A stretch of DNA of 64,000 bases from an uncultured Bdellovibrionales bacterium. Its GTDB lineage: Bacteria; Bdellovibrionota; Bdellovibrionia; Bdellovibrionales; UBA1609. Numbering within the stretch: position 1 is the stretch's first letter; every line of letters starts with the position of its first letter. This document shows, one piece after another, positions 1-64,000 of this stretch. Where the stretch lies: the NCBI GenBank assembly GCA_903833275.1, contig CAILEP010000016.1:175865-239864 (forward strand), in the 5' to 3' direction. The translations under genes were made by a program, and so were the position numbers. The notes below the pieces were generated by a model. It did no database searches. It worked only from the letters and a program-made list of their open reading frames with translations, and was not told the origin of the DNA.

Positions 1-1
1 T

Positions 2-139
2 CACATTTATCAAGTTTATGCTGACCCAGAAGATCGCGCAAAAATAGAGAAAAAAATTGGCTCAGCGATGACACTTATTGATCAAGAAAGTAAAAGCGCC
101 GCCAATGGTGGCAGTGGTGGTCAGGCTGCGACCAAGTAG
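2..139 (+). CDS. 3' end of a CDS truncated by the window edge (hypothetical)
   Basis: Open frame from base 2: HIYQVYADPEDRAKIEKKIGSAMTLIDQESKSAANGGSGGQAATK, stop TAG at 137-139. Confidence 0.5.
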   Translation, partial: HIYQVYADPEDRAKIEKKIGSAMTLIDQESKSAANGGSGGQAATK

Positions 140-276
140 GCTTTGCCAATGCTGAATGACACCCCGGCAAATGATTCACCGGCATCGGGGTCTGTAAATT
201 TAACGACTGGCTCGACGATGATGGTAATCTAAATTTTTGAGTAGCGACCTTTGCTTGCCGTTGCTTTCACCACTAC

Positions 277-1296
277 CTACCAACCCAAAACATAGCCAAA
301 GATCAAAGGCGCAACGATCGTTGCATCGGATTCAATGACAAATTTCGGGGTCTCTTTCGCCAGCTTGCCCCAAGTGATTTTCTCATTCGGTACGGCACCT
401 GAGTACGAACCATAACTGGTCGTCGAATCGCTGATTTGGCAAAAATAGGACCAGCGCTTTACACCTTGTTCGAGATCTTGCTCGATCAAAGGCACGACAC
501 AAATCGGAAAGTCTCCGGCAATGCCGCCGCCGATTTGAAAAAAACCAATTTCTTTTTTCTTCGAGGTTTCGCGATACCACTTCACCAATTCAATCATGTA
601 GTCGATACCCATTTTCATGGCCCCGCGCCCCGCTTTGCCTTCCATCACGCGTGCGGCAAAAATATTTCCGAGGGTCGAGTCTTCCCAGCCTGGCACAAAC
701 ATCGGCAGATTTTTTTCAGCCGCCGCCATTAACCAAGAATTTTTAGGGTCGATTTGATAATATTCTTTGAGTGAGCCTTCTCGCAAAATTTCATAGAAAA
801 ATTCGTGCGGTAAAAGCCCACGATTTTGCTCTGTGCACTCGGCCCATTTTTTTAAAATAGTTTTCTCGACTCGGCGAAAAGCCTCTTCTTCGGGGATGCA
901 AGTATCGGTCACGCGGTTCATCCCGCGCGCGAGAAGGTCTTCTTCATCTTGCGGAGTCAGATCACGATAATTCGGGATGCGCACATAGTGATCATGAGCC
1001 ACAAGATTGAAAACGTCCTCTTCGAGATTGGCGCCGGTGCAAGAAATCGCGTGAACTTTGTTTTGGCGAATCATTTCGGCAAGTGACAAGCCGAGCTCGG
1101 CCGTGCTCATAGCGCCGCCAATGGTTAAAAACATAATTCCGTTGTCGCTCTCGACATGTTTTTTGAAAGCCACGGCCGCATCTTTGAGGGCCGCTGCATT
1201 AAAATGTCGATAATGATGATTAATGAATTCGGTAATGGGGCTTTTCATTTTGGCCTTCACTTTTTTAACTTTATTTGATGGCGCCGACCATACCAA
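277..1296 (-). CDS. Deoxyhypusine synthase family protein (bacterial DHS-like)
   Basis: 339 aa; ISCTGANLEEDVFN, GGGIAGDFP, SGAVPNEKITWGKL (DHS-type WGK lysine motif). Confidence 0.85.
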   Translation of the reverse strand: MVWSAPSNKVKKVKAKMKSPITEFINHHYRHFNAAALKDAAVAFKKHVESDNGIMFLTIGGAMSTAELGLSLAEMIRQNKVHAISCTGANLEEDVFNLVAHDHYVRIPNYRDLTPQDEEDLLARGMNRVTDTCIPEEEAFRRVEKTILKKWAECTEQNRGLLPHEFFYEILREGSLKEYYQIDPKNSWLMAAAEKNLPMFVPGWEDSTLGNIFAARVMEGKAGRGAMKMGIDYMIELVKWYRETSKKKEIGFFQIGGGIAGDFPICVVPLIEQDLEQGVKRWSYFCQISDSTTSYGSYSGAVPNEKITWGKLAKETPKFVIESDATIVAPLIFGYVLGW

Positions 1297-1334
1297 GTTT
1301 GGCCTAAAAATAAAAGTGATTGCTTGGGGGCCGC

Positions 1335-2264
1335 CTAAAAGAAGAAGGCGAGTTCAAGCTCTGAGCCGGAACGTGTATCAGATGAGGCCGCCGTCGCCGT
1401 CGGAGTCTTATGCGTGATTTCGGTAAAGGCCGTACCCCCAAGACGCAAAAATCCGATTTCGACAAAGGCACCGTAGACGAGCTTCGAGCCATCGTAGCTG
1501 GCTCCCGATCCGTCGCTGGCCTTAAAATATTGACTGTAGTCGCCGGTCAGACCGAAAAAATGGACTAGGTAGATGTTTAGCTTAGCGTGGGCAAAGGCGT
1601 TAGTGACGGTGCTCGTTGGGCTTGAAAACGCCCAAGTGCGTTCGCCCACCCCCATGTTGAGAAAACTCGAGCGGGCGTGGGTGCCGAAAAGGCGTAACTT
1701 CACTTCGCCCGATTGCCGCACCCAATTTTCACTGCTCGATTCGTGCTCGTAGCTGACTCCAAAAATACTATAGAAAAAAGAGGCCAAAAATCGAGACCCT
1801 GTCTCGCTGGTTGTCGTGTTAGAGGTAGCGGCACCAGTCGAGCTCACGTTCGTTGTGTATTTGTAGCTTTGCGAACCGCCCGCCAAATCGAGCTCATAAT
1901 GGCCTTCCGTACGATGCATGGCGAGCCACTGATCTTGCATTTTAAACTGCTGCTTTTCTTGCATCCACCCAAGTAGGGTCCAGCGCACGTTCGCACCCTC
2001 GCCGCCGCCACTCGGTGCGGCCTCACCCTCACCGCCTCCGCCGCCCTCGCTGCCATGCCCCGCTGCCAATGCGACTGTCGCCGATGCAAGTATCGCAACT
2101 GCAACGGCCGAAACGGCAACAGTCGCAGCTGGGGTGGTCGCCGCAGCCGAAACTGTAAACGCCAGCGCGAACGCAAAAACCTTAACTTTCGCAACTGTCG
2201 TTTTCTCGACTGTTGTCTTCACTATTGAAGCCTTCGCCATTAATGTTTTCACAATTTCTGTCAT
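1335..2264 (-). CDS. Hypothetical secreted/outer-membrane protein with long Ala/Val/Thr-rich N-terminus
   Basis: 309 aa; extended hydrophobic N-terminus, Gly-rich linker, alternating beta-type segments, C-terminal ...LELAFFF. Confidence 0.55.
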   Translation of the reverse strand: MTEIVKTLMAKASIVKTTVEKTTVAKVKVFAFALAFTVSAAATTPAATVAVSAVAVAILASATVALAAGHGSEGGGGGEGEAAPSGGGEGANVRWTLLGWMQEKQQFKMQDQWLAMHRTEGHYELDLAGGSQSYKYTTNVSSTGAATSNTTTSETGSRFLASFFYSIFGVSYEHESSSENWVRQSGEVKLRLFGTHARSSFLNMGVGERTWAFSSPTSTVTNAFAHAKLNIYLVHFFGLTGDYSQYFKASDGSGASYDGSKLVYGAFVEIGFLRLGGTAFTEITHKTPTATAASSDTRSGSELELAFFF

Positions 2265-2334
2265 ATTTTTTACTCGAATTATCCGTTCGGCGACTAGCTT
2301 CTAACGCGCTGTCCACCAGAAAACAGGCCGGGTA

Positions 2335-3303
2335 CTAAAAAGCGAGGAGTAAGATCAGCGCGAGGTTGCCGATCCACGCGAGCGAGGTCACCAGCGGCTG
2401 CTTTTCTTTTTGCTTCTCAGTGATTTCATCTTCTGTGGTTCGATACATTTCAATGCCGACGTTTTTCATGGGGTCTTCGGTCATGCCGTAGGCCTCGCGC
2501 ATGCGGCGCAATTCATCGGGCACGCGCACCAACGCATCGGTTTTTATTTCAGAGTTATTTTGATGCCGTGTTACTTGCACCGTGATGATCTGTCGATCGA
2601 CGCGAACGACAACTCCTTCAGAAGAAACCTCGGCATTCATCCCGGCTTGAAATATAGGGTTCAGGGTTGTGGCCTTCACTCGCACCACCTGCACGTTATC
2701 GCCAACTGTCACCTGGGTATTAAGACCGATATCGGCCTTAAAGAACATTTTCTCGCCCTCGGTAAAGGTTGGCTTGCCGATCAAAGGGTCGACCACGACA
2801 TGGCCCTGATAGGGTATCGATGCGATAAAATCCGTCAGCAATCTTAGGCTACCTTCTTTAATTTGCTTTGAAACTGGCACTGTCGGGTGAAGTTCAAGAT
2901 CAACCTGCCAAAGCGTCAGCCCATTCTTAGTTTCATAAACCCTCATGCTGAGAGTGTGGTCGTTCAAAAAGGTCGTCATAAGTGCGTTTGCATCGAGAAT
3001 GCGGCCCAGAATAATCGCATCGGCCGGCTTCAGCTCGCCGCGCGGCTGAAAAACTTCTTTGGCCTGCATAAAGTTTCGACTCGCAACCATAAAGCGTTTT
3101 GATTCGGTCAGGCGCTCACGTAGCTCCCACCATGCTTCTTCGCTCTCTTTGCTAAAGTTGGCTTCAGCTTGAAGCGGAAACACCACAATGCGACGAATGC
3201 GTTCGTGCTCATATTCGGCATGAGCGATTGAGTTAAAAAGCATAATTGATGACAAAGATAGGGCGACGAAAAGAGCTAAATAGATTTTAGATAAAATGCT
3301 CAT
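2335..3303 (-). CDS. Hypothetical exported protein with C-terminal hydrophobic segment
   Basis: 322 aa; N-terminal signal-like sequence, C-terminal LAWIGNLALILLLAF. Confidence 0.6.
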   Translation of the reverse strand: MSILSKIYLALFVALSLSSIMLFNSIAHAEYEHERIRRIVVFPLQAEANFSKESEEAWWELRERLTESKRFMVASRNFMQAKEVFQPRGELKPADAIILGRILDANALMTTFLNDHTLSMRVYETKNGLTLWQVDLELHPTVPVSKQIKEGSLRLLTDFIASIPYQGHVVVDPLIGKPTFTEGEKMFFKADIGLNTQVTVGDNVQVVRVKATTLNPIFQAGMNAEVSSEGVVVRVDRQIITVQVTRHQNNSEIKTDALVRVPDELRRMREAYGMTEDPMKNVGIEMYRTTEDEITEKQKEKQPLVTSLAWIGNLALILLLAF

Positions 3304-3312
3304 GTACTGAGG

Positions 3313-4188
3313 CTACCAAACGATCGATTCTTTTGGAATCTCTATCCACCCCTCACGGGTCGGGAAGCCTTTCGGGGGACGCTCACACTGGCCTTTAAAC
3401 TTCAATACGGCGGTCAGGGCACAGATGAAGGCATCAAAAGCATTACCGCTTTCAACCATCAGACGAACGTCCTGCTCATAAAGAAAAGCAATCTCGCGGC
3501 GCACCAGTTCTTTAAGAATGGCCGTACGAGACTCCGCCCCACCGAAGTGGTGCTTATGATGCTTTAGATGTGACTTTTGTATATGCAATGCCCCACCGAT
3601 TCGCCATAAGCTCAATTTCGGAAACACTTCAATCGCCTTCACCTTAAGTCGACGATTAATAAAATGGGCGCGCGCCGTCAAGGGGGCCATGTTCGCACCG
3701 AGCGCATGTTGCACATGAAAAGGTTCGTCAAATTCGGTCGAAAGATACTGCTCAACACATCGTTCGGTGTACGGAGTAAATAATTTTCGCGGCTTGCCGC
3801 GCGTTGCCTGCAGATTGTAGTGATCCCACATCCAGCGAATTTCGGTTTCTTTGCAAGCCTCATAGCCCGGGCAACGCAAACGACACTCTACACATTTGGG
3901 GAAGGTCAGGGCCACATTATAAGCAACATATTCGGTTTTCAATCGGCTGTGCAAAATCTGCTCATGCAAAACGAGATCGCCCGAAACATTCTCATCGGTC
4001 TTAATTTTATCGACGATCTCGCTTAAAAATATTTTTTTGTGTTCAGGGTAATATTCGACAAACGCCAAGCACGTCTTGTCGTTTTTGCCACCCGAGAGCG
4101 CCACGCCAATAAAGCCGTGACGCTTGAGCGATTTACTTAGCCAGTCACCGGACGAATCTTGATCGGCTGAAATCCGTTTTTTTGACAT
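3313..4188 (-). CDS. DUF429-like (RNase H-fold) protein
   Basis: 291 aa; FIGVALSGGKNDKT...LSEIVDKI and C-terminal NAFDAFICALTA pattern; family call from memory. Confidence 0.5.
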   Translation of the reverse strand: MSKKRISADQDSSGDWLSKSLKRHGFIGVALSGGKNDKTCLAFVEYYPEHKKIFLSEIVDKIKTDENVSGDLVLHEQILHSRLKTEYVAYNVALTFPKCVECRLRCPGYEACKETEIRWMWDHYNLQATRGKPRKLFTPYTERCVEQYLSTEFDEPFHVQHALGANMAPLTARAHFINRRLKVKAIEVFPKLSLWRIGGALHIQKSHLKHHKHHFGGAESRTAILKELVRREIAFLYEQDVRLMVESGNAFDAFICALTAVLKFKGQCERPPKGFPTREGWIEIPKESIVW

Positions 4189-5117
4189 GCAGTCGCGATC
4201 CTTTCGTGAAGTTCGGGTTTAGCCCATACTAGCACAGATCCACCACCGCCGGCGCCACAGATTTTGACCGCTTCGGCACCCTGTTCCGTCACTAGAACTT
4301 TCAATCGTTCAATCTCAGGGCTGGTAAATGAACTTGTCAATCGCACGCGTGCATCAAATTCGCATCTAAATAGCTGAGGGATTTTGGCCCACTCTTGCCG
4401 CCTACAAACTTCGGCGGTCTCATCGGCGATCTGGGCAATCTCTTTAAGTGCGGCAATTGGCGAATCCACTTTTTCAATCACCGACTTAATCACTTGCCAA
4501 TTGTTGATGCCCGAATGGTGTGAACGCCCGGTGTAAATGAGCATTACATTTTCGGCCAACCCCGCCAGAGATACCGCCAGGGGCTCAAGCTTAAGACCGG
4601 CCGCGCGATAGTGAATGATATTAAGCCCGGGCTGAATCGCCGGAAAATAATCTTGGGTCCCCGTCGGGGCGTGAATGACGCGAGCCTCGAGATTGCTCGC
4701 GAGAGTCACCATTTCATAGAGCGTCTGGGTAAAACCCAGCCAAGCATTGAACGCTTTGATCAGCGTCACACAAAGACTCGAACTGCCGCCAAGACCGCCA
4801 CCAACTGGGCTCTGAGAAAATGTCGAAAGCCGAAAGCCTTGCTTGGGTCGGTAGTGTTCAATAACTTTTTGCACCAACAACAGTTCTGGGTCTTGGGCTT
4901 CAAGAAAGTGACTAAGATTTTTAAAGGTCTTTTTAAATTTCAAATCTTTAACTTCAATTTCAACCGAAGAATCGGTACCGGCCACAAGCTCGCAGCCAGT
5001 CATAATATCAATTGATAAATTTACGGTTACGCAGTCGCCAACCATTAAGTAAAGCGGCCAGCAATCGAGAGTACCACCAGCGAGATCAACACGTGTCGGA
5101 GACTGAATTTTAATCAT
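4137..5117 (-). CDS. GHMP family kinase
   Basis: 326 aa; SPTRVDLAGGTLD, PVGGGLGGSSSLCVTL (GHMP ATP-binding motif), KICGAGGGGSVLVWA. Confidence 0.85.
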   Translation of the reverse strand: MIKIQSPTRVDLAGGTLDCWPLYLMVGDCVTVNLSIDIMTGCELVAGTDSSVEIEVKDLKFKKTFKNLSHFLEAQDPELLLVQKVIEHYRPKQGFRLSTFSQSPVGGGLGGSSSLCVTLIKAFNAWLGFTQTLYEMVTLASNLEARVIHAPTGTQDYFPAIQPGLNIIHYRAAGLKLEPLAVSLAGLAENVMLIYTGRSHHSGINNWQVIKSVIEKVDSPIAALKEIAQIADETAEVCRRQEWAKIPQLFRCEFDARVRLTSSFTSPEIERLKVLVTEQGAEAVKICGAGGGGSVLVWAKPELHERIATACQKNGFQPIKIRPVTG

Positions 5118-6607
5118 TGACCCTCATGTTGGGGGGCCGAGCCCCGCCCCGGCGAACTCGCCGGTAACGTCGAGCGTGGTGCTTGCTCAACCTTTTTAAC
5201 TTCGGTCACTTGAGCCGGTTTAGTTGGGTTCTGCACAATATTAGGCGTAACCAACCTATCAATCGCAGCTTTACGAACGGCTATAAGTTTATCGACCTTT
5301 GATGATTTCACCACATAATATTCTTGGTTGTTTTTGACCTCTTTGTAAAGCCCGCCAAACTCTATTTTAAGAATTAAGTCACCTTTTGCATCATGAAGTT
5401 GGGCCAAATACTGATGCGAAGCCGTTTTAGCGCCTGATTTCAAAAATTCAGCGGCTTCGAGCGACTGGATATTGTTAATAAAATCATCCACGACGGGCTC
5501 ATTGATCTTTTGATTTGGGTCTTTCGTGGCCAGCTGCCACTTGCCCTCGGTTTTTTCAAGAACAAGGCCCTCTTTAAAATCGGGGCTTACAAATTTGACT
5601 CTAGCCACTTTCGAGGTTTCGAAAAGAAACGGCTGTTTCACATCGCGAAGGGCCTCGATCGGGCGTGCGATGGTCTCAAGATGCCCGCGACCAATTCGAT
5701 AGATCGCCGGGTTACCGGTTGAAATAAAATAGACCTTATGACCATCCATCGCGCTAAATTTAATTTCAGCCGCAATTGCTGGCTTGTCGGCACCCTCGGG
5801 GTTCGGAAATTCAATTTGAAAAACTGCCGACGGAAGCTGAAATCGATTTTTCTTGAGGTCTTCTGCCGACTTGGTATTCGAGACGATCTCTTCGGCCTTC
5901 AAATTTCGCAACTCTTCAACCATTTGATTGACCACACGTGAGGCAATCTTCATTTCTTTATCTTGCGATGCCGACCACTCGCCACCCTTTGAAGAAAGAA
6001 CGTAACTAAAAACTTTACCGGTAAAATTTGAAGTGACAGCAATTTTAACCGGAAGGCCGTCGGGCAAAACAAGCTTTTTGCTTCGCAGAGTATTTAAAGT
6101 CAAATTGTGCAATTGCTCAAACGCGGCGGTCATGTTTAACAGTTTGTTCTCTTCGTTTTTACGCAAATAGAAACCTTTGTCGTAAGTTCGCACTTTACCA
6201 ACGCGCACCTGCACCAGTGGACCCGAAACGAGCTTTATCTGAATCAACGGGTCAGGCTCGTTGAGCCCGAACTTTGCCCAGTCAATGGGCCCCTCGCCAG
6301 TGTCAATCGTGGCGGCGTGGGTGTCGAGAATCTCACCTAGAGTTTTTTCAACGTCAGCATCATCAGCTCGATCTTGAACAGGCTCAAGCACCTGCCAATG
6401 AGCATTTTGCTTTTTTAATTTAAATTGCCCTGCGACACCGGCAAAAGAAAACTCGGTAACGTCATTAGTTCGAACGCCCGAAAAAATTAAATCTGAGTTC
6501 GGCTTCTCACTCTCTTCTTTCTGGCCCTTTTGCATTTGCCAGAGCGCAACCCCGGCCACCCCTATTACGAGAATGGCAAAGACAAACGTCCCGCGAAAAT
6601 GCTTCAT
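5114..6607 (-). CDS. DUF4340 domain-containing protein
   Basis: 497 aa; N-terminal TM, repeated GKWQL/AHWQV modules; adjacent to GldG/GldF/GldA-like genes. Confidence 0.75.
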   Translation of the reverse strand: MKHFRGTFVFAILVIGVAGVALWQMQKGQKEESEKPNSDLIFSGVRTNDVTEFSFAGVAGQFKLKKQNAHWQVLEPVQDRADDADVEKTLGEILDTHAATIDTGEGPIDWAKFGLNEPDPLIQIKLVSGPLVQVRVGKVRTYDKGFYLRKNEENKLLNMTAAFEQLHNLTLNTLRSKKLVLPDGLPVKIAVTSNFTGKVFSYVLSSKGGEWSASQDKEMKIASRVVNQMVEELRNLKAEEIVSNTKSAEDLKKNRFQLPSAVFQIEFPNPEGADKPAIAAEIKFSAMDGHKVYFISTGNPAIYRIGRGHLETIARPIEALRDVKQPFLFETSKVARVKFVSPDFKEGLVLEKTEGKWQLATKDPNQKINEPVVDDFINNIQSLEAAEFLKSGAKTASHQYLAQLHDAKGDLILKIEFGGLYKEVKNNQEYYVVKSSKVDKLIAVRKAAIDRLVTPNIVQNPTKPAQVTEVKKVEQAPRSTLPASSPGRGSAPQHEGQ

Positions 6608-8214
6608 AAATTACGTCTCCGGTACCAGAAGAAACCGCTCAATATAATCAAACAAAGCGGCAAACTTAAGCCGGCCAAGATCACAACAATTTCTTTTGTG
6701 GTGGTTAGCTCAAGCGGAGTCGCCTCGGGCGTCTTCGGCCGTACCGAAATATGGTTAGCATCGTTGGCCAGGTAGGCCACCGTATTCATCGCCAGATCAC
6801 GGTTCGCGCCCAAACGAATGTATTGGTTTGACATAAAATCGCTGTCGCCAAAAACCACAGCCGAAAAATCTGCTTTTTTGTCGCCGTCTTTTTTAGCGGC
6901 CTCGTCACCAACCTTCTTGGCCAACGCCGTCACCGGGCCACTGACCGATACGCCGATTGTCACCGAGCGTGGCTCGGGGTTCTTAACTGGCTTTGGCTGA
7001 TTCGACACATAGGCTTTCGGGGTCGTCTTAACAATATCCTTAAAAGTAAGTTCGGTTGAAGCATCGCCGGCTCTCGCGACTTCGCTCGCCAACATAAAAA
7101 TCGAGCCCATCACTCGCCCGCCGAGAAAAAACTTCTTCGTTATGTCGCTATTGCGATCGTAATCGGCACCCAAAGCCGCCTGGGGGCCCAGCTGTTCAAG
7201 ATTGTCGAATTCGTTCAAAATATAGTTGTTTCGAAATTCAACACCGACGGATTTGGTCAATAGCGCCAAATTGTGCTTCTCGCCGGGGTCGGCCAGAATA
7301 AGCAAATGGCCACCGGCGCGTGCGAACTCTCGTAAACCGTCGAGCTCACCATCAAGCAATGGCGAGCGTGGGCCCGCAATGACGACAACCGCGGGCGGCG
7401 GCGGCAGCTTCTCGCCGGCCATTGTATTTAATTTGGCGACTTTGTATCCATCAGAACGCAAATTCTCGGCAAACATTTTAATATTTTCGCCGCCATCACC
7501 ATCAATATCGCGTTCACCGTGACCGGTTAAAAAATAAATCGTTTTATCTTCTTTTGCGGTCACCTTAAAAATAGCCGAAGTCGTTTTCTCTTCGTCATAA
7601 GGCTCGTCGATTTGAGCCCGTTTGCCTTTGTAGTCAAGAACCACCGCAAATCTCTGCGACTCGAGATATTTCTTGGCGGCTTCGACCTCGAGCAGAGCAT
7701 CCATAAATTGAATCTTCACTCTCGGGTTGGCGTCGACATAGGTTTGAAAATTCTGTTTTAATTGGCCCCGCAATTCTTTGTCATCGGTGCCACGATAGAA
7801 AACCAAAAGCTTAAGATCGTCATCAAGGCCCCCAAGGGCCTGCAAAGTCGGCTCAGACAGAGTGTTGAGCTTCTCTTTTGTCATATCGAAAGTTTTATCA
7901 AAACGGGTGCCAAGAAAATTGATCGCGACAAGCAAAATAACACTCAAGAGAATGAGCACGCCCATATTCATACCGTGCTTAGTGGTTCGCATGCTTAAAA
8001 AATCAAAATAGAATTTGTAGTCCACGGCAACTGCCATCACGAAAGCGCCACAAAACAAACCAAATGGCACCCAGAGTAGATCCATCCAGCCGCCCAGAAT
8101 TAAGCGCGTTACAAAAAGCACCAGCAGCGATAAACCGCTCACTAGAAAACCAATTTTGCCCCATTTACTCATAACAATCTCCCTCTCAAATCTAACGCCA
8201 GCGCGCCGATTCAA
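6604..8214 (-). CDS. GldG-like ABC-type auxiliary substrate-binding membrane protein
   Basis: 536 aa; TMs at both ends, YFLTGHGERDIDGDG motif, operon context. Confidence 0.8.
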   Translation of the reverse strand: MNRRAGVRFEREIVMSKWGKIGFLVSGLSLLVLFVTRLILGGWMDLLWVPFGLFCGAFVMAVAVDYKFYFDFLSMRTTKHGMNMGVLILLSVILLVAINFLGTRFDKTFDMTKEKLNTLSEPTLQALGGLDDDLKLLVFYRGTDDKELRGQLKQNFQTYVDANPRVKIQFMDALLEVEAAKKYLESQRFAVVLDYKGKRAQIDEPYDEEKTTSAIFKVTAKEDKTIYFLTGHGERDIDGDGGENIKMFAENLRSDGYKVAKLNTMAGEKLPPPPAVVVIAGPRSPLLDGELDGLREFARAGGHLLILADPGEKHNLALLTKSVGVEFRNNYILNEFDNLEQLGPQAALGADYDRNSDITKKFFLGGRVMGSIFMLASEVARAGDASTELTFKDIVKTTPKAYVSNQPKPVKNPEPRSVTIGVSVSGPVTALAKKVGDEAAKKDGDKKADFSAVVFGDSDFMSNQYIRLGANRDLAMNTVAYLANDANHISVRPKTPEATPLELTTTKEIVVILAGLSLPLCLIILSGFFWYRRRNL

Positions 8215-8962
8215 TCACTCGCTGACACAAAAATACGAAAAACCCAACGGCCGAGGTAAAGAACACAATCGAGCTAACCCGAAGCGTGCCTTTTAAAAAA
8301 TTCGACAAATGGTTGCCGACTGAAATGTACTCCGAAAGAGTGGCCCACCACTTTACATCAGAACCCGCCCCGCTTTGCCCAACGAACCAAATCATCAGGT
8401 TAAAAACCACGGCCATAAAAACGGCAAGCATGGCCGAATCGGTGAGCGAAGACGCAAACAGACCGGCCGCCGCATAAAGGGCGGTGATCAAAAAGATCCC
8501 GAAATAAAGAATAATCAATGTCGGCCAATGAAACTTGGCGATAAGTGACGTGCCCGCTGGGTAGATAAACGAGATCAACAGCAATGCGGTTGCAGCCCCT
8601 AGCCCGGCCAAAAATTTACCGACCGCGATATCCGTAGACGAAATTGGCGAGGTGAGCAGCAAATCGTAAGATCGCATTTTCTTTTCTTCAGCTATCAGCC
8701 GCATGGTGATCGCGGGTAAGGTGAAAATCAAAACCAAATTCACCACAGAAATGTGCTGCACAAAAACCGAGTTCATCAAACTCTGTGCGGCCGCCCCGCC
8801 CCCTTGCATGTTGGCCATTAAGCCCTGCGCCGCAAACTGCCTAAGAAAACTTAAATACATCAGCGACCACACCACCGTGCAGAGGGCTGCAACGAAACAA
8901 AAAAGTGGGCTCGTCACGATTAGTTTAAAATCCTTGCGAGCGATTAATAATATGGCACGCAT
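8192..8962 (-). CDS. ABC transporter permease (GldF-like, ABC-2 type)
   Basis: 256 aa; multi-TM; RLIAEEKKMRSYDLLLTSPIS motif. Confidence 0.85.
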   Translation of the reverse strand: MRAILLIARKDFKLIVTSPLFCFVAALCTVVWSLMYLSFLRQFAAQGLMANMQGGGAAAQSLMNSVFVQHISVVNLVLIFTLPAITMRLIAEEKKMRSYDLLLTSPISSTDIAVGKFLAGLGAATALLLISFIYPAGTSLIAKFHWPTLIILYFGIFLITALYAAAGLFASSLTDSAMLAVFMAVVFNLMIWFVGQSGAGSDVKWWATLSEYISVGNHLSNFLKGTLRVSSIVFFTSAVGFFVFLCQRVIESARWR

Positions 8963-8975
8963 TTTTTACCTCGTG

Positions 8976-9911
8976 TTAATGTTGAGTTGTAAGTTCAATG
9001 AAAATATCTTCAAGCCCAGCCTCTGGGTGCGACAATTCGACCAAGCCCGCGCGTTTGGCCACGGCTAGCTCAGAAACTGCCTCTATTAACTCTTCGGTCC
9101 CGGTGCCGTGCACTTTCAAATTGTTGCCGTTAATCTCTACGCTCGTGACCCCGCCGACCGCTTTCAAGGCTTGGGCGAGTTCGCTCGAATTGCGTCTCAC
9201 ACGCAACTGCACATAGCTGCCCCCACGCAAACGGTTCGATAAACCAGAAAGGGTGTCCTCAGCGACGATACGACCGCGATTTATAATTATCACGCGCTCG
9301 CAGGTCGCTTGAACTTCAGGCAAAATATGGGTCGATAAAATAATGGTATGGCTGCCGCGCAGCTCTTGCAGCAATGTGCGAATTTCGGCGACTTGTCTCG
9401 GGTCAAGACCCACCGTTGGCTCATCGAGAATCAAAATTTCTGGGTCGCTGACAATGGCCTGCGCCAGACCCACACGCTGCCGGTAACCTTTAGAAAGATT
9501 CTGAATTAAACGGTGGCGCACATCGCCTAGCTGAGTTTTCTCAACCGCCCGCGCAACGAGCTGATTGACACGAGAGTCTTCGACCCCTTTTAATTTGGCC
9601 ACAAACTCAAGAAAATCAGTGACCACCATATCGCCGTAGAGCGGCGGCGTTTCGGGCAGGTAACCAATTCGCCTTTTCACTTCGTAAGGATTTTCAAAAA
9701 CGTCAAAACCGGCGACTTTCACTTGGCCCGATGTGGGCGCCATAAAGCCGGTGATAATCTTCATGGTGGTCGTTTTACCGGCCCCGTTTGGGCCGAGAAA
9801 ACCCACAACTTCGCCTTTTTTTACGGTGAAGTTCAGGCTATCAATCGCCTTTCGATCGCCATAATTTTTGGTTAAATTGCTGATTTCGATCATGGTGACA
9901 CCTCTTCGCAA
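8976..9911 (-). CDS. ABC transporter ATP-binding protein (GldA-like)
   Basis: Walker A GPNGAGKTT, signature LSKGYRQRVGLAQA, Walker B ILILDEPTVGLDP. Confidence 0.95.
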   Translation of the reverse strand: MRRGVTMIEISNLTKNYGDRKAIDSLNFTVKKGEVVGFLGPNGAGKTTTMKIITGFMAPTSGQVKVAGFDVFENPYEVKRRIGYLPETPPLYGDMVVTDFLEFVAKLKGVEDSRVNQLVARAVEKTQLGDVRHRLIQNLSKGYRQRVGLAQAIVSDPEILILDEPTVGLDPRQVAEIRTLLQELRGSHTIILSTHILPEVQATCERVIIINRGRIVAEDTLSGLSNRLRGGSYVQLRVRRNSSELAQALKAVGGVTSVEINGNNLKVHGTGTEELIEAVSELAVAKRAGLVELSHPEAGLEDIFIELTTQH

Positions 9912-9938
9912 ATAAGTTGTTACCGATATCGAAATTCG

Positions 9939-11309
9939 TCAAGATTTTAATTGATGCACCAGAGTGCGCGCGTCTGAATAGTTCACCCTGCCGAGCCGAT
10001 CACCGCGTATGGGCCGCACGAACCGACACTCGGTCACAACCACGCCAAACTTTTCGCCGGAATGGCGTTGGGCCTTACTGCCAAACTGCGCCATCAGCAG
10101 GTGATGCGCCGCCTTTTGAAGCACGTTGTCGTCCACAGCTTGATTCTTATTTCGCGCCACAATGCCATGGCTGCCCGGGTGATCACGCAAATGCAGCCAA
10201 TAATGCCAAGGCTTCGCCTTGCGTAAAATTCGTAAATTGTCGGCCGCCGATTTGCCAACGAATAAATATAAATTGTCGCCCAAATCAAAGGTTCGCCCGC
10301 GTGCTTCGGCGTCATTTAAAAGCGCCGGGGCCTTTTTGTCGGTGCCTCTCTCTGCGTTTCTATCAGCGTTTTTCTGGTGCAGGCGAGCGTCAGGGCCCTC
10401 CGTGACTAACCGACCTATGGCTTCGGCAATTTCTGCAGCCAGTTCGCGCCGCCGAGTCTCTGTGCCAACGATTTTCTTTTGCACGGCTTTGGCTTTTTGA
10501 AAGCAGGTTTGAATATTCCAGGTCAGGCTTTTCTTCGCATCAATAAATTTAGATAGCTCGATCGGCACATCGAGGGTCTGAAGCAATTTAATTTGTTCGC
10601 CGGCCGCTTGCCATAGTTCGCTTTTTTTAACGGCGAGCTCGGCCTCAACTTTGAGCAATGCTTTTTTTAATTTTTCAATTCGCTTTTGCCGCGGGTCTTC
10701 GGCTGCCGCTTTGGTGGGTGGAGCCGCCGACCGCGCCATCAAAATACCATCACCCGCGCCGCCATCGGCCGGCCCGCGCGCACCAGCCTCGTCGCGAGAA
10801 TCATCGCCAATCTCGTCGCCAAAATGTTCAATGACTTTTAATTCAGATGGCTTACGTAACGCCACAGACTTATCGCCCGCCCGCGCAATGGCATTCGCAC
10901 CCCGAGCGAAAAGCCGCACCTCGATTTCGAGAGCGCCCTCGGCGGCTTCGCCCGCCGAATCAAAATAAAGCCAAATCACTCGGCCAAATTCAGGCCGAGT
11001 TTCGGCCCTTACAAATTTAGCTCCGCGAAAGTGCGCTTGCATAAAAAGCGAGAGAGGTTTCTTGGTTTCGCGCCGCTTAAGTTCGCTCAAATCATCAACC
11101 GTATAGACATCGGGGTTCGCGTTATTGAGGTCAAAAATAAGCCAAACTAGACCTCGTTGATAGAGACCGATGGCCAGAACCTCATCAGCAAAAAGCCGCA
11201 CCTCTTGAACCCGGGCTGGCCAATCGTCTTTACCATCACCCTTACTAAGGTCATTGAGGGCATCCGCCCAATGGCGAATTTTATTTGAGTCGTTATTTTT
11301 ATGCTCCAT
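9939..11309 (-). CDS. NFACT RNA-binding-domain protein (RqcH/FbpA-like)
   Basis: 456 aa; C-terminal NLYLFVGKSAADNLRILRKAKPWHYWLHLRDHPGSHGIV (NFACT-R/DUF814-type). Confidence 0.8.
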   Translation of the reverse strand: MEHKNNDSNKIRHWADALNDLSKGDGKDDWPARVQEVRLFADEVLAIGLYQRGLVWLIFDLNNANPDVYTVDDLSELKRRETKKPLSLFMQAHFRGAKFVRAETRPEFGRVIWLYFDSAGEAAEGALEIEVRLFARGANAIARAGDKSVALRKPSELKVIEHFGDEIGDDSRDEAGARGPADGGAGDGILMARSAAPPTKAAAEDPRQKRIEKLKKALLKVEAELAVKKSELWQAAGEQIKLLQTLDVPIELSKFIDAKKSLTWNIQTCFQKAKAVQKKIVGTETRRRELAAEIAEAIGRLVTEGPDARLHQKNADRNAERGTDKKAPALLNDAEARGRTFDLGDNLYLFVGKSAADNLRILRKAKPWHYWLHLRDHPGSHGIVARNKNQAVDDNVLQKAAHHLLMAQFGSKAQRHSGEKFGVVVTECRFVRPIRGDRLGRVNYSDARTLVHQLKS

Positions 11310-11350
11310 CTGACTGAAATTCTATAGAACTTTCGCCGATATGAAAAGGT

Positions 11351-11620
11351 ATGAAAATTGCGAACCTATATGATTGTTTCGAGCGGCATTTGATGAATTT
11401 GGCCATTGAGGACGAGACCGAAGAGGTCTTTGTTACCGTCGTGGTCGAAAATTTCTTAGTGAATTTGGGTGGGATGGGCTTTCACTTCACTTCACACGCC
11501 GAACACACTTACCGCGAAATCGCCGACGAAGTTTACGAAATGTTACGTAAAAAAATTTACGGCCACGTCAACGTAAACCATTTTCGCGAAGTTATTCGCA
11601 CCTCAGGCAAAACCGCCTAA
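11351..11620 (+). CDS. Hypothetical small protein (89 aa)
   Basis: Intact ORF in a gap between minus-strand genes; no recognised family. Confidence 0.55.
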   Translation: MKIANLYDCFERHLMNLAIEDETEEVFVTVVVENFLVNLGGMGFHFTSHAEHTYREIADEVYEMLRKKIYGHVNVNHFREVIRTSGKTA

Positions 11621-11670
11621 ACGCAAAAAGCGCCAAGCACTTTTGGGTAGAAAAAATTACAGCGCTATGC

Positions 11671-11874
11671 TTAATTGCCCATTTCAGGCGATTGGGCGAT
11701 GTCATTTGCGTTAACCGCGCGTGGCGCTGCAATCGATTCGCGCGCGAAATCCGCACGACGATCAAACGCGGTTTTTGTCATATCATCAGCGATTGCAAGT
11801 ATCAGAAAAAGCACCAAACTCCACAGTAGAAGCTCGAAATTCTGATTGTTTAGAAGGGATTTACGCTCACGCAT
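11671..11874 (-). CDS. Hypothetical small single-TM protein (67 aa)
   Basis: MRERKSLLNNQNFELLLWSLVLFLILAIADD; one hydrophobic segment. Confidence 0.4.
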   Translation of the reverse strand: MRERKSLLNNQNFELLLWSLVLFLILAIADDMTKTAFDRRADFARESIAAPRAVNANDIAQSPEMGN

Positions 11875-11945
11875 AATAGGCTCCAGCAGGGCGACCTTCC
11901 AAAACGGCGGTCGCTAGGCATTACACCATCAAATTTCGTGCCGAC

Positions 11946-11965
11946 AAAAGGGGCCAACATGCCCC
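11946..11965 (-). terminator. Candidate Rho-independent terminator downstream of the serine hydrolase
   Basis: Minus strand: GGGGC-ATGTTG-GCCCC followed by TTTT. Confidence 0.5.
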
Positions 11966-12075
11966 CGCGCAGAGAACTAAGAGCGCGGCGCAGAGACCGC
12001 TTCAAGCGCGCAATTGTTATATTTACGAAAACGGCGCCAAAAACCGGCACCTCGAATTTGGCTACTTGGCTTTAA

Positions 12076-13557
12076 TTACTTGGCTACACACCCTTTGCCG
12101 GCGCCCATATATTCAGCGGTTTCGGCAAAGATAAAAAACAAACTCGATTTGGTTTGCTTGCGTTCGTAATCGACACTCAGACGCGGGCTCACCTGCTCAA
12201 GCGAAGCATAATCACGGCAAGTCGCCTCGTTATTTTTGGCGACAAACAAACAGGAGCAATAGGCCCGCGCGGTAAAGCGAAGGCCGAGCGATATAATCCC
12301 ATCTTTATACAAGTGCTCGTCCGCCGTCGTAGCCAGAGCTTTGGCTTTGGTCTCTGCAGATTTTGGCGACGGTAATGGCGCCGCGCCAGTCGCTGCCTCA
12401 ATCACACGCGCAACGAACTCATCGACTAAAAACGAATGATCGCGATTGTCGCCGAGACGAACCGCCTCGACTTTTAACGATGGGATCACCACCAAAAACT
12501 GCCCCCAATGCCCCATGGTCACCACGGTGTCATCCGGCGCCGACGGCCAGGGTTTTGCAAAACCTGGCACATCTGATTTGTTAAGCCAAAGGTGAGCCCC
12601 CGAAACGTGTCGACTCAAACCGTGGTCGCGCCGATCTTTAATAAATGACTCGGGCACGGTTCGCATAAAATCAATAAAATCGCGATCGACAATTTTTTTG
12701 CCATCGACCACGCCGTCGTTCATAAAAATTCGACCGAGACGCGCAAGATCTTGGGCCGAGACGAAAAAATAATAACTGCCCGAAATAGTACCGGCGGCGT
12801 CAGCCTCCCAAAGCCAATTGTTCATACCCAGCGGGCCATAAAGCTTTTCGCGAAAAACCTCGCGCAAATCTTGGCCATGATAGATTTGGCCCAACACAGC
12901 CGCGAGCAAAATTGAATCGCCGCTCGAATAGCGCCAAGTTTGACCAGGGCTCGCGCCTTGATCAAACTCATGGCCCAATACAAATTGCGCCATGTCGCCG
13001 CGGCCCTCGCCGTAAAGCATTGCGAGCACTGACGACACGCGTGGAGTAGAGGCATTCTCGTACTCTTCGCGCCACCTTAGCCCCGACGACCATTGCAACA
13101 AATCTTGAATTCGAATGCGACAAAGCTCTTTACGAACGTTTTTCAAAAAATCGCAGATTGATTGATCGCGACGCGCGAGATGGTCTTTCTCAGCGACCCC
13201 CAGCAAAAGTGCCATCGCCGTTTTCGAAGTCGACCACATAATATGTTTTTTACTCGGGTCATACCCGCGCGCATATTTTTCGTAAAGCACTTGGCCATCA
13301 CGCATGAGCAACGCCGCATCGGTGCGCTTGCCTTTACGCTTACCGGTTTCATTTTGGTCAAAAAGATAACCGTCGAATGATTTTAGCCCTGCCTCATTGG
13401 CCGCCGGCATGGTTTTTGGGGGATTGGCTCTTGGCGCTGGTCGCGCCGCCAGTATCAACATTGGCCCAAACAAAATAACCGTCGCCACGAGAAATTTTTT
13501 TCTCATAGATGTACCTTTGCAATATCTAAACAAACTCGACGTTCGTAATTTCGACAA
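12076..13557 (-). CDS. Serine hydrolase / class C beta-lactamase-like
   Basis: SxxK motif WSTSKTAMALLLG; RYSSGDS; SKMSxxY-like architecture; signal-like N-terminus MRKKFLVATVILFGPMLILAARPAP; the real start is probably that internal Met. Confidence 0.85.
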   Translation of the reverse strand: MSKLRTSSLFRYCKGTSMRKKFLVATVILFGPMLILAARPAPRANPPKTMPAANEAGLKSFDGYLFDQNETGKRKGKRTDAALLMRDGQVLYEKYARGYDPSKKHIMWSTSKTAMALLLGVAEKDHLARRDQSICDFLKNVRKELCRIRIQDLLQWSSGLRWREEYENASTPRVSSVLAMLYGEGRGDMAQFVLGHEFDQGASPGQTWRYSSGDSILLAAVLGQIYHGQDLREVFREKLYGPLGMNNWLWEADAAGTISGSYYFFVSAQDLARLGRIFMNDGVVDGKKIVDRDFIDFMRTVPESFIKDRRDHGLSRHVSGAHLWLNKSDVPGFAKPWPSAPDDTVVTMGHWGQFLVVIPSLKVEAVRLGDNRDHSFLVDEFVARVIEAATGAAPLPSPKSAETKAKALATTADEHLYKDGIISLGLRFTARAYCSCLFVAKNNEATCRDYASLEQVSPRLSVDYERKQTKSSLFFIFAETAEYMGAGKGCVAK

Positions 13558-13999
13558 TCCACTCCCCGGCGGGGCGCTTAATTAAAACCTCATCGCCGAC
13601 CTTGCGCCCAATCAGGGCTTTTGCCACTGGCGATTGCCACGAAATTTTACCGGCTTCGGTTTCAATTTCGTCTTCGCCGACGATCTGAAAAACCTTTTCT
13701 TTACCGTCTTCATCGACCAAGGTAACGGTTGCGCCGAAAACAATTTTCTCAGAGCGCAAAGTTTTAGGGTCAATCACCTGAGCCGCTTCAATTTTCTTAG
13801 TTAAAATACCCGCGCGCTTATCAATTTCGCGCAGGCGACGCTTGCCGTAGATATAATCGGCATTCTCGCTGCGATCACCATTACTGGCGGCCCAGGCCAC
13901 GGTCTTGACCAATTTAGGCCGCTCGTCATGTATAAGCGCCCGCAGTTCATCTTTTAACTTTTCGAGACCTTTAGGGGTCAAATAATTTGGAGTTGCCAC
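13526..13999 (-). CDS. greB: Transcription elongation factor GreB/GreA family
   Basis: NYLTPKGLEKLKDELRAL, ENADYIYGKRRLREIDKR, SPVAKALIGRKVGDEV. Confidence 0.9.
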   Translation of the reverse strand: MATPNYLTPKGLEKLKDELRALIHDERPKLVKTVAWAASNGDRSENADYIYGKRRLREIDKRAGILTKKIEAAQVIDPKTLRSEKIVFGATVTLVDEDGKEKVFQIVGEDEIETEAGKISWQSPVAKALIGRKVGDEVLIKRPAGEWIVEITNVEFV

Positions 14000-14150
14000 G
14001 CTTTATACAATTATAAACAACAGCCCCGATGGCAACTCAATTCGACGACCATCAAAACCCACTCACCCCGTACCCTTGTCGCTTTTTGAGGTTTACATAC
14101 AACCCAAAAGGCGTACCATTTAGGCAATACTTTCGAGGGTCTAAAGAGCA

Positions 14151-15236
14151 ATGAAACGCAAAACCCTGGTTATTTTAGCGACGGCGCCCAATGAGGTCGA
14201 CCCTTTGGCCAAATTTCTTCGCGCTGAAGGGTGGGATGTTTTAATAAGTTGCGACTTATTTGAAATCAAAACTCTGCTTTTAATTAAAAAGCCCAATTTT
14301 TTTATGCTCAGCGAGGCTTATAAAAACTTAAATTCAAAGGCTGAGCTTGAAAAGCAAGGTGAGAGCGACGGGTTTTCGGTCATTATGTTTGATGAGCACG
14401 TCACTGATTTTCTGGGTAAAAACCCAAAGGGCAACACCAAATACAATCTCACTCAACCGATTTCGGGGCCCGATTTTTTAAGCCTGGTAGAACAGATCAG
14501 TCGCGATTCGTCTTCTACTCAGCTAAACAACCCGACTGCGATCAAAAAAGTTCTGCGGCCCATCGCTGAAAAAACAATTAGCGAAGTCTCTAGCGGCGGA
14601 AAGCTCGCGCAAAAAGAGTTTTTAACGACCGGAGCCAATGCCCTTTGTCTTTACATCGACTCTTCACGATTTTCAGGTTGCTTCGTGACCGCACTTGGCA
14701 ACAATCGCCCAATGTCAGCGCCAATGGTTTCAAAAATTCAAACGAAACTCTCAGAATTTATCAAAAGCTCGAATGAGACTCTCAACACCATTGAGAAAGT
14801 TGACGTCACGCTAGGTTCGACCCACCTTGAAGACTGGGCCGTCAATAACTGCTCATTCACCCAAACGGGTATTCATAATGGCTCAGAGCTTTCGATTTCT
14901 TTTATGCCGGCCCTGCCGAAAGATTTAAGTTTTGAAGAGGGGCCGACCAAGGATATGTTTCAAATTTCAGTCGATGACATTTCGCCTGATCAAGTTATCG
15001 ACTTTGAATTGTATCATTTTTTGCAATTGAATAATAAATACGTGAGACTTTTTACTACCCTCGACAGCAAATCGCTTGATAGCTCGTCCGAAGACAAAAG
15101 CATAATTGAAGCTAGATTTAAGAAAATTAAATCTAGCACAAGCCACCTCTTTTTTAAAAAAGGTGAATTGCCATCCGCACAAGTTTACAAAGTAAAAAAT
15201 CGACTGGCCCAAAGCATTCAGCAAATGATCGTTTAG
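14151..15236 (+). CDS. Hypothetical protein with receiver-like N-terminus
   Basis: 361 aa intact ORF; N-terminal TLVILATAPNEVDPLAKFLRAEGWDVLIS resembles a degenerate receiver fold. Confidence 0.6.
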   Translation: MKRKTLVILATAPNEVDPLAKFLRAEGWDVLISCDLFEIKTLLLIKKPNFFMLSEAYKNLNSKAELEKQGESDGFSVIMFDEHVTDFLGKNPKGNTKYNLTQPISGPDFLSLVEQISRDSSSTQLNNPTAIKKVLRPIAEKTISEVSSGGKLAQKEFLTTGANALCLYIDSSRFSGCFVTALGNNRPMSAPMVSKIQTKLSEFIKSSNETLNTIEKVDVTLGSTHLEDWAVNNCSFTQTGIHNGSELSISFMPALPKDLSFEEGPTKDMFQISVDDISPDQVIDFELYHFLQLNNKYVRLFTTLDSKSLDSSSEDKSIIEARFKKIKSSTSHLFFKKGELPSAQVYKVKNRLAQSIQQMIV

Positions 15237-15260
15237 AGCCGACGCGATTTTGTTAGGTAG

Positions 15261-15430
15261 CCCCGACATGAATGCTTCGGCGCATCCTGCGCCTTCTGCC
15301 GAACATGTGACCGCGCGAGCGCAGCGAAACGCCCCAGTGGGGCGTTTTGATGTGACGCGGCCGCGAGAGGCTACGCCTCGGAGCGGTGGCGCTGAAAAGC
15401 GCCGGTCACATAAAGTAGGATTCATGCCCG
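15261..15430. repeat. tRNA-T-arm-bordered multi-hairpin element
   Basis: CCCCGACATGAAT + 26-nt insert + CGAACATGTGACC at left (tRNA T-arm copy), inverted GGTCACAT...ATTCATG at right; hairpins AAACGCCCC/GGGGCGTTT, GAGGC/GCCTC, GGCGCT/AGCGCC between. Confidence 0.75.
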
Positions 15431-15456
15431 AAGAAGAGAATAGGCGAGCCACAAAA

Positions 15457-15533
15457 TGGTGTCCCCGACATGAATCGAACATGTGACCTATCGTTTAGGA
15501 AACGATCGCTCTATCCAGCTGAGCTACGGGGAC
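15457..15533 (-). tRNA. tRNA-Arg (anticodon CCT), CCA encoded
   Basis: Minus strand GTCCCCGTAGCTCAGCTGGATAGAGCGATCGTTTCCTAAACGATAGGTCACATGTTCGATTCATGTCGGGGACACCA folds as a cloverleaf; anticodon loop TTCCTAA. Confidence 0.95.
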
Positions 15534-15544
15534 TCTGGCCCGAA

Positions 15545-16954
15545 CTATTCATCGTCAGGCAGCTCTTCGTCATCAACCGTACCAAGTCGATGCTTCTCGA
15601 TTCGGTACCGCATTGAACGAAAAGTTATACCCAACAATTTAGCGGCGCGCTTCTTCACGCCTTTGGCGGCATGAATGGCCTTAACAAGAAGCTCTTTTTC
15701 GATCTGCCCGATGATTTTGTCAAGATCGACGCCATCTTCGGTGATCTCAATTTCATGGCTTGAAGCCATTTTTCGCCCACTCGGAGTGTTCACAAAAGGC
15801 GGCAAACTCTCTGGCAGTATGGTTGAGCCCGCCTCAAGCGCCACAGTGCGCTCGATGATATTCTCAAGCTCACGCACGTTACCAGGGTAGTCATATTTTT
15901 TGAGCATCGTGAGCGCATCGGCGCTAATGCCCGTAATGTTCTTGTTTAGGCGCTCATTGTACTTCTTCAAAAAATGCTGCGCCAGCATCGGGATGTCTTC
16001 CATACGCTCGCGAAGCGATGGCGCATGAATGTTAATAACGTTCAGGCGATAGAACAAATCTTCGCGAAAAGTTTTTTCTTTTACCATCACACCTAAGTCG
16101 CGGTTTGTGGCCGCGATAATTCGCACATGCACTTCGGTGTCATCGACCGCGCCCACCCGACGCATCACTCGCTCTTGAATCACTCGCAATAATTTAACCT
16201 GAATACTAAGGGGCAACTCACCCACTTCATCCAAAAAGATCGTGCCGCCGTTAGCCGCCTCGAACAAACCCTGCTTATCGGCTACAGCACCAGTAAAAGA
16301 ACCCTTTTTGTGACCAAACATTTCAGATTCCATCAAACTTTCAGGTATCGCACCGCAGTTAACGGGTACGAAGGGGCGCTCGTTCATCGGGCCATTGAAA
16401 TGGATCGCCTTGGCAATCATCTCTTTACCCGTTCCGCTCTCCCCCGTTATTAGAACCGTTGTTGGGGCATCTGACACTCTTCGAATGAGATCGAAAACTC
16501 GGTGCATCGGGTCTGAATTCCCTACGAGATTGCCGATTGAATACTCTTTATTAAGCTCCTTCTTTAAGAGCCGATTCTCGCCTTCGAGATTTTTACTTCT
16601 TAATGCATTGGCAAGAACGATACGCACTTCGTCGATTTTAAAGGGCTTAGTGATGTAATCGTAAGCGCCCATCTTCATGGCTTCAACAGCCGTTTCAGTT
16701 GTACCAAACGCGGTGATCATCATAAACGTTGTATCCGGGCTCGAATCCTTCACAAATTTCAGAAGCTCGATGCCGGTCACTTTCGGCATCTGCAGATCTG
16801 AAATAATTAAGTCAAAGGTCTTCTTCTTTACGAGCTCTTGCGCCTTCTCGCCATCTTCGGCGCAGGTGACCTCGTAGCCTTCTTTTTTTAACATGATTTC
16901 TAGAAATTCTCGAATTGACGATTCGTCATCGACGACGAGTATTCGCGCCTTCAT
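15545..16954 (-). CDS. pilR: Sigma-54-dependent response regulator (PilR/NtrC family)
   Basis: Receiver VVDDESSIREFLEIML; AAA+ GESGTGKEMIAKAIH; GAFTGA-type motif (GSFTGAV); adjacent to pilS/pilC. Confidence 0.9.
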   Translation of the reverse strand: MKARILVVDDESSIREFLEIMLKKEGYEVTCAEDGEKAQELVKKKTFDLIISDLQMPKVTGIELLKFVKDSSPDTTFMMITAFGTTETAVEAMKMGAYDYITKPFKIDEVRIVLANALRSKNLEGENRLLKKELNKEYSIGNLVGNSDPMHRVFDLIRRVSDAPTTVLITGESGTGKEMIAKAIHFNGPMNERPFVPVNCGAIPESLMESEMFGHKKGSFTGAVADKQGLFEAANGGTIFLDEVGELPLSIQVKLLRVIQERVMRRVGAVDDTEVHVRIIAATNRDLGVMVKEKTFREDLFYRLNVINIHAPSLRERMEDIPMLAQHFLKKYNERLNKNITGISADALTMLKKYDYPGNVRELENIIERTVALEAGSTILPESLPPFVNTPSGRKMASSHEIEITEDGVDLDKIIGQIEKELLVKAIHAAKGVKKRAAKLLGITFRSMRYRIEKHRLGTVDDEELPDDE

Positions 16955-18648
16955 TTAGATGCTCCTCTTGATTGATGCTCACGACTTGAACTATTGAAAA
17001 CAATAATAAATTTTGCGCCCTTACCCATTTCGCTCTCGACGCGAATTTGAGCGCCGTGGCTTTCGATAATTTTATGGGTGATTGCCAAACCGAGCCCTGT
17101 GCCGCCGGCCTTTGTGGTATGAAAGGGCTCAAATACTCGCCGCAAATTATCGCGCGAGATGCCAACCCCATTATCCTGAATTTCTAAAACGACGGCATCG
17201 TCTTGATCGTATGTTCTTACGAAAACTTCAGGGCGAAGCGTGTCGCCGGTCGCCTGATAGGCATTAATAATAATATTGAGCAATGCTTGCTTGAGCTTAT
17301 CATAATGCCCATAAAGGCCCTTGGTCGCGCGCAGCTCAGTCCGCTGCTCAACCTTCTGATTGAGCTTGGTGTTCACGCGCGCCATGGCCAAGACTTCTTT
17401 GGCCATGTCGTTTATCTGAATGGGGTCCTCGATGCGCACCCCAGGTCGCACGAAATCGAGAAATTCTGAAATGAGATTATTGAGTCGATCTATTTCTTTA
17501 ATCACGATCTTAAACAATTTGGTGTCATCTGAGGTTTGGGTTGTAAGATTGGCCTGCAGGAGCTGAATGCTACCACTGATGCTCGCCAAGGGGTTGCGTA
17601 TTTCGTGGGCAATACCGGCCGCCAACTGCCCCACTGCAGCTAATTTTTCTTTTTGCGACAGGGCAAACTGTAAATTCTTAATCTCTGTCACGTTTTGGAT
17701 TAGCAAAACAAATTGCCGATGCAACTTCGCCGTCGGCCCACTGGCAAAGTTCTGCCGAACCACCGAAATGATTACTTCAAAAATCGACTGTTCTTTTTTA
17801 TAATTGTAATAGTTAAGCTCGACCCTCTCGTACGGCTCGTCGTGTGCCTTGAGCGCGTAAATCGCCACGAATTGCTTTAGGTCAGCAAAAACCTCTTCAA
17901 GTGCCCGGCCCTCTAAGCCCAGGTCGCCAAACAGTCTTGCGGCGCCCCTATTAGCTCGAACAATTTTAAATTCAGAATCGACAAAGAGCAAACCCGACGA
18001 AATGTTCTCGACAATTAAATCGTTGATGTCGGTGAGCGCCTCGATTTCTTCGCGCTTTTGCGCGATATCTTTGGTTACAAATTGAATTTGGTCGCCCAGT
18101 ACGCCCGAAACTCCGGTCACAACAAAAACCGAAAGATTATCGACAAACCATGAGGCCTGCATATTCTCGGGGTTAAACCACGAATTCAGACCCAAATGAA
18201 GATTGAGGCAGCTCACAGACCACAACGCACACTTTAACCCAAAAGGTAGACCCAAGCTTAAAGCCGCAAGCGCACAGTTGGTCAGAATCAGAAAAAGAAA
18301 CAGCGAATGATGGCTGCCGAGCATCCACATGATTAAAGGGATCATCGCCCCATCAAGCAAAAACATAGTTCCAAGTACCGTGCGCATACGCTCTTCAGAT
18401 CGAGCCGATTCAACAAGGCCAACATGCGCGGCAAAGGTAACGATCATTAAGATATAAAATGGCTGCCAAATTTGAACATTGAGAAAATCACCCTGGTGAA
18501 GCTGAATGAGAATGACACCGAAAAACGCCGCGACGTAGAGGATGAGTCGCAGCCACATTATCGCCATCGCAATAAAGTTGAAACTCAATATTGTCGTTAC
18601 ATCTTGTGACGACGAGGGGCCCCGACTGGCATCAGCCGACAAAACCAT
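16951..18648 (-). CDS. pilS: Membrane sensor histidine kinase PilS-like
   Basis: N-terminal TMs, PAS, AAGIAHEIRNPLASISG H-box, GTGLGLAITHKI; overlaps pilR by 4 nt. Confidence 0.9.
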   Translation of the reverse strand: MVLSADASRGPSSSQDVTTILSFNFIAMAIMWLRLILYVAAFFGVILIQLHQGDFLNVQIWQPFYILMIVTFAAHVGLVESARSEERMRTVLGTMFLLDGAMIPLIMWMLGSHHSLFLFLILTNCALAALSLGLPFGLKCALWSVSCLNLHLGLNSWFNPENMQASWFVDNLSVFVVTGVSGVLGDQIQFVTKDIAQKREEIEALTDINDLIVENISSGLLFVDSEFKIVRANRGAARLFGDLGLEGRALEEVFADLKQFVAIYALKAHDEPYERVELNYYNYKKEQSIFEVIISVVRQNFASGPTAKLHRQFVLLIQNVTEIKNLQFALSQKEKLAAVGQLAAGIAHEIRNPLASISGSIQLLQANLTTQTSDDTKLFKIVIKEIDRLNNLISEFLDFVRPGVRIEDPIQINDMAKEVLAMARVNTKLNQKVEQRTELRATKGLYGHYDKLKQALLNIIINAYQATGDTLRPEVFVRTYDQDDAVVLEIQDNGVGISRDNLRRVFEPFHTTKAGGTGLGLAITHKIIESHGAQIRVESEMGKGAKFIIVFNSSSREHQSRGASK

Positions 18649-18653
18649 TTCGC

Positions 18654-19895
18654 TTAGCCTCCGCCCGTTGATCCGGCCATCTCGAAGATTGGCAAGTACA
18701 TCGCCACCACGAGAACTGCAATAATGCCGCCCAGAAAAATCATCATAATTGGCTCGATCATACTCGTAAGCGCTCCGGCCGCGGTCTCGACCTCGTCCTC
18801 ATAAAAGTTCGCCACTTTGTCGAGCATGGTATCGAGGTTACCAGTCTGCTCGCCGACGGAAATCATCTGCGACACCATCGGCGGTATCTGCGGTGAAGCG
18901 CGAAGCGGTTCGGAAAGTGTTTTACCCTTTGTGATTGATTCTTTCGCCGCCAATAGGACTTGTTCTATCACCCAATTTTTGGTCGTTGCCCCAGCGATAT
19001 CAAGCGCTTCAACAATTCGCACACCCGCGCCAAGCATTGTCGAAAGAGTTCTTGAAAATCGGGCCACCGAGCCCTTTCGAATTAGATCCCCAAACAACGG
19101 CAGCTTGAGCATAAACGAGTCGATCGTTTTGCGACCGTCTTCAGTCGCATAATAATTTTTAACCAAAATCGGTGTCGCGATCGCAATACCCACAATCACA
19201 TACCACCGGTGCACAAAAAGATCGCTAGCCGCCATGACCTGGGTTGTGAGCCAAGGCAATTTCTGCCCGCCCTCTTTAAACATTTTCACAAACGTTGGGA
19301 TTACGAAAACCAAGATCCCTGTGATAATAATAAACGAAACAACCAACACGGCCGCTGGGTAGAATAGGGCTCCAACAATTTTGCCTTTCAACTTTACCGA
19401 TTTCTCGATGTAGACGGCCAATCGATTTAGTACGGTATCAAGCACACCACCCTCTTCGCCGGCGTGAACAAGGTTGACGTACATATTATCGAAAATAATC
19501 GAATGCTCTTTCATACACTCGGCCAAACGACGGCCCTTGCCCACTTCTTCGAGAATCGCTTTTAGCGCCTTATTTAACGGCGGGCTACGACCCGGGCCAA
19601 TCATGGCTTCAAGACTTTGCACAATCGGCACACCTGAACCAATGAGCGTCGCGAACTGACGGGTGAATACCTGAAGCTCTTTGCCGGCGATCCCGCCGCC
19701 GATAGTAAAGCCTTTTTTCTTGCTAGTCATTTTGGTGATGGACGTGGCACCACCCATAGTCTTAGGCGCGATCTTTATTAGCACGAGCTTTTGCGAACGT
19801 ATTTTTACCCGAGCATCGTTTTCAGATGAGGCCTCAACCTCACCCTTAACAATTTTGCCTTCGACGGTTTTAGCTTGAAACAGAAATGCGGCCAC
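18654..19895 (-). CDS. pilC: Type IV pilus inner-membrane platform protein PilC
   Basis: 413 aa; T2SF domains, FTRQFATLIGSGVPIVQSLEAM, GEQTGNLDTML. Confidence 0.95.
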   Translation of the reverse strand: MAAFLFQAKTVEGKIVKGEVEASSENDARVKIRSQKLVLIKIAPKTMGGATSITKMTSKKKGFTIGGGIAGKELQVFTRQFATLIGSGVPIVQSLEAMIGPGRSPPLNKALKAILEEVGKGRRLAECMKEHSIIFDNMYVNLVHAGEEGGVLDTVLNRLAVYIEKSVKLKGKIVGALFYPAAVLVVSFIIITGILVFVIPTFVKMFKEGGQKLPWLTTQVMAASDLFVHRWYVIVGIAIATPILVKNYYATEDGRKTIDSFMLKLPLFGDLIRKGSVARFSRTLSTMLGAGVRIVEALDIAGATTKNWVIEQVLLAAKESITKGKTLSEPLRASPQIPPMVSQMISVGEQTGNLDTMLDKVANFYEDEVETAAGALTSMIEPIMMIFLGGIIAVLVVAMYLPIFEMAGSTGGG

Positions 19896-20962
19896 TAGAC
19901 GCCCGCCTTTCTCATCATCTGATCGAGCTCATCGACATCGGGGCTTTCTTCAAAGGCCACTTTCACATCGACCTTACGCTTCACAATCAAATTCATCAGT
20001 GATTGGTTAAGTGTCACCATCCCCGATTTATTTTGCCCGACCTGCATCATGCCGTAAATTTGATGAAGCTTATTTTCGCGAATTAAATTGCGTATGCTTG
20101 AACTCAAGACCAAAACTTCTGCGGCGGCAACGATCCCCCCGCCTATTTGCGGAAGTAGCCGCTGAGAAACCACAGCGTTTAAGGTCAAACTCAATTGAAC
20201 TCTGACTCTATCTTGCTCGTCTGAAGGGAAGACATTTACCAAGCGATTGATCGTTGAAATAGCATTATTGGTGTGAAGCGTGGCAAAAACCAAGTGGCCC
20301 GTTTCAGCGATAGTCAATGCTGCTTCGATCGTTTCATGATCTCTCATCTCACCAATCAAACAAACATCAGGGTCTTGGCGTAAAATGTGCTTCAAGCCTT
20401 CTTTGTAAGAGTTTGTATCAACAGTAACTTCTCGTTGGTTAACGATGCAGCCGATGTGGTCATGGATATATTCAATTGGATCTTCAAGTGTCACAATGTG
20501 CCCGCGTCGCTCTCGATTAATCTTAGAGATAATTGAAGCGATCGTTGTCGATTTGCCGGAGCCCGTCGGGCCCGTAACTAACACCAGCCCGTTCGGGAAG
20601 TTGGCAATCTCTGAAACAATCGGAGGCATATTTAAAGTCGAAAGCTCTGGGATGTTGAGCGGGATTTTTCGAAATACGCCCGAAACAACGCCACGCTGGT
20701 GCATCAAGTTACCACGAAACCGAGCGGTGTTTTTAATACCGAAACTAAAATCCAATTCTTTGGTTGTTTCAAATCTCGATTTTTGCTCGTCAGTCAGCAC
20801 CGAATAGCAAAGCTCTTTGACTTCATCGGCTGATAGGTCTCGCGCTTTAACTCGAACCATTCGCCCATCGATACGCAAGGCGGGTGGCGCCCCCGCAACC
20901 AAATGCATATCGGTCGCGCCTTGTTTCACAACTGTTTTGAGTAACTGTTGAAGGCCAATCAC
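19895..20962 (-). CDS. pilT: Twitching motility ATPase PilT
   Basis: GPTGSGKSTTIASI, DPDVCLIGEMRDHETIEAALTIAETGHLVFATLHTN. Confidence 0.97.
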   Translation of the reverse strand: MIGLQQLLKTVVKQGATDMHLVAGAPPALRIDGRMVRVKARDLSADEVKELCYSVLTDEQKSRFETTKELDFSFGIKNTARFRGNLMHQRGVVSGVFRKIPLNIPELSTLNMPPIVSEIANFPNGLVLVTGPTGSGKSTTIASIISKINRERRGHIVTLEDPIEYIHDHIGCIVNQREVTVDTNSYKEGLKHILRQDPDVCLIGEMRDHETIEAALTIAETGHLVFATLHTNNAISTINRLVNVFPSDEQDRVRVQLSLTLNAVVSQRLLPQIGGGIVAAAEVLVLSSSIRNLIRENKLHQIYGMMQVGQNKSGMVTLNQSLMNLIVKRKVDVKVAFEESPDVDELDQMMRKAGV

Positions 20963-22680
20963 AAGTCGTCCTCGACAGTACCCGCCAGCACTTCTTCAAT
21001 CGAGGTGAGGCCATCCTTCAAGGCTAATATTGCAGACCGGCGCAATGAAATCATTTTGCCCTCTACGATCGCTTGTTTTTTAATTTCAAGCGTCGACTTC
21101 TTCTGAAAAATGGCTTCCTTCACCCCTGAGGTGAACTCAAGAACTTCAAAAATCGCCATTCGCCCTTTGAGGCCCGAGCCTCCGCACTTGTCGCACCCCT
21201 CGCCCTTTTTCAAAGACGCGTACTCGGGCAATTCGCTTTCGAGAACTCCGATTTCTAGCAAAGCTTCGTTCGGTATTCTTACATCGGTCACGCAATTGCG
21301 ACAGATTCTTCTCACCAACCGTTGAGCCACAATTAGCGATGTGCTCTCCGCCACAAGATAATCCGCGACGCCCATAGAAATCAGACGATTCACTGTCGAT
21401 GCAGTATCGTTCGTATGGAGAGTTGAAACAACCAAGTGCCCAGTCGCCGCGGCCTTATAGGCGATGCCCGCAGTGTCCAAATCGCGAATTTCACCCACCA
21501 TAATAATTTCAGGATCTTGGCGAAGAAATGCGCGCAACGCTTCCGGAAATCCAAAACCAATTTCAGGGTGCACATGCACTTGATTAATACCATCAAAGTT
21601 GAATTCGACTGGGTCTTCGGCTGTTGAAATATTAACGTCCACTGTATTTAGAGCGGCAATGGCCGAATAAACCGTCGTCGTTTTACCCGAACCTGTGGGG
21701 CCCGTAATTAAGATCATGCCTTGGGGCAGAGCTAGAGCGCTCTTGAAGATCTCGAGCTGACGCGCCTCCATACCCAGCTTTTGGATATCGACCTGCAAAT
21801 TACTCTTGTCGAGAATTCGAAGCACGATTTTTTCACCAAACAATGTTGGCAAACAGTTAACCCGAAAATCAATTTCTTGACCGCTTTTCAATTTTACTTT
21901 TATCCGACCATCTTGAGGTTTTCTACGCTCAGCAATGTCCATCTTACTTATAATCTTCAGACGACTGATAATGGCGCCCGCCGAGCCTTGCGGGGGCTGG
22001 TGCACTTCGGCCAACGAACCATCAATTCGAAAACGAACGCGAAAACGCTTCTCATAAGACTCGAGGTGAATATCTGAGGCCTTCAACTTAATGGCCTCAG
22101 CCAGCAATGCATTTACAAAGCTGATGATAGGGCCCTCTTCAGCGGTGCCGTCTTGATCGACAAATGTCGCCGCCGGTTTTGCGTTCGCATCGATTGACTC
22201 TTCTGACTCTTCAATCTGCGATACAATATTGTCGAGCCTCGCTTGGCCGCTCATGCCAAAGTACTTTTCGATGGCCGCGAGAATTGCGCCCTCAGAGGCA
22301 ACAACAACTTCAATCTTACAGCGGGTGAGCAAACTTAAATCATCTTTTATAAAGGCGTTCGATGGGTCAGCAAAAGCGACCACCAAGCTGCGGCCCGATT
22401 TCTGAACTGGCATAACGCAATGTCTTTTGCAAACCTGCGCACTAACAAGTTTTACGGCCTCAGGGTCTATTTCGAAATTATTTAAATCAACTGTCGGCAG
22501 GTTGTATTGCTTGCCGAGAAAGTCGGCAAGCTCCCGATCCTTTACAAAACCGAGTTGAACCAGTGCCGAGGTTAGCCGCCCACCGGTTTGCTTTTGCTCT
22601 TGGCGCGCGCGCTCGAGCTGTTCGATATCAATAAGATTTTCGCGAACTAAGAGTTCGCCTATGCCTTTTCGTGCACCCAT
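20959..22680 (-). CDS. pilB: Type IV pilus assembly ATPase PilB
   Basis: GPTGSGKTTTVYSAI, DPEIIMVGEIRDLDTAGIAYKAAATGHLVVSTLHTND, C-terminal CDKCGGSGLKGR. Confidence 0.97.
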   Translation of the reverse strand: MGARKGIGELLVRENLIDIEQLERARQEQKQTGGRLTSALVQLGFVKDRELADFLGKQYNLPTVDLNNFEIDPEAVKLVSAQVCKRHCVMPVQKSGRSLVVAFADPSNAFIKDDLSLLTRCKIEVVVASEGAILAAIEKYFGMSGQARLDNIVSQIEESEESIDANAKPAATFVDQDGTAEEGPIISFVNALLAEAIKLKASDIHLESYEKRFRVRFRIDGSLAEVHQPPQGSAGAIISRLKIISKMDIAERRKPQDGRIKVKLKSGQEIDFRVNCLPTLFGEKIVLRILDKSNLQVDIQKLGMEARQLEIFKSALALPQGMILITGPTGSGKTTTVYSAIAALNTVDVNISTAEDPVEFNFDGINQVHVHPEIGFGFPEALRAFLRQDPEIIMVGEIRDLDTAGIAYKAAATGHLVVSTLHTNDTASTVNRLISMGVADYLVAESTSLIVAQRLVRRICRNCVTDVRIPNEALLEIGVLESELPEYASLKKGEGCDKCGGSGLKGRMAIFEVLEFTSGVKEAIFQKKSTLEIKKQAIVEGKMISLRRSAILALKDGLTSIEEVLAGTVEDDL

Positions 22681-22726
22681 AATGTCTAAGGTTATATGCA
22701 GGTGACGTTTTTTGTAACTAGACCAA

Positions 22727-22763
22727 GGACCTGACTTTGGACCTGACTTTGCGACCTGACCTT
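22727..22763. repeat. Short tandem direct repeat GGACCTGACTTT x2 plus diverged third copy
   Basis: ggacctgacttt ggacctgacttt gcgacctgacctt read directly. Confidence 0.85.
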
Positions 22764-23619
22764 AGGTTTTGATTTTTAAGTCTTCAGCGCGAAGAATTTC
22801 GCCAAGCTTCTTCTCATAATGTTCAGCATTTTTAAAGGACCTTCCGGTAATCTGCTCAGCCCAGATAAGATCCGTATGCGCCGATATTTGGTAACCAAAG
22901 ACACAATGCGCACCAATATCCCTCGCCCCTACCAGAAGTGGCGTCTCAACGGGTGAAATCGAAAAATCGATCGCGACTCCATTTTTTTTGAAAAAATTAA
23001 AATAGTAGAGCTCTTCAAGCATCGGGTTGTCGGCGCCCAGCGGCGTCGTATTGACCATCACTCCATGTGCTCCCTGCAAAAGAATCAGCCCGTCTTTCGA
23101 AACGAGCTCGAATTTGGCCCCCAGCATATTGCGCTTCATTTCGCCGACAAAAAATTGAGCGCGACTATCGTCGAGATTCGAAATGACAAAGTGACGAAAG
23201 CCAACCCGAAACAGAGCGGTAACTGCCACTCGAGCGGCGGCGCCGGCGCCGATGACCAAAACACGACTCTCAAGATCAAACCACTCGCCAACTTTGGCTA
23301 GCACCCGCGAAAACCCCTCGACCGCATTGGCTCTCGGCCACCATTTTTTATCAATCCTAACAAGGGCATCGGCCGCTTTAATTTTATCGACCATAACGGG
23401 GTGGTTGATGAATTGGGCGACGACGATTTCACCCAAACCCCGGCCAATGCGAATGCCGTCATACTCAGCCAGCCACGTCGGCAATTTCTCTTGAAATTCT
23501 TCATCGGTCGTCTGGATAAAATCAACTTTGTTTTCAAATTGATTTTCGGTCAAAAATTGACTGAGCGTTTCGAATCGCCACTTATTATTTTGCAATCCGA
23601 TCTCAACCCATTTGAACAT
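22762..23619 (-). CDS. aroE: Shikimate dehydrogenase family protein
   Basis: VLVIGAGAAARVAVTALFRVG, VMVNTTPLG. Confidence 0.8.
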   Translation of the reverse strand: MFKWVEIGLQNNKWRFETLSQFLTENQFENKVDFIQTTDEEFQEKLPTWLAEYDGIRIGRGLGEIVVAQFINHPVMVDKIKAADALVRIDKKWWPRANAVEGFSRVLAKVGEWFDLESRVLVIGAGAAARVAVTALFRVGFRHFVISNLDDSRAQFFVGEMKRNMLGAKFELVSKDGLILLQGAHGVMVNTTPLGADNPMLEELYYFNFFKKNGVAIDFSISPVETPLLVGARDIGAHCVFGYQISAHTDLIWAEQITGRSFKNAEHYEKKLGEILRAEDLKIKT

Positions 23620-23622
23620 AAT

Positions 23623-24582
23623 TTATTGCCTAAAAAACTTTCGCGTCTGCCGCACGTCTGATTCGATTTGCTTAATTAACTCATGTGCCGACTCAAACTT
23701 CAATTCATCTCGCAAACGCTGTAAAAGCTCGACTCGCACTTTCTTGCCGACAAAATTTTGCTCAGCATCTAAAACATGAGTTTCAATTGTTAACTCGTGG
23801 TTTTCATAAAACGTTGGCTTGAAGCCGATATTGGTCACCGAGACTTGCATGGGCGAGTCTAAACCTAAATTGGCATTCTCAACCCGGCCGCCCATCAGCT
23901 GAAATTTCGTGATGTAAACGCCCGGCAGTGGCTTAAGCACCGTTTGGCATTTGAGATTGGCTGTTGCAAAACCCAACGCGCGCCCGCGGCCATCACCCGA
24001 CACAACCTGGCCCTCAAGATAATAGGCTCGGCCCAAAAGTTTCTGGGCAGAGGTTACATCACCCACTTCGATCAACTTGCGAATGCGCGAACTCGAAATA
24101 ACTTGGCCGTCAAATTTCGCCGGCTCAACCTGCTGCACATCAAAACCAAATTCGACGCCCATTTTTTTCAGCTCGGCATAACCACCTTGTCGATCTTTGC
24201 CGAAGGCGAAATCGTAGCCGACAAACAAAACCTTGAGGTCGATGCTCGCTAATATTTTTTGCACGAACTCTCGCGCCGACAATTGCGCCAGCGCCAGGGT
24301 AAAAGGCTCAAGAATCAAATCGTCGACGCCAATTGCACCCAGCTGAGCGGCCATATCCTCAACACTGAATAGGCGGGCGAGCTTTATTTCGGGCCGCAAT
24401 ACTTCTGCCGGGTGTGGGTCAAAACTCAAGACCGCCGATCTTGCGCCGACTTTTTGGGCCGCCGCCACGACTTGGCCTATAAGCGATCTGTGCCCCAAAT
24501 GAACGCCATCGAAGCTGCCAATGGTTAGAACCCGAGGTTGCCGGCCGGCTGGAATTGCATTTAAACCCTTTACGATCTGCAT
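23623..24582 (-). CDS. ribF: Bifunctional riboflavin kinase/FAD synthetase
   Basis: TIGSFDGVHLGHRSLIGQV, SSRIRKLIEVGDV, GDGRGRALGFATANL; internal Met (MQIVKGL) chosen as start. Confidence 0.93.
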   Translation of the reverse strand: MQIVKGLNAIPAGRQPRVLTIGSFDGVHLGHRSLIGQVVAAAQKVGARSAVLSFDPHPAEVLRPEIKLARLFSVEDMAAQLGAIGVDDLILEPFTLALAQLSAREFVQKILASIDLKVLFVGYDFAFGKDRQGGYAELKKMGVEFGFDVQQVEPAKFDGQVISSSRIRKLIEVGDVTSAQKLLGRAYYLEGQVVSGDGRGRALGFATANLKCQTVLKPLPGVYITKFQLMGGRVENANLGLDSPMQVSVTNIGFKPTFYENHELTIETHVLDAEQNFVGKKVRVELLQRLRDELKFESAHELIKQIESDVRQTRKFFRQ

Positions 24583-24625
24583 GTGGCTAAAATAACAACT
24601 TTTTTCACGGAACCAATTGAATTCT

Positions 24626-24688
24626 ATGAACAAATTTGATACGTTGCGTTACTTTGATCATAAGGGCCATTTGCCCATGGGTGCCTAA
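24626..24688 (+). CDS. Putative 20-aa upstream leader ORF
   Basis: ATG...TAA encoding MNKFDTLRYFDHKGHLPMGA, ending 3 nt before the histidine kinase ATG. Confidence 0.3.
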   Translation: MNKFDTLRYFDHKGHLPMGA

Positions 24689-24691
24689 ATA

Positions 24692-26677
24692 ATGAAAATG
24701 CCATTTGCCGCTATTCTTAACTCTGATTGGTTTAGAAAAACCAAGGCGAGGTATTGGTTGGCAGCCAGAATGGTTTGGCGGCGCAAGGGCCTCTGGCTTC
24801 GAGCTATCCTCTGTTGGCTGCTCGGAATGGGCTTTTTATTGGCCGAACACGACGCCGATTATGACGTTCGCCTTAAAGTTCGCGGCCCCCAGAAAACTGA
24901 TGCCGAAATTGTACTCCTGTTAATCGATCGAGAAGATTGGAACAACTGGCTGCACTCAAAGCCCGAGAACTTTAATGCCGTCCACGACTATTCTTATTTT
25001 TCATTTAACGACAGTTATTATTGGAATTTACCAGCCTGGGCCGCGCTTCTTGATCAACTTCTAGCGAGCCACCCGCGCACGGTTGGAGTTACAACGTTCT
25101 TCGGCGAGAACATCCCCCAACCCGAATTTGATAACTATCATGATTCAATTTTTGCCGATAAGAGAATTGTTTGGTCAGCACAAATAAACTCGGAAGGTCA
25201 TATTCTGCCCTCGCGTTTCGCCCGACCAAAAACTAAAAATAGCGGAGTCAATGAGTTCACCCCAGATCGAGACGGTATCATACGTCGTTTTACCAATAGC
25301 CAAGACAACGCACCCCACTTCGCGATGCAATTGGCGCGGCGGATGAATGCCAATCCGGGCGATTTCGAAATGGCCTTCCCCACTCGCCAACTTTCGCCGT
25401 TAATTAATTTTCGAGGAGAAGCCGGCACCTTTAAAACCCTCGGCTTTAAAGATTTTCTCTCACATAACTATCCAAATAATTTTTTTCAAAATAAAACTGT
25501 CATCATCGGCACCACCGAACCTGAAGGGGGCGACGTCCGCACACCCGTTGGTCAAATGTCGCGCGCCGAAATCGTCGCAAATCTCGTCGACAATATCCAC
25601 AATGATCGCTGGGTCAATCGCCCACCGTTTTGGGTCATGGGCCTTCTGCTTCTTGGCCTTGTGATTGCGATCGCATTTTGCACGGCCAGCTACCCGCAAT
25701 TTTTGGCTCTCTTTATTATTCTATGGGCCAACTTTGTTTACACGACAGGCTCGCTCTGGGCCTTCGATGCTTTCTACTTTTGGCTACCCGTGCTCGCGGT
25801 GGGTATCGTATCATTCGTAACTTACGTCATCTTTTTGAGTTTTCAGCTGACACTCAAAGAGTACGTCACCCTTCAACTTGAGAAAGAGCGTGAGTTTCTA
25901 ATTGAAGTCGAACAACTCAAAAATAACTTTCTAAGCCTCATATCGCACGATCTCAAAACACCGATCGCAAAGATTCAGGCTATTTGTGATCGTCTCTTGA
26001 CCCAATACCCGCTTCACGAGTTCAGCGGCGACATCCACCGCATGAAGGACGTTATTTCAGAACTTCACCGCTACATCGGCACGATATTGCAAATCACCCG
26101 CGTTGAATCGCGAGACTTTCGCATTAGCCGAGATTCAGCCGACATAAATGAAATTATCGAATCGGTGGTCGAACAGCTCGACACACTTTCTCAATCAAAA
26201 CATATTCTAATTGATATCAAACTTGAACCCATCTTTCTTGTCGAAATGGACCAAGTGCTCATTCACGAAGTCGTGCTCAATTTGATTGAAAATGCGATCA
26301 AGTACACCCCTGAAAACGGGCGGGTTGTGGTATCGTCTCGCGAAGTGGATGACCAAGTTTTTGTTGTGGTTGAGGACAACGGGCTGGGCATCCCAGCCGA
26401 AGAACAAGCACAGATATTCGAAAAGTTCTACCGCGGCCAGCTGGGCCGTTCGCAGCCAAGAGGCTCGGGCCTAGGCCTCTATCTCGTAAAATATTTCGTC
26501 GAATTACACGGTGGCCGAGTATTTCTCGAAAGCAATGTCGGCTCGGGCACGCGGGTCGGTTTTAACTTGCCAATTGAACAAGCCAATGCGACGAACCATG
26601 TGCACGCGGCCGAGGGCGATACGAATACAGTGACCCCTTCTCAAATGCAAAGAGGCAGCTATGAAACTGAAGCTTAA
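24692..26677 (+). CDS. CHASE2-domain sensor histidine kinase
   Basis: Extracellular CHASE2-like region then 3 TMs; SLISHDLKTPIAKIQ H-box; GSGLGLYLVKYFVELHGG. Confidence 0.9.
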   Translation: MKMPFAAILNSDWFRKTKARYWLAARMVWRRKGLWLRAILCWLLGMGFLLAEHDADYDVRLKVRGPQKTDAEIVLLLIDREDWNNWLHSKPENFNAVHDYSYFSFNDSYYWNLPAWAALLDQLLASHPRTVGVTTFFGENIPQPEFDNYHDSIFADKRIVWSAQINSEGHILPSRFARPKTKNSGVNEFTPDRDGIIRRFTNSQDNAPHFAMQLARRMNANPGDFEMAFPTRQLSPLINFRGEAGTFKTLGFKDFLSHNYPNNFFQNKTVIIGTTEPEGGDVRTPVGQMSRAEIVANLVDNIHNDRWVNRPPFWVMGLLLLGLVIAIAFCTASYPQFLALFIILWANFVYTTGSLWAFDAFYFWLPVLAVGIVSFVTYVIFLSFQLTLKEYVTLQLEKEREFLIEVEQLKNNFLSLISHDLKTPIAKIQAICDRLLTQYPLHEFSGDIHRMKDVISELHRYIGTILQITRVESRDFRISRDSADINEIIESVVEQLDTLSQSKHILIDIKLEPIFLVEMDQVLIHEVVLNLIENAIKYTPENGRVVVSSREVDDQVFVVVEDNGLGIPAEEQAQIFEKFYRGQLGRSQPRGSGLGLYLVKYFVELHGGRVFLESNVGSGTRVGFNLPIEQANATNHVHAAEGDTNTVTPSQMQRGSYETEA

Positions 26678-28070
26678 AGCACTTATCGTCGATGATGAAA
26701 TCGAACTGAGAAAATCAGTCGGGTCAATCCTACTGCACTCGATGCCAGGTGTTGAGTGGAGCATCAGCGAAGCCGACACCGGCCGGGCCGCTCTCGAAGC
26801 AATAAAAAACGATGCCTACGATATTGTTCTAATGGATGTTCGCATGCCCGAAATGGATGGGCTCTCCGCCTTAAAGGCCATGAAAGAACTCGACCCCAGA
26901 ATATTTATCGTTATCATGACCGCCCATAGCAATCTACCCGATGCCGTGCTGGCCATTAAATACGGTGCTTTCGATTACACAGAAAAACCAATCGACCCAA
27001 CGCGACTCGCGCAATTAATAAATAAGGCCATCGAAACCAAAGAAATGGTTTCACACATCGCGCTTTCAAACCCCATTTTAGACGATGACGTTGATTCGAA
27101 ATTTGTCGGCGCCTCTGGCAAGATGAGCGAAGTGTTTAACTTGATTCAACGCTTGGCCAATGTCGACACCACTGTTCTTATTCGCGGCGAAAATGGCACA
27201 GGCAAAGAGTTGGTGGCACGAGCTATCCATCAGAACTCTCCGCAAAAACATGGGCCGTTTGTAGCGATCAATTGCGGAGCGATCCCAGACGCACTTATGG
27301 AGAGCGAACTTTTCGGTCACGAGCGCGGGTCATTTACCGGCGCTGTCGAGAGAAAAATTGGTAAATTTCAGCTCGCCAACAAAGGGACACTTTTTCTCGA
27401 TGAGGTCGGCGAATTAAAACCTGATCTCCAGGTGAAATTGTTGCGAGTTTTGCAAGAACGAAAATTCATGCCGGTCGGGTCTAATCGTGAAGTGAAATCC
27501 AACGCGCGAATCATTGCGGCCACCAATCGAAACCTCGAGAAGATGATCGAAGAGCAAGGCTTTCGCGAAGATTTTTTCTATCGCTTGAACGTAATGCCCA
27601 TTTTTATGCCCCCCTTACGGGATCGCCTCGACGATCTCGAAGGCTTGGTGAAGTATTTTGTCACCAAGTTCGCCAAAAAAATGAATCGCCAGATTCAGGG
27701 CATGAACCCCGATGCACTCGACATCCTCAAAAAATACAAATGGCCGGGCAATATTCGAGAGCTTGAAAACGTAATCGAGCGGGCTTTTATTGTCGAAAAT
27801 TCAAATCAGATCACCACCAAGAGTTTGCCCGAGAATATAATTATTGAAGCGCAGAACCGAACGAACATCCCGATGTCGGGCAAATACACCGGCCCACTCG
27901 ATTTTGATTCTTTCAAAGAAGCAGCAGAGAAAGAATTTATTGAGAGCGCACTGAAGGCTAACGCCGGCAAGATTAACAAAACGGTGGCACAGGCCAACAT
28001 CCCGAAGAACACACTTTTGAGAAAAATTAAAAAATACAATATCGACGTAAGTAAATTTACTCGAGTCTAA
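26661..28070 (+). CDS. Sigma-54-dependent response regulator (NtrC family)
   Basis: Receiver, AAA+ GENGTGKELVARAIH, GSFTGAV motif, C-terminal HTH; overlaps kinase by 17 nt. Confidence 0.95.
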   Translation: MKLKLKALIVDDEIELRKSVGSILLHSMPGVEWSISEADTGRAALEAIKNDAYDIVLMDVRMPEMDGLSALKAMKELDPRIFIVIMTAHSNLPDAVLAIKYGAFDYTEKPIDPTRLAQLINKAIETKEMVSHIALSNPILDDDVDSKFVGASGKMSEVFNLIQRLANVDTTVLIRGENGTGKELVARAIHQNSPQKHGPFVAINCGAIPDALMESELFGHERGSFTGAVERKIGKFQLANKGTLFLDEVGELKPDLQVKLLRVLQERKFMPVGSNREVKSNARIIAATNRNLEKMIEEQGFREDFFYRLNVMPIFMPPLRDRLDDLEGLVKYFVTKFAKKMNRQIQGMNPDALDILKKYKWPGNIRELENVIERAFIVENSNQITTKSLPENIIIEAQNRTNIPMSGKYTGPLDFDSFKEAAEKEFIESALKANAGKINKTVAQANIPKNTLLRKIKKYNIDVSKFTRV

Positions 28071-29161
28071 TGCCGAACGGCTTCTATTGCCGAAAGTACT
28101 TTTTCGGCCGTAAGTTTCTTCATGCAATCGTGTGTGCCAATGGGGCACTGCTGATGTCCGTGTCGGCCGCAAGGGCGACACGGTAATGCAATTTGGGCCA
28201 CGGCCGCGCGATCACTCCATGGTCGATATCCTTGGGCCAAGACTGTGGGGCCAAAAACACCGACAACGGGCCGGCCTGAAGCCACCGCCATGTGCATCGA
28301 GCCGCTGTCATTCGCCACCACATATTCACTCGCGCTCATAAGGGCATGCAGCTCGAAAAGGTCGGTTTGGCCTGCTAACGAGCGAATCTCGTTCGTAACT
28401 CTATCTTTAGACTGAATCAGTCCAATCACATCTGCGCAAGCGACGCTTTCTTTCTGAGAACCCACGAGATAAACATTCAACCCACGGCCCAACGTCGCCT
28501 GTGAGACCGCCGCAAAGCCCTCAGCGGTCCAGCGCTTTGTTGCCCATTGACTGCCTGGCGCGATAACTACGAATGGTCGCCGAATACTCAGTCGCGCTAA
28601 AAGACCCTCGACCGCTTTCGCCTGGGCCGCAACCACCAATGAGTACCTTGGCTCGATCGCCACTGGCCAGCTCGTTACGTTTTCAAGCGTGCTCAGATTC
28701 TTGTCGCTCGGCCCGCCGTTTGTAATTTCACGTACCTCGTCAGGCGCCTCATCCTGGGCCCCAAATAAGGCCCAGAGGCGCAAAACCTCCGGCTGCTCTA
28801 TCGGGCGAAGAACACGTCTATTGAAAAAAAAGCGATTCCACCAAACCTTATAGGCTATTTTATTTTGAGCCTTTAAGCGCCGAAGCAACCATGCCGACCG
28901 AAACGATTGATGAGGGCAAAATAGATTTCGAATATCCATTTTCTGCACCGCCTGCAGAAAATCGGCTTCCGATTGAGCATCACCTTTTTCAAGTTCGATG
29001 ACTTGATCGACAATTTTATTTTCTAGAAAGAATTTTTTGAGGCCCGGCCGACAAACTAAAGTGACTCGATCATCTCGCCAGCGGCGTCGAACTTCGCCAA
29101 TGAAGGGGATGGTGAGTAAGAGGTCGCCGACGAAGGCTGTGTGAAAGATGAGGTTGTCCAA
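28067..29161 (-). CDS. Glycosyltransferase family 9 (heptosyltransferase-like)
   Basis: FHTAFVGDLLLTIPFIGEVRRRW, VIAPGSQWATKRW, VANDSGSMHMAVASGRPVVGVFGPT. Confidence 0.9.
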   Translation of the reverse strand: MDNLIFHTAFVGDLLLTIPFIGEVRRRWRDDRVTLVCRPGLKKFFLENKIVDQVIELEKGDAQSEADFLQAVQKMDIRNLFCPHQSFRSAWLLRRLKAQNKIAYKVWWNRFFFNRRVLRPIEQPEVLRLWALFGAQDEAPDEVREITNGGPSDKNLSTLENVTSWPVAIEPRYSLVVAAQAKAVEGLLARLSIRRPFVVIAPGSQWATKRWTAEGFAAVSQATLGRGLNVYLVGSQKESVACADVIGLIQSKDRVTNEIRSLAGQTDLFELHALMSASEYVVANDSGSMHMAVASGRPVVGVFGPTVLAQGYRPWSDRAAVAQIALPCRPCGRHGHQQCPIGTHDCMKKLTAEKVLSAIEAVRH

Positions 29162-30252
29162 TCAATACCTTTGCTGACGGCGTTCGTAATCTCATTTAAA
29201 TCAACGAGATCATAGCACATTGTCTCTTTCTGACAAGATCGTCGCCAGCACGGGCCACAGGTCGCTTGACTCAAAACCTTGGCGCCTCGCCCAAAAAGGT
29301 CAATTTCGTGTGCGCAAGTAGGGCCAAACCATGCCACGACCCACTTTTTCATTGCGATCGCCAGATGCATACCCAAGCTGTCACCCGTAACAACAATGTC
29401 ACAAGCCGCCACGCTCAATAGCCCGTCGCGAAGCCCACCCTCAGTTGAGGACGAAATCACCTTCTGACCATGAGCAATTTGTTGATTTCGAATTTTGTCT
29501 TCGGGGCCGCCCAAAAGCACAACCTGAGCCCCTAACGCATGTATCAGCGGGATTAACTGCCGCTGGGCCTCAACCGTAAGTTTTTTATATTTGATGACGT
29601 CACTACAACCGGTATTAAAGCCAACAATGGCGCGGCTGGCCCCTTGCCAGCTAGAGCGGCGATGGAGAACCTCGGCGCGCTCATCAGCCGTCAATCGCAA
29701 GTCATAATCGTCGCCTTGATAATCAAGCTCGAGGGCCCGGCAAACAAGTTCGGCCTCGGTCTTTCTATTTTCGAAAAATTTCTTTCGGTCTGAAAGACCG
29801 ATTTCCCAAAGCTCACTGGCCGCTTCTGTTGCGGGCAAAATGGCCCCAGTCACAGTTTCAACTCGAAAACCAAAAACTTTTTTAACTCGAGTTGCACGCA
29901 ATACACCCGCCGCCACCAACGACTTGTCGATACAAAAACCAACATCGAACTCAAGCGCCGACAAAGCCAATAGATCTTCGCGCGAAGTCGTCAATACCCG
30001 ATCAACCAAGGGGTGCCCGACCAAAAGCTCATGCACCGGCTGAGACGTGACCCAAGTTAAATGAGACTCTGGATATTTTCGACGAATCGCCTTAAGAAGT
30101 GTCGTCGATCTGACAACCGCGCCCATCGCGCCTAGGTGAACCACGAGCACTCTTGATTTCACAATCGAACGCTTGTGGCAGCTCGCATCACAACGCTCAC
30201 TTAGCGAACACGGCTTGTAACCCGTAAAATAACGACAGAGGATCTCAGACAT
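29056..30252 (-). CDS. Glycosyltransferase family 9 with Cys-containing N-terminal extension
   Basis: CRYFTGYKPCSLSERCDASC then VLVVHLGAMGAVVRSTTLLKAIRRKYP; VTGDSLGMHLAIAMKKWVVAWFGPT. Confidence 0.88.
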   Translation of the reverse strand: MSEILCRYFTGYKPCSLSERCDASCHKRSIVKSRVLVVHLGAMGAVVRSTTLLKAIRRKYPESHLTWVTSQPVHELLVGHPLVDRVLTTSREDLLALSALEFDVGFCIDKSLVAAGVLRATRVKKVFGFRVETVTGAILPATEAASELWEIGLSDRKKFFENRKTEAELVCRALELDYQGDDYDLRLTADERAEVLHRRSSWQGASRAIVGFNTGCSDVIKYKKLTVEAQRQLIPLIHALGAQVVLLGGPEDKIRNQQIAHGQKVISSSTEGGLRDGLLSVAACDIVVTGDSLGMHLAIAMKKWVVAWFGPTCAHEIDLFGRGAKVLSQATCGPCWRRSCQKETMCYDLVDLNEITNAVSKGIDWTTSSFTQPSSATSYSPSPSLAKFDAAGEMIESL

Positions 30253-30315
30253 AACCTAATTATGCTACGAGCCGATCGAGATTACATCTTACCAAAGACC
30301 AGTTCTTGTCAAAAT

Positions 30316-31395
30316 CTAAGGCCGCTCAATGGCTTTAAGCTTGGCCACCAGCGCGCCAATTTTTATCTTCGATTCAATTCGTATTGGCAATTTACGATCA
30401 TCGTCGGTTAACCAAATTAGAATTTCACCCGTCTGCTTGAACTCACCATCCAACTGAAATGTGGGTCGTACAACAACCGAATCAAAGTCTCCAATATCGG
30501 TGTGTAATTTCTCTCTTCTCAAAACTTCACCGTTAAAAACATAATTTTTGCCGTCATCAGAAACCCGAAAAGCCAGTTTTTTACCGGGGGTCAGAGTAAA
30601 AGTTCGCAAGTAAAACAATGCGCTTATGACGTTTTGGGTAAAGGGCTCAATAGCCCAAACGACCTTACGTTTCTTTTCGCCCTCATCGTCATTGGCCGAA
30701 ATGGTTTTCTCCCAAAAAGTGGCTTCTGATTTCTGCCAATCGAAAAATGTACGAACCTCTTTGCGCCGAGCAGTCTCTTTGCCCTCGAGCGTATAAGTCA
30801 TTGGCACGAGTGTATCAAAGTCGACAAAAGTCTCAGCGGTATCATCGACCGCATAGAAAAGCGAAAACATCTTTGTCGACTTCACGTTCATTGAAAAGTG
30901 GTAAGATTTTTTGTCATTTACGCTTTTAAAAGGCAAAACCGAAAGGGTCAGATCGCCGGCGACCACGTTAAAATAATTAACCGCCAAAACGACTTTCTCA
31001 TTTTCTCTAAACGGGTCTACGGCCGGTCGCCGACCGGTAAAACCTTCTTTATCTTCAAGGTCGGGCTCATGTTCTTGAGGGCCGTTTACATTTTGCATAG
31101 AGGGTGTCCCTGCTTCAAATTTAGAGGATTCTTTCACCTTTTTTTTACTTCTCTTCTCGGGCTTCTCAATTTTAGAAACCGCCACAAGAGGCGCCCCTTT
31201 TACGACCGCCGACTCGCCGGCTTTGCCAGGGATCGCATTGACCCTCACGACTTTCTCAAACTCTTCATTAATATCTTTAAACCGTGGCGCATTGTCTTCC
31301 ATGACCTTTTTTGTCGAACAACCAAAAAGGGCCGCAACGACCGTGGCCACCCAAAACATTCTCACCATACTTTGAAAGCACTCTCGAACTATCAT
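30316..31395 (-). CDS. DUF3108-like lipoprotein
   Basis: Lipobox-like VVAALFGCS from internal Met; GEKVVLAVNYFNVVAGDLTLSV-type start and C-terminal KIGALVAKL. Confidence 0.75.
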   Translation of the reverse strand: MIVRECFQSMVRMFWVATVVAALFGCSTKKVMEDNAPRFKDINEEFEKVVRVNAIPGKAGESAVVKGAPLVAVSKIEKPEKRSKKKVKESSKFEAGTPSMQNVNGPQEHEPDLEDKEGFTGRRPAVDPFRENEKVVLAVNYFNVVAGDLTLSVLPFKSVNDKKSYHFSMNVKSTKMFSLFYAVDDTAETFVDFDTLVPMTYTLEGKETARRKEVRTFFDWQKSEATFWEKTISANDDEGEKKRKVVWAIEPFTQNVISALFYLRTFTLTPGKKLAFRVSDDGKNYVFNGEVLRREKLHTDIGDFDSVVVRPTFQLDGEFKQTGEILIWLTDDDRKLPIRIESKIKIGALVAKLKAIERP

Positions 31396-32270
31396 TCGCG
31401 AAACTCCTTCCACCGCCGATGCACCCACATCCATTGTGCGGGGTGACGACGTACCCACTCTTCAATCTTATCAGTGTAGCGCTGGGTATTGACTTTAATA
31501 TTCTGATCTTTATCTCCGGTATCGACAAACGGAATTTCAGGCTCTATCTCAACTACGGTTCGACCCTCTTTATCACGGTAGGTAAGGGCTGGGACGACTG
31601 CGGCCCCCGAACGTTCAGCCAATAGGGCTAAACCCATCGGCGCCCCGGTCTCAACCCCGAAAAATTGAGTACGCACTCCGATGGGCGGCCCCAAAAATTG
31701 ATCGATAACAAAACACACCAGGCCATTTTTCTTAAGAATCTTAAGAATCATCAAGCTGCTGCGGCGATCGGGTATCAACCCCATGCCAAATTTTTGCCGA
31801 GTTTCAAACCAAAAATTATTAAGCGCCTGCCATTTGAACTCTTTGGTAATTGTATTTAGAAAAACGCCATTGAGCGCCAACCCCATAGACGCCCAATCAC
31901 CATTGCCGATGTGAGAGGCCAAAACAAACACGCCTTTGCCTCGAGCTTGGGCGATTTTTATATTCTCAACGCCACTGACAATAAATTGAGATGAATATTG
32001 TTCGGCCGTTGCCATCGGCAACCGCCAAAATTCAATAAAAGAACGCCCCAGATGGCAAACGGAGGCTCGCCCCACCCTCACTCGCTCGGCCTCCGTCCAA
32101 TCCGGAAAAGCCAACCGCAAATTTGACAATACAATATTGCGGCGAACACGAATGACATCAAACCACAAAATACCAATGATATCGCCAATAGCAAATTGCA
32201 CCGCCTGCGGCATGTGCACGATGAGATACGAAAAAGAGAGACTAATGCGTGAGAGCCAGGATTTTTTCAT
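31392..32270 (-). CDS. LpxL/HtrB-like lipid A acyltransferase
   Basis: 292 aa; ASHIGNGDWASMGLALNG, QFLGPPIGVRTQFFG, PAQWMWVHRRWK. Confidence 0.9.
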   Translation of the reverse strand: MKKSWLSRISLSFSYLIVHMPQAVQFAIGDIIGILWFDVIRVRRNIVLSNLRLAFPDWTEAERVRVGRASVCHLGRSFIEFWRLPMATAEQYSSQFIVSGVENIKIAQARGKGVFVLASHIGNGDWASMGLALNGVFLNTITKEFKWQALNNFWFETRQKFGMGLIPDRRSSLMILKILKKNGLVCFVIDQFLGPPIGVRTQFFGVETGAPMGLALLAERSGAAVVPALTYRDKEGRTVVEIEPEIPFVDTGDKDQNIKVNTQRYTDKIEEWVRRHPAQWMWVHRRWKEFRE

Positions 32271-33276
32271 GCAACTTCTTAACTTTTAAACTGAGTTTGA
32301 GAGACAGTTCGGTGCGCCAAAAGATATTCAATTCTTCGCGCTGGTCATTACGAATCTTTTCAACAATTTTTACCGCGTCTTTTTCAGTAACAAGAATCTT
32401 CTTCACACCGAGCCGACGGGCCTCTGACAACGCCCTATTGATGTCACCGATCGAAAAATCATGGTGGTCTCGAAACGTGAGATGCGCTTTGATATCAAAA
32501 TTTTTAACCAAAAGCTTTTCAACGCCCTTCGGATTGCCAACGCCCGACACGATGAGGGCCGACTCAAACCCGCTGGGCTCAATCCGCTTAGCGCTTTTCA
32601 AATTTACCAAATTTCTAACATAATACTCGGCCTCTATTATGGGCGTACCCTTTACCGTCGAGTGCTCTTCGAGAAATTCTAAAACTATTTTTTTTTGCTC
32701 TGGGGTCGCCAAGTTCACTTTATTTAAAATAATGAAATCAGCGCGATCGAGGCCCCGTACATTTTCACGCGCCCGCCCAACTGGCACCACCCGGTAATTT
32801 GAAATAGCCTCCGTGCAATCGACCACGACGATATCGGCCTTGCGCCCCAAACGGCGATGTTGAAAGGCGTCGTCAGCAAAAATAATATCGACTTTTTGGT
32901 GCTCAATCATTTTCTTTACTGCCGCTACGCGATCAGCCCCGACATAAACCGGCACGTTAGCAAAACGGCTTGCGATCATTACAGGCTCGTCGCCGAAGTA
33001 ACTTGGGTCGCCATTCGGAGTCACCAGCTCGACCCCCCGCACCTGCCCCCGATAGCCACGCGACACCACTCCCGGGTGAAGCTTATTTTCAAGAGCCCAT
33101 GCGACCAATTCACATATCAATGGAGTTTTACCAGTGCCACCCAACGTAAGATTGCCCACACTCACGATCGGTATGCCGACTTCAAAAGTCGGCAAGACAT
33201 CGCGATCATAGAGCAAATTTCGCAAGGCCATGACCTGAGAGTACAAAAAACTAAATGGGGCCAAAATTAGATTCAT
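32242..33276 (-). CDS. lpxK: Tetraacyldisaccharide 4'-kinase
   Basis: VGNLTLGGTGKTPL, VSRGYRG, DDAFQHRRLGRKADIVVVD. Confidence 0.96.
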   Translation of the reverse strand: MNLILAPFSFLYSQVMALRNLLYDRDVLPTFEVGIPIVSVGNLTLGGTGKTPLICELVAWALENKLHPGVVSRGYRGQVRGVELVTPNGDPSYFGDEPVMIASRFANVPVYVGADRVAAVKKMIEHQKVDIIFADDAFQHRRLGRKADIVVVDCTEAISNYRVVPVGRARENVRGLDRADFIILNKVNLATPEQKKIVLEFLEEHSTVKGTPIIEAEYYVRNLVNLKSAKRIEPSGFESALIVSGVGNPKGVEKLLVKNFDIKAHLTFRDHHDFSIGDINRALSEARRLGVKKILVTEKDAVKIVEKIRNDQREELNIFWRTELSLKLSLKVKKLHEKILALTH

Positions 33277-33292
33277 AATTTCAATCTTCGCC

Positions 33293-34459
33293 TTAAAATA
33301 AATAGTCTTTGAGCGCTGCGGCCACTCTCATAGTGGCCCCTTTTCGCCCCAATCGCTCGTGGGCCTGGCCCAACTCTTGCTCAACTTCTGAGTAGTGCTT
33401 TTTATCGCCGATAAGTTTGTTCAATTCGGCCGCCAATAACTCAGGAGTCGCCTGATCTTGAAACATTTCACTCACCACACGCCGCCCTAATACTAAATTA
33501 ATTAAACCAAAATGGGCTGTGCCTTTAACAAAAATTCGCGCAAGCCACGCCGTCAGCGCGTTCATTTTGTACATAATCACCATCGGCTTTTTCATAAGCC
33601 CGACTACCAAAGTGGCCGTACCCGACGCACAAAGCACGACGTCCACCATGCTCACCATTTTCATTGGCTCCTCTTTTATAAATATGAGTGGCACCGTGTA
33701 ATTTGGCAAACGGGCTCGCACTTGCTCGAGAGAAAAGGTCGGCGCGATTAAAAGTGCAAACTTTAATTTGGGGTCGGCCGTGTGCATTTGCTCGGCGGTT
33801 TCAATTTGAATGGCGAGATGGTGATCGAGCTCCGAGTTCCGACTGCCCGGCATCAAACCAATACATATTTCGCCAGGGCGCAGGCCAAATTTAGCGCGTT
33901 CCCACTCGCGGTGTTGAGTTTCAAAAAGCTCTGGGTTTATTTCATCTAAAAGCGGATGGCCCACGAACTCAACATTCACTCCACTGTCGCGATAAAACGC
34001 CTCTTCAAAGGGCAATACCACCAACATTTTATCAACGAGCTCTTTGATCTGATGAATTCGCGATTTGCGCCACGCCCAGACTTGCGGGGATATATAATAA
34101 ACAATTGGCAACCCCAACTTCTTGAGATCTCGAGCGAGGCGTAAATTAAAATCGGGATAATCAAGTAAGAGTATAGCTCGCGGCTTGCGCTCTTGGGCGA
34201 GTTCGATAAGGCGCTTGTAGACGGCGCGAATCTGACCATAGTGCTTGAGCACTTCGACCAGACCGACGACCGCCAAGTCTTCAGAGCGGCCTACGATTTC
34301 AAAGCCAAGGGCCTCCATCTCGCGACTGCCTATACCGAACGCTTTTATTTGAGAGCCTGAATTCTTCCAATATTCGAGTAGACGTCGAGCATAGAGCGCG
34401 CTCGAGGCTTCGCCCGCGACAATCAGTATTTCAGCGGTTTCGGTTTTCGATTGCGCCAA
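33293..34459 (-). CDS. lpxB: Lipid-A-disaccharide synthase
   Basis: IVAGEASSALYARRLLE, YYISPQVWAWRKSRI, LMPGSRNSEL, ASGTATLVVGLMKKPMVIMYK. Confidence 0.96.
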   Translation of the reverse strand: MAQSKTETAEILIVAGEASSALYARRLLEYWKNSGSQIKAFGIGSREMEALGFEIVGRSEDLAVVGLVEVLKHYGQIRAVYKRLIELAQERKPRAILLLDYPDFNLRLARDLKKLGLPIVYYISPQVWAWRKSRIHQIKELVDKMLVVLPFEEAFYRDSGVNVEFVGHPLLDEINPELFETQHREWERAKFGLRPGEICIGLMPGSRNSELDHHLAIQIETAEQMHTADPKLKFALLIAPTFSLEQVRARLPNYTVPLIFIKEEPMKMVSMVDVVLCASGTATLVVGLMKKPMVIMYKMNALTAWLARIFVKGTAHFGLINLVLGRRVVSEMFQDQATPELLAAELNKLIGDKKHYSEVEQELGQAHERLGRKGATMRVAAALKDYLF

Positions 34460-35402
34460 GAATCTGCTCCGCCAGCCGTAGAGCTCTCATGCCATCTTCG
34501 CCACTGACAACACAAGGCTTGTTATTTAGACATGCATCAACAAACGACTCGGTTTCAGCTAAAAGCGCGTCACTCTTCTCGAGATTCCAACTTTGCATAT
34601 CAATGGGTGGTTGGCCTTCGCCCGACCACTCGCCGGTTTTTGTCATAAGACGAACGTCACCGGTGCCAAAATCCATCGAAAGATACTGCGAATCCTGAAA
34701 GACCCTAAATTTTCTCTGAGCTTGTAAGCTCACGCGTGAGGCCGTCACATTGGCTACGGCACCTGATGCAAATTCGATTCGGGCGTTCGCGATATCATAA
34801 GTCTTGGTAATGACAGGAGTGCCCACGGCCGAAACCGAGGTGGGCTCACTCTGCACAAGATGCAGAATCATGTCGAGATCATGAATCATAAGATCGAGAA
34901 CAACATTTACATCCACGCCACGGGGTTTAAACGACGCCAATCGGTGGCACTCAATAAACAATGGCTTCTTTAACTTTTCTTTTACCGCAATAAGGGCAGG
35001 GTTAAATCTCTCAACGTGCCCCACTTGCAGCTTCAAATTTTTCTTCTTCGCTAACTCGCAAAGAGTCTGCCCCTCACGACTGGTTGAGGTGATCGGCTTT
35101 TCAATGTGTAAATGGATTCCGTTATCGAGAAGATATTTAGAGGCCTCAAAGTGCGCCGAAGTAGTGGCCGCCACCGTCGCCGCCTCGACCTGACCAACCA
35201 GCTCATTGAGTGACAAAAAGGCCTTTACGCCCAACTCAGCCGCCACTTCTTTACAGCGTTCAAAGTTTGAATCGTAGACGCCCACCAGTTCAGCATTCTT
35301 AATCGCTTTGTATTTCTGCGCATGAAACCGACCCAAATAGCCGACCCCAACAACCGCAGCCTTCAAACGTCTCTGCTTTGATTCTGAATTCATTAAACTC
35401 AT
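34431..35402 (-). CDS. Gfo/Idh/MocA family oxidoreductase
   Basis: AAVVGVGYLGRFHAQKYKAI, HLHIEKPIT, GHVERFNPA. Confidence 0.9.
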   Translation of the reverse strand: MSLMNSESKQRRLKAAVVGVGYLGRFHAQKYKAIKNAELVGVYDSNFERCKEVAAELGVKAFLSLNELVGQVEAATVAATTSAHFEASKYLLDNGIHLHIEKPITSTSREGQTLCELAKKKNLKLQVGHVERFNPALIAVKEKLKKPLFIECHRLASFKPRGVDVNVVLDLMIHDLDMILHLVQSEPTSVSAVGTPVITKTYDIANARIEFASGAVANVTASRVSLQAQRKFRVFQDSQYLSMDFGTGDVRLMTKTGEWSGEGQPPIDMQSWNLEKSDALLAETESFVDACLNNKPCVVSGEDGMRALRLAEQILGAIENRNR

Positions 35403-36193
35403 CTAGCGACTCCACCCTCTGATGATTTAATAAAATTGACGAAATGCTGAATATGTTCGGATTGAGTACAGTCGCTTGCAATCTTTTGCAGAGACTCTTC
35501 AATCGTACGATCACCGGCGACTAAGAACCGAACCGCACGCGCGATATTATCAACTTCTTCTTTTGCAAAGCCCGCACGCTGCAAACCGACTTTATTGGTC
35601 GCGCGCACTCGAGCCATCGCATTGCCTTCGGCGATTGTATAAGGAGGCACATCTTTGCGCACGTTGCTCGCCCCGCCAATATAGGCGTACCGCCCAATGC
35701 GAGTAAACTGCACAAGCCCAACGATGCCGCCAATCCGCACATGATCTTCGACTTGCACATGGCCGGCAAACTGCACAAGATTGGCGATAATAACACCATT
35801 ACCGATATTGCAGTCGTGAGCCACGTGTACGTAGGCCATCAACATACAATTATTGCCGATGGTTGTAACACCGCCGCCCTTCATCGTGCCGCAGTTTACG
35901 GTCACAAATTCTCGAAATAAATTTTTATTGCCAATGACCAAACGGGTTGGCTCGTTCTTATAGGACAAATCTTGTGGTGGCCCACCGATAACAGCGCCGT
36001 TTTGGATTACATTCTCTTCGCCAATCTCAACAACAGTCGAATCAGAACCTAAGCACGCGTGGCCCTCAATTTTTGTTCCGCGGCCAACGCGCAAACGACC
36101 TTTTAGAATTGAAAACGGCCCAACTGTGACATCCGGGGCCAGCTCTACACTTTTTTCGACTATTGCGGTTGGGTGTATAGCTGGGCTGCTCAT
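35399..36193 (-). CDS. lpxA: UDP-N-acetylglucosamine acyltransferase
   Basis: Left-handed hexapeptide repeats; IHPTAIVEKSVELAPDVTVGPF; MAYVHVAHDCNIGN. Confidence 0.96.
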   Translation of the reverse strand: MSSPAIHPTAIVEKSVELAPDVTVGPFSILKGRLRVGRGTKIEGHACLGSDSTVVEIGEENVIQNGAVIGGPPQDLSYKNEPTRLVIGNKNLFREFVTVNCGTMKGGGVTTIGNNCMLMAYVHVAHDCNIGNGVIIANLVQFAGHVQVEDHVRIGGIVGLVQFTRIGRYAYIGGASNVRKDVPPYTIAEGNAMARVRATNKVGLQRAGFAKEEVDNIARAVRFLVAGDRTIEESLQKIASDCTQSEHIQHFVNFIKSSEGGVAR

Positions 36194-36672
36194 GCTGATG
36201 TCCCCTGATCTTTTGCAAAACTCACTGACGCCAGAATATCAAATTCCGTTACCAACTCTCCGTCGACGGTCGATCTTACTCGATTAAAAAAGAATTTTTC
36301 TCGTTCTTTTAGAACTTCAGCCTCGGTGATCAACTGATCACCCGGGACGACGGGACGGTGAAACCGAACTTCGCTAATTCTCGCAACGACAATATCCATC
36401 TTGGGGTCGCCCTCGCGAGCGCACGCCATTGCGGCCGCCTGTGCCATCGCCTCTATAATCAGAACACCCGGCATAATGGGTCGATTTGGAAAGTGGCCAG
36501 CGAAAAAAGGTTCATTGTAGGTAACGTTTTTCAAGGCTTTCACCTTGCGACCGGCTTTTGATTTGCCGCCCGGGTCATACACTTCAAGAACTCGGTCGAT
36601 CAAAGCGAAGGGCTGCCGGTGCGGCAGCATTCGCAATATATCTTCTATTTCGTAGGGGTTATTTTTTTTCAA
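36190..36672 (-). CDS. fabZ: 3-hydroxyacyl-ACP dehydratase FabZ
   Basis: LPHRQPFALIDRV, GHFPNRPIMPGVLIIEAMAQAAA. Confidence 0.96.
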   Translation of the reverse strand: MKKNNPYEIEDILRMLPHRQPFALIDRVLEVYDPGGKSKAGRKVKALKNVTYNEPFFAGHFPNRPIMPGVLIIEAMAQAAAMACAREGDPKMDIVVARISEVRFHRPVVPGDQLITEAEVLKEREKFFFNRVRSTVDGELVTEFDILASVSFAKDQGTSA

Positions 36673-37186
36673 GAGCCTGAATTACCTTGTCAGTAATATC
36701 GATTTCTGAAGAAGCCCAAACGAGATTCTGATCATTTTTGTGAAATATCGCCGTGAAACTTTCTTTCTTGGCAATCTCATTAATCACTTCATTTAGTTTC
36801 TTGATCATAGGCTGCGAAAGCTCGCGGTCTTTTTTAACAAGATCTTGACGATTTTTTTCTTGAAGCTCCATGAACTTTGATTTTTCCTCTTCAATAGACT
36901 GGCCTTTTTTGGCGCGGGCTTCATCCGAAAGAACAAGGCTCTTCTTTTCAAAGTCTGAAATCATTTGCTGAATATCTTTCGCTCTTTTCTCAAGGTCGGC
37001 CTTACGTTTATTGTAGTCGGCCTCGAGATCCTTTTTGATTTTCTGGCCTTCTTTGGTTGCCTGAATAGCCTTGGGCACATCCACAACACCGATTTTAACT
37101 TCGCCAACCGCGGCGCTTGCACCGAAAACCCAAAGCAATATAACCGTTAAAACTGCAGCCAAATTCGAATATTTACGACCTAACAT
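36659..37186 (-). CDS. OmpH/Skp family periplasmic chaperone
   Basis: Signal peptide, KIGVVDVPKAIQATKEGQK, coiled coil; between bamA and fabZ. Confidence 0.9.
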   Translation of the reverse strand: MLGRKYSNLAAVLTVILLWVFGASAAVGEVKIGVVDVPKAIQATKEGQKIKKDLEADYNKRKADLEKRAKDIQQMISDFEKKSLVLSDEARAKKGQSIEEEKSKFMELQEKNRQDLVKKDRELSQPMIKKLNEVINEIAKKESFTAIFHKNDQNLVWASSEIDITDKVIQALEKK

Positions 37187-37284
37187 GATAAATTCTCCTT
37201 TATCAATTTTGCTTTATACACTTTATATAACGACGAGATCTTACTGCTAATACTCAGGATTTAGCAAGTTTTGTGACGGTTGCC

Positions 37285-39591
37285 CTAGAACGGCGATCCG
37301 ATAGCAAACTGAAAGTTAACAGGTCGTTCGCCATAGACGGGTTGGCGATCGATCGGCAAACCAAATTCAAACCGCAGAGGGCCAATTGGTGAGAACCATC
37401 TAAACCCGAAACCCCAGTCACTTCGAAAGTCGTCGAGACGCAAATTGTCATCGGCGTATCCAATATCGTAAAATACCACGCCCTTTACCCCAGCTTCGCT
37501 AATAAGCGGAAACTGAAACTCGAGGTTGTAATACATCTGCTGCGTACCGCCGAAAGGTTTATAGGCCAATTGCATCAGGTTGGGGTCACTCAGCAACGAG
37601 GTAAACTCTTTCTTCGAGAACCGCTTGCGGCCGATAGAAAACCAATCAAAACCACGCAACGAATTTGCGCCGCCAAGCAAGAACAATTGGTTAAAGGGTG
37701 GCTCTACATTGGGGCGGTTTGACGCCACAAAACCGTAGCTAAAATTATTTCGCCAAACGATCTCGGATATAATTTTCTTATAGTAGCGCGCACTGGCAAC
37801 GCCCTTGGTGTACTTAAGATCGCCACCCAAACCGGCGTACTGAAGCGAAACGCTATGAAATTGCCCCTCTGACGGCGAAAATCGATCATCTCTCGTATCA
37901 TAGGCGATGCCTGCCGTCACAGAGCTGGTGAGCCCGTTAGCTGTATTTACAGGGAAGAGCTCTGGGTCGCCATTATCCGTAAGCGTCAGCAAAGTCTTAT
38001 CAATTTTATAACCAAGTGTGCCCTCGAGATAAGGCGCCAGCGGGTGGCCCACACGAATACCAACACCCTTTTTATTTTCTTCATATTCTGTCAGCAAACG
38101 ATCGCTTGCGTACAAATCGCCGCCAAGAGACCACTCGGTGTCATTGAAATAGGGCTCAGTAAAGCTCAAGTCAAAAACCTTCTGCTGCGTACTCCAGTCG
38201 ATAGAAAGACCGAGCTTCTGGCCGCGGCCAAAAAGATTGATCTGGTTGATCTGACCGTTAAGCAAGAAACCACCGAATGTGCTGTAGCCAGCACCTAGCT
38301 GAATCGTACCGGTGTTACGCTCTTTCACCACCACGTCGATATCCATAATATCGGGGTGCCCAGGCGGAGTTTTCGTATTGAGAGTCACTTCTTCGAAATA
38401 ACCGAGCCTCTTAATATTGGCGAGTGACTCGCGCTTACGTGTCTCATTGTAAAGCTCGCCCTCATATATTTTCACTTCACGACGTATAACTTTATCGCGC
38501 GTTTTGCTATCGCCCTTCATATTAATTCGGCCGATATAAACTTTGCTACCCTTGTCGATTTCAAAAGTAATATCGACCAATTTTTCTTTTTCGCGAGCTC
38601 TCGTACGTGGGATAATATTGGCGTAGGCGTAACCTAAATCGCCGTACTTGGCTTGCAAAGTGCTAAGATCGGCCTGCAGCGTTGAGTAAACAAATAGTTC
38701 GCTGGCCTTGATCTTTATCCCGCTGCTCAACTCGCTATCGGTAAAGAGCAGGTCGCCGGTAAAATTAATTTCGCCAACGTTAAATTTCTCACCCTCGTCA
38801 ACTCGTATGGTGATGTAGATCAAGCGCTTATCGGGGGTTACGTAAACCTGTGGCCGATCAATCTTGGCCTGAATAAAGCCTTCATTATAATACACAAGAT
38901 AATAGAGCAGCTGAATATCACGATCGAAGGTGTCTTGCTTGTAAGCACCAGCGCCTGACATAAAGCTGAAAAAGCCGCCCTCTTGGGTCTGCATAACAGA
39001 TTTAAGGCGAGCACTCGCCATCTGGCGATTGCCAAGAAAGCGAATCTTCGCCACTCGCACTTTTTCATTTTCAACTATGTGAAACACCAAGGTCGCTGAG
39101 TTTTCTTTGCCTTGCTTTACTTCGGGCTTAATACGAGCCAAGAAAAAACCCTTATCTTCATAAAGCTTTTCAAGCTTGGCGACCGCATCTCGAACCTTTG
39201 CCATGTCGAGAATTTCATAAGACTTGATACCAAGCGCCTCAAGCAAATCGTTTTGCTCGACCTCATCATTACCCTCGAATTTGATTTCTGAAATTGTCGG
39301 CTTTTCTTCGACCTTGTAGGTCAAAATGGCTTGGCCCTTCTCGAGCTTTTTATCAACTTCGACGTTTAAGAAGAAATTCATGGCGAATAAATCGCGAATA
39401 TCTTGACGAATTTGGACGGGGTCGAGGCGAGAACCCACCTTCGAACCGATTTTGGCCCGAATCGCCGATTCTTCGATTTTTTTATTGCCTGAGACATCGA
39501 TTTTTTGAATGAGCTCTTCGGCCCACGCAGAAGTGCTCACGAATGCGAATAAAAGAGATCCCCAAATGGCCGATGTTAGAATCTTGCTCAA
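37285..39591 (-). CDS. bamA: Outer membrane protein assembly factor BamA
   Basis: 768 aa; POTRA repeats, GGANSLRGFDWFSIGRK, C-terminal FQFAIGSPF. Confidence 0.96.
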   Translation of the reverse strand: MSKILTSAIWGSLLFAFVSTSAWAEELIQKIDVSGNKKIEESAIRAKIGSKVGSRLDPVQIRQDIRDLFAMNFFLNVEVDKKLEKGQAILTYKVEEKPTISEIKFEGNDEVEQNDLLEALGIKSYEILDMAKVRDAVAKLEKLYEDKGFFLARIKPEVKQGKENSATLVFHIVENEKVRVAKIRFLGNRQMASARLKSVMQTQEGGFFSFMSGAGAYKQDTFDRDIQLLYYLVYYNEGFIQAKIDRPQVYVTPDKRLIYITIRVDEGEKFNVGEINFTGDLLFTDSELSSGIKIKASELFVYSTLQADLSTLQAKYGDLGYAYANIIPRTRAREKEKLVDITFEIDKGSKVYIGRINMKGDSKTRDKVIRREVKIYEGELYNETRKRESLANIKRLGYFEEVTLNTKTPPGHPDIMDIDVVVKERNTGTIQLGAGYSTFGGFLLNGQINQINLFGRGQKLGLSIDWSTQQKVFDLSFTEPYFNDTEWSLGGDLYASDRLLTEYEENKKGVGIRVGHPLAPYLEGTLGYKIDKTLLTLTDNGDPELFPVNTANGLTSSVTAGIAYDTRDDRFSPSEGQFHSVSLQYAGLGGDLKYTKGVASARYYKKIISEIVWRNNFSYGFVASNRPNVEPPFNQLFLLGGANSLRGFDWFSIGRKRFSKKEFTSLLSDPNLMQLAYKPFGGTQQMYYNLEFQFPLISEAGVKGVVFYDIGYADDNLRLDDFRSDWGFGFRWFSPIGPLRFEFGLPIDRQPVYGERPVNFQFAIGSPF

Positions 39592-39663
39592 GTCGAAAAA
39601 TCCAAGTGTTTCTGAGTACTTATTAAAAACAACGCCGCAGACTAACGCGAATAGAGAATGATG

Positions 39664-40338
39664 TCAATTCCAATGACCGTCTTTTAACATCAATCGCCGC
39701 GGGAATCTGGTGGCAAAATTGGCGTCATGAGTCACCACCACGAGAGTCAAACCGAGTCTCGTTTTCAGCGAAAAAAACAACTCTTGAATCTGCCGACTGT
39801 TTTCGGTATCGAGGTTGCCGGTGGGCTCATCGGCCAATAAAATTTTTGGCTCTTGCACGAGTGCGCGAGCAACGGCCACTCGCTGGTGTTCGCCGCCGCT
39901 GAGTTCAGTTGGGTAGTGATCCTTTCGCGCCTCAAGCCCGAGCAGGGTCAAAAGTTTATGAGCTCGAACACGGGCCTCTTTCTCACTGACCCCGCCGATA
40001 CGCGCTGGCAACATCACGTTTTCAATTGCCGAAAATTCTGAAAGCAAATGATGAAATTGAAATACGAAACCAATTTCGCGGTTGCGAAATAACGCCAGCG
40101 CTTCATCCCCTTCGCGACTGAGATCCAGCCCGTTGTGCAAAACTCGGCCCTGCGTTGGGCGATCGAGCGTACCCAAAATATGCAAAAGCGTGCTTTTGCC
40201 AGCGCCCGAAGCCCCCAAAATGCAAACGGCCTCATTCGAGTAGATTTCAAGATCGACTGATTTCAATACTTCGATTTTGGCGCCACCACGCTCGTAAACC
40301 TTGGTCACATTTTCAACGACCATTATCGGATCACTCAT
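39664..40338 (-). CDS. lolD: Lipoprotein-releasing ABC transporter ATPase LolD
   Basis: [47 protein letters not shown]. Confidence 0.93.
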
Positions 40339-41608
40339 ATCTTAAACCCTCAACTGGCAATAATTTGGCGCCACGTTTGGCCGGGGCCAAAGCCGACAAA
40401 TAGCAGAAAAACAAGGCCACTCCAAGAATGAGAAACAAATCTGTCGGCCTCACCTCGAGCTGCACAAAACTCAGCTTATAAACCTCACCCGGAAACAGAC
40501 CATACTTCTTTTCGGCCCACAAAAAAACCTGACAACCGATCAGCCCGAGAACCAATCCAAAAATGGTACCCGTGGCCCCCACGATAAGGCCTTGAACGGT
40601 AAAAAGCCGCTGAATAAAGACTGCGCTGACCCCCATGGCCTTTAAAATGCCAATTTGAGAATAGCGCCTCACAACACTTAAAAATAGTGTGCTGGCCACA
40701 TTGAAGGCCGCGGCCACAATCATCAACATCACAATAACAAAAATAATGGCCTTCTCGTACTTTACGGCCTGAAACAAGTTGTGATTGGCGTCGATCCAGG
40801 TGCGGGTCCAAAAAGAAGAGCCCAATTGATCGTCGAGGCGTTTTGCCACGCCTAGCGCCTGACTGTCTTTTTCGAGCCGCAATCGCCAGCCCGAAATGCG
40901 ATCGGGCAGCTCGCCGAATTTCTGGGCGGTCGCCAGATCCGTCAATATATAGCGCTCATCATAATCTGCGCGCCCGAGATCGAGAACACCACCGACCCGA
41001 AATTTTTGAGTCTTTGGCCGAAAACCCTCTTGGCTTCGCGAACGCGTGATCGGGATCACCAACCGAAATTCATCGCCCACTTTCAAATTAAACTTTTGAC
41101 TGAGACCCCGCCCGACGAGGGCAGCTGGAGGAGTCTCACTTGCCTCCATTGCCACAGAGCCCGCCGCGCCCGAGTGCTTCTCAAGACCCAGTCGCGCGTC
41201 ACCGTCGATCAATGTTTTCTCGAGCGAAAGCACAAGCCCCACCGTGCCCGGTTCGACACCCTCAAGCGCGACGCCCGAAAGCTTCTTTTTGTGAACAATC
41301 AAACCTTCGAGAACTAAAAAGGGCGTCATGGCCTGCAGCTCAGGCACGGCGCCTTGCACCTTTTTTTCGATCTCGGCGCGTTCTGTCTCGATGCCGCCAT
41401 GCTTGAGTATGACAATATGCCCCTGCATATTGACCACGGTCATTCGTAGCGTCGACTCGTAGCCGCTGACCACAGCCATCGCGATCACAAGTGAAGCTAC
41501 TCCCAGCGCGACGCCAACCACAGCCAAAATCAAATTTAAACTTAAAAATCGTCGCCCTTCGCGTAGGTAACGAAAAACCATCCAAATATGCAGGCGAATA
41601 TGGTTCAT
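40331..41608 (-). CDS. Lipoprotein-releasing ABC transporter permease LolC/E family
   Basis: FRYLREGRRFLSLNLILAVVGVALGVA...; C-terminal FtsX-type TMs. Confidence 0.92.
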   Translation of the reverse strand: MNHIRLHIWMVFRYLREGRRFLSLNLILAVVGVALGVASLVIAMAVVSGYESTLRMTVVNMQGHIVILKHGGIETERAEIEKKVQGAVPELQAMTPFLVLEGLIVHKKKLSGVALEGVEPGTVGLVLSLEKTLIDGDARLGLEKHSGAAGSVAMEASETPPAALVGRGLSQKFNLKVGDEFRLVIPITRSRSQEGFRPKTQKFRVGGVLDLGRADYDERYILTDLATAQKFGELPDRISGWRLRLEKDSQALGVAKRLDDQLGSSFWTRTWIDANHNLFQAVKYEKAIIFVIVMLMIVAAAFNVASTLFLSVVRRYSQIGILKAMGVSAVFIQRLFTVQGLIVGATGTIFGLVLGLIGCQVFLWAEKKYGLFPGEVYKLSFVQLEVRPTDLFLILGVALFFCYLSALAPAKRGAKLLPVEGLRYE

Positions 41609-42721
41609 AGTTTTACCTGCGCGCGCAAGTAAGCCTCAATGACCCCATCAAGATCACCGTCTAAGATCAGACTCGGCTGACCAGACTCCCAATTCAACCG
41701 ATGATCTTTGCAAAGCTGATACGGGTGCAAAACGTAAGAGCGAATTTGACTGCCCCATTCGTTCGCTTTCTTTTGCGCATCGATCTCGTCTTTTTCTTTC
41801 AATAGCTTTTTGGCTTCAATTTCGTAGAGCGCAGCCTTCAGCATTTTCATAGCGTAATCACGATTGGCGTGCTGACTTCGCTGCGTTTGACAAGCGATCA
41901 CAATGCCGGTCGGTATGTGGGTGATTCGCACTGCCGAATCCGTCTTGTTAACATGCTGACCGCCGGCCCCACTGGCGCGATAGGTATCAAGCTTCAAATC
42001 TTCTTCGCGAATGACGACCTCAATATCGTCGTCAACCTCGGGCCAACAAGTCACCGAAGCAAAGCTCGTGTGTCGCCTGGCATTCGAGTCAAACGGGCTT
42101 ATACGCACCAATCGATGCACTCCGCTTTCAGCCTTAAGGTAACCGTAGGCATACGGCCCCTGAATATTCAGCGTGACAGACTTAATACCCGCCTCTTCGC
42201 CGTAGTTAACAGACAGCACCTCAGAACGATAGCCGTGCCGTTCTGCATAGCGCGTGTACATACGCAAAAGAATCTCGGCCCAATCTTGAGCCTCGGTGCC
42301 ACCGGCACCGGCGTTTATTGAAAGATAAGCGCTCGAAGGGTCCATGCGACCGCTCAGCAAACTTTTCACCTCGAGATCGTGAATCACTGCCATCATGCTG
42401 GTTGTCTCACCCTTGAGCTCTTGAAACATACCTTCGTCTTCAGATTCGACGATGAGCTCAAGCAGCCCCATGGAGTCATCTGCTCGACGCGCCAGCAATT
42501 CAAAATCTTCAATCGACTTCGCGATCAAAACTTTTTCTTGGTTAATCTTTTGCATTTCGCGGTGGTTGTTCCACACGCCAGGGTTTTGTGATTCGTTCTC
42601 TAATTCTTCGAGCCGTTTACGCTTGCGATCGATGTCAAAGATACCTCCGAAGCTCGGCGACCTTATCTTGAATCAATCTTAGATTATTTTTTACGTCTGA
42701 CAGTTCTGTTACGAGTGCCAT
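41605..42721 (-). CDS. prfB: Peptide chain release factor 2, expressed through programmed +1 frameshift
   Basis: GGQ motif ASGAGGQHVNKTDSAVR. Upstream ATG at 42719-42721 reads MALVTELSDVKNNLRLIQDKVAELRRYL, then TGA (42635-42637) in CGGAGGTATCTTTGAC; +1 shift continues DIDRKRKRLEELENESQNPGVWNNHREM into the ORF-track protein. Confidence 0.95.
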
Positions 42722-43157
42722 GGCCCTGCCCTGGTGTTTTTTTTACTGCTACTTCTGGTGCCAATTGATCAAATATCGAATCTTGCAAACGATACATGCG
42801 ACTCGCTTCTTTGTCACTTTTTTCGTGATCGTAGCCCAAAAGGTGAAGCAGCCCATGAATTAACAAATATTGAAACTCTTCAGCCTCAGAGATCTTATGC
42901 TCGCGCGCTTGCCGCTTTAAGACTGGCTCACAAAAAACAAGCTCCCCCAAATAATTCGCCTCTATGGGGGCAAAACTCAGCACATCGGTCGCATAATCAA
43001 GCCCGCGAAATTCACGATTAAGCCGACGCCCATAGGCTTGCCCGACAAAAACACACGTTACATGCGGGGCGTCCCTTAGCTTCTTTCGTTCCCGCAAGGG
43101 CAGCAACGAAACGATTTGGCTCAATAACTTTTGCAATTTGATGTTCGAAATATTCAT
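42684..43157 (-). CDS. ybeY: Endoribonuclease YbeY (rRNA maturation)
   Basis: LIHGLLHLLGYDHEKSDKEASRMY (HGxLHLxGYDH motif); LNREFRGLDYATDVLSF. Confidence 0.95.
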   Translation of the reverse strand: MNISNIKLQKLLSQIVSLLPLRERKKLRDAPHVTCVFVGQAYGRRLNREFRGLDYATDVLSFAPIEANYLGELVFCEPVLKRQAREHKISEAEEFQYLLIHGLLHLLGYDHEKSDKEASRMYRLQDSIFDQLAPEVAVKKTPGQGHGTRNRTVRRKK

Positions 43158-43240
43158 AATTCTCAGCTTTTAGCAGTTCGCTAGCCAGTAGCGCAATAAT
43201 ATTGACGACCGCAACCCCCGAAAGCTAGATTGCGCCCCTT

Positions 43241-44134
43241 ATGACCAAACCGCAAAAAGCCACCTCTAAAAATACCGATAACGTCGATTATCACCTAATT
43301 GACTCGGGTGGCTTTTTGAAGCTTGAACAGGTCGGCCCGTTTCGAATAGTGCGACCAGCGGCCTCGGCGGTTTGGGCCCCAACACTCCCCGAAAAAGAAT
43401 GGCAAAAATTCGACGCGCAGTTTATGCGTTACGAAAACGGCAACGGCGAGTGGAAGGTTGTAAACCCTGAAATCAAAAAGCCCTGGACAATTAAAATTGA
43501 TGATATCACCTTCAACGTCAAACTGACGGGCTTTGGGCATCTAGGCCTTTTCGCGGAGCAAATGAAAAATTGGCGACGACTGCGCGAAGAAATCGCAAAA
43601 CATGTGGCTAAAGGCGAGAAACCCCGGGTGCTGAATCTTTTCGCCTACACCGGCGGGTCGAGCCTCTTTGCGGCTGCTGCCGGCGCCGAAGTTGTTCACC
43701 TTGACGCCTCGAAAAGTTCAGTGGCCTGGGCGCGTGAAAACGCGGTGAGCTCGGGGCTCGCCGAGAAACCGGTGCGCTGGATTATCGACGACGTAAAAGA
43801 GTTTGTTGCAAAAGAACTTCGCCGCGGCAAACAGTACGAAGGCATCATTCTCGACCCGCCCAGCTATGGTCGCGGCACAAAAAATGAAGTCTGGAAAATA
43901 GAAGATGACCTTTTGCCGCTTTTGCGAGATTTGAAAAAACTATTCTCAGACAAACCGATGTTTTTACTTCTGTCATCACACTCGCCGGGCTACACGCCGG
44001 TGTCGCTCGAAAACCAATTGCGCCAGGTTTGCGGCGATTGGGGCGGGCAATACACGTCGTCTGAAATGGTGATTCGCGATTCGACTGATAAACTTTTGCC
44101 GAGCGGCGCCGACTGCCTTTGGTTCAAAGAGTAA
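43241..44134 (+). CDS. Class I SAM-dependent rRNA methyltransferase-like (RlmI/RlmK type)
   Basis: VLNLFAYTGGSSLFAAAAGAEVVHLDASKSSVAWARENA, IILDPPSYGRG. Confidence 0.88.
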   Translation: MTKPQKATSKNTDNVDYHLIDSGGFLKLEQVGPFRIVRPAASAVWAPTLPEKEWQKFDAQFMRYENGNGEWKVVNPEIKKPWTIKIDDITFNVKLTGFGHLGLFAEQMKNWRRLREEIAKHVAKGEKPRVLNLFAYTGGSSLFAAAAGAEVVHLDASKSSVAWARENAVSSGLAEKPVRWIIDDVKEFVAKELRRGKQYEGIILDPPSYGRGTKNEVWKIEDDLLPLLRDLKKLFSDKPMFLLLSSHSPGYTPVSLENQLRQVCGDWGGQYTSSEMVIRDSTDKLLPSGADCLWFKE

Positions 44135-44171
44135 TTTCAATGATAAATTTTAAAGTCAGAGCGGGGCGCGT

Positions 44172-44783
44172 TTAGGTTTGTCGAGCGCGCCAACGCTCGT
44201 ATAAAAACATCGGCGCCTTGGGCCACCACATCAGCCGAGCCGGAAGATAAAACAGGGCTCGCCGAAGATCATCTTGCGAAATATTGCGCCCGCCACCCCA
44301 CGCCACTAGCGCGAAATCTTCAGGCCGCACCTCGAGCAGACCAAACGGCAAATTGGTCTTAATCACATAGAGTTCTTCGAAACTAATATTTTTCACGATC
44401 ACGCCATCGACCGAAAAAATCGAACCGCGCGGTATGAATTGGGTGGCAAAAGCCTCAGAAGTCGGGCCCTTGCACTCTTTGCCGCGAAAGGGTTCGGCCA
44501 GCCTAACTTGAAAGCCAGTCGTGCCATCCTTTTCTTCGATTTTATACTTATTGAGGCAAGTGTCTTTGGTCGTAACGTAGGGCCGGCTTAGCACCGGGTG
44601 AAAAAGCTGCCCATGTTGCTTTTTAAAAAAATAAAGAGGCGTACACACCATTGCGATAATGACACCGAGGCCGAGGTAGTGACGCTCCCAACGAAACGCG
44701 GCATTCATTACAAAAAGCGCGAATGGTATCGCTGGCCAAAAACCGGTTACCGAATAATTTGCAGCGCCGCCAAAAACAAACAC
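44172..44783 (-). CDS. Hypothetical membrane protein
   Basis: 203 aa from GTG; frame stays open upstream (LDFLERHPFIRELVFWASLVFVFGG), so the N-terminus is probably longer. Confidence 0.6.
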   Translation of the reverse strand: MFVFGGAANYSVTGFWPAIPFALFVMNAAFRWERHYLGLGVIIAMVCTPLYFFKKQHGQLFHPVLSRPYVTTKDTCLNKYKIEEKDGTTGFQVRLAEPFRGKECKGPTSEAFATQFIPRGSIFSVDGVIVKNISFEELYVIKTNLPFGLLEVRPEDFALVAWGGGRNISQDDLRRALFYLPARLMWWPKAPMFLYERWRARQT

Positions 44784-44860
44784 AAGCGAGGCCCAAAAAA
44801 CCAGCTCTCGAATAAAAGGATGGCGCTCTAAAAAATCCAGGAGGCTCCTTCTCGTTGAGT

Positions 44861-47317
44861 TTAACTTGTTGTCGCCTTGCGCACGCTTGCGATGGGCTTT
44901 TTAGCCGGCACCGAGATCACCTTACCGTCGCGCATGTGTGGGTAGTCCATACGCTGATGGTAAATGCCACTTAGCATTCGCTTAAAAGTTTCTTTAATTC
45001 GCGCCAAATCTTGAATCGAAAGATTGCACTCGTCGAGTTGGCCGTCCATAAATTTACTTTCAATAACGTTTTCAACAATCGAATTGAGTCGACCAATTGT
45101 CGGCTCATCAAGCGAACGCGCCGTGGCCTCAATACTGTCAGCGAGCATAACAAGCGCCGCTTCTTTGAATTGCGGTTTTGGCCCCGGGTAGCGAAAGTGG
45201 CTTTCTCCAATAGCCCCAGTGGTATCATCGTCTTGCTCTTCGAGGGCCTTGTTATAGAAATATGAAATCAAAGTTGTGCCATGATGTTGCAAAATGCCGT
45301 CAACTATCGGCTTGCCCAGCTTATGTTCTATCGCCATCTCGGCACCATCTTTAACGTGCGCGATAATAATGGTTTTGCTCATATGTGGCGAAACATCGTC
45401 GTGGGGGTTGTATCCTCTTCGCTGATTCTCGATGAAGTATTGCGAGTGCTCCATCTTACCAATGTCGTGGTAATAGGCCATGACCTTACCGAGTAGCGGG
45501 TTGGCGCCTATCTCTTTTGCAGCGGCATCGACCATACTTCCGACATTCATTGCATGATGATATGTGCCTGGCGCCTTCATCATCATCTCTTGCATCAGCG
45601 GATGATTTAGATTGCTAAGCTCAAGTAATTTAATGTCAGTAGTGTAATTGAACATAGATTCGAGAATGGGAACAAAAATCATCGCGATAAACGAAGAAAG
45701 AATACCGCCGATAAAGCCGCCCATAACGCAAAATACCACGCCTCGAATCAATTGCATCCGTGGGTCGCCCATATGCTCCATCGAATAAATCAACAAGGCG
45801 GCAAGGGCACTCACAAGGCCCGTTCGAATACCCGCAATGTAAATGTCATTGCGCTTTTTGCAGGCAAAAACGCCCTGGGCCGCGGTCACCCCGCCGATAA
45901 TCGAAATAAGAAAGATCGCGAGATTAAGCTCTGTCATCACGGCGACAACCGCCGACAAAAACACCACAAATATCCAGACGATCTCGGCCGTGTTGATCAG
46001 TAGCCCGACCAGCATCGAACCCGCCGCAATTGGGGCGGCGCAAAGATAGGCCATCGCCGGGATTGCATCGCCGAAGCGATCAGCGAGGGCCACATCAGTG
46101 ACATAGAGAAAGCCACGAACAAGTATGACAACAAGTGTGGTCACGACCCCCATCACGATAATATCTTTGGTGTCGACATTGACTTTATTTCTCGAATACC
46201 GACGCTGAAATGAAAAAAAGATGACAGCTAAAACCACAAACAACAGCGCCGAAAACAAAGAAAGAAAGTCTTTGCGTTGGTCCGACCGTATGCTTCGAAT
46301 TTCAGCCAAGATCGCCAATTGGCTTGGCTGAATAGGGTTGCCGGCCGAAACAATGGTCTGATTTCGTTTTATCGAAATCTGCACAGGCGGCACAGACTCG
46401 CGCACTTTTTTCTGCCGCTCAGCCACTTCTTGTTTGTTTAGCGTGGCATTCGCCACCAACAGACTGTGCGACAATTTTAGAATATTTTCGCGATCGCGCT
46501 CTTGCAGTTGCGAAAAGCCTCGAATATTTTCGAGAGAAAACTGCGCGGTCTCTCGCATATTCTTGAGATCGCCCATTTTCATTTTTATTTCTCGACCCTT
46601 GCCAGCTGTCGAAATTTCGCGCAAGACGATCATCCGATCACTGTCTTTACTTATCGCATCTGAAATATCGACAATTTTTTCGCCCGCCCATTTCGAAACG
46701 GCGCGAATCAAAATATTTTCGATAAGCACACTAAACCGACTCTCAACGAGCCACTCAAAAGTGCGGTCCGAAACCTCAACGCCCAGGTCGGCGACAAACT
46801 GCGGTTTGTTTTTTACGAACTCTTTGATCTGCTCTTCGCGTGCCACTTCAGTTCGGGCCCAACCGTGAGGCAGTAAATTTCGCATGTCGCGAAACGATTT
46901 ATAGATTCGATTGTAGAGCGGTTCGTACGCATCAAATTCGTAATCGAGCACGATGGGCAACGACTTCTCTTCTTTTAAACGCTTATCTTCGGTCGCAACT
47001 TCATCGACCAAAGTTAAATTCATTGGCGACTTGATATCCACAGGCGAGATCTCACCCAGCGCATAGGTGCCAATCATTTCGAAATCATAGAACATCAAGA
47101 ACGACAGGCCGAGGGCAAAAAGAAAAAGCAGTAAAATTCGACGGATGCTAAACTTACGATCGAGGTAATAAGCGAATTTGCCCAAGAGGCTTCTCTCGAA
47201 ACCAAGCTGATTCACCCAATTTAAAAAATTAAGCGAATGGTCCACGTATTGTGTACGCGTATGAATTTCGTCGGGCTGCGAGCCCTTTTTCGAACCAAGC
47301 TTGCCTAAGAGCGACAT
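44861..47317 (-). CDS. 7TM-HD phosphohydrolase (PgpH/YqfF-like)
   Basis: 818 aa; extracellular 7TMR-HDED-like region, 7 TMs, HD domain HHAMNVGSMVDAAAKEIGANPLLGKVMAYYHDIGK. Confidence 0.92.
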   Translation of the reverse strand: MSLLGKLGSKKGSQPDEIHTRTQYVDHSLNFLNWVNQLGFERSLLGKFAYYLDRKFSIRRILLLFLFALGLSFLMFYDFEMIGTYALGEISPVDIKSPMNLTLVDEVATEDKRLKEEKSLPIVLDYEFDAYEPLYNRIYKSFRDMRNLLPHGWARTEVAREEQIKEFVKNKPQFVADLGVEVSDRTFEWLVESRFSVLIENILIRAVSKWAGEKIVDISDAISKDSDRMIVLREISTAGKGREIKMKMGDLKNMRETAQFSLENIRGFSQLQERDRENILKLSHSLLVANATLNKQEVAERQKKVRESVPPVQISIKRNQTIVSAGNPIQPSQLAILAEIRSIRSDQRKDFLSLFSALLFVVLAVIFFSFQRRYSRNKVNVDTKDIIVMGVVTTLVVILVRGFLYVTDVALADRFGDAIPAMAYLCAAPIAAGSMLVGLLINTAEIVWIFVVFLSAVVAVMTELNLAIFLISIIGGVTAAQGVFACKKRNDIYIAGIRTGLVSALAALLIYSMEHMGDPRMQLIRGVVFCVMGGFIGGILSSFIAMIFVPILESMFNYTTDIKLLELSNLNHPLMQEMMMKAPGTYHHAMNVGSMVDAAAKEIGANPLLGKVMAYYHDIGKMEHSQYFIENQRRGYNPHDDVSPHMSKTIIIAHVKDGAEMAIEHKLGKPIVDGILQHHGTTLISYFYNKALEEQDDDTTGAIGESHFRYPGPKPQFKEAALVMLADSIEATARSLDEPTIGRLNSIVENVIESKFMDGQLDECNLSIQDLARIKETFKRMLSGIYHQRMDYPHMRDGKVISVPAKKPIASVRKATTS

Positions 47318-47428
47318 AGTTGCTAATCCTCATAATGACTTCGGAATTTACAAACCGAAACAGTATAAACGAAGGGCTCAAAATACCTGAAACTCGACCT
47401 TTTGCAGTAGAGTATTTTTAGAGCCCAC

Positions 47429-48238
47429 ATGCCGCGGAGTGTGAAGATGCCAACGCCCCCCGAAATACGTAATAAATTCGAGTCGTTGGTCGAGGTCATA
47501 GGGCATTTGCGCGGCCCCGACGGCTGCCCTTGGGATAAAGAACAGACACACAAAACTCTCACCCAATACGCCATCGAGGAGGCCTTTGAGCTCTCCGACG
47601 CCATTGATAACAACGACGAAGCCGGCACGGTCGAAGAGCTCGGTGATCTTTTATTGCAGGTGATTCTTCATGCCGAAATCGGCCGACAAGAAGGCCGCTT
47701 TACCCTGGCAGATGTCATAGCTGGCATAACTAATAAAATGATTCACCGCCACCCTCACGTGTTTGGCGACGTTAAGGTTTCAGGCAGCGAAGAGGTTCTC
47801 GACAATTGGGCGAAGCTAAAATCGAGCGAAAAAAAGAAAGATGCTTCGCCTTTTGCCTCAATACCGAAGGCCCTCCCCGCTCTCATTCGGGCCCAAAAAA
47901 TTGGCTCGAAAACAGTTCGCTACAATTTCGATTGGTCGAAGCCTCAAGAAGTTTTGGTGAAACTCGATGAAGAAGTTGCTGAGTTAAAAGAGGCCCTCGC
48001 CGAAAAGACCATCGTTGAACAGCAAGAAGAGCTAGGCGATGTTTTGTTCACCGTTGTGCAGCTGGCGCGGCATCTCAATTTCGACGCTGAGCAGGCCTTA
48101 CGTTTAACAAACCAAAAGTTTGAAGATCGGTTCTTAAAAATGCGCCAGCTGGTTGAAGATGACAAAAAAGACTATTCGAAACTCGCCGTGTCTGACCTTG
48201 AAAAATACTGGCAAAAAGCGAAGACTCAAAGCGTATGA
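47429..48238 (+). CDS. mazG: Nucleoside triphosphate pyrophosphohydrolase MazG
   Basis: LRGPDGCPWDKEQTHKTLTQYAIEEAFEL, EELGDLLLQVILHAEIG, C-terminal repeat EELGDVLFTVVQLARHL. Confidence 0.96.
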   Translation: MPRSVKMPTPPEIRNKFESLVEVIGHLRGPDGCPWDKEQTHKTLTQYAIEEAFELSDAIDNNDEAGTVEELGDLLLQVILHAEIGRQEGRFTLADVIAGITNKMIHRHPHVFGDVKVSGSEEVLDNWAKLKSSEKKKDASPFASIPKALPALIRAQKIGSKTVRYNFDWSKPQEVLVKLDEEVAELKEALAEKTIVEQQEELGDVLFTVVQLARHLNFDAEQALRLTNQKFEDRFLKMRQLVEDDKKDYSKLAVSDLEKYWQKAKTQSV

Positions 48239-48657
48239 TGAAAAGCCTGCTCTTTATATGCGTTGAAAATCGCGCCCGTAGCCAGATTGCCGAAGGCCTC
48301 GCTCGCCATTTTATTGGCCACCAGTACAACGTTTATTCTGCTGGCTCACAGCCCACCGATAGGGTGCACCCTATGGCCGTCGCGGTTATGGCCGAAATTG
48401 GCGTTGATATCTCAAGTCAAAAGCCCAAACCTATAACGAGCCTTGATTTGACAAAAATCGACACCGCCATTTTTCTGTGCGAAGACGACGCCTGCCCTGT
48501 TCTACCGACCAATATTCAAAAGCTCAGATGGCCGACAACTGACCCCACCGAGGCTCAGGTCGAAACTCCTGAAGATTTGTTAAGAAAATTTCGCAAGGTT
48601 CGGGATGAACTTCGAAAACGAGTGTTGAGCCTTCGCGCGTCAGACCAAACCTGGTAA
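48235..48657 (+). CDS. Arsenate reductase/low-MW phosphatase family protein
   Basis: LFICVENRARSQIAEGLARH (CX5R loop), AGSQPTDRVHPMAV. Confidence 0.85.
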   Translation: MMKSLLFICVENRARSQIAEGLARHFIGHQYNVYSAGSQPTDRVHPMAVAVMAEIGVDISSQKPKPITSLDLTKIDTAIFLCEDDACPVLPTNIQKLRWPTTDPTEAQVETPEDLLRKFRKVRDELRKRVLSLRASDQTW

Positions 48658-48781
48658 CACCACCTGGTAAGGCGCCCCCGCGACAAAGGCCGCAGGTCAA
48701 ATTCAGCCCTTCATTATTTGCCGAATTCAGCGTAAGCTTACAACGTCATTGGTAACATTCACTTTTGACGAGGTTTAGATT

Positions 48782-49150
48782 TTGCCTTCTGTTATTTTAG
48801 TTGTCGACGACGAAGAAGATCTACGCGAAACAATTGCTGAGTTTCTCACTGAGCAAGGTTACAGCGTTTTGACCGCCTGTGACGGTCTCGCTGCTAAAAA
48901 AGTGCTTATCACGCAAAAAATTGATCTCGTTTTAACTGATATTCGAATGCCCAACATGAACGGCGTTGATCTACTTAAATTTTCAAGAGCGCTACCGGAT
49001 GCGCCAAAAGTCATCGTCGCTTCAGGCTTTTCAGATTATTCACGCGATGATATTGAGCGCCTTGGTGCCTCGGCCTATTTGACCAAACCGTTTGACCTCG
49101 ACAAGCTGCTCACCACCGTCAAAGGTCTGGCTCTCGAACTAAAAGCTTAG
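48782..49150 (+). CDS. Single-domain response regulator (TTG start)
   Basis: VILVVDDEEDLRETIAEFL, DLVLTDIRMPNMNG, YLTKPFDLDKL. Confidence 0.85.
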   Translation: MPSVILVVDDEEDLRETIAEFLTEQGYSVLTACDGLAAKKVLITQKIDLVLTDIRMPNMNGVDLLKFSRALPDAPKVIVASGFSDYSRDDIERLGASAYLTKPFDLDKLLTTVKGLALELKA

Positions 49151-49278
49151 ACCATTTTAGACATTGGTCGATGGGCTCATCCACTGAGCCTAGACCCCAA
49201 TCAAAATATGGGCAAAAACCATCCGTGCTTTTTGTGTGCGCGCCTTCACTTTTAGCTAAAAGAACCGAATAGTTATCT

Positions 49279-50967
49279 GTGATAAAAAATCGACTGATCA
49301 AAGGTTTTGAGCACCACGAGCTCAATCGCGCACGTTTAATTTTTGGCCTCGCGGCCGTGCTGCAACCTATTTGGTATTTCGCGACGATCCACATGCTTCC
49401 GAATCAGGTCGACTCATTAAATTGGCGATATTTTATCTCTCTGGTATTCGCCACCTATTCGGTTTTCTTGCCACGATTGCCCTTAAAACAAAAAAGCCGA
49501 GAGATCTATCTTGCCCCGGCCGGAGTACTCATTACCGCACACGCTCTAACATTGTCGTGGCTCAACGACTGGCACACCCACTATGCCATATTCACAATTG
49601 CCGTTATTGCCACAACTTTTTCGCTAATTTCAACCCGATTGGGGTCATGGTTATACACATTCACGATTCTTGCGACAGTCGCGTTTTGCCAATACCACTG
49701 GGGCAGCCACTTTGGCCTTCCGCTCATAACCTTATGGGCATTGACAATTGTGGCAGTCGGCCTGCTTTCGAATTTTGACCGCTCGCGAGCCCTCGATGAA
49801 CTTATGCGCTCTGAGCTCAGCTCGCAGACCATTGTGCAAAATATGACAGAAGGGCTTATTGTGCGCGACCGCACACACGCTACGGTTTTTGCAAATGCGG
49901 CCACCGTTAATATTCTAGGTGACGCGATAGAAGAAATTTACGCACAAGAATCTTCAATTGATAAACTCGTCGGCTATGCGCCTGACGGCCATGAGATGTC
50001 TGCCGAAGAATGGCCATCGAAGATCGCGGTGACGACGAAGCGACCGGTCCAAAACTTTCCGATGGAAATTAAACGCAGCGACGGCAAGATGATCAGTTTG
50101 CTGGTCACCGCAGTGCCGGCCTTGGATGAGAACACAGGCGAGGTCGAACGTGTTGTCATTACCTTTCAAGATGTTTCGAAAATTCGCCAGGCCGAGAAAG
50201 AACTCGCCGACAATCAATCGGTACTCTTACACAGCGCAAAACTCACCGCCCTCAGCGAGATGGCCGGCGGTATAGCACATGAAATCAACACCCCGCTTAC
50301 AACAATTGCCACCAATGCCGAAATTATTGAAAATCGACTGCAGCAAACGCCACTTAATATCGCCGGCATTAAAGCGTCAACCGATCGCATTCGAAAAACC
50401 GTTGATCGAATCGCTAAAATTATTAAAAGTATGCGCGCCCTTTCAGCGGCAGAAGTCGATAGCCGCCCCGAGCTTGTGCACATTTCAGAAGTCATTGAAA
50501 CTTTTCTCGATATCGGCCAATCGCGGCCAGCTCAATCTGATGTCGACCTCAAGATTGAGCAACCAGTTGATTTTGAATTAGAGTGTCGTTCAGCCCAGAT
50601 ATCTCAAGTCATGATCAGTCTAATTAACAATGCCTATGACGCCCTTAAAGGTCTAGAGCAACCAAAAAAATGGATTCGCGTTGAGGCTCACAAATACAAA
50701 ACATTTGCTGAAATCTCGGTGCACGACAGCGGCCCCGGCATTAAACCCGAAGTCTTAGAGAAAATTTGGCAGCCCTTTTTCACCACGAAGCCCGTTGGCC
50801 AAGGTCAAGGCATCGGCCTCAGCATCTCTCGCAAGGTCGCCGAGGCTCACGGTGGCGCGCTTGTCTACGAACCGATAGCCAACAACACACGCTTCGTTTT
50901 GCGCTTACCGCTAAAACAACCCGACACCGTATCGACCGATGCAATATTCAAAAAAGACGTGGCGTAA
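49279..50967 (+). CDS. Membrane sensor histidine kinase with PAS domain
   Basis: N-terminal TMs, MAGGIAHEINTPLTTIATNAEII, GQGIGLSISRKVAEAHGG. Confidence 0.92.
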   Translation: MIKNRLIKGFEHHELNRARLIFGLAAVLQPIWYFATIHMLPNQVDSLNWRYFISLVFATYSVFLPRLPLKQKSREIYLAPAGVLITAHALTLSWLNDWHTHYAIFTIAVIATTFSLISTRLGSWLYTFTILATVAFCQYHWGSHFGLPLITLWALTIVAVGLLSNFDRSRALDELMRSELSSQTIVQNMTEGLIVRDRTHATVFANAATVNILGDAIEEIYAQESSIDKLVGYAPDGHEMSAEEWPSKIAVTTKRPVQNFPMEIKRSDGKMISLLVTAVPALDENTGEVERVVITFQDVSKIRQAEKELADNQSVLLHSAKLTALSEMAGGIAHEINTPLTTIATNAEIIENRLQQTPLNIAGIKASTDRIRKTVDRIAKIIKSMRALSAAEVDSRPELVHISEVIETFLDIGQSRPAQSDVDLKIEQPVDFELECRSAQISQVMISLINNAYDALKGLEQPKKWIRVEAHKYKTFAEISVHDSGPGIKPEVLEKIWQPFFTTKPVGQGQGIGLSISRKVAEAHGGALVYEPIANNTRFVLRLPLKQPDTVSTDAIFKKDVA

Positions 50968-50995
50968 ATTCTTACAGCCGTGGGCTTTCATTAGG

Positions 50996-51586
50996 TTAAA
51001 TTTTAGGGTTTGCCAGTTTTTTTAGGCCTATTACAAAAATCTCTTTACTCTCTTTGCGAGTGCTTTTCGGCTTCAACATTTGCATTTTAGCGAATCGCTT
51101 GCGAATGCCCATTTCAATCTCTTTACTGCCACCGCCCTGAAAGAGCTTCATCGCCATATTGCCGTTCGGCTTTAACAACTGATCGCAAAGATCAATAACC
51201 CTTAGACACAACTCTTCAGAAAGCGTTTGATCACGAAATTGAATCCCGGTGGTATTCGGCGCCATATCACTCACCACCACATCGTAAGGGGCTTCTTTAA
51301 AATCTTCGAGCGTCAGCTTATAGATGTCTTCGGCGACAAATTCAGCGTTAGGGGCCGCCAAGGTAACGGCTTTTAGATCGACCCCGCGAAGAAAGCCCTT
51401 GGGGCCGATATTTTTTAAAATAACTTGGCTCCATGCACCAGGTGCGCACCCGAGGTCTAATATTTTATCCGTCGGTTTAATAATGCGATACTTCTGCTGA
51501 ATCTCTTCGAGCTTGTAGGCCGAACGGGCAAGGTACCCGTCTTTTTTGGCCATTCTAAAAAAATGATCTTGTGGATTATAAGCCAT
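50996..51586 (-). CDS. rlmE: 23S rRNA (uridine-2'-O-)-methyltransferase RlmE/FtsJ
   Basis: RSAYKLEEIQQKY, ILDLGCAPGAWSQV, DVVVSDMAPNTTG. Confidence 0.95.
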   Translation of the reverse strand: MAYNPQDHFFRMAKKDGYLARSAYKLEEIQQKYRIIKPTDKILDLGCAPGAWSQVILKNIGPKGFLRGVDLKAVTLAAPNAEFVAEDIYKLTLEDFKEAPYDVVVSDMAPNTTGIQFRDQTLSEELCLRVIDLCDQLLKPNGNMAMKLFQGGGSKEIEMGIRKRFAKMQMLKPKSTRKESKEIFVIGLKKLANPKI

Positions 51587-51622
51587 CGCGGGTCATTCTA
51601 CCGAAGTTTTACGCTATGACAA

Positions 51623-52921
51623 ATGACAACGAAACAATTTCGTGGTCTACGCCCTCTTATGAAATCTATACCATCTATTTTGAACGTATCTTTAGGCCTG
51701 TCCCTCATAATGTTTACAGGAGGCTGGTCATCCGACTCTTGGGCCTGGGGCGAACGCGGCCACAACACCGTCGGCTACACCGCCGCCCGCCTCATTGATA
51801 AATTATCAACCAAAGATGAGCACAAAAAACTCGGCCCTTATTTTGGCGCCAGAACATTGATGTTGGGACACCTCAGTAACATCCCCGACGTGAGCTGGAA
51901 GGACCGACGCCGACCCTCAGTCGTCGAACTCAACAACCCGACTCATTATTTCGATGCCGAATATATCGTGGGCCCACCGACCCCGAAAATGTCAGACTAC
52001 CTCGATAAAATTCGCAACATTGACCCCAACCTTGAAACCTTTCTTTCGACCTACGATCAAAAACCTAACTTACTCAATCATTCTTTCTCGATCAATATCG
52101 CGAAAGATGTGGGCTCGGCCCCGTTTCGCATCGCCCAGCTTCACAAAATGATGACTGCGGCTTTTAAGTGCGCCTCGCAAAAAGTTGAAAATAAGGGGCC
52201 GGGCACCGACCGCCCTTTTCGCGAACCTATTCGCAATGCTAAATATGAGTGCTCAAGTGAGACCACTCGGCTTGAAGATTTGGCCGCCGCCATCGAAATT
52301 GGCGGCGTCATGGGCCACTTTGTTGGCGACTTGGCGCAACCCTATCACACGACGGTCGATCACGACGGCTATGCTCGGGGTCAGGGCGGCATTCACGGCT
52401 ATTTTGAAACATTTCTACTACAATATATAGATGATCGCCTACTGGCCGATGTTCGCGCCCGCGCCAGCGACCCACAGTTCGCAAAACAAGTTTTTAACAA
52501 ACAATTGAAGGTCGACGTAAAATCGGATGCGCCGATAGCAAAAATTATGTTTCATTTGGCCGCCGATTCTTATGGCCTAATCGAACAACTCGCCACTATC
52601 GATAAAAACAAGATCGTGCTTTCGGCCGGCGATAAAATCGCCTTTGGCGAGAAATCAAACCACGGCTTCAAAGGCGCTGAAGCCAAACGCCTGCCTTTCG
52701 ACGACCCAAAAGCGGCGAAAGTGTTACGCCCTCTCATCGTCGATCGACTCGCCACCGCCGCCTTAATATTGAGCGAACTTTGGTTGCGCGCGTGGCGCGA
52801 AGGCGGCTCGCCTGATGTTCGGGACGTTAATACAATCGTTGTGCCCTACCCCGTTGACGTGCCGTTCATATTGCCGCCCAAGGCGTTGATCGGCGATGCC
52901 TACGATAAATTTAAAAATTGA
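51623..52921 (+). CDS. S1/P1 nuclease family protein (secreted)
   Basis: Signal peptide then WAWGERGHNTVGYTAARLI; HFVGDLAQPYHTTVDHDG. Confidence 0.88.
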   Translation: MTTKQFRGLRPLMKSIPSILNVSLGLSLIMFTGGWSSDSWAWGERGHNTVGYTAARLIDKLSTKDEHKKLGPYFGARTLMLGHLSNIPDVSWKDRRRPSVVELNNPTHYFDAEYIVGPPTPKMSDYLDKIRNIDPNLETFLSTYDQKPNLLNHSFSINIAKDVGSAPFRIAQLHKMMTAAFKCASQKVENKGPGTDRPFREPIRNAKYECSSETTRLEDLAAAIEIGGVMGHFVGDLAQPYHTTVDHDGYARGQGGIHGYFETFLLQYIDDRLLADVRARASDPQFAKQVFNKQLKVDVKSDAPIAKIMFHLAADSYGLIEQLATIDKNKIVLSAGDKIAFGEKSNHGFKGAEAKRLPFDDPKAAKVLRPLIVDRLATAALILSELWLRAWREGGSPDVRDVNTIVVPYPVDVPFILPPKALIGDAYDKFKN

Positions 52922-52953
52922 TTTAGAGATTGCGTAAGCGGTAAGACAAAAAT

Positions 52954-53677
52954 TTAGGCAGCAAGCCAGATTTCTAAATTTTTTTCATCTTCAATACTTT
53001 GCAACGGCAAAATGGCGATGCGAAACCGATCGCCTTCAGCCTGCCCTTCGATTAACCCACAATTTAGCTCGATCAGTTGCTTGCTATGTGGCTTTGAAAT
53101 TCGAACTTTAAAATAGCCTTTGACCCAATCGGGCGCGCTGTCTTCAAGGTACATCCCCCCCCACCGAAATATCGCGGGTGTGGGTTTTATAAATCTGATT
53201 ATTCATGCTACCGACAATCGTAACCGCCATTCTTTTTTTGAAGCGCTTTTGCTGACGAATGACGAACTCGCCGGGCGATATCGAATAAGAATCGCCACCT
53301 TGTTGCGGAAAGGTTTCACTAGCCGGTACGTTTGACACCGCGGTCTCGATCGGTACAAACGAAGACGTTGATACCAAAGCCGGCGGCCGAGGCTTCTTCA
53401 CCTGATCAATTTTATCAACAACGGCTTGCTCTTCAGTGCCACGCGGCGGTGGCGGAGGCGAAACATGCAAGACACGATAAATCATCTCTGTGAGGCCCTC
53501 GACTTCGATGGCAAGGCGCCAATCAGGCCACTCTTCTTTCCATACAAACCAATTTTCAACTTCGGTCGCATCTAGATTTGAAATAAACGCGCGGGCCTCA
53601 TCAAATAATAAACCCTCGATCACGCGCGATGTTCGGCGATCAAACAAGCACCAAAGATGTGGGCGCTTATCTATCAT
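52954..53677 (-). pseudogene. PilZ-domain protein, frame split at a G8 tract
   Basis: ORF 53144-53677 ends RQQKRFKKRMAVTIVG...HTRDISVGG-DVP*; ORF 52954-53154 continues MYLEDSAPDWVKGYFKV... in the next frame. Removing one G from the G8 at 53155-53162 (minus strand) restores DISVGGMYLED. Confidence 0.75.
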
Positions 53678-53686
53678 GGTAAAACC

Positions 53687-54565
53687 TCAAAAACAGGTTT
53701 TGGCGGCGAAAGCAGTATGGTCCCCATATTGCAATTCGACCCAACGCTTGTTCATGACACGGTATAAGTCGTAGCGCGCACCTTTTTTAATGGTGCCCAC
53801 TTTAGCAGCGCCATCAGAGGCCTCTGCCGTCACGTCGCAATCAAATTTGGGTGTTCGCACTAATACTTTCGACGGCACGCTGCTGACTTTTCGCTTCTGC
53901 TGATCTCGTTCGGCCTGGGCCTTTGCCTTGAGGTCGCTTTCTTTATGCGCGGCCACCCTGAGTCTTTCGAGATTTTCATTTAGCAGCACATATTTTTTCT
54001 TAAGCTCGGCAATGTCAGCAATGTTCTGGGCGCGTTCTTTTTTGTCAGCCACGATTGAGCTTTCGAGTGTCTGCTGCTCTTTCGTCGACTGAGCCAAGAT
54101 ATTAAGTTGTGCATCTTTTTCGGCTTTTGAGGCTGCCACTTCGGCATTCATTTTAGTCAATTCATCGCGCTTGGCCTTAACTCTTTTATTAGTCGCCTCT
54201 ATTTTCTGAATGGCAATGGCCTTTTCGTTCTCATACTGTGCGCGCTCTTTTTGATTAGCTCTTATATTCGCATCAAGCTTGCCAATTTCTTTTTTGGCTT
54301 CGCCCTCGCGTGCCGAGGCTTCATTTTTCTTTTGATTGGCCTCAACTTTGGCCTTTTTAAGATTCGACTTTTCTTCTTTAGCCCGCTTTTTGGCATCAAT
54401 AGCTTCCTGGTGTGCGGCGTCGGATTCTGCCATAACCGAATCTACATCGGCCTCGACGTCATCGAGGTCGCCCCCGGCAAATGATCTGACCGAAATCGCA
54501 AGGCCCGCGACGAATAGAGTCATCACGGCAACTTCAAAGAACTTATTTTTGGGCTTCTCAAACAT
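53687..54565 (-). CDS. Coiled-coil protein with C-terminal SH3-like domain
   Basis: Hydrophobic N-terminus, ~180 aa Lys/Glu/Ala coiled coil, C-terminal DCDVTAEASDGAAKVGTIKKGARYDLYRVMNKRWVELQYG; internal Met (MFEKPKN) used as start. Confidence 0.7.
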   Translation of the reverse strand: MFEKPKNKFFEVAVMTLFVAGLAISVRSFAGGDLDDVEADVDSVMAESDAAHQEAIDAKKRAKEEKSNLKKAKVEANQKKNEASAREGEAKKEIGKLDANIRANQKERAQYENEKAIAIQKIEATNKRVKAKRDELTKMNAEVAASKAEKDAQLNILAQSTKEQQTLESSIVADKKERAQNIADIAELKKKYVLLNENLERLRVAAHKESDLKAKAQAERDQQKRKVSSVPSKVLVRTPKFDCDVTAEASDGAAKVGTIKKGARYDLYRVMNKRWVELQYGDHTAFAAKTCF

Positions 54566-54748
54566 TGGCGTACTTCGTCCTCTCTGAGAAAGAAATGTCC
54601 ATAGCTCTACTTCGGCAGAATCATTGAGATAATGTATTTTTTTCGAGCTTATACCCAAAGTAGAACCTCTTTGACTCCTCCATTTGCCATTTGCTGGCTA
54701 GACCTTGGTCTTATCTCAAATATAACCCAGGCTTATGTCCTAAGACGT

Positions 54749-54765
54749 TTGGCACGGGTCTTGCT
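54749..54765 (+). promoter_or_regulatory. Sigma-54 (-24/-12) promoter
   Basis: TTGGCACGGGTCTTGCT matches TGGCAC-N5-TTGC with canonical GG...GC spacing. Confidence 0.75.
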
Positions 54766-54788
54766 CTAAGAGGTTGTTCCCCCCCTTG

Positions 54789-54833
54789 GCGGCCAGGTAC
54801 CCCCCCCCTTACTTTCCTGGTCGCTTTTTTTTT
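54789..54833 (+). terminator. Rho-independent terminator with C9-containing loop and T9 tail
   Basis: GCGGCCAGG (54789-54797) / CCTGGTCGC (54816-54824), one G-U pair, loop TA-C9-TTACTTT, then TTTTTTTTT. Confidence 0.8.
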
Positions 54834-54858
54834 GCCCAAAATCGATTAAGCTTAAGGT

Positions 54859-55686
54859 ATGCCAAGAATTGACGGGCCAAAATATTATTTTATCCAATTT
54901 TTTCTAATTTGTTTTCTAATTTCAATTCAGCCGGCGGCCTTCGCCATGCGTATTGTTATTGACCCCGGCCATGGCGGCACCGATCGCGGGACTACACGCG
55001 GCGAAGTCACCGAGTCTGCGATCACCCTCAATGTCGCACGGGCCTTGCGCGATGAGATCGCAAAATCGGCCGATTTTACCGCTTTACTCACAAGAGACGA
55101 CGACTCTTACCTATCGCTTGAGCAGCGCGCCGAAATTGCCAACGAAAAAAGCGATGTCTTCATCAGCATTCACGTTAATTCTTCAGCCGACCCGAAAGCT
55201 CGCGGCAAAGAAATTTACTTCCAAAATCAGCTCGACGCAGACGAAGAATCGCTCTACTTGGCCAATTTAGAGAATGGTCACCCTCCGGGCGACACGGCGG
55301 CCACTGAAAAATCGTCGCCACACAAGATGCGCACCGCCCTCTCGGCCGATCTTAAAGGGTTGAACTCAGATCTGAAGGCTATTGTCGAAGATCTTGAGCG
55401 AAATCACCGGTTAAAAATGAGTGGGCTTCTCACCGAAGAGCTGCATCGCAACTGGGGCGGCGACCCTATTCGCCGCAAGCAGGCAATTCGGCAGGCCCCG
55501 TTTTTCGTAATAAGCAATGTCATTCGACCGGCGGCTTTGATCGAAATCGGCTTTCTAACCAACCCGGCCGAGGCACAAAAGCTGGTTAACCCCGACTACC
55601 AGAAAAAAATTGCGCGAGGTATTTACCAAGCACTCGTTAAATTCAAAGAAGTCGTAGACAATTCGACAGCGCAACACTTAAATTAG
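54859..55686 (+). CDS. N-acetylmuramoyl-L-alanine amidase (Amidase_3)
   Basis: IVIDPGHGGTDRGTTRG, ISIHVNSSADPKARGKEIYF, ALIEIGFLTNPAEA. Confidence 0.93.
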   Translation: MPRIDGPKYYFIQFFLICFLISIQPAAFAMRIVIDPGHGGTDRGTTRGEVTESAITLNVARALRDEIAKSADFTALLTRDDDSYLSLEQRAEIANEKSDVFISIHVNSSADPKARGKEIYFQNQLDADEESLYLANLENGHPPGDTAATEKSSPHKMRTALSADLKGLNSDLKAIVEDLERNHRLKMSGLLTEELHRNWGGDPIRRKQAIRQAPFFVISNVIRPAALIEIGFLTNPAEAQKLVNPDYQKKIARGIYQALVKFKEVVDNSTAQHLN

Positions 55687-55691
55687 GCCCC

Positions 55692-56444
55692 ATGCGAACA
55701 GACGGCCGAGAAGCAAACCAGTTAAGAGCGATTTCTATTCAACCCGATACCTTGCGCTATGCCGAGGGCAGCGTGCTGATAACAATGGGTCATACCAAAA
55801 TTATTTGCACGGCCACGGTTGAACCCAATGTACCTAAGTGGCTCATGGGCCAAGGCTCTGGCTGGGTGACCGCCGAATACGGTATGTTACCGCGCTCGAC
55901 GCACACTCGAATTTCACGCGAAAAATCAATGAGCGGCGGGCGCACTCAAGAAATCTCGCGACTGATTGGCCGCAGCCTTCGCGCGGCGCTCGATCTTAAA
56001 GCCCTAGGCGAAAAACAAATCACCGTTGACTGCGACGTGATTCAAGCCGATGGCGGCACACGCACGGCCTCAGTCACCGGCGGTTTTGTTGCACTCGCGC
56101 TGGCGCTTAAATTTCTAAAAGACCATGGCCAGCTTTCGACAATCCCGATCAGAAGTTATGTGGCTGCTATCAGCGCCGGGATTAGCCATTCAGGCGTTAT
56201 CTTAGATCTCAATTACGACGAAGACTCTTCGATCAACACCGATATGAATTTTGTAATGACCAATGAAAATCAATTGGTCGAAATTCAGGGCACCGCTGAA
56301 GGTGCGACCTTCGGTTTTGGCGAACTGAATCAGATGATCGAACTTGCACAAATGGGCTGCCAGCAGATTTTTAAAGAGCAAGAAAAAATTATCGGCGGTT
56401 TCTTTCCGCTCGGTACGAAAACCAACTCAAATAATAGGTCTTAA
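55692..56444 (+). CDS. rph: Ribonuclease PH
   Basis: MRTDGREANQLRAISI, GWVTAEYGMLPRSTHTR, DCDVIQADGGTRTASVTGG. Confidence 0.97.
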   Translation: MRTDGREANQLRAISIQPDTLRYAEGSVLITMGHTKIICTATVEPNVPKWLMGQGSGWVTAEYGMLPRSTHTRISREKSMSGGRTQEISRLIGRSLRAALDLKALGEKQITVDCDVIQADGGTRTASVTGGFVALALALKFLKDHGQLSTIPIRSYVAAISAGISHSGVILDLNYDEDSSINTDMNFVMTNENQLVEIQGTAEGATFGFGELNQMIELAQMGCQQIFKEQEKIIGGFFPLGTKTNSNNRS

Positions 56445-56445
56445 T

Positions 56446-57045
56446 ATGCAACTGTGGCTTGCCACTAGCAATCGCGGCAAACTCATCGAGTTTCAAACGT
56501 TGTTGTCGAAAATTGAAATTCACACTCAGGGCGAGCTGAAGGTGTTTTCGCCGCCTGATGAAACCGGCAAAACTTTTGAAGACAATGCGCGACTCAAAGC
56601 CCGCGCTTTGAAATCGGTGAAAACCGGCGTTTGGGTTATCGGCGAAGATTCGGGTCTAGAAGTTGACGGGCTAAATAAATTGCCCGGGATTCACTCGGCC
56701 CGCTATGCAGGCCCCAATGCACGCGATTCAGAAAATGTCGCCAAACTTTTGAAAATGATGGCGTTACGCTCGGCCACCAATCGCAAGGCGCAATTTCAAT
56801 GCTGCATGGTTGTCTATTCGCCCGAGGGCAAAGAGTTTGTTGTTAACGGCCAAATGACCGGCAATATCAGCGAAAAAGTGCGCGGCACCGACGGCTTCGG
56901 CTATGACCCGATCTTTATTCCAGACGGCGAAACCAAGACTCTCGCTGAATTGGGGCTCACCCGAAAAAATCAAATCTCTCATCGCGCCGAGGCCATTCGA
57001 AAATTGGGCGCCATCTTTGAAACGAACGCCGCGAGCCCCCTTTGA
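56446..57045 (+). CDS. rdgB: XTP/dITP diphosphatase (RdgB/HAM1)
   Basis: LWLATSNRGKLIEF, GEDSGLEVDGLNKLPGIHSARYAG, GTDGFGYDPIFIPDG; start moved to ATG 56446. Confidence 0.96.
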   Translation: MQLWLATSNRGKLIEFQTLLSKIEIHTQGELKVFSPPDETGKTFEDNARLKARALKSVKTGVWVIGEDSGLEVDGLNKLPGIHSARYAGPNARDSENVAKLLKMMALRSATNRKAQFQCCMVVYSPEGKEFVVNGQMTGNISEKVRGTDGFGYDPIFIPDGETKTLAELGLTRKNQISHRAEAIRKLGAIFETNAASPL

Positions 57046-57443
57046 TTGCAAAACTACGAGTCGCGCGAGCGACGAACAACTTGAAGAAAATTTCAGAAAT
57101 GTATCAACGGGGCCTCGGTCTCGAAGTTTTAGGTTCGTTCGAAGAGCATAGAGGCTTTAACGGAATTATTTTGGGCCACCCAAATTCTCAATATCACCTC
57201 GAGTTTACCCAGCAGAATAATTTTACCGCGCCGAACTCGACATCGACTGAGTCACTTATTGTTTTTTACATTCCTGAAGAGAGCGAGTGGCAACGCACAA
57301 AAACCCAAATGATCACCGCGGGCTTTGCGTTGACCCCATCTCACAACCCCTATTGGGATGACCATGGGTGCACATTTGAAGACCCCGAAGGCTTCAGAGT
57401 CGTTATCTGCAAGCTTGAATGGGTGCTAAGCGTTACCTTTTAG
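57042..57443 (+). CDS. VOC/glyoxalase superfamily protein (TTG start)
   Basis: RATNNLKKISEMYQRGLGLEVLGSFEEHRGFNGI; PYWDDHGCTFEDPEGFRVVICK. Confidence 0.82.
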   Translation: MIAKLRVARATNNLKKISEMYQRGLGLEVLGSFEEHRGFNGIILGHPNSQYHLEFTQQNNFTAPNSTSTESLIVFYIPEESEWQRTKTQMITAGFALTPSHNPYWDDHGCTFEDPEGFRVVICKLEWVLSVTF

Positions 57444-57776
57444 CGAGGTGTTCGCCATTTTCTCCCACGAATCGGTCGAGAGAAACATGATCGGGTCAGT
57501 TGAGGCGAAGATTGAAATCTGGCGCTTTAACTTTTCGGTGGTGCCGACCAAGGCAAGGCGCCCGCCCTTGCGGGTGAGGTCCAAGGCCAAAGCGTGCAAA
57601 TACTTAATCATCGGTATGCTTACAAATTGAGCTCCGGCCACGTCAAAAGCAATCTGGGTGCACCGAGAGCACAGCTCATCGATCTCTTTTTTGGTAACTT
57701 CAAAATTAAAGGCATCCAGCCGACCGGGGGCCGGGATATAAAGCCAATCATTTTTTTCGAGATGCTCAAGTGCCAT
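57426..57776 (-). CDS. STAS-domain protein (anti-sigma antagonist-like)
   Basis: AFDVAGAQFVSIPMIKYLHALALDLTRKGGRLALVGTTEKLKRQI. Confidence 0.75.
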   Translation of the reverse strand: MALEHLEKNDWLYIPAPGRLDAFNFEVTKKEIDELCSRCTQIAFDVAGAQFVSIPMIKYLHALALDLTRKGGRLALVGTTEKLKRQISIFASTDPIMFLSTDSWEKMANTSLKGNA

Positions 57777-57927
57777 AATTGTTCACAGTCTAAGAAAAAG
57801 TCGCGCTTGGCACAAGTCTGAATGGACGTCTGGCCTGCTAATTATTTTGCACATTTCAACGAAGACACTTGGCACCTGAGGTTATTTTTTGTAAAAAGCC
57901 CACGATACCCACCCGATAGGTAACAAA

Positions 57928-58872
57928 ATGAGCGATTTAAAAATTTTCTCCGGAAATTCAAACCAAGACTTCGCCAAAAAGGTCGCGGAACATGCCGGAG
58001 TTGAACTCGGTCGCGCAAAATTCGGCCGCTTTTCTGACGGCGAGATCCAAATCGAAATCCACGAGAGTGTGCGCGGCTCAAATGCCTTTGTAATTCAAAG
58101 CACTTGCCCGCCGGTAAATGAAGGCTATATGGAGCTCTTCATGATTCTCGACTCTTTGCGTCGGGCCTCGGCCGTCGATATCTCGGCCGTAATGCCCTAT
58201 TATGGGTACGCCCGGCAGGACCGCAAAGTAGCTCCGCGAGCACCAATTTCAGCGCGATGCGTGGCCAACTTGCTTAAAACCGCCGGCGCCGACCGGTTGA
58301 TCTCAGTCGATCTTCACTCTTCGCAAATTCAAGGCTTCTTCGATGGCCCCGTTGACCACTTATTTGCCACTCCTACGTTTGCGCGCGCCTGGCGCGAACG
58401 GCATGGGCACGGCGACGAATACGTGGCCGTGAGCCCCGATGCTGGTGGCGTTGAGCGCACCCGCGCCTTTGCTAAACGCCTTGGCTGCTCGATCGCAATT
58501 ATCGATAAGCGCCGAGCCGGCCCAAATCAGGTTGAATCCGTGAACCTAGTCGGGGATGTACGAGGTAAAACAGCCATTATTCTCGACGATATGATCGATA
58601 CAGCAGGCACTTTGACTCAGGCTGTTGACAGTTTGCTAAAAAATGGTGCAAAAAGTGTCTTCGCAGTTGCTACCCATCCAGTTCTTTCAGGCCCCGCCGT
58701 TGAACGATTAAAGGCCAGCGGAGTTGCTAAAGTCTGGGTGACCGATACAATCCCCTTGCGTCCCGATGCTATCGCATGCGGAAAGTTTGAGGTTATATCG
58801 ATGGCCCCTGTGGTCGCTGAAGCGATCAAGCGAATTCACACGAATGACAGCGTCAGCGCTCTATTCGATTGA
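57928..58872 (+). CDS. prs: Ribose-phosphate pyrophosphokinase
   Basis: IFSGNSNQDFAKKVAEH, DRKVAPRAPISA, VSPDAGGVERTR, ILDDMIDTAGTL. Confidence 0.97.
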   Translation: MSDLKIFSGNSNQDFAKKVAEHAGVELGRAKFGRFSDGEIQIEIHESVRGSNAFVIQSTCPPVNEGYMELFMILDSLRRASAVDISAVMPYYGYARQDRKVAPRAPISARCVANLLKTAGADRLISVDLHSSQIQGFFDGPVDHLFATPTFARAWRERHGHGDEYVAVSPDAGGVERTRAFAKRLGCSIAIIDKRRAGPNQVESVNLVGDVRGKTAIILDDMIDTAGTLTQAVDSLLKNGAKSVFAVATHPVLSGPAVERLKASGVAKVWVTDTIPLRPDAIACGKFEVISMAPVVAEAIKRIHTNDSVSALFD

Positions 58873-58957
58873 AATCACTGACAATGATAACCGTTAACGA
58901 TTAGGCAAAAAGTTTTTTAGACGTAAATTAAAAAAGAACCAGAAGAAAGAGGATCAC

Positions 58958-59692
58958 ATGAGCGAAAAAAATCAATTTGAAATGAACGCAGAAATACGCG
59001 AAATCGGCAAACACTCTTCGCGCAGCCTTCGCCGCGGCGAACGCATACCCGCAATCATCTATGGTCCCAAAATCAAAAATGCCAACGTTTCGCTTGTTGA
59101 AAAAGAAGTCGTTAAGTTTTCAAAAATGCAATACGACAACACCATTTTTGTTTTGAAATCAAAAGACCCACAATTGAACAATTTGAAAATCTTGAAAAAA
59201 GCCACAGCTGTTCACCCGGTGACTCGTCGCCCAGTTCATCTTGATCTTTTCGCAATTGATCTTACAAAAGCCATTCGCGTGGCGGTTGAAATTCGCTACG
59301 AAGGTCGCTCGATCGGCGTGAAAGAGGGCGGTATTTTGAATGCTGTTCGTCGTGACGTTGAAGTTGAGTGTTTGCCGACAGCCATCCCACAATTTCTATC
59401 GGTTGATATTACTAACCTTGGCATCAATGATTCACTTCACGTTTCTGAACTTGTTCCGCCAGCGGGAGTTAAAATTATCACGCTTGCCACAGAAACAATT
59501 TGCACAATCGCGTTGGTTGCTGAAGAAGTTGCTGCGCCCGTTGTTGCCGCCGCTGTTGAAGGCGCCGCCGCCGTACCTGGAGCAGCCCCTGCTGCCGGTG
59601 CAGCTGCTGGAGCCCCTGCTGCTGGCGCTGCCGCCGCTGGTGCAAAGAAAGCCGATGCCCCTGCTGCTGGCAAAAAAGACGAAAAGAAATAG
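58958..59692 (+). CDS. rplY: 50S ribosomal protein L25/Ctc with Ala/Pro/Gly-rich C-terminal tail
   Basis: SRSLRRGERIPAIIYG, HPVTRRPVHLDLFAID; low-complexity tail; between prs and pth. Confidence 0.95.
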   Translation: MSEKNQFEMNAEIREIGKHSSRSLRRGERIPAIIYGPKIKNANVSLVEKEVVKFSKMQYDNTIFVLKSKDPQLNNLKILKKATAVHPVTRRPVHLDLFAIDLTKAIRVAVEIRYEGRSIGVKEGGILNAVRRDVEVECLPTAIPQFLSVDITNLGINDSLHVSELVPPAGVKIITLATETICTIALVAEEVAAPVVAAAVEGAAAVPGAAPAAGAAAGAPAAGAAAAGAKKADAPAAGKKDEKK

Positions 59693-59701
59693 TAATTCTC
59701 T

Positions 59702-60262
59702 ATGCACATTGTTGTTGGCCTGGGCAACCCAGGCTCTCGCTACCAACTTACTCGCCACAACATTGGCTTCTTGGTGGTCGATGCACTGGTGCAGCATCTT
59801 GAAGCGCGTGCTGTGCCTGACAAATTTAACTCTGCGATCTACGACGCCAAAACTGAAGGCATTGATCTCAAACTAGTTAAACCGCAAACCTTCATGAACT
59901 TGTCGGGTGAGGCCGTGCAGCCGTTGCTCGCTTTTTATAAAGTTCCGCTCGAAAACTTATTAGTGATACACGATGATATCGACCAAGCTTTTGGTAAAAT
60001 TAAATTTCAAAAGAAACGCGGCCATGGTGGGCACAATGGCATTAAGAATATTCACGAAAAACTCGGCACTGACGACTACGCGAGATTGAAGCTCGGGGTT
60101 GGTCGCCCCGCACACCCCCAAATGCAGGTGGTTGATTACGTTTTGCAAAACTTTGAAAAAGACAAAGACGCCGAATTAGCGGATTTCATTGGGCGCGCCG
60201 GTGAAGCTGCGCTAAGTTTCTTGATCGATGGTTTTGATCGTGCACAAACTGAATTTAATTGA
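59702..60262 (+). CDS. pth: Peptidyl-tRNA hydrolase
   Basis: VGLGNPGSRYQLTRHNIGF, PQTFMNLSGEAV, HDDIDQAFGKIKFQKKRGHGGHNGIK. Confidence 0.97.
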   Translation: MHIVVGLGNPGSRYQLTRHNIGFLVVDALVQHLEARAVPDKFNSAIYDAKTEGIDLKLVKPQTFMNLSGEAVQPLLAFYKVPLENLLVIHDDIDQAFGKIKFQKKRGHGGHNGIKNIHEKLGTDDYARLKLGVGRPAHPQMQVVDYVLQNFEKDKDAELADFIGRAGEAALSFLIDGFDRAQTEFN

Positions 60263-60271
60263 GGTGAACAC

Positions 60272-61372
60272 ATGGGCTTAAAAGCAGGTATCGTTGGTTT
60301 ACCAAACGTCGGCAAGAGCACACTTTTTAATGCCCTGACATCGGCCAAGGCTGAAGCTGCAAACTACCCTTTTTGCACCATCGACCCAAATGTCGGTGTC
60401 GTGACCGTACCCGATGAACGCCTCGAGATGATTTCGAAATTTGTGAAACCACAAAAGCAAGTGCCGACTGTGATGGAATTCGTCGACATCGCCGGCCTTG
60501 TGGCTGGCGCAAGCAAAGGCGAAGGCCTCGGCAATCAGTTTTTGGCTAACATCCGCGAAACCGATGCCATTATTCATGTCGTGCGCTGTTTTGAAGACCC
60601 GAATGTTGTTCACGTTATGGGGTCAGTTGACCCACTTCGCGACATCGGTACGATCAACACCGAATTGATTTTGGCTGATCTCGATTCTGTCGATAAACGT
60701 TTGAAGCGAATTGAGAAAATGGCAAAGACCACCACTGATGTTAATTTGCGTGCCGAATATTCGATTACCAAAAAAGTCGCAGAAGCCTTAAACCGCGGTG
60801 AACCTGCGCGCTCTGTAGTGCCCGACGAGACCGAAGCGCCTTTTATGAAAGACCTGCATTTGCTGACGACCAAACCCGTGCTTTACGCCTGCAACGTCGC
60901 CGAGAGTGAATACACCTCTGAAAAAAGTGAACGTGTAAAATTAGTCGAAGAATTAGCAAAATCAGAAAACAACCAGTGCATTTCAATCTGCTCTTCGATT
61001 GAAGCCGAAATTTCTCAACTGCCCGAAGGCGATCGAGCCGAATTTTTAGAATCATTGGGCATGAAAGAAGCTGGCCTCAATCGCTTGATTCGTGAATCTT
61101 ATAGCCTATTAAACTTAGTGACCTACTTTACGGCCGGCGAAAAAGAAGTGCGCGCTTGGACAATTCGTCGCGGCACCAAAGGCCCGCAAGCCGCTGCCGT
61201 AATTCACACTGATTTTGAACGCGGTTACATTCGAGCCGAAACCTATCACTGCACCGATCTTTTCGAATTGAAAAGTGAATCGGCAATCAAAGAGGGCGGT
61301 CGCTATCGCTCAGAAGGCAAAGAGTACGTCGTTAAAGATGGCGACGTTTTGCTTTTCAGATTTAACGTTTAA
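60272..61372 (+). CDS. ychF: Redox-regulated ATPase/GTPase YchF
   Basis: KAGIVGLPNVGKSTLFNALT, TIDPNVGVVTVPD, GLVAGASKGEGLGNQFLANIRE. Confidence 0.97.
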   Translation: MGLKAGIVGLPNVGKSTLFNALTSAKAEAANYPFCTIDPNVGVVTVPDERLEMISKFVKPQKQVPTVMEFVDIAGLVAGASKGEGLGNQFLANIRETDAIIHVVRCFEDPNVVHVMGSVDPLRDIGTINTELILADLDSVDKRLKRIEKMAKTTTDVNLRAEYSITKKVAEALNRGEPARSVVPDETEAPFMKDLHLLTTKPVLYACNVAESEYTSEKSERVKLVEELAKSENNQCISICSSIEAEISQLPEGDRAEFLESLGMKEAGLNRLIRESYSLLNLVTYFTAGEKEVRAWTIRRGTKGPQAAAVIHTDFERGYIRAETYHCTDLFELKSESAIKEGGRYRSEGKEYVVKDGDVLLFRFNV

Positions 61373-61374
61373 CA

Positions 61375-61476
61375 TTGAGGGCAGCGGCAGTCGCAATTTC
61401 AGCGATTGCGGCCATCGGCACCGCGATCACTACAACCGCACTCAAAGCAATTTCAACAGCTGCGAGCAAGATCTAA
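61375..61476 (+). CDS. Putative 33-aa hydrophobic Ala/Ile/Thr-rich small ORF (TTG start)
   Basis: (M)RAAAVAISAIAAIGTAITTTALKAISTAASKI, immediately after ychF stop; no clear SD. Confidence 0.25.
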   Translation: MRAAAVAISAIAAIGTAITTTALKAISTAASKI

Positions 61477-63631
61477 ACAATTGATAGTCTCTTTTGCCAT
61501 CCAGCGAATTCGTCAACAAAAAATCTCGAACCAGCAGTTTTGAGCGATGATCGGCATTAAGCGCGAGCGCTTGCGCGGCGGCTCGACGAATCTCGGGCGC
61601 TGAGTCTTTGAGCGCTTTTTCGAGCAAATCCAAAGCCCGTGTCTCGTGGCGATTGGCGAGGGCAAAAATGCCTAGAGGCCTCAAATCCAAATCAGGCCCG
61701 TCGATTATTTTTTCAATCAGGGTAAGCGACTCGACATCCGTACGACCAACTAAGGCCCGAACCGCCGTTCGATGAAGGTCAGAACTGGGTTCATTGAGCA
61801 CCTGCTCTAGGAGCTTTAGAGAATGTGAATCAGAACGATTGGCGAGTGCCAAAACGGCTGGCTTACGGGGGGCGAGGCCCGCCTCATTGATCAGCCATTC
61901 AATGAGGTCTAGAGAATCGGTTCGACCACTCAAGGCGTTTGCCAAGGCAACGCGAAGAAGGCCCTGGCTTCCGGAGCTCAAACTTCTTGCGATAATCGCG
62001 AGCGACCGAGGGTCATTGCGATCGGCCAAGGCCTTGGCGGCCTCCTGTTGAATATAATTTTGAGAATCACCAAGCGCGAACTCTAAAAGATCGAGAGCCT
62101 TGTCTTCGTTGCGACCGTGCAGTGCCCTAATTGCAATCTGTCTAACATCACGGTTTGCGTCGCCAAACGCGCGAGCGATTAAAGCCAGCGAGCTAAAGTC
62201 CTGGCGCTTCTCAAGCGCCACGGCCGCGCCCTGTCGCACCTCAACGTCCGAGTCACCTAAGGCTTGATCTATTAGTGTGAGCGATTTCTCATCGCTTCGC
62301 CCCGCCAGCTGGTGAACGGCCCGCCTTCGAATAAGTGCTCGTGAATCATTTAATAAGATGTCTATAACATCCAATGGGGCCGGGCCCGCTATATCAAACA
62401 ATCGATTCGACATTCGGGTCGCTGCCGCGAAACGTACGTCAGCGCTTTCGTCAGCCATTGCGATTTTAAACAGTTCTATTTCGTTTTTATTAATTTTTCT
62501 ACTCTCGTTTTTAAGCTTCTCAATTTGGTCAAAGCTTAGACCCTTTTTCTTGAGTTTCGCAAAGTAGCGCCGCTCAACGGCTCGACTCTCCTGTTTAATT
62601 TTGCAATTCTCTGACCTCAGACTTCTCGCCTGAAGGCTGCCCAATACATCGTCAAAATGCCTGTAGATCACAGATTTATCAGGGTTGTCTAGACGGCTGA
62701 AAGCTCGAGCCGCTTCGTGACCCCAACGCCAGGCTTTCGACATCTGTGGATTCTCGAGGGCGCTCTCTTCGCTGAGCACCCCGGCGAGTGGGTCTCTTAA
62801 GATCACTCCGCCAAAATCGACCGCGGTCTGGTGATTTGTCTTCTGTCGCCCGCCAAAGTTGTCGGTGTAAATATTGGGCGGCACATTTAAACCGGCGAAT
62901 CGGCCAACATGAGATTGTCGCAAATAGAGCGCCGCGGGGATTTGCTCATTGGCTTTCAAAATATCAAATGGCAGCTTTATAATGGCGTAAGTTTCAACCG
63001 TTTCAAATTCGGTACCGTTAATATCAAAAAGATATTGGGCTGCTTGCTGCCGACTCGCCTCAGCGATCGCCTCGCCGAAGCTCATCAACCCATCACTGTG
63101 ATCTTTGTGGCGAAGTTGATCGATCGATAAATCGCTCTTCAGTTGCAACTCAACCAAGGTATTACTTCGGGCACCGTGGCCAAAACCCTTGATGTCAATT
63201 AAACCTATGACTCTTGACGGAGCTTTCGGGTCGCCGACCTCAACTAGAGCCGATCGGATATAGCCCGAGGGGCGAAATGCCGGCTTCAATCTTTTGCCAA
63301 TAGGTATTGATGAGTTACGAATTTCATTTAATTGAGCCTGTTGATTGCCGACAAATGCGGCGTTAAAAAGAAGCCATTGGTTTAATTCGGCATCCGAAAG
63401 CTTTCGGAGCTATGGAAAGTCGCGATCGATTGCCGCGCGATTGACCCATGCGACTTCAGCGCCGATAACTTCGCGTGCTAATTCAAAGGTGGGGTCAGAA
63501 AGATCGCTGTGTGATTGCGGGCGAAAAACTTCGTCTGCAAATGCCAAGCTTGGCGCCCCCCCAACCAAAATGAAAAGGCTAAGCGCTAAAGTTACGATAG
63601 TTCTGATTGAGTCTAAATTTCTAAAATACAT
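61442..63631 (-). CDS. Exported HEAT-repeat protein, interrupted by one in-frame TAG at 63410-63412
   Basis: ATG at 63629-63631 starts MYFRNLDSIRTIVTLALSLFILVGGAPSLAFA (signal peptide); same frame continues past TAG (LRKLSDAELNQWLLFNAAFVGNQQAQL...) into the 615-aa HEAT ORF. Confidence 0.75.
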
Positions 63632-63880
63632 AAGGGTTGCCGAGAGTTTACACCGCTGGCTGTGACTTTTGAATGGGGCCTGTAAACAAGAAAGGACTGT
63701 CAATAGTTTGGGCGGGCTGGAGCGATCTTTCTGACAACGTAGAATGGCAGCATCCTCCCATGCGAGACCGAAGATCCTAAGGCCCGGTCTCCGCCCCAGC
63801 AACAGGTCTCAGCAACCGTCCCGCTACTGTGGGCTGCCGTCTGTGGACTGAAACTGTAATTCAACTATCTGCGCCGGCCC

Positions 63881-64000
63881 TTATTGCGGGCCCCTTTTTA
63901 TCAAGCACCAAGTTGTAGCGGCCAAGCGATCAACTTTGACAAGAATCTCATCATTTTTGATTAAATCAAGTATGGCCTGTACCTCGCGGATTGAACCAAA
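63881..64000 (-). CDS. 3' end of a CDS truncated by the window edge
   Basis: Open minus-strand frame FGSIREVQAILDLIKNDEILVKVDRLAATTWCLIKRGPQ*. Confidence 0.55.
   Translation of the reverse strand, partial: FGSIREVQAILDLIKNDEILVKVDRLAATTWCLIKRGPQ

Follow-up and report, generated by a model that had tools for sequence, protein, structure and literature searches.

Behind a tRNA-Arg(CCT) gene of an uncultured Bdellovibrionales bacterium lies a split copy of the gene's own 3' end, accompanied by an inverted partial copy and several hairpins, which raises the question of what kind of element this is and whether it belongs to a known class. The window, i.e. the whole stretch of DNA that was analysed, is 64,000 nucleotides long and comes from a 3.08-Mb draft genome, G000 (G000:C16:175865-239864). 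On balance, we lean towards reading the stretch behind the tRNA as a divergent tRNA-linked repeat (TLR), a hairpin-rich RNA-coding element made by read-through of the tRNA gene and built from copies of the tRNA end.

Anatomy of the element behind tRNA-Arg(CCT)

The split T-arm copy with its 26-nt insert, the inverted copy and the three hairpins that had been described in an earlier note on this DNA are all present, as confirmed by sequence reading and repeat search (Table 1). The element is to be read on the minus strand, since it is positioned 3' of a minus-strand tRNA gene, and in that direction the tRNA-CCA is followed after about 30 nt by the anti-tail and then by the hairpins, the 5' T-arm copy, the insert and the tail copy. 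Both copies of the T-arm/acceptor end, the inverted partial one and the direct one, lie at most 220 bp 3' of the tRNA. Repeat search found CCCCGACATGAAT of 15261-15273 again at 15463-15475 and CGAACATGTGACC of 15300-15312 again, with 100% identity, at 15476-15488; the insert between the split halves (15274-15299) is exactly GCTTCGGCGCATCCTGCGCCTTCTGC, and an 18-nt repeat family joins 15256-15273 to 15458-15475 at 89% identity. The 3' end of the element thus agrees with the tRNA end over 13 exact nucleotides (16/18), the corresponding match being 16-21 nt in many other elements described below. The minus strand folds with a z-score of -2.96 against shuffles.

Table 1. Features of the tRNA-Arg(CCT) locus, in window coordinates
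Feature	Position	Strand	Basis
tRNA-Arg(CCT), host gene of the element	15457..15533	minus	ARAGORN; Rfam RF00005, 67 bits
Whole tRNA-linked element, beginning ~30 nt past the tRNA CCA	15256..15426	minus	sequence reading and repeat search
Anti-tail, inverted partial T-arm copy: GGTCACAT (15404-15411)...ATTCATG (15420-15426), plus-strand letters	15404..15426	minus	sequence reading and repeat search
Hairpin GGCGCT-GAAA-AGCGCC	15388..15403	no strand	sequence reading and folding
Hairpin GAGGC-TAC-GCCTC	15367..15379	no strand	sequence reading and folding
Hairpin AAACGCCCC-AGT-GGGGCGTTT, terminator-like stem	15327..15347	no strand	sequence reading
Direct copy of the 5' T-arm half, GGTCACATGTTCG on the minus strand, 13/13 identical	15300..15312	minus	repeat search
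26-nt T-loop insert GCAGAAGGCGCAGGATGCGCCGAAGC (minus-strand letters), hairpin with CAGGAUG loop	15274..15299	minus	
Tail copy, 3' T-arm half plus acceptor strand, 13 nt exact, 16/18 overall	15256..15273	minus	repeat search

The gene pilR lies just upstream of the tRNA (Pfam). A 361-aa protein is encoded convergently with it at 14151-15236; this protein is without a Pfam family and without a match beside the orthologous tRNA in relatives.

Recurrence behind other tRNA genes

Apart from the element itself, a search of G000 with the window element returned only short matches to hairpins; the best one, 25 bp long, lies behind tRNA-Val, inside an element of like design. The 3' flanks of all 37 tRNA genes found in G000 were read, and about a dozen of these genes proved to have an element of this kind behind them, in every case with the end of the tRNA to which it is joined. 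Own-end copies, direct and/or inverted, occur behind Pro-GGG, Val-TAC, one Met, Ser-CGA, Gly-GCC, Glu, Arg-TCT, Leu-GAG (where the element consists of two tandem units), Leu-TAG, His and Asn; one more Met tRNA seems to be divided over the ends of two contigs. The direct copy starts at about A58 of the T-loop in most of the elements, that of the window included. As a control for chance, the last 40 nt of each tRNA were compared with 500 nt downstream, in own and in swapped tRNA/flank pairs. At least 12 nt were shared in about ten of the 37 own pairs and in 8 of about 1300 swapped pairs, counted once overlapping tRNA-cluster pairs had been removed, and the tRNA-end copies are thus in excess of chance. 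The many copies sought on the suggestion of the earlier note are accordingly absent as sequence, the element being single-copy, and present as a design.

Two designs can be distinguished. Type A, which includes the elements of Val, Pro, Met, Ser, Gly and Glu as well as that of the window, has the T-arm copied on either side of an insert whose hairpins carry CAGGA(U/A/C)G; the insert of the window copy is a close match to the final hairpin in the element behind tRNA-Val. Type B, found behind Leu-GAG and Leu-TAG, consists of an anti-tail, a three-hairpin core and a tail copy.

One explanation to be weighed here is that the locus is the attachment-site remnant of a tRNA-integrating island, as the earlier note had also considered. 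A direct repeat of a tRNA 3' end is what the usual attB location would give; the repeat is, however, split by a 26-nt hairpin, only about 200 bp, without an integrase gene, separate the copies, one island would be needed for each of a dozen tRNAs that share cores, and the inverted copy, which follows the tRNA (see below), is left unexplained. We consider this origin extremely improbable.

Other sequences also recur behind tRNA genes. Three tRNA 3' flanks of G000 (L081, L082 and L084) share GGCTCTACGCCAAAAGCGGGGGCAACC... and three (L081, L100 and L107) share GGTTCTACTCGGTTCGTAGTGGGTAATTT...; each sequence is thus found downstream of three different tRNA genes, several contigs end there, and both are probably insertion-sequence ends. 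A further core of about 90 bp (L064-L068, L070 and L125; best copies 84-95% alike) directly follows the CCA of Val, Pro, two Met and, more weakly, Ser tRNAs, within locus-specific inverted arms, and an orphan copy of it adjoins a short recombinase-like ORF.

A covarying RNA family in the Bdellovibrionota

Six type B units from three genera were aligned (A1) as the basis of a covariance model, R1. In A1, 17 of 29 pairs show two-sided changes, and the covariation score is 0.62, compared with 0.28 for shuffled alignments and at most 0.14 for slid structures. Extension to 72 distinct type B sequences, in an alignment biased towards the structure because the model had been used to fit it, gave compensatory changes in 28/29 pairs and a score of 0.655 (shuffled, 0.226; slid, at most 0.108). 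G-U occupies 130 cells of the type B alignment and A-C 9, an excess that marks type B as RNA read from the tRNA strand. Type B constitutes a genuine family of RNAs with a supported fold. The covariance model that the earlier note had called for has in this way revealed strong RNA covariation, in the related type B family; of what it had thought would tell against its reading, single-copy sequence is indeed the case, and covariation in relatives is present. No Rfam family covers the elements: at the gathering score Rfam returned tRNA genes only, with nothing credible below the threshold.

Both R1 and a type A model, R2 (see below), were searched over the Bdellovibrionota, two E. coli loci and the loci of a DNA pattern scan, with E-values that are rough because the calibration was short. 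Among the 142 genomes of the order, 28 have R1 matches, as do 78 of the 374 of the phylum Bdellovibrionota, with none in the five same-genus genomes. Copy number ranges from 0 to 15 among relatives, the maximum of 15 occurring in one 1.5-Mb genome, and several genomes of one genus with 3.5-4-Mb genomes have a single copy, for which the tRNA, where seen, is always tRNA-Gln. The pattern scan of named genomes gave mostly chance matches; only L312 (a Pseudobdellovibrio MAG), L313 (a Bdellovibrionaceae MAG), L314 and L326 are clear elements by R1. In the G009 genome, behind tRNA-Gly(TCC), an assembly gap of N lies between two copies of the tRNA end (L204); it is probably a collapsed element array.

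A same-strand tRNA lies upstream of 55 of 67 R1 hits, counting one doubtful case in which it is only 3 nt away (L302), and several of the others are at contig ends. One element of the phylum set sits behind a tmRNA and has a tmRNA-specific anti-tail. The R1 model also scores the Val and Pro elements of type A, weakly, at 18 and 13 bits, a cross-match that hints at a relation between the two types. The window copy reaches 7.7 bits with R1, on the opposite strand and not above background.

The anti-tail follows the host tRNA

For the 54 hits with a usable upstream tRNA, the anti-tail matches its own tRNA over 12.2 nt and other tRNAs over 5.6 nt, and the tail copy over 15.1 and 5.3 nt, respectively. 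Tail copy and tRNA are discordant at 12 aligned positions, and at all 12 the anti-tail is complementary to the tRNA; in G140, moreover, several tail copies have decayed and the anti-tail is still long and exact. The anti-tail is therefore tied to the tRNA, either through selection for pairing or through ongoing inverted-repeat copying. That it is kept for pairing with the tail copy is ruled out by the same 12/12 positions.

These observations bear on the proposal that the element is a cis regulator of its own tRNA, in which the anti-tail would pair with the T-arm and acceptor strand of the precursor and delay or block its maturation, the tail copy would compete and the core would sense a signal. 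Complementarity that follows the tRNA and not the copy, the G140 pattern and the conservation of a structured core would all suit such a regulator, but terminators often stand between tRNA and element and the TLRs of E. coli tRNA operons are without a known role (PMC8144298), and regulation of this kind appears distinctly unlikely.

Sporadic presence and mobility

The element at tRNA-Arg(CCT) is present in G000 and G006, and none is found at the pilR-linked orthologous tRNA-Arg of seven relatives (G001, G002, G003, G005, G025, G036 and G041). These relatives keep the tRNA-Arg/pilR neighbourhood, but their downstream sequence is unrelated, and the empty site of the window could not be reconstructed from it. 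In Bdellovibrio-like genomes, type A cores also occur away from tRNAs within outer inverted repeats of local DNA (L384, L395, L388, L383 and L397); such repeats surround 5 of 17 type A loci away from tRNAs, with scores between 13 and 31, where controls reached 10 at most.

The possibility has to be considered that these are selfish, small, non-autonomous RNA-structured elements which always enter in the same orientation, behind a tRNA or tmRNA gene, with the anti-tail recognising the target by base pairing, the tail copy as target duplication and any regulation secondary. Presence in G000 and G006 and absence at the seven orthologous sites, the spread of 0 to 15 copies among relatives, the tandem arrays, the fixed orientation and similar distance, the tracking of the tRNA by the anti-tail and the inverted repeats of up to 31 bp around cores away from tRNAs are all in keeping with it. 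What speaks against it is that no enzyme is linked to the elements and that the conserved tRNA-Gln copy of several Bdellovibrio-like genomes looks vertically inherited. Reverse transcriptase (PF00078) has no match in G000, and mobility of the retron or group II kind is not supported. Y1 (RAYT-type) transposases are absent from G006 and G045, which have 15 and 8 type B copies, and number eight in G001, a genome without a type B copy (the comparison counted type B only, and G001 has one weaker type A hit); RAYT-driven REP mobility is likewise not supported. Neither the window element nor the tRNA-Gln element of the Bdellovibrio-like genomes was matched in searches of phages, and among the plasmid matches listed only the tRNA part of the query was covered. 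A selfish origin remains rather unlikely in our estimation. The tRNA-derived palindromic repeat of MITE/REPIN type that the earlier note had envisaged survives in so far as dispersal among tRNAs is sporadic and mobile-like; a family of sequence copies is lacking, and RAYT genes do not accompany the elements.

Another short core, CAGTCCTCG-hairpin-TGCGGAACTC, occurs in long local inverted repeats at L376 and at L003, the latter just behind tRNA-Arg(CCT) in G038 with about 38 bp per arm.

Both copies of the tRNA end could also be a functionless by-product of DNA fold-back, made by template switching at terminator palindromes and kept alike by quasi-palindrome correction. In some cases, such as the Leu-TAG element (L246), tRNA tail, terminator and anti-tail do form one continuous palindrome, and other, unrelated cores have perfect inverted flanks as well (L003), but a conserved, covarying core shared across the phylum, with G-U far above A-C, is left unexplained, and we judge this account very unlikely.

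Relation to the tRNA-linked repeats of E. coli

TLRs have been known from E. coli since 1978, where 22 such sequences are described, each closing with 18-19 bp that are identical to the 3' end of the tRNA or rRNA preceding it (PMC8144298). They are without known function except for the binding of CsrA and Hfq by three of them, RrA/B/F, which sit between two terminators, arise by read-through and bind both proteins in vitro, with GGA motifs needed; the TLRs of tRNA operons, unlike RrA/B/F, are not predicted to bind CsrA (PMC8144298).

Comparison with tyrT, tyrV and rrnB of E. coli K-12 showed that in the tyrT and tyrV repeats the tail copy is 19 nt long, begins within the T-loop and is accompanied by a copy of the 5' T-arm and by inverted copies of 10 nt, and that the rrnB TLR combines a 13-nt exact tail copy with a GGCGGGCAGGACGCCCGCC hairpin whose loop is CAGGACG. 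R2 was built from Bdellovibrionota elements only, leaving out E. coli and the window copy, and in the two E. coli loci searched its top five matches are the rrnB TLR and four tyrT TLRs, at 24.4 to 14.6 bits, followed by 4.0. The scores are modest; since R2 ranks the TLRs at the top, type A and the E. coli TLRs look like one kind. R1 did not find the E. coli TLRs (9.7 bits at best); type B is similar to them in layout, and it is from layout that a relation is drawn. R2 gives the window copy 6.1 bits, for the hairpin alone, and because neither model recovers this diverged copy, its assignment to the TLRs is based on shared anatomy and the tRNA-Val-like insert. Of the three suggestions of the earlier note, the structured RNA or processing element with its insert in the T-loop is the one favoured by the data: a copy split in the T-loop is seen again behind other tRNAs of G000 as well as in the TLRs of E. 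coli, and related elements covary strongly.

Proposed working

If the window element is a TLR, transcription may run beyond the tRNA into the element, as in E. coli, and the tail copy might be handled by tRNA/rRNA-end processing, setting the 3' end of a small RNA by analogy with RrB. Since a terminator separates many of the elements from their tRNA, read-through must be occasional. The T-loop insert at about position 58 would supply hairpins with GGA-type loops, the rest of the tRNA end forming the tail copy; the hairpin loops, many of them GGA, could hold an RNA-binding protein such as CsrA/RsmA, and pairing of the anti-tail with the tRNA end is conceivable. Type B loops have GGA in 45/67 and CGA in 18/67, so that some elements must have a partner other than CsrA, and a CsrA-decoy reading for the whole set is ruled out. 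The elements themselves would spread sporadically among tRNA genes.

A bolder proposal, speculative and unlikely to hold in full, is that the TLRs of Enterobacteria and the Bdellovibrionota elements form one widespread mobile class of structured RNA, homing to tRNA, tmRNA and rRNA 3' ends by anti-tail pairing and picking up, on insertion, both a direct and an inverted copy of the end of the gene that receives it.

The results suggest that the TLR kind reaches another phylum, with compensatory changes in support of its fold, with an antisense arm tied to the host tRNA and with gain or loss between relatives. The old TLR puzzle might then be turned into testable options: the element could be a read-through sRNA through which an RNA-binding protein learns of tRNA transcription, it could regulate the tRNA to which it is joined, or it could be mobile as RNA and target tRNA ends.

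Comparison with known systems

Repeats of CsrB carry CAGGA(U/A/C)G in their loops, and CsrA SELEX sites are mostly short stems with six-nt loops (PMC7652899). The window and type A elements resemble CsrB/RsmZ in their CAGGA(U/A/C)G hairpin loops, the CAGGAUG of the window (15274-15299, minus strand) placing GGA in a hairpin loop as in CsrB-like decoys. They differ in being linked to tRNAs and in having one to few motifs each, with GGA not universal in type B. Binding of CsrA is a prediction; unlike the SELEX sites, the loops here stand on longer stems.

With REP/REPIN sequences the elements share the form of short, dispersed palindromic elements between genes, but the window element has no sequence copies, the ends are tRNA-specific and RAYT-family genes do not accompany them. 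Integrative elements targeted to tRNAs likewise duplicate the tRNA 3' end; here there is neither integrase nor cargo, and an inverted copy and a conserved RNA core are present instead.

The closest likeness is to the TLRs. Both lie directly 3' of a tRNA or rRNA gene on the same strand and end in a copy of the gene's 3' end, both can form tandem units, and at tyrT, too, an inverted copy and a copy of the 5' T-arm come before a tail copy that begins in the T-loop. The Bdellovibrionota elements differ in following many tRNAs and a tmRNA, with up to 15 per genome, in the phylum-wide covarying core of type B and in long anti-tails that track the tRNA, and the window copy in its minimal T-loop insert and extra hairpins. 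New relative to known TLRs are the antisense arm tracking the host tRNA, the phylum-wide spread and the sporadic presence.
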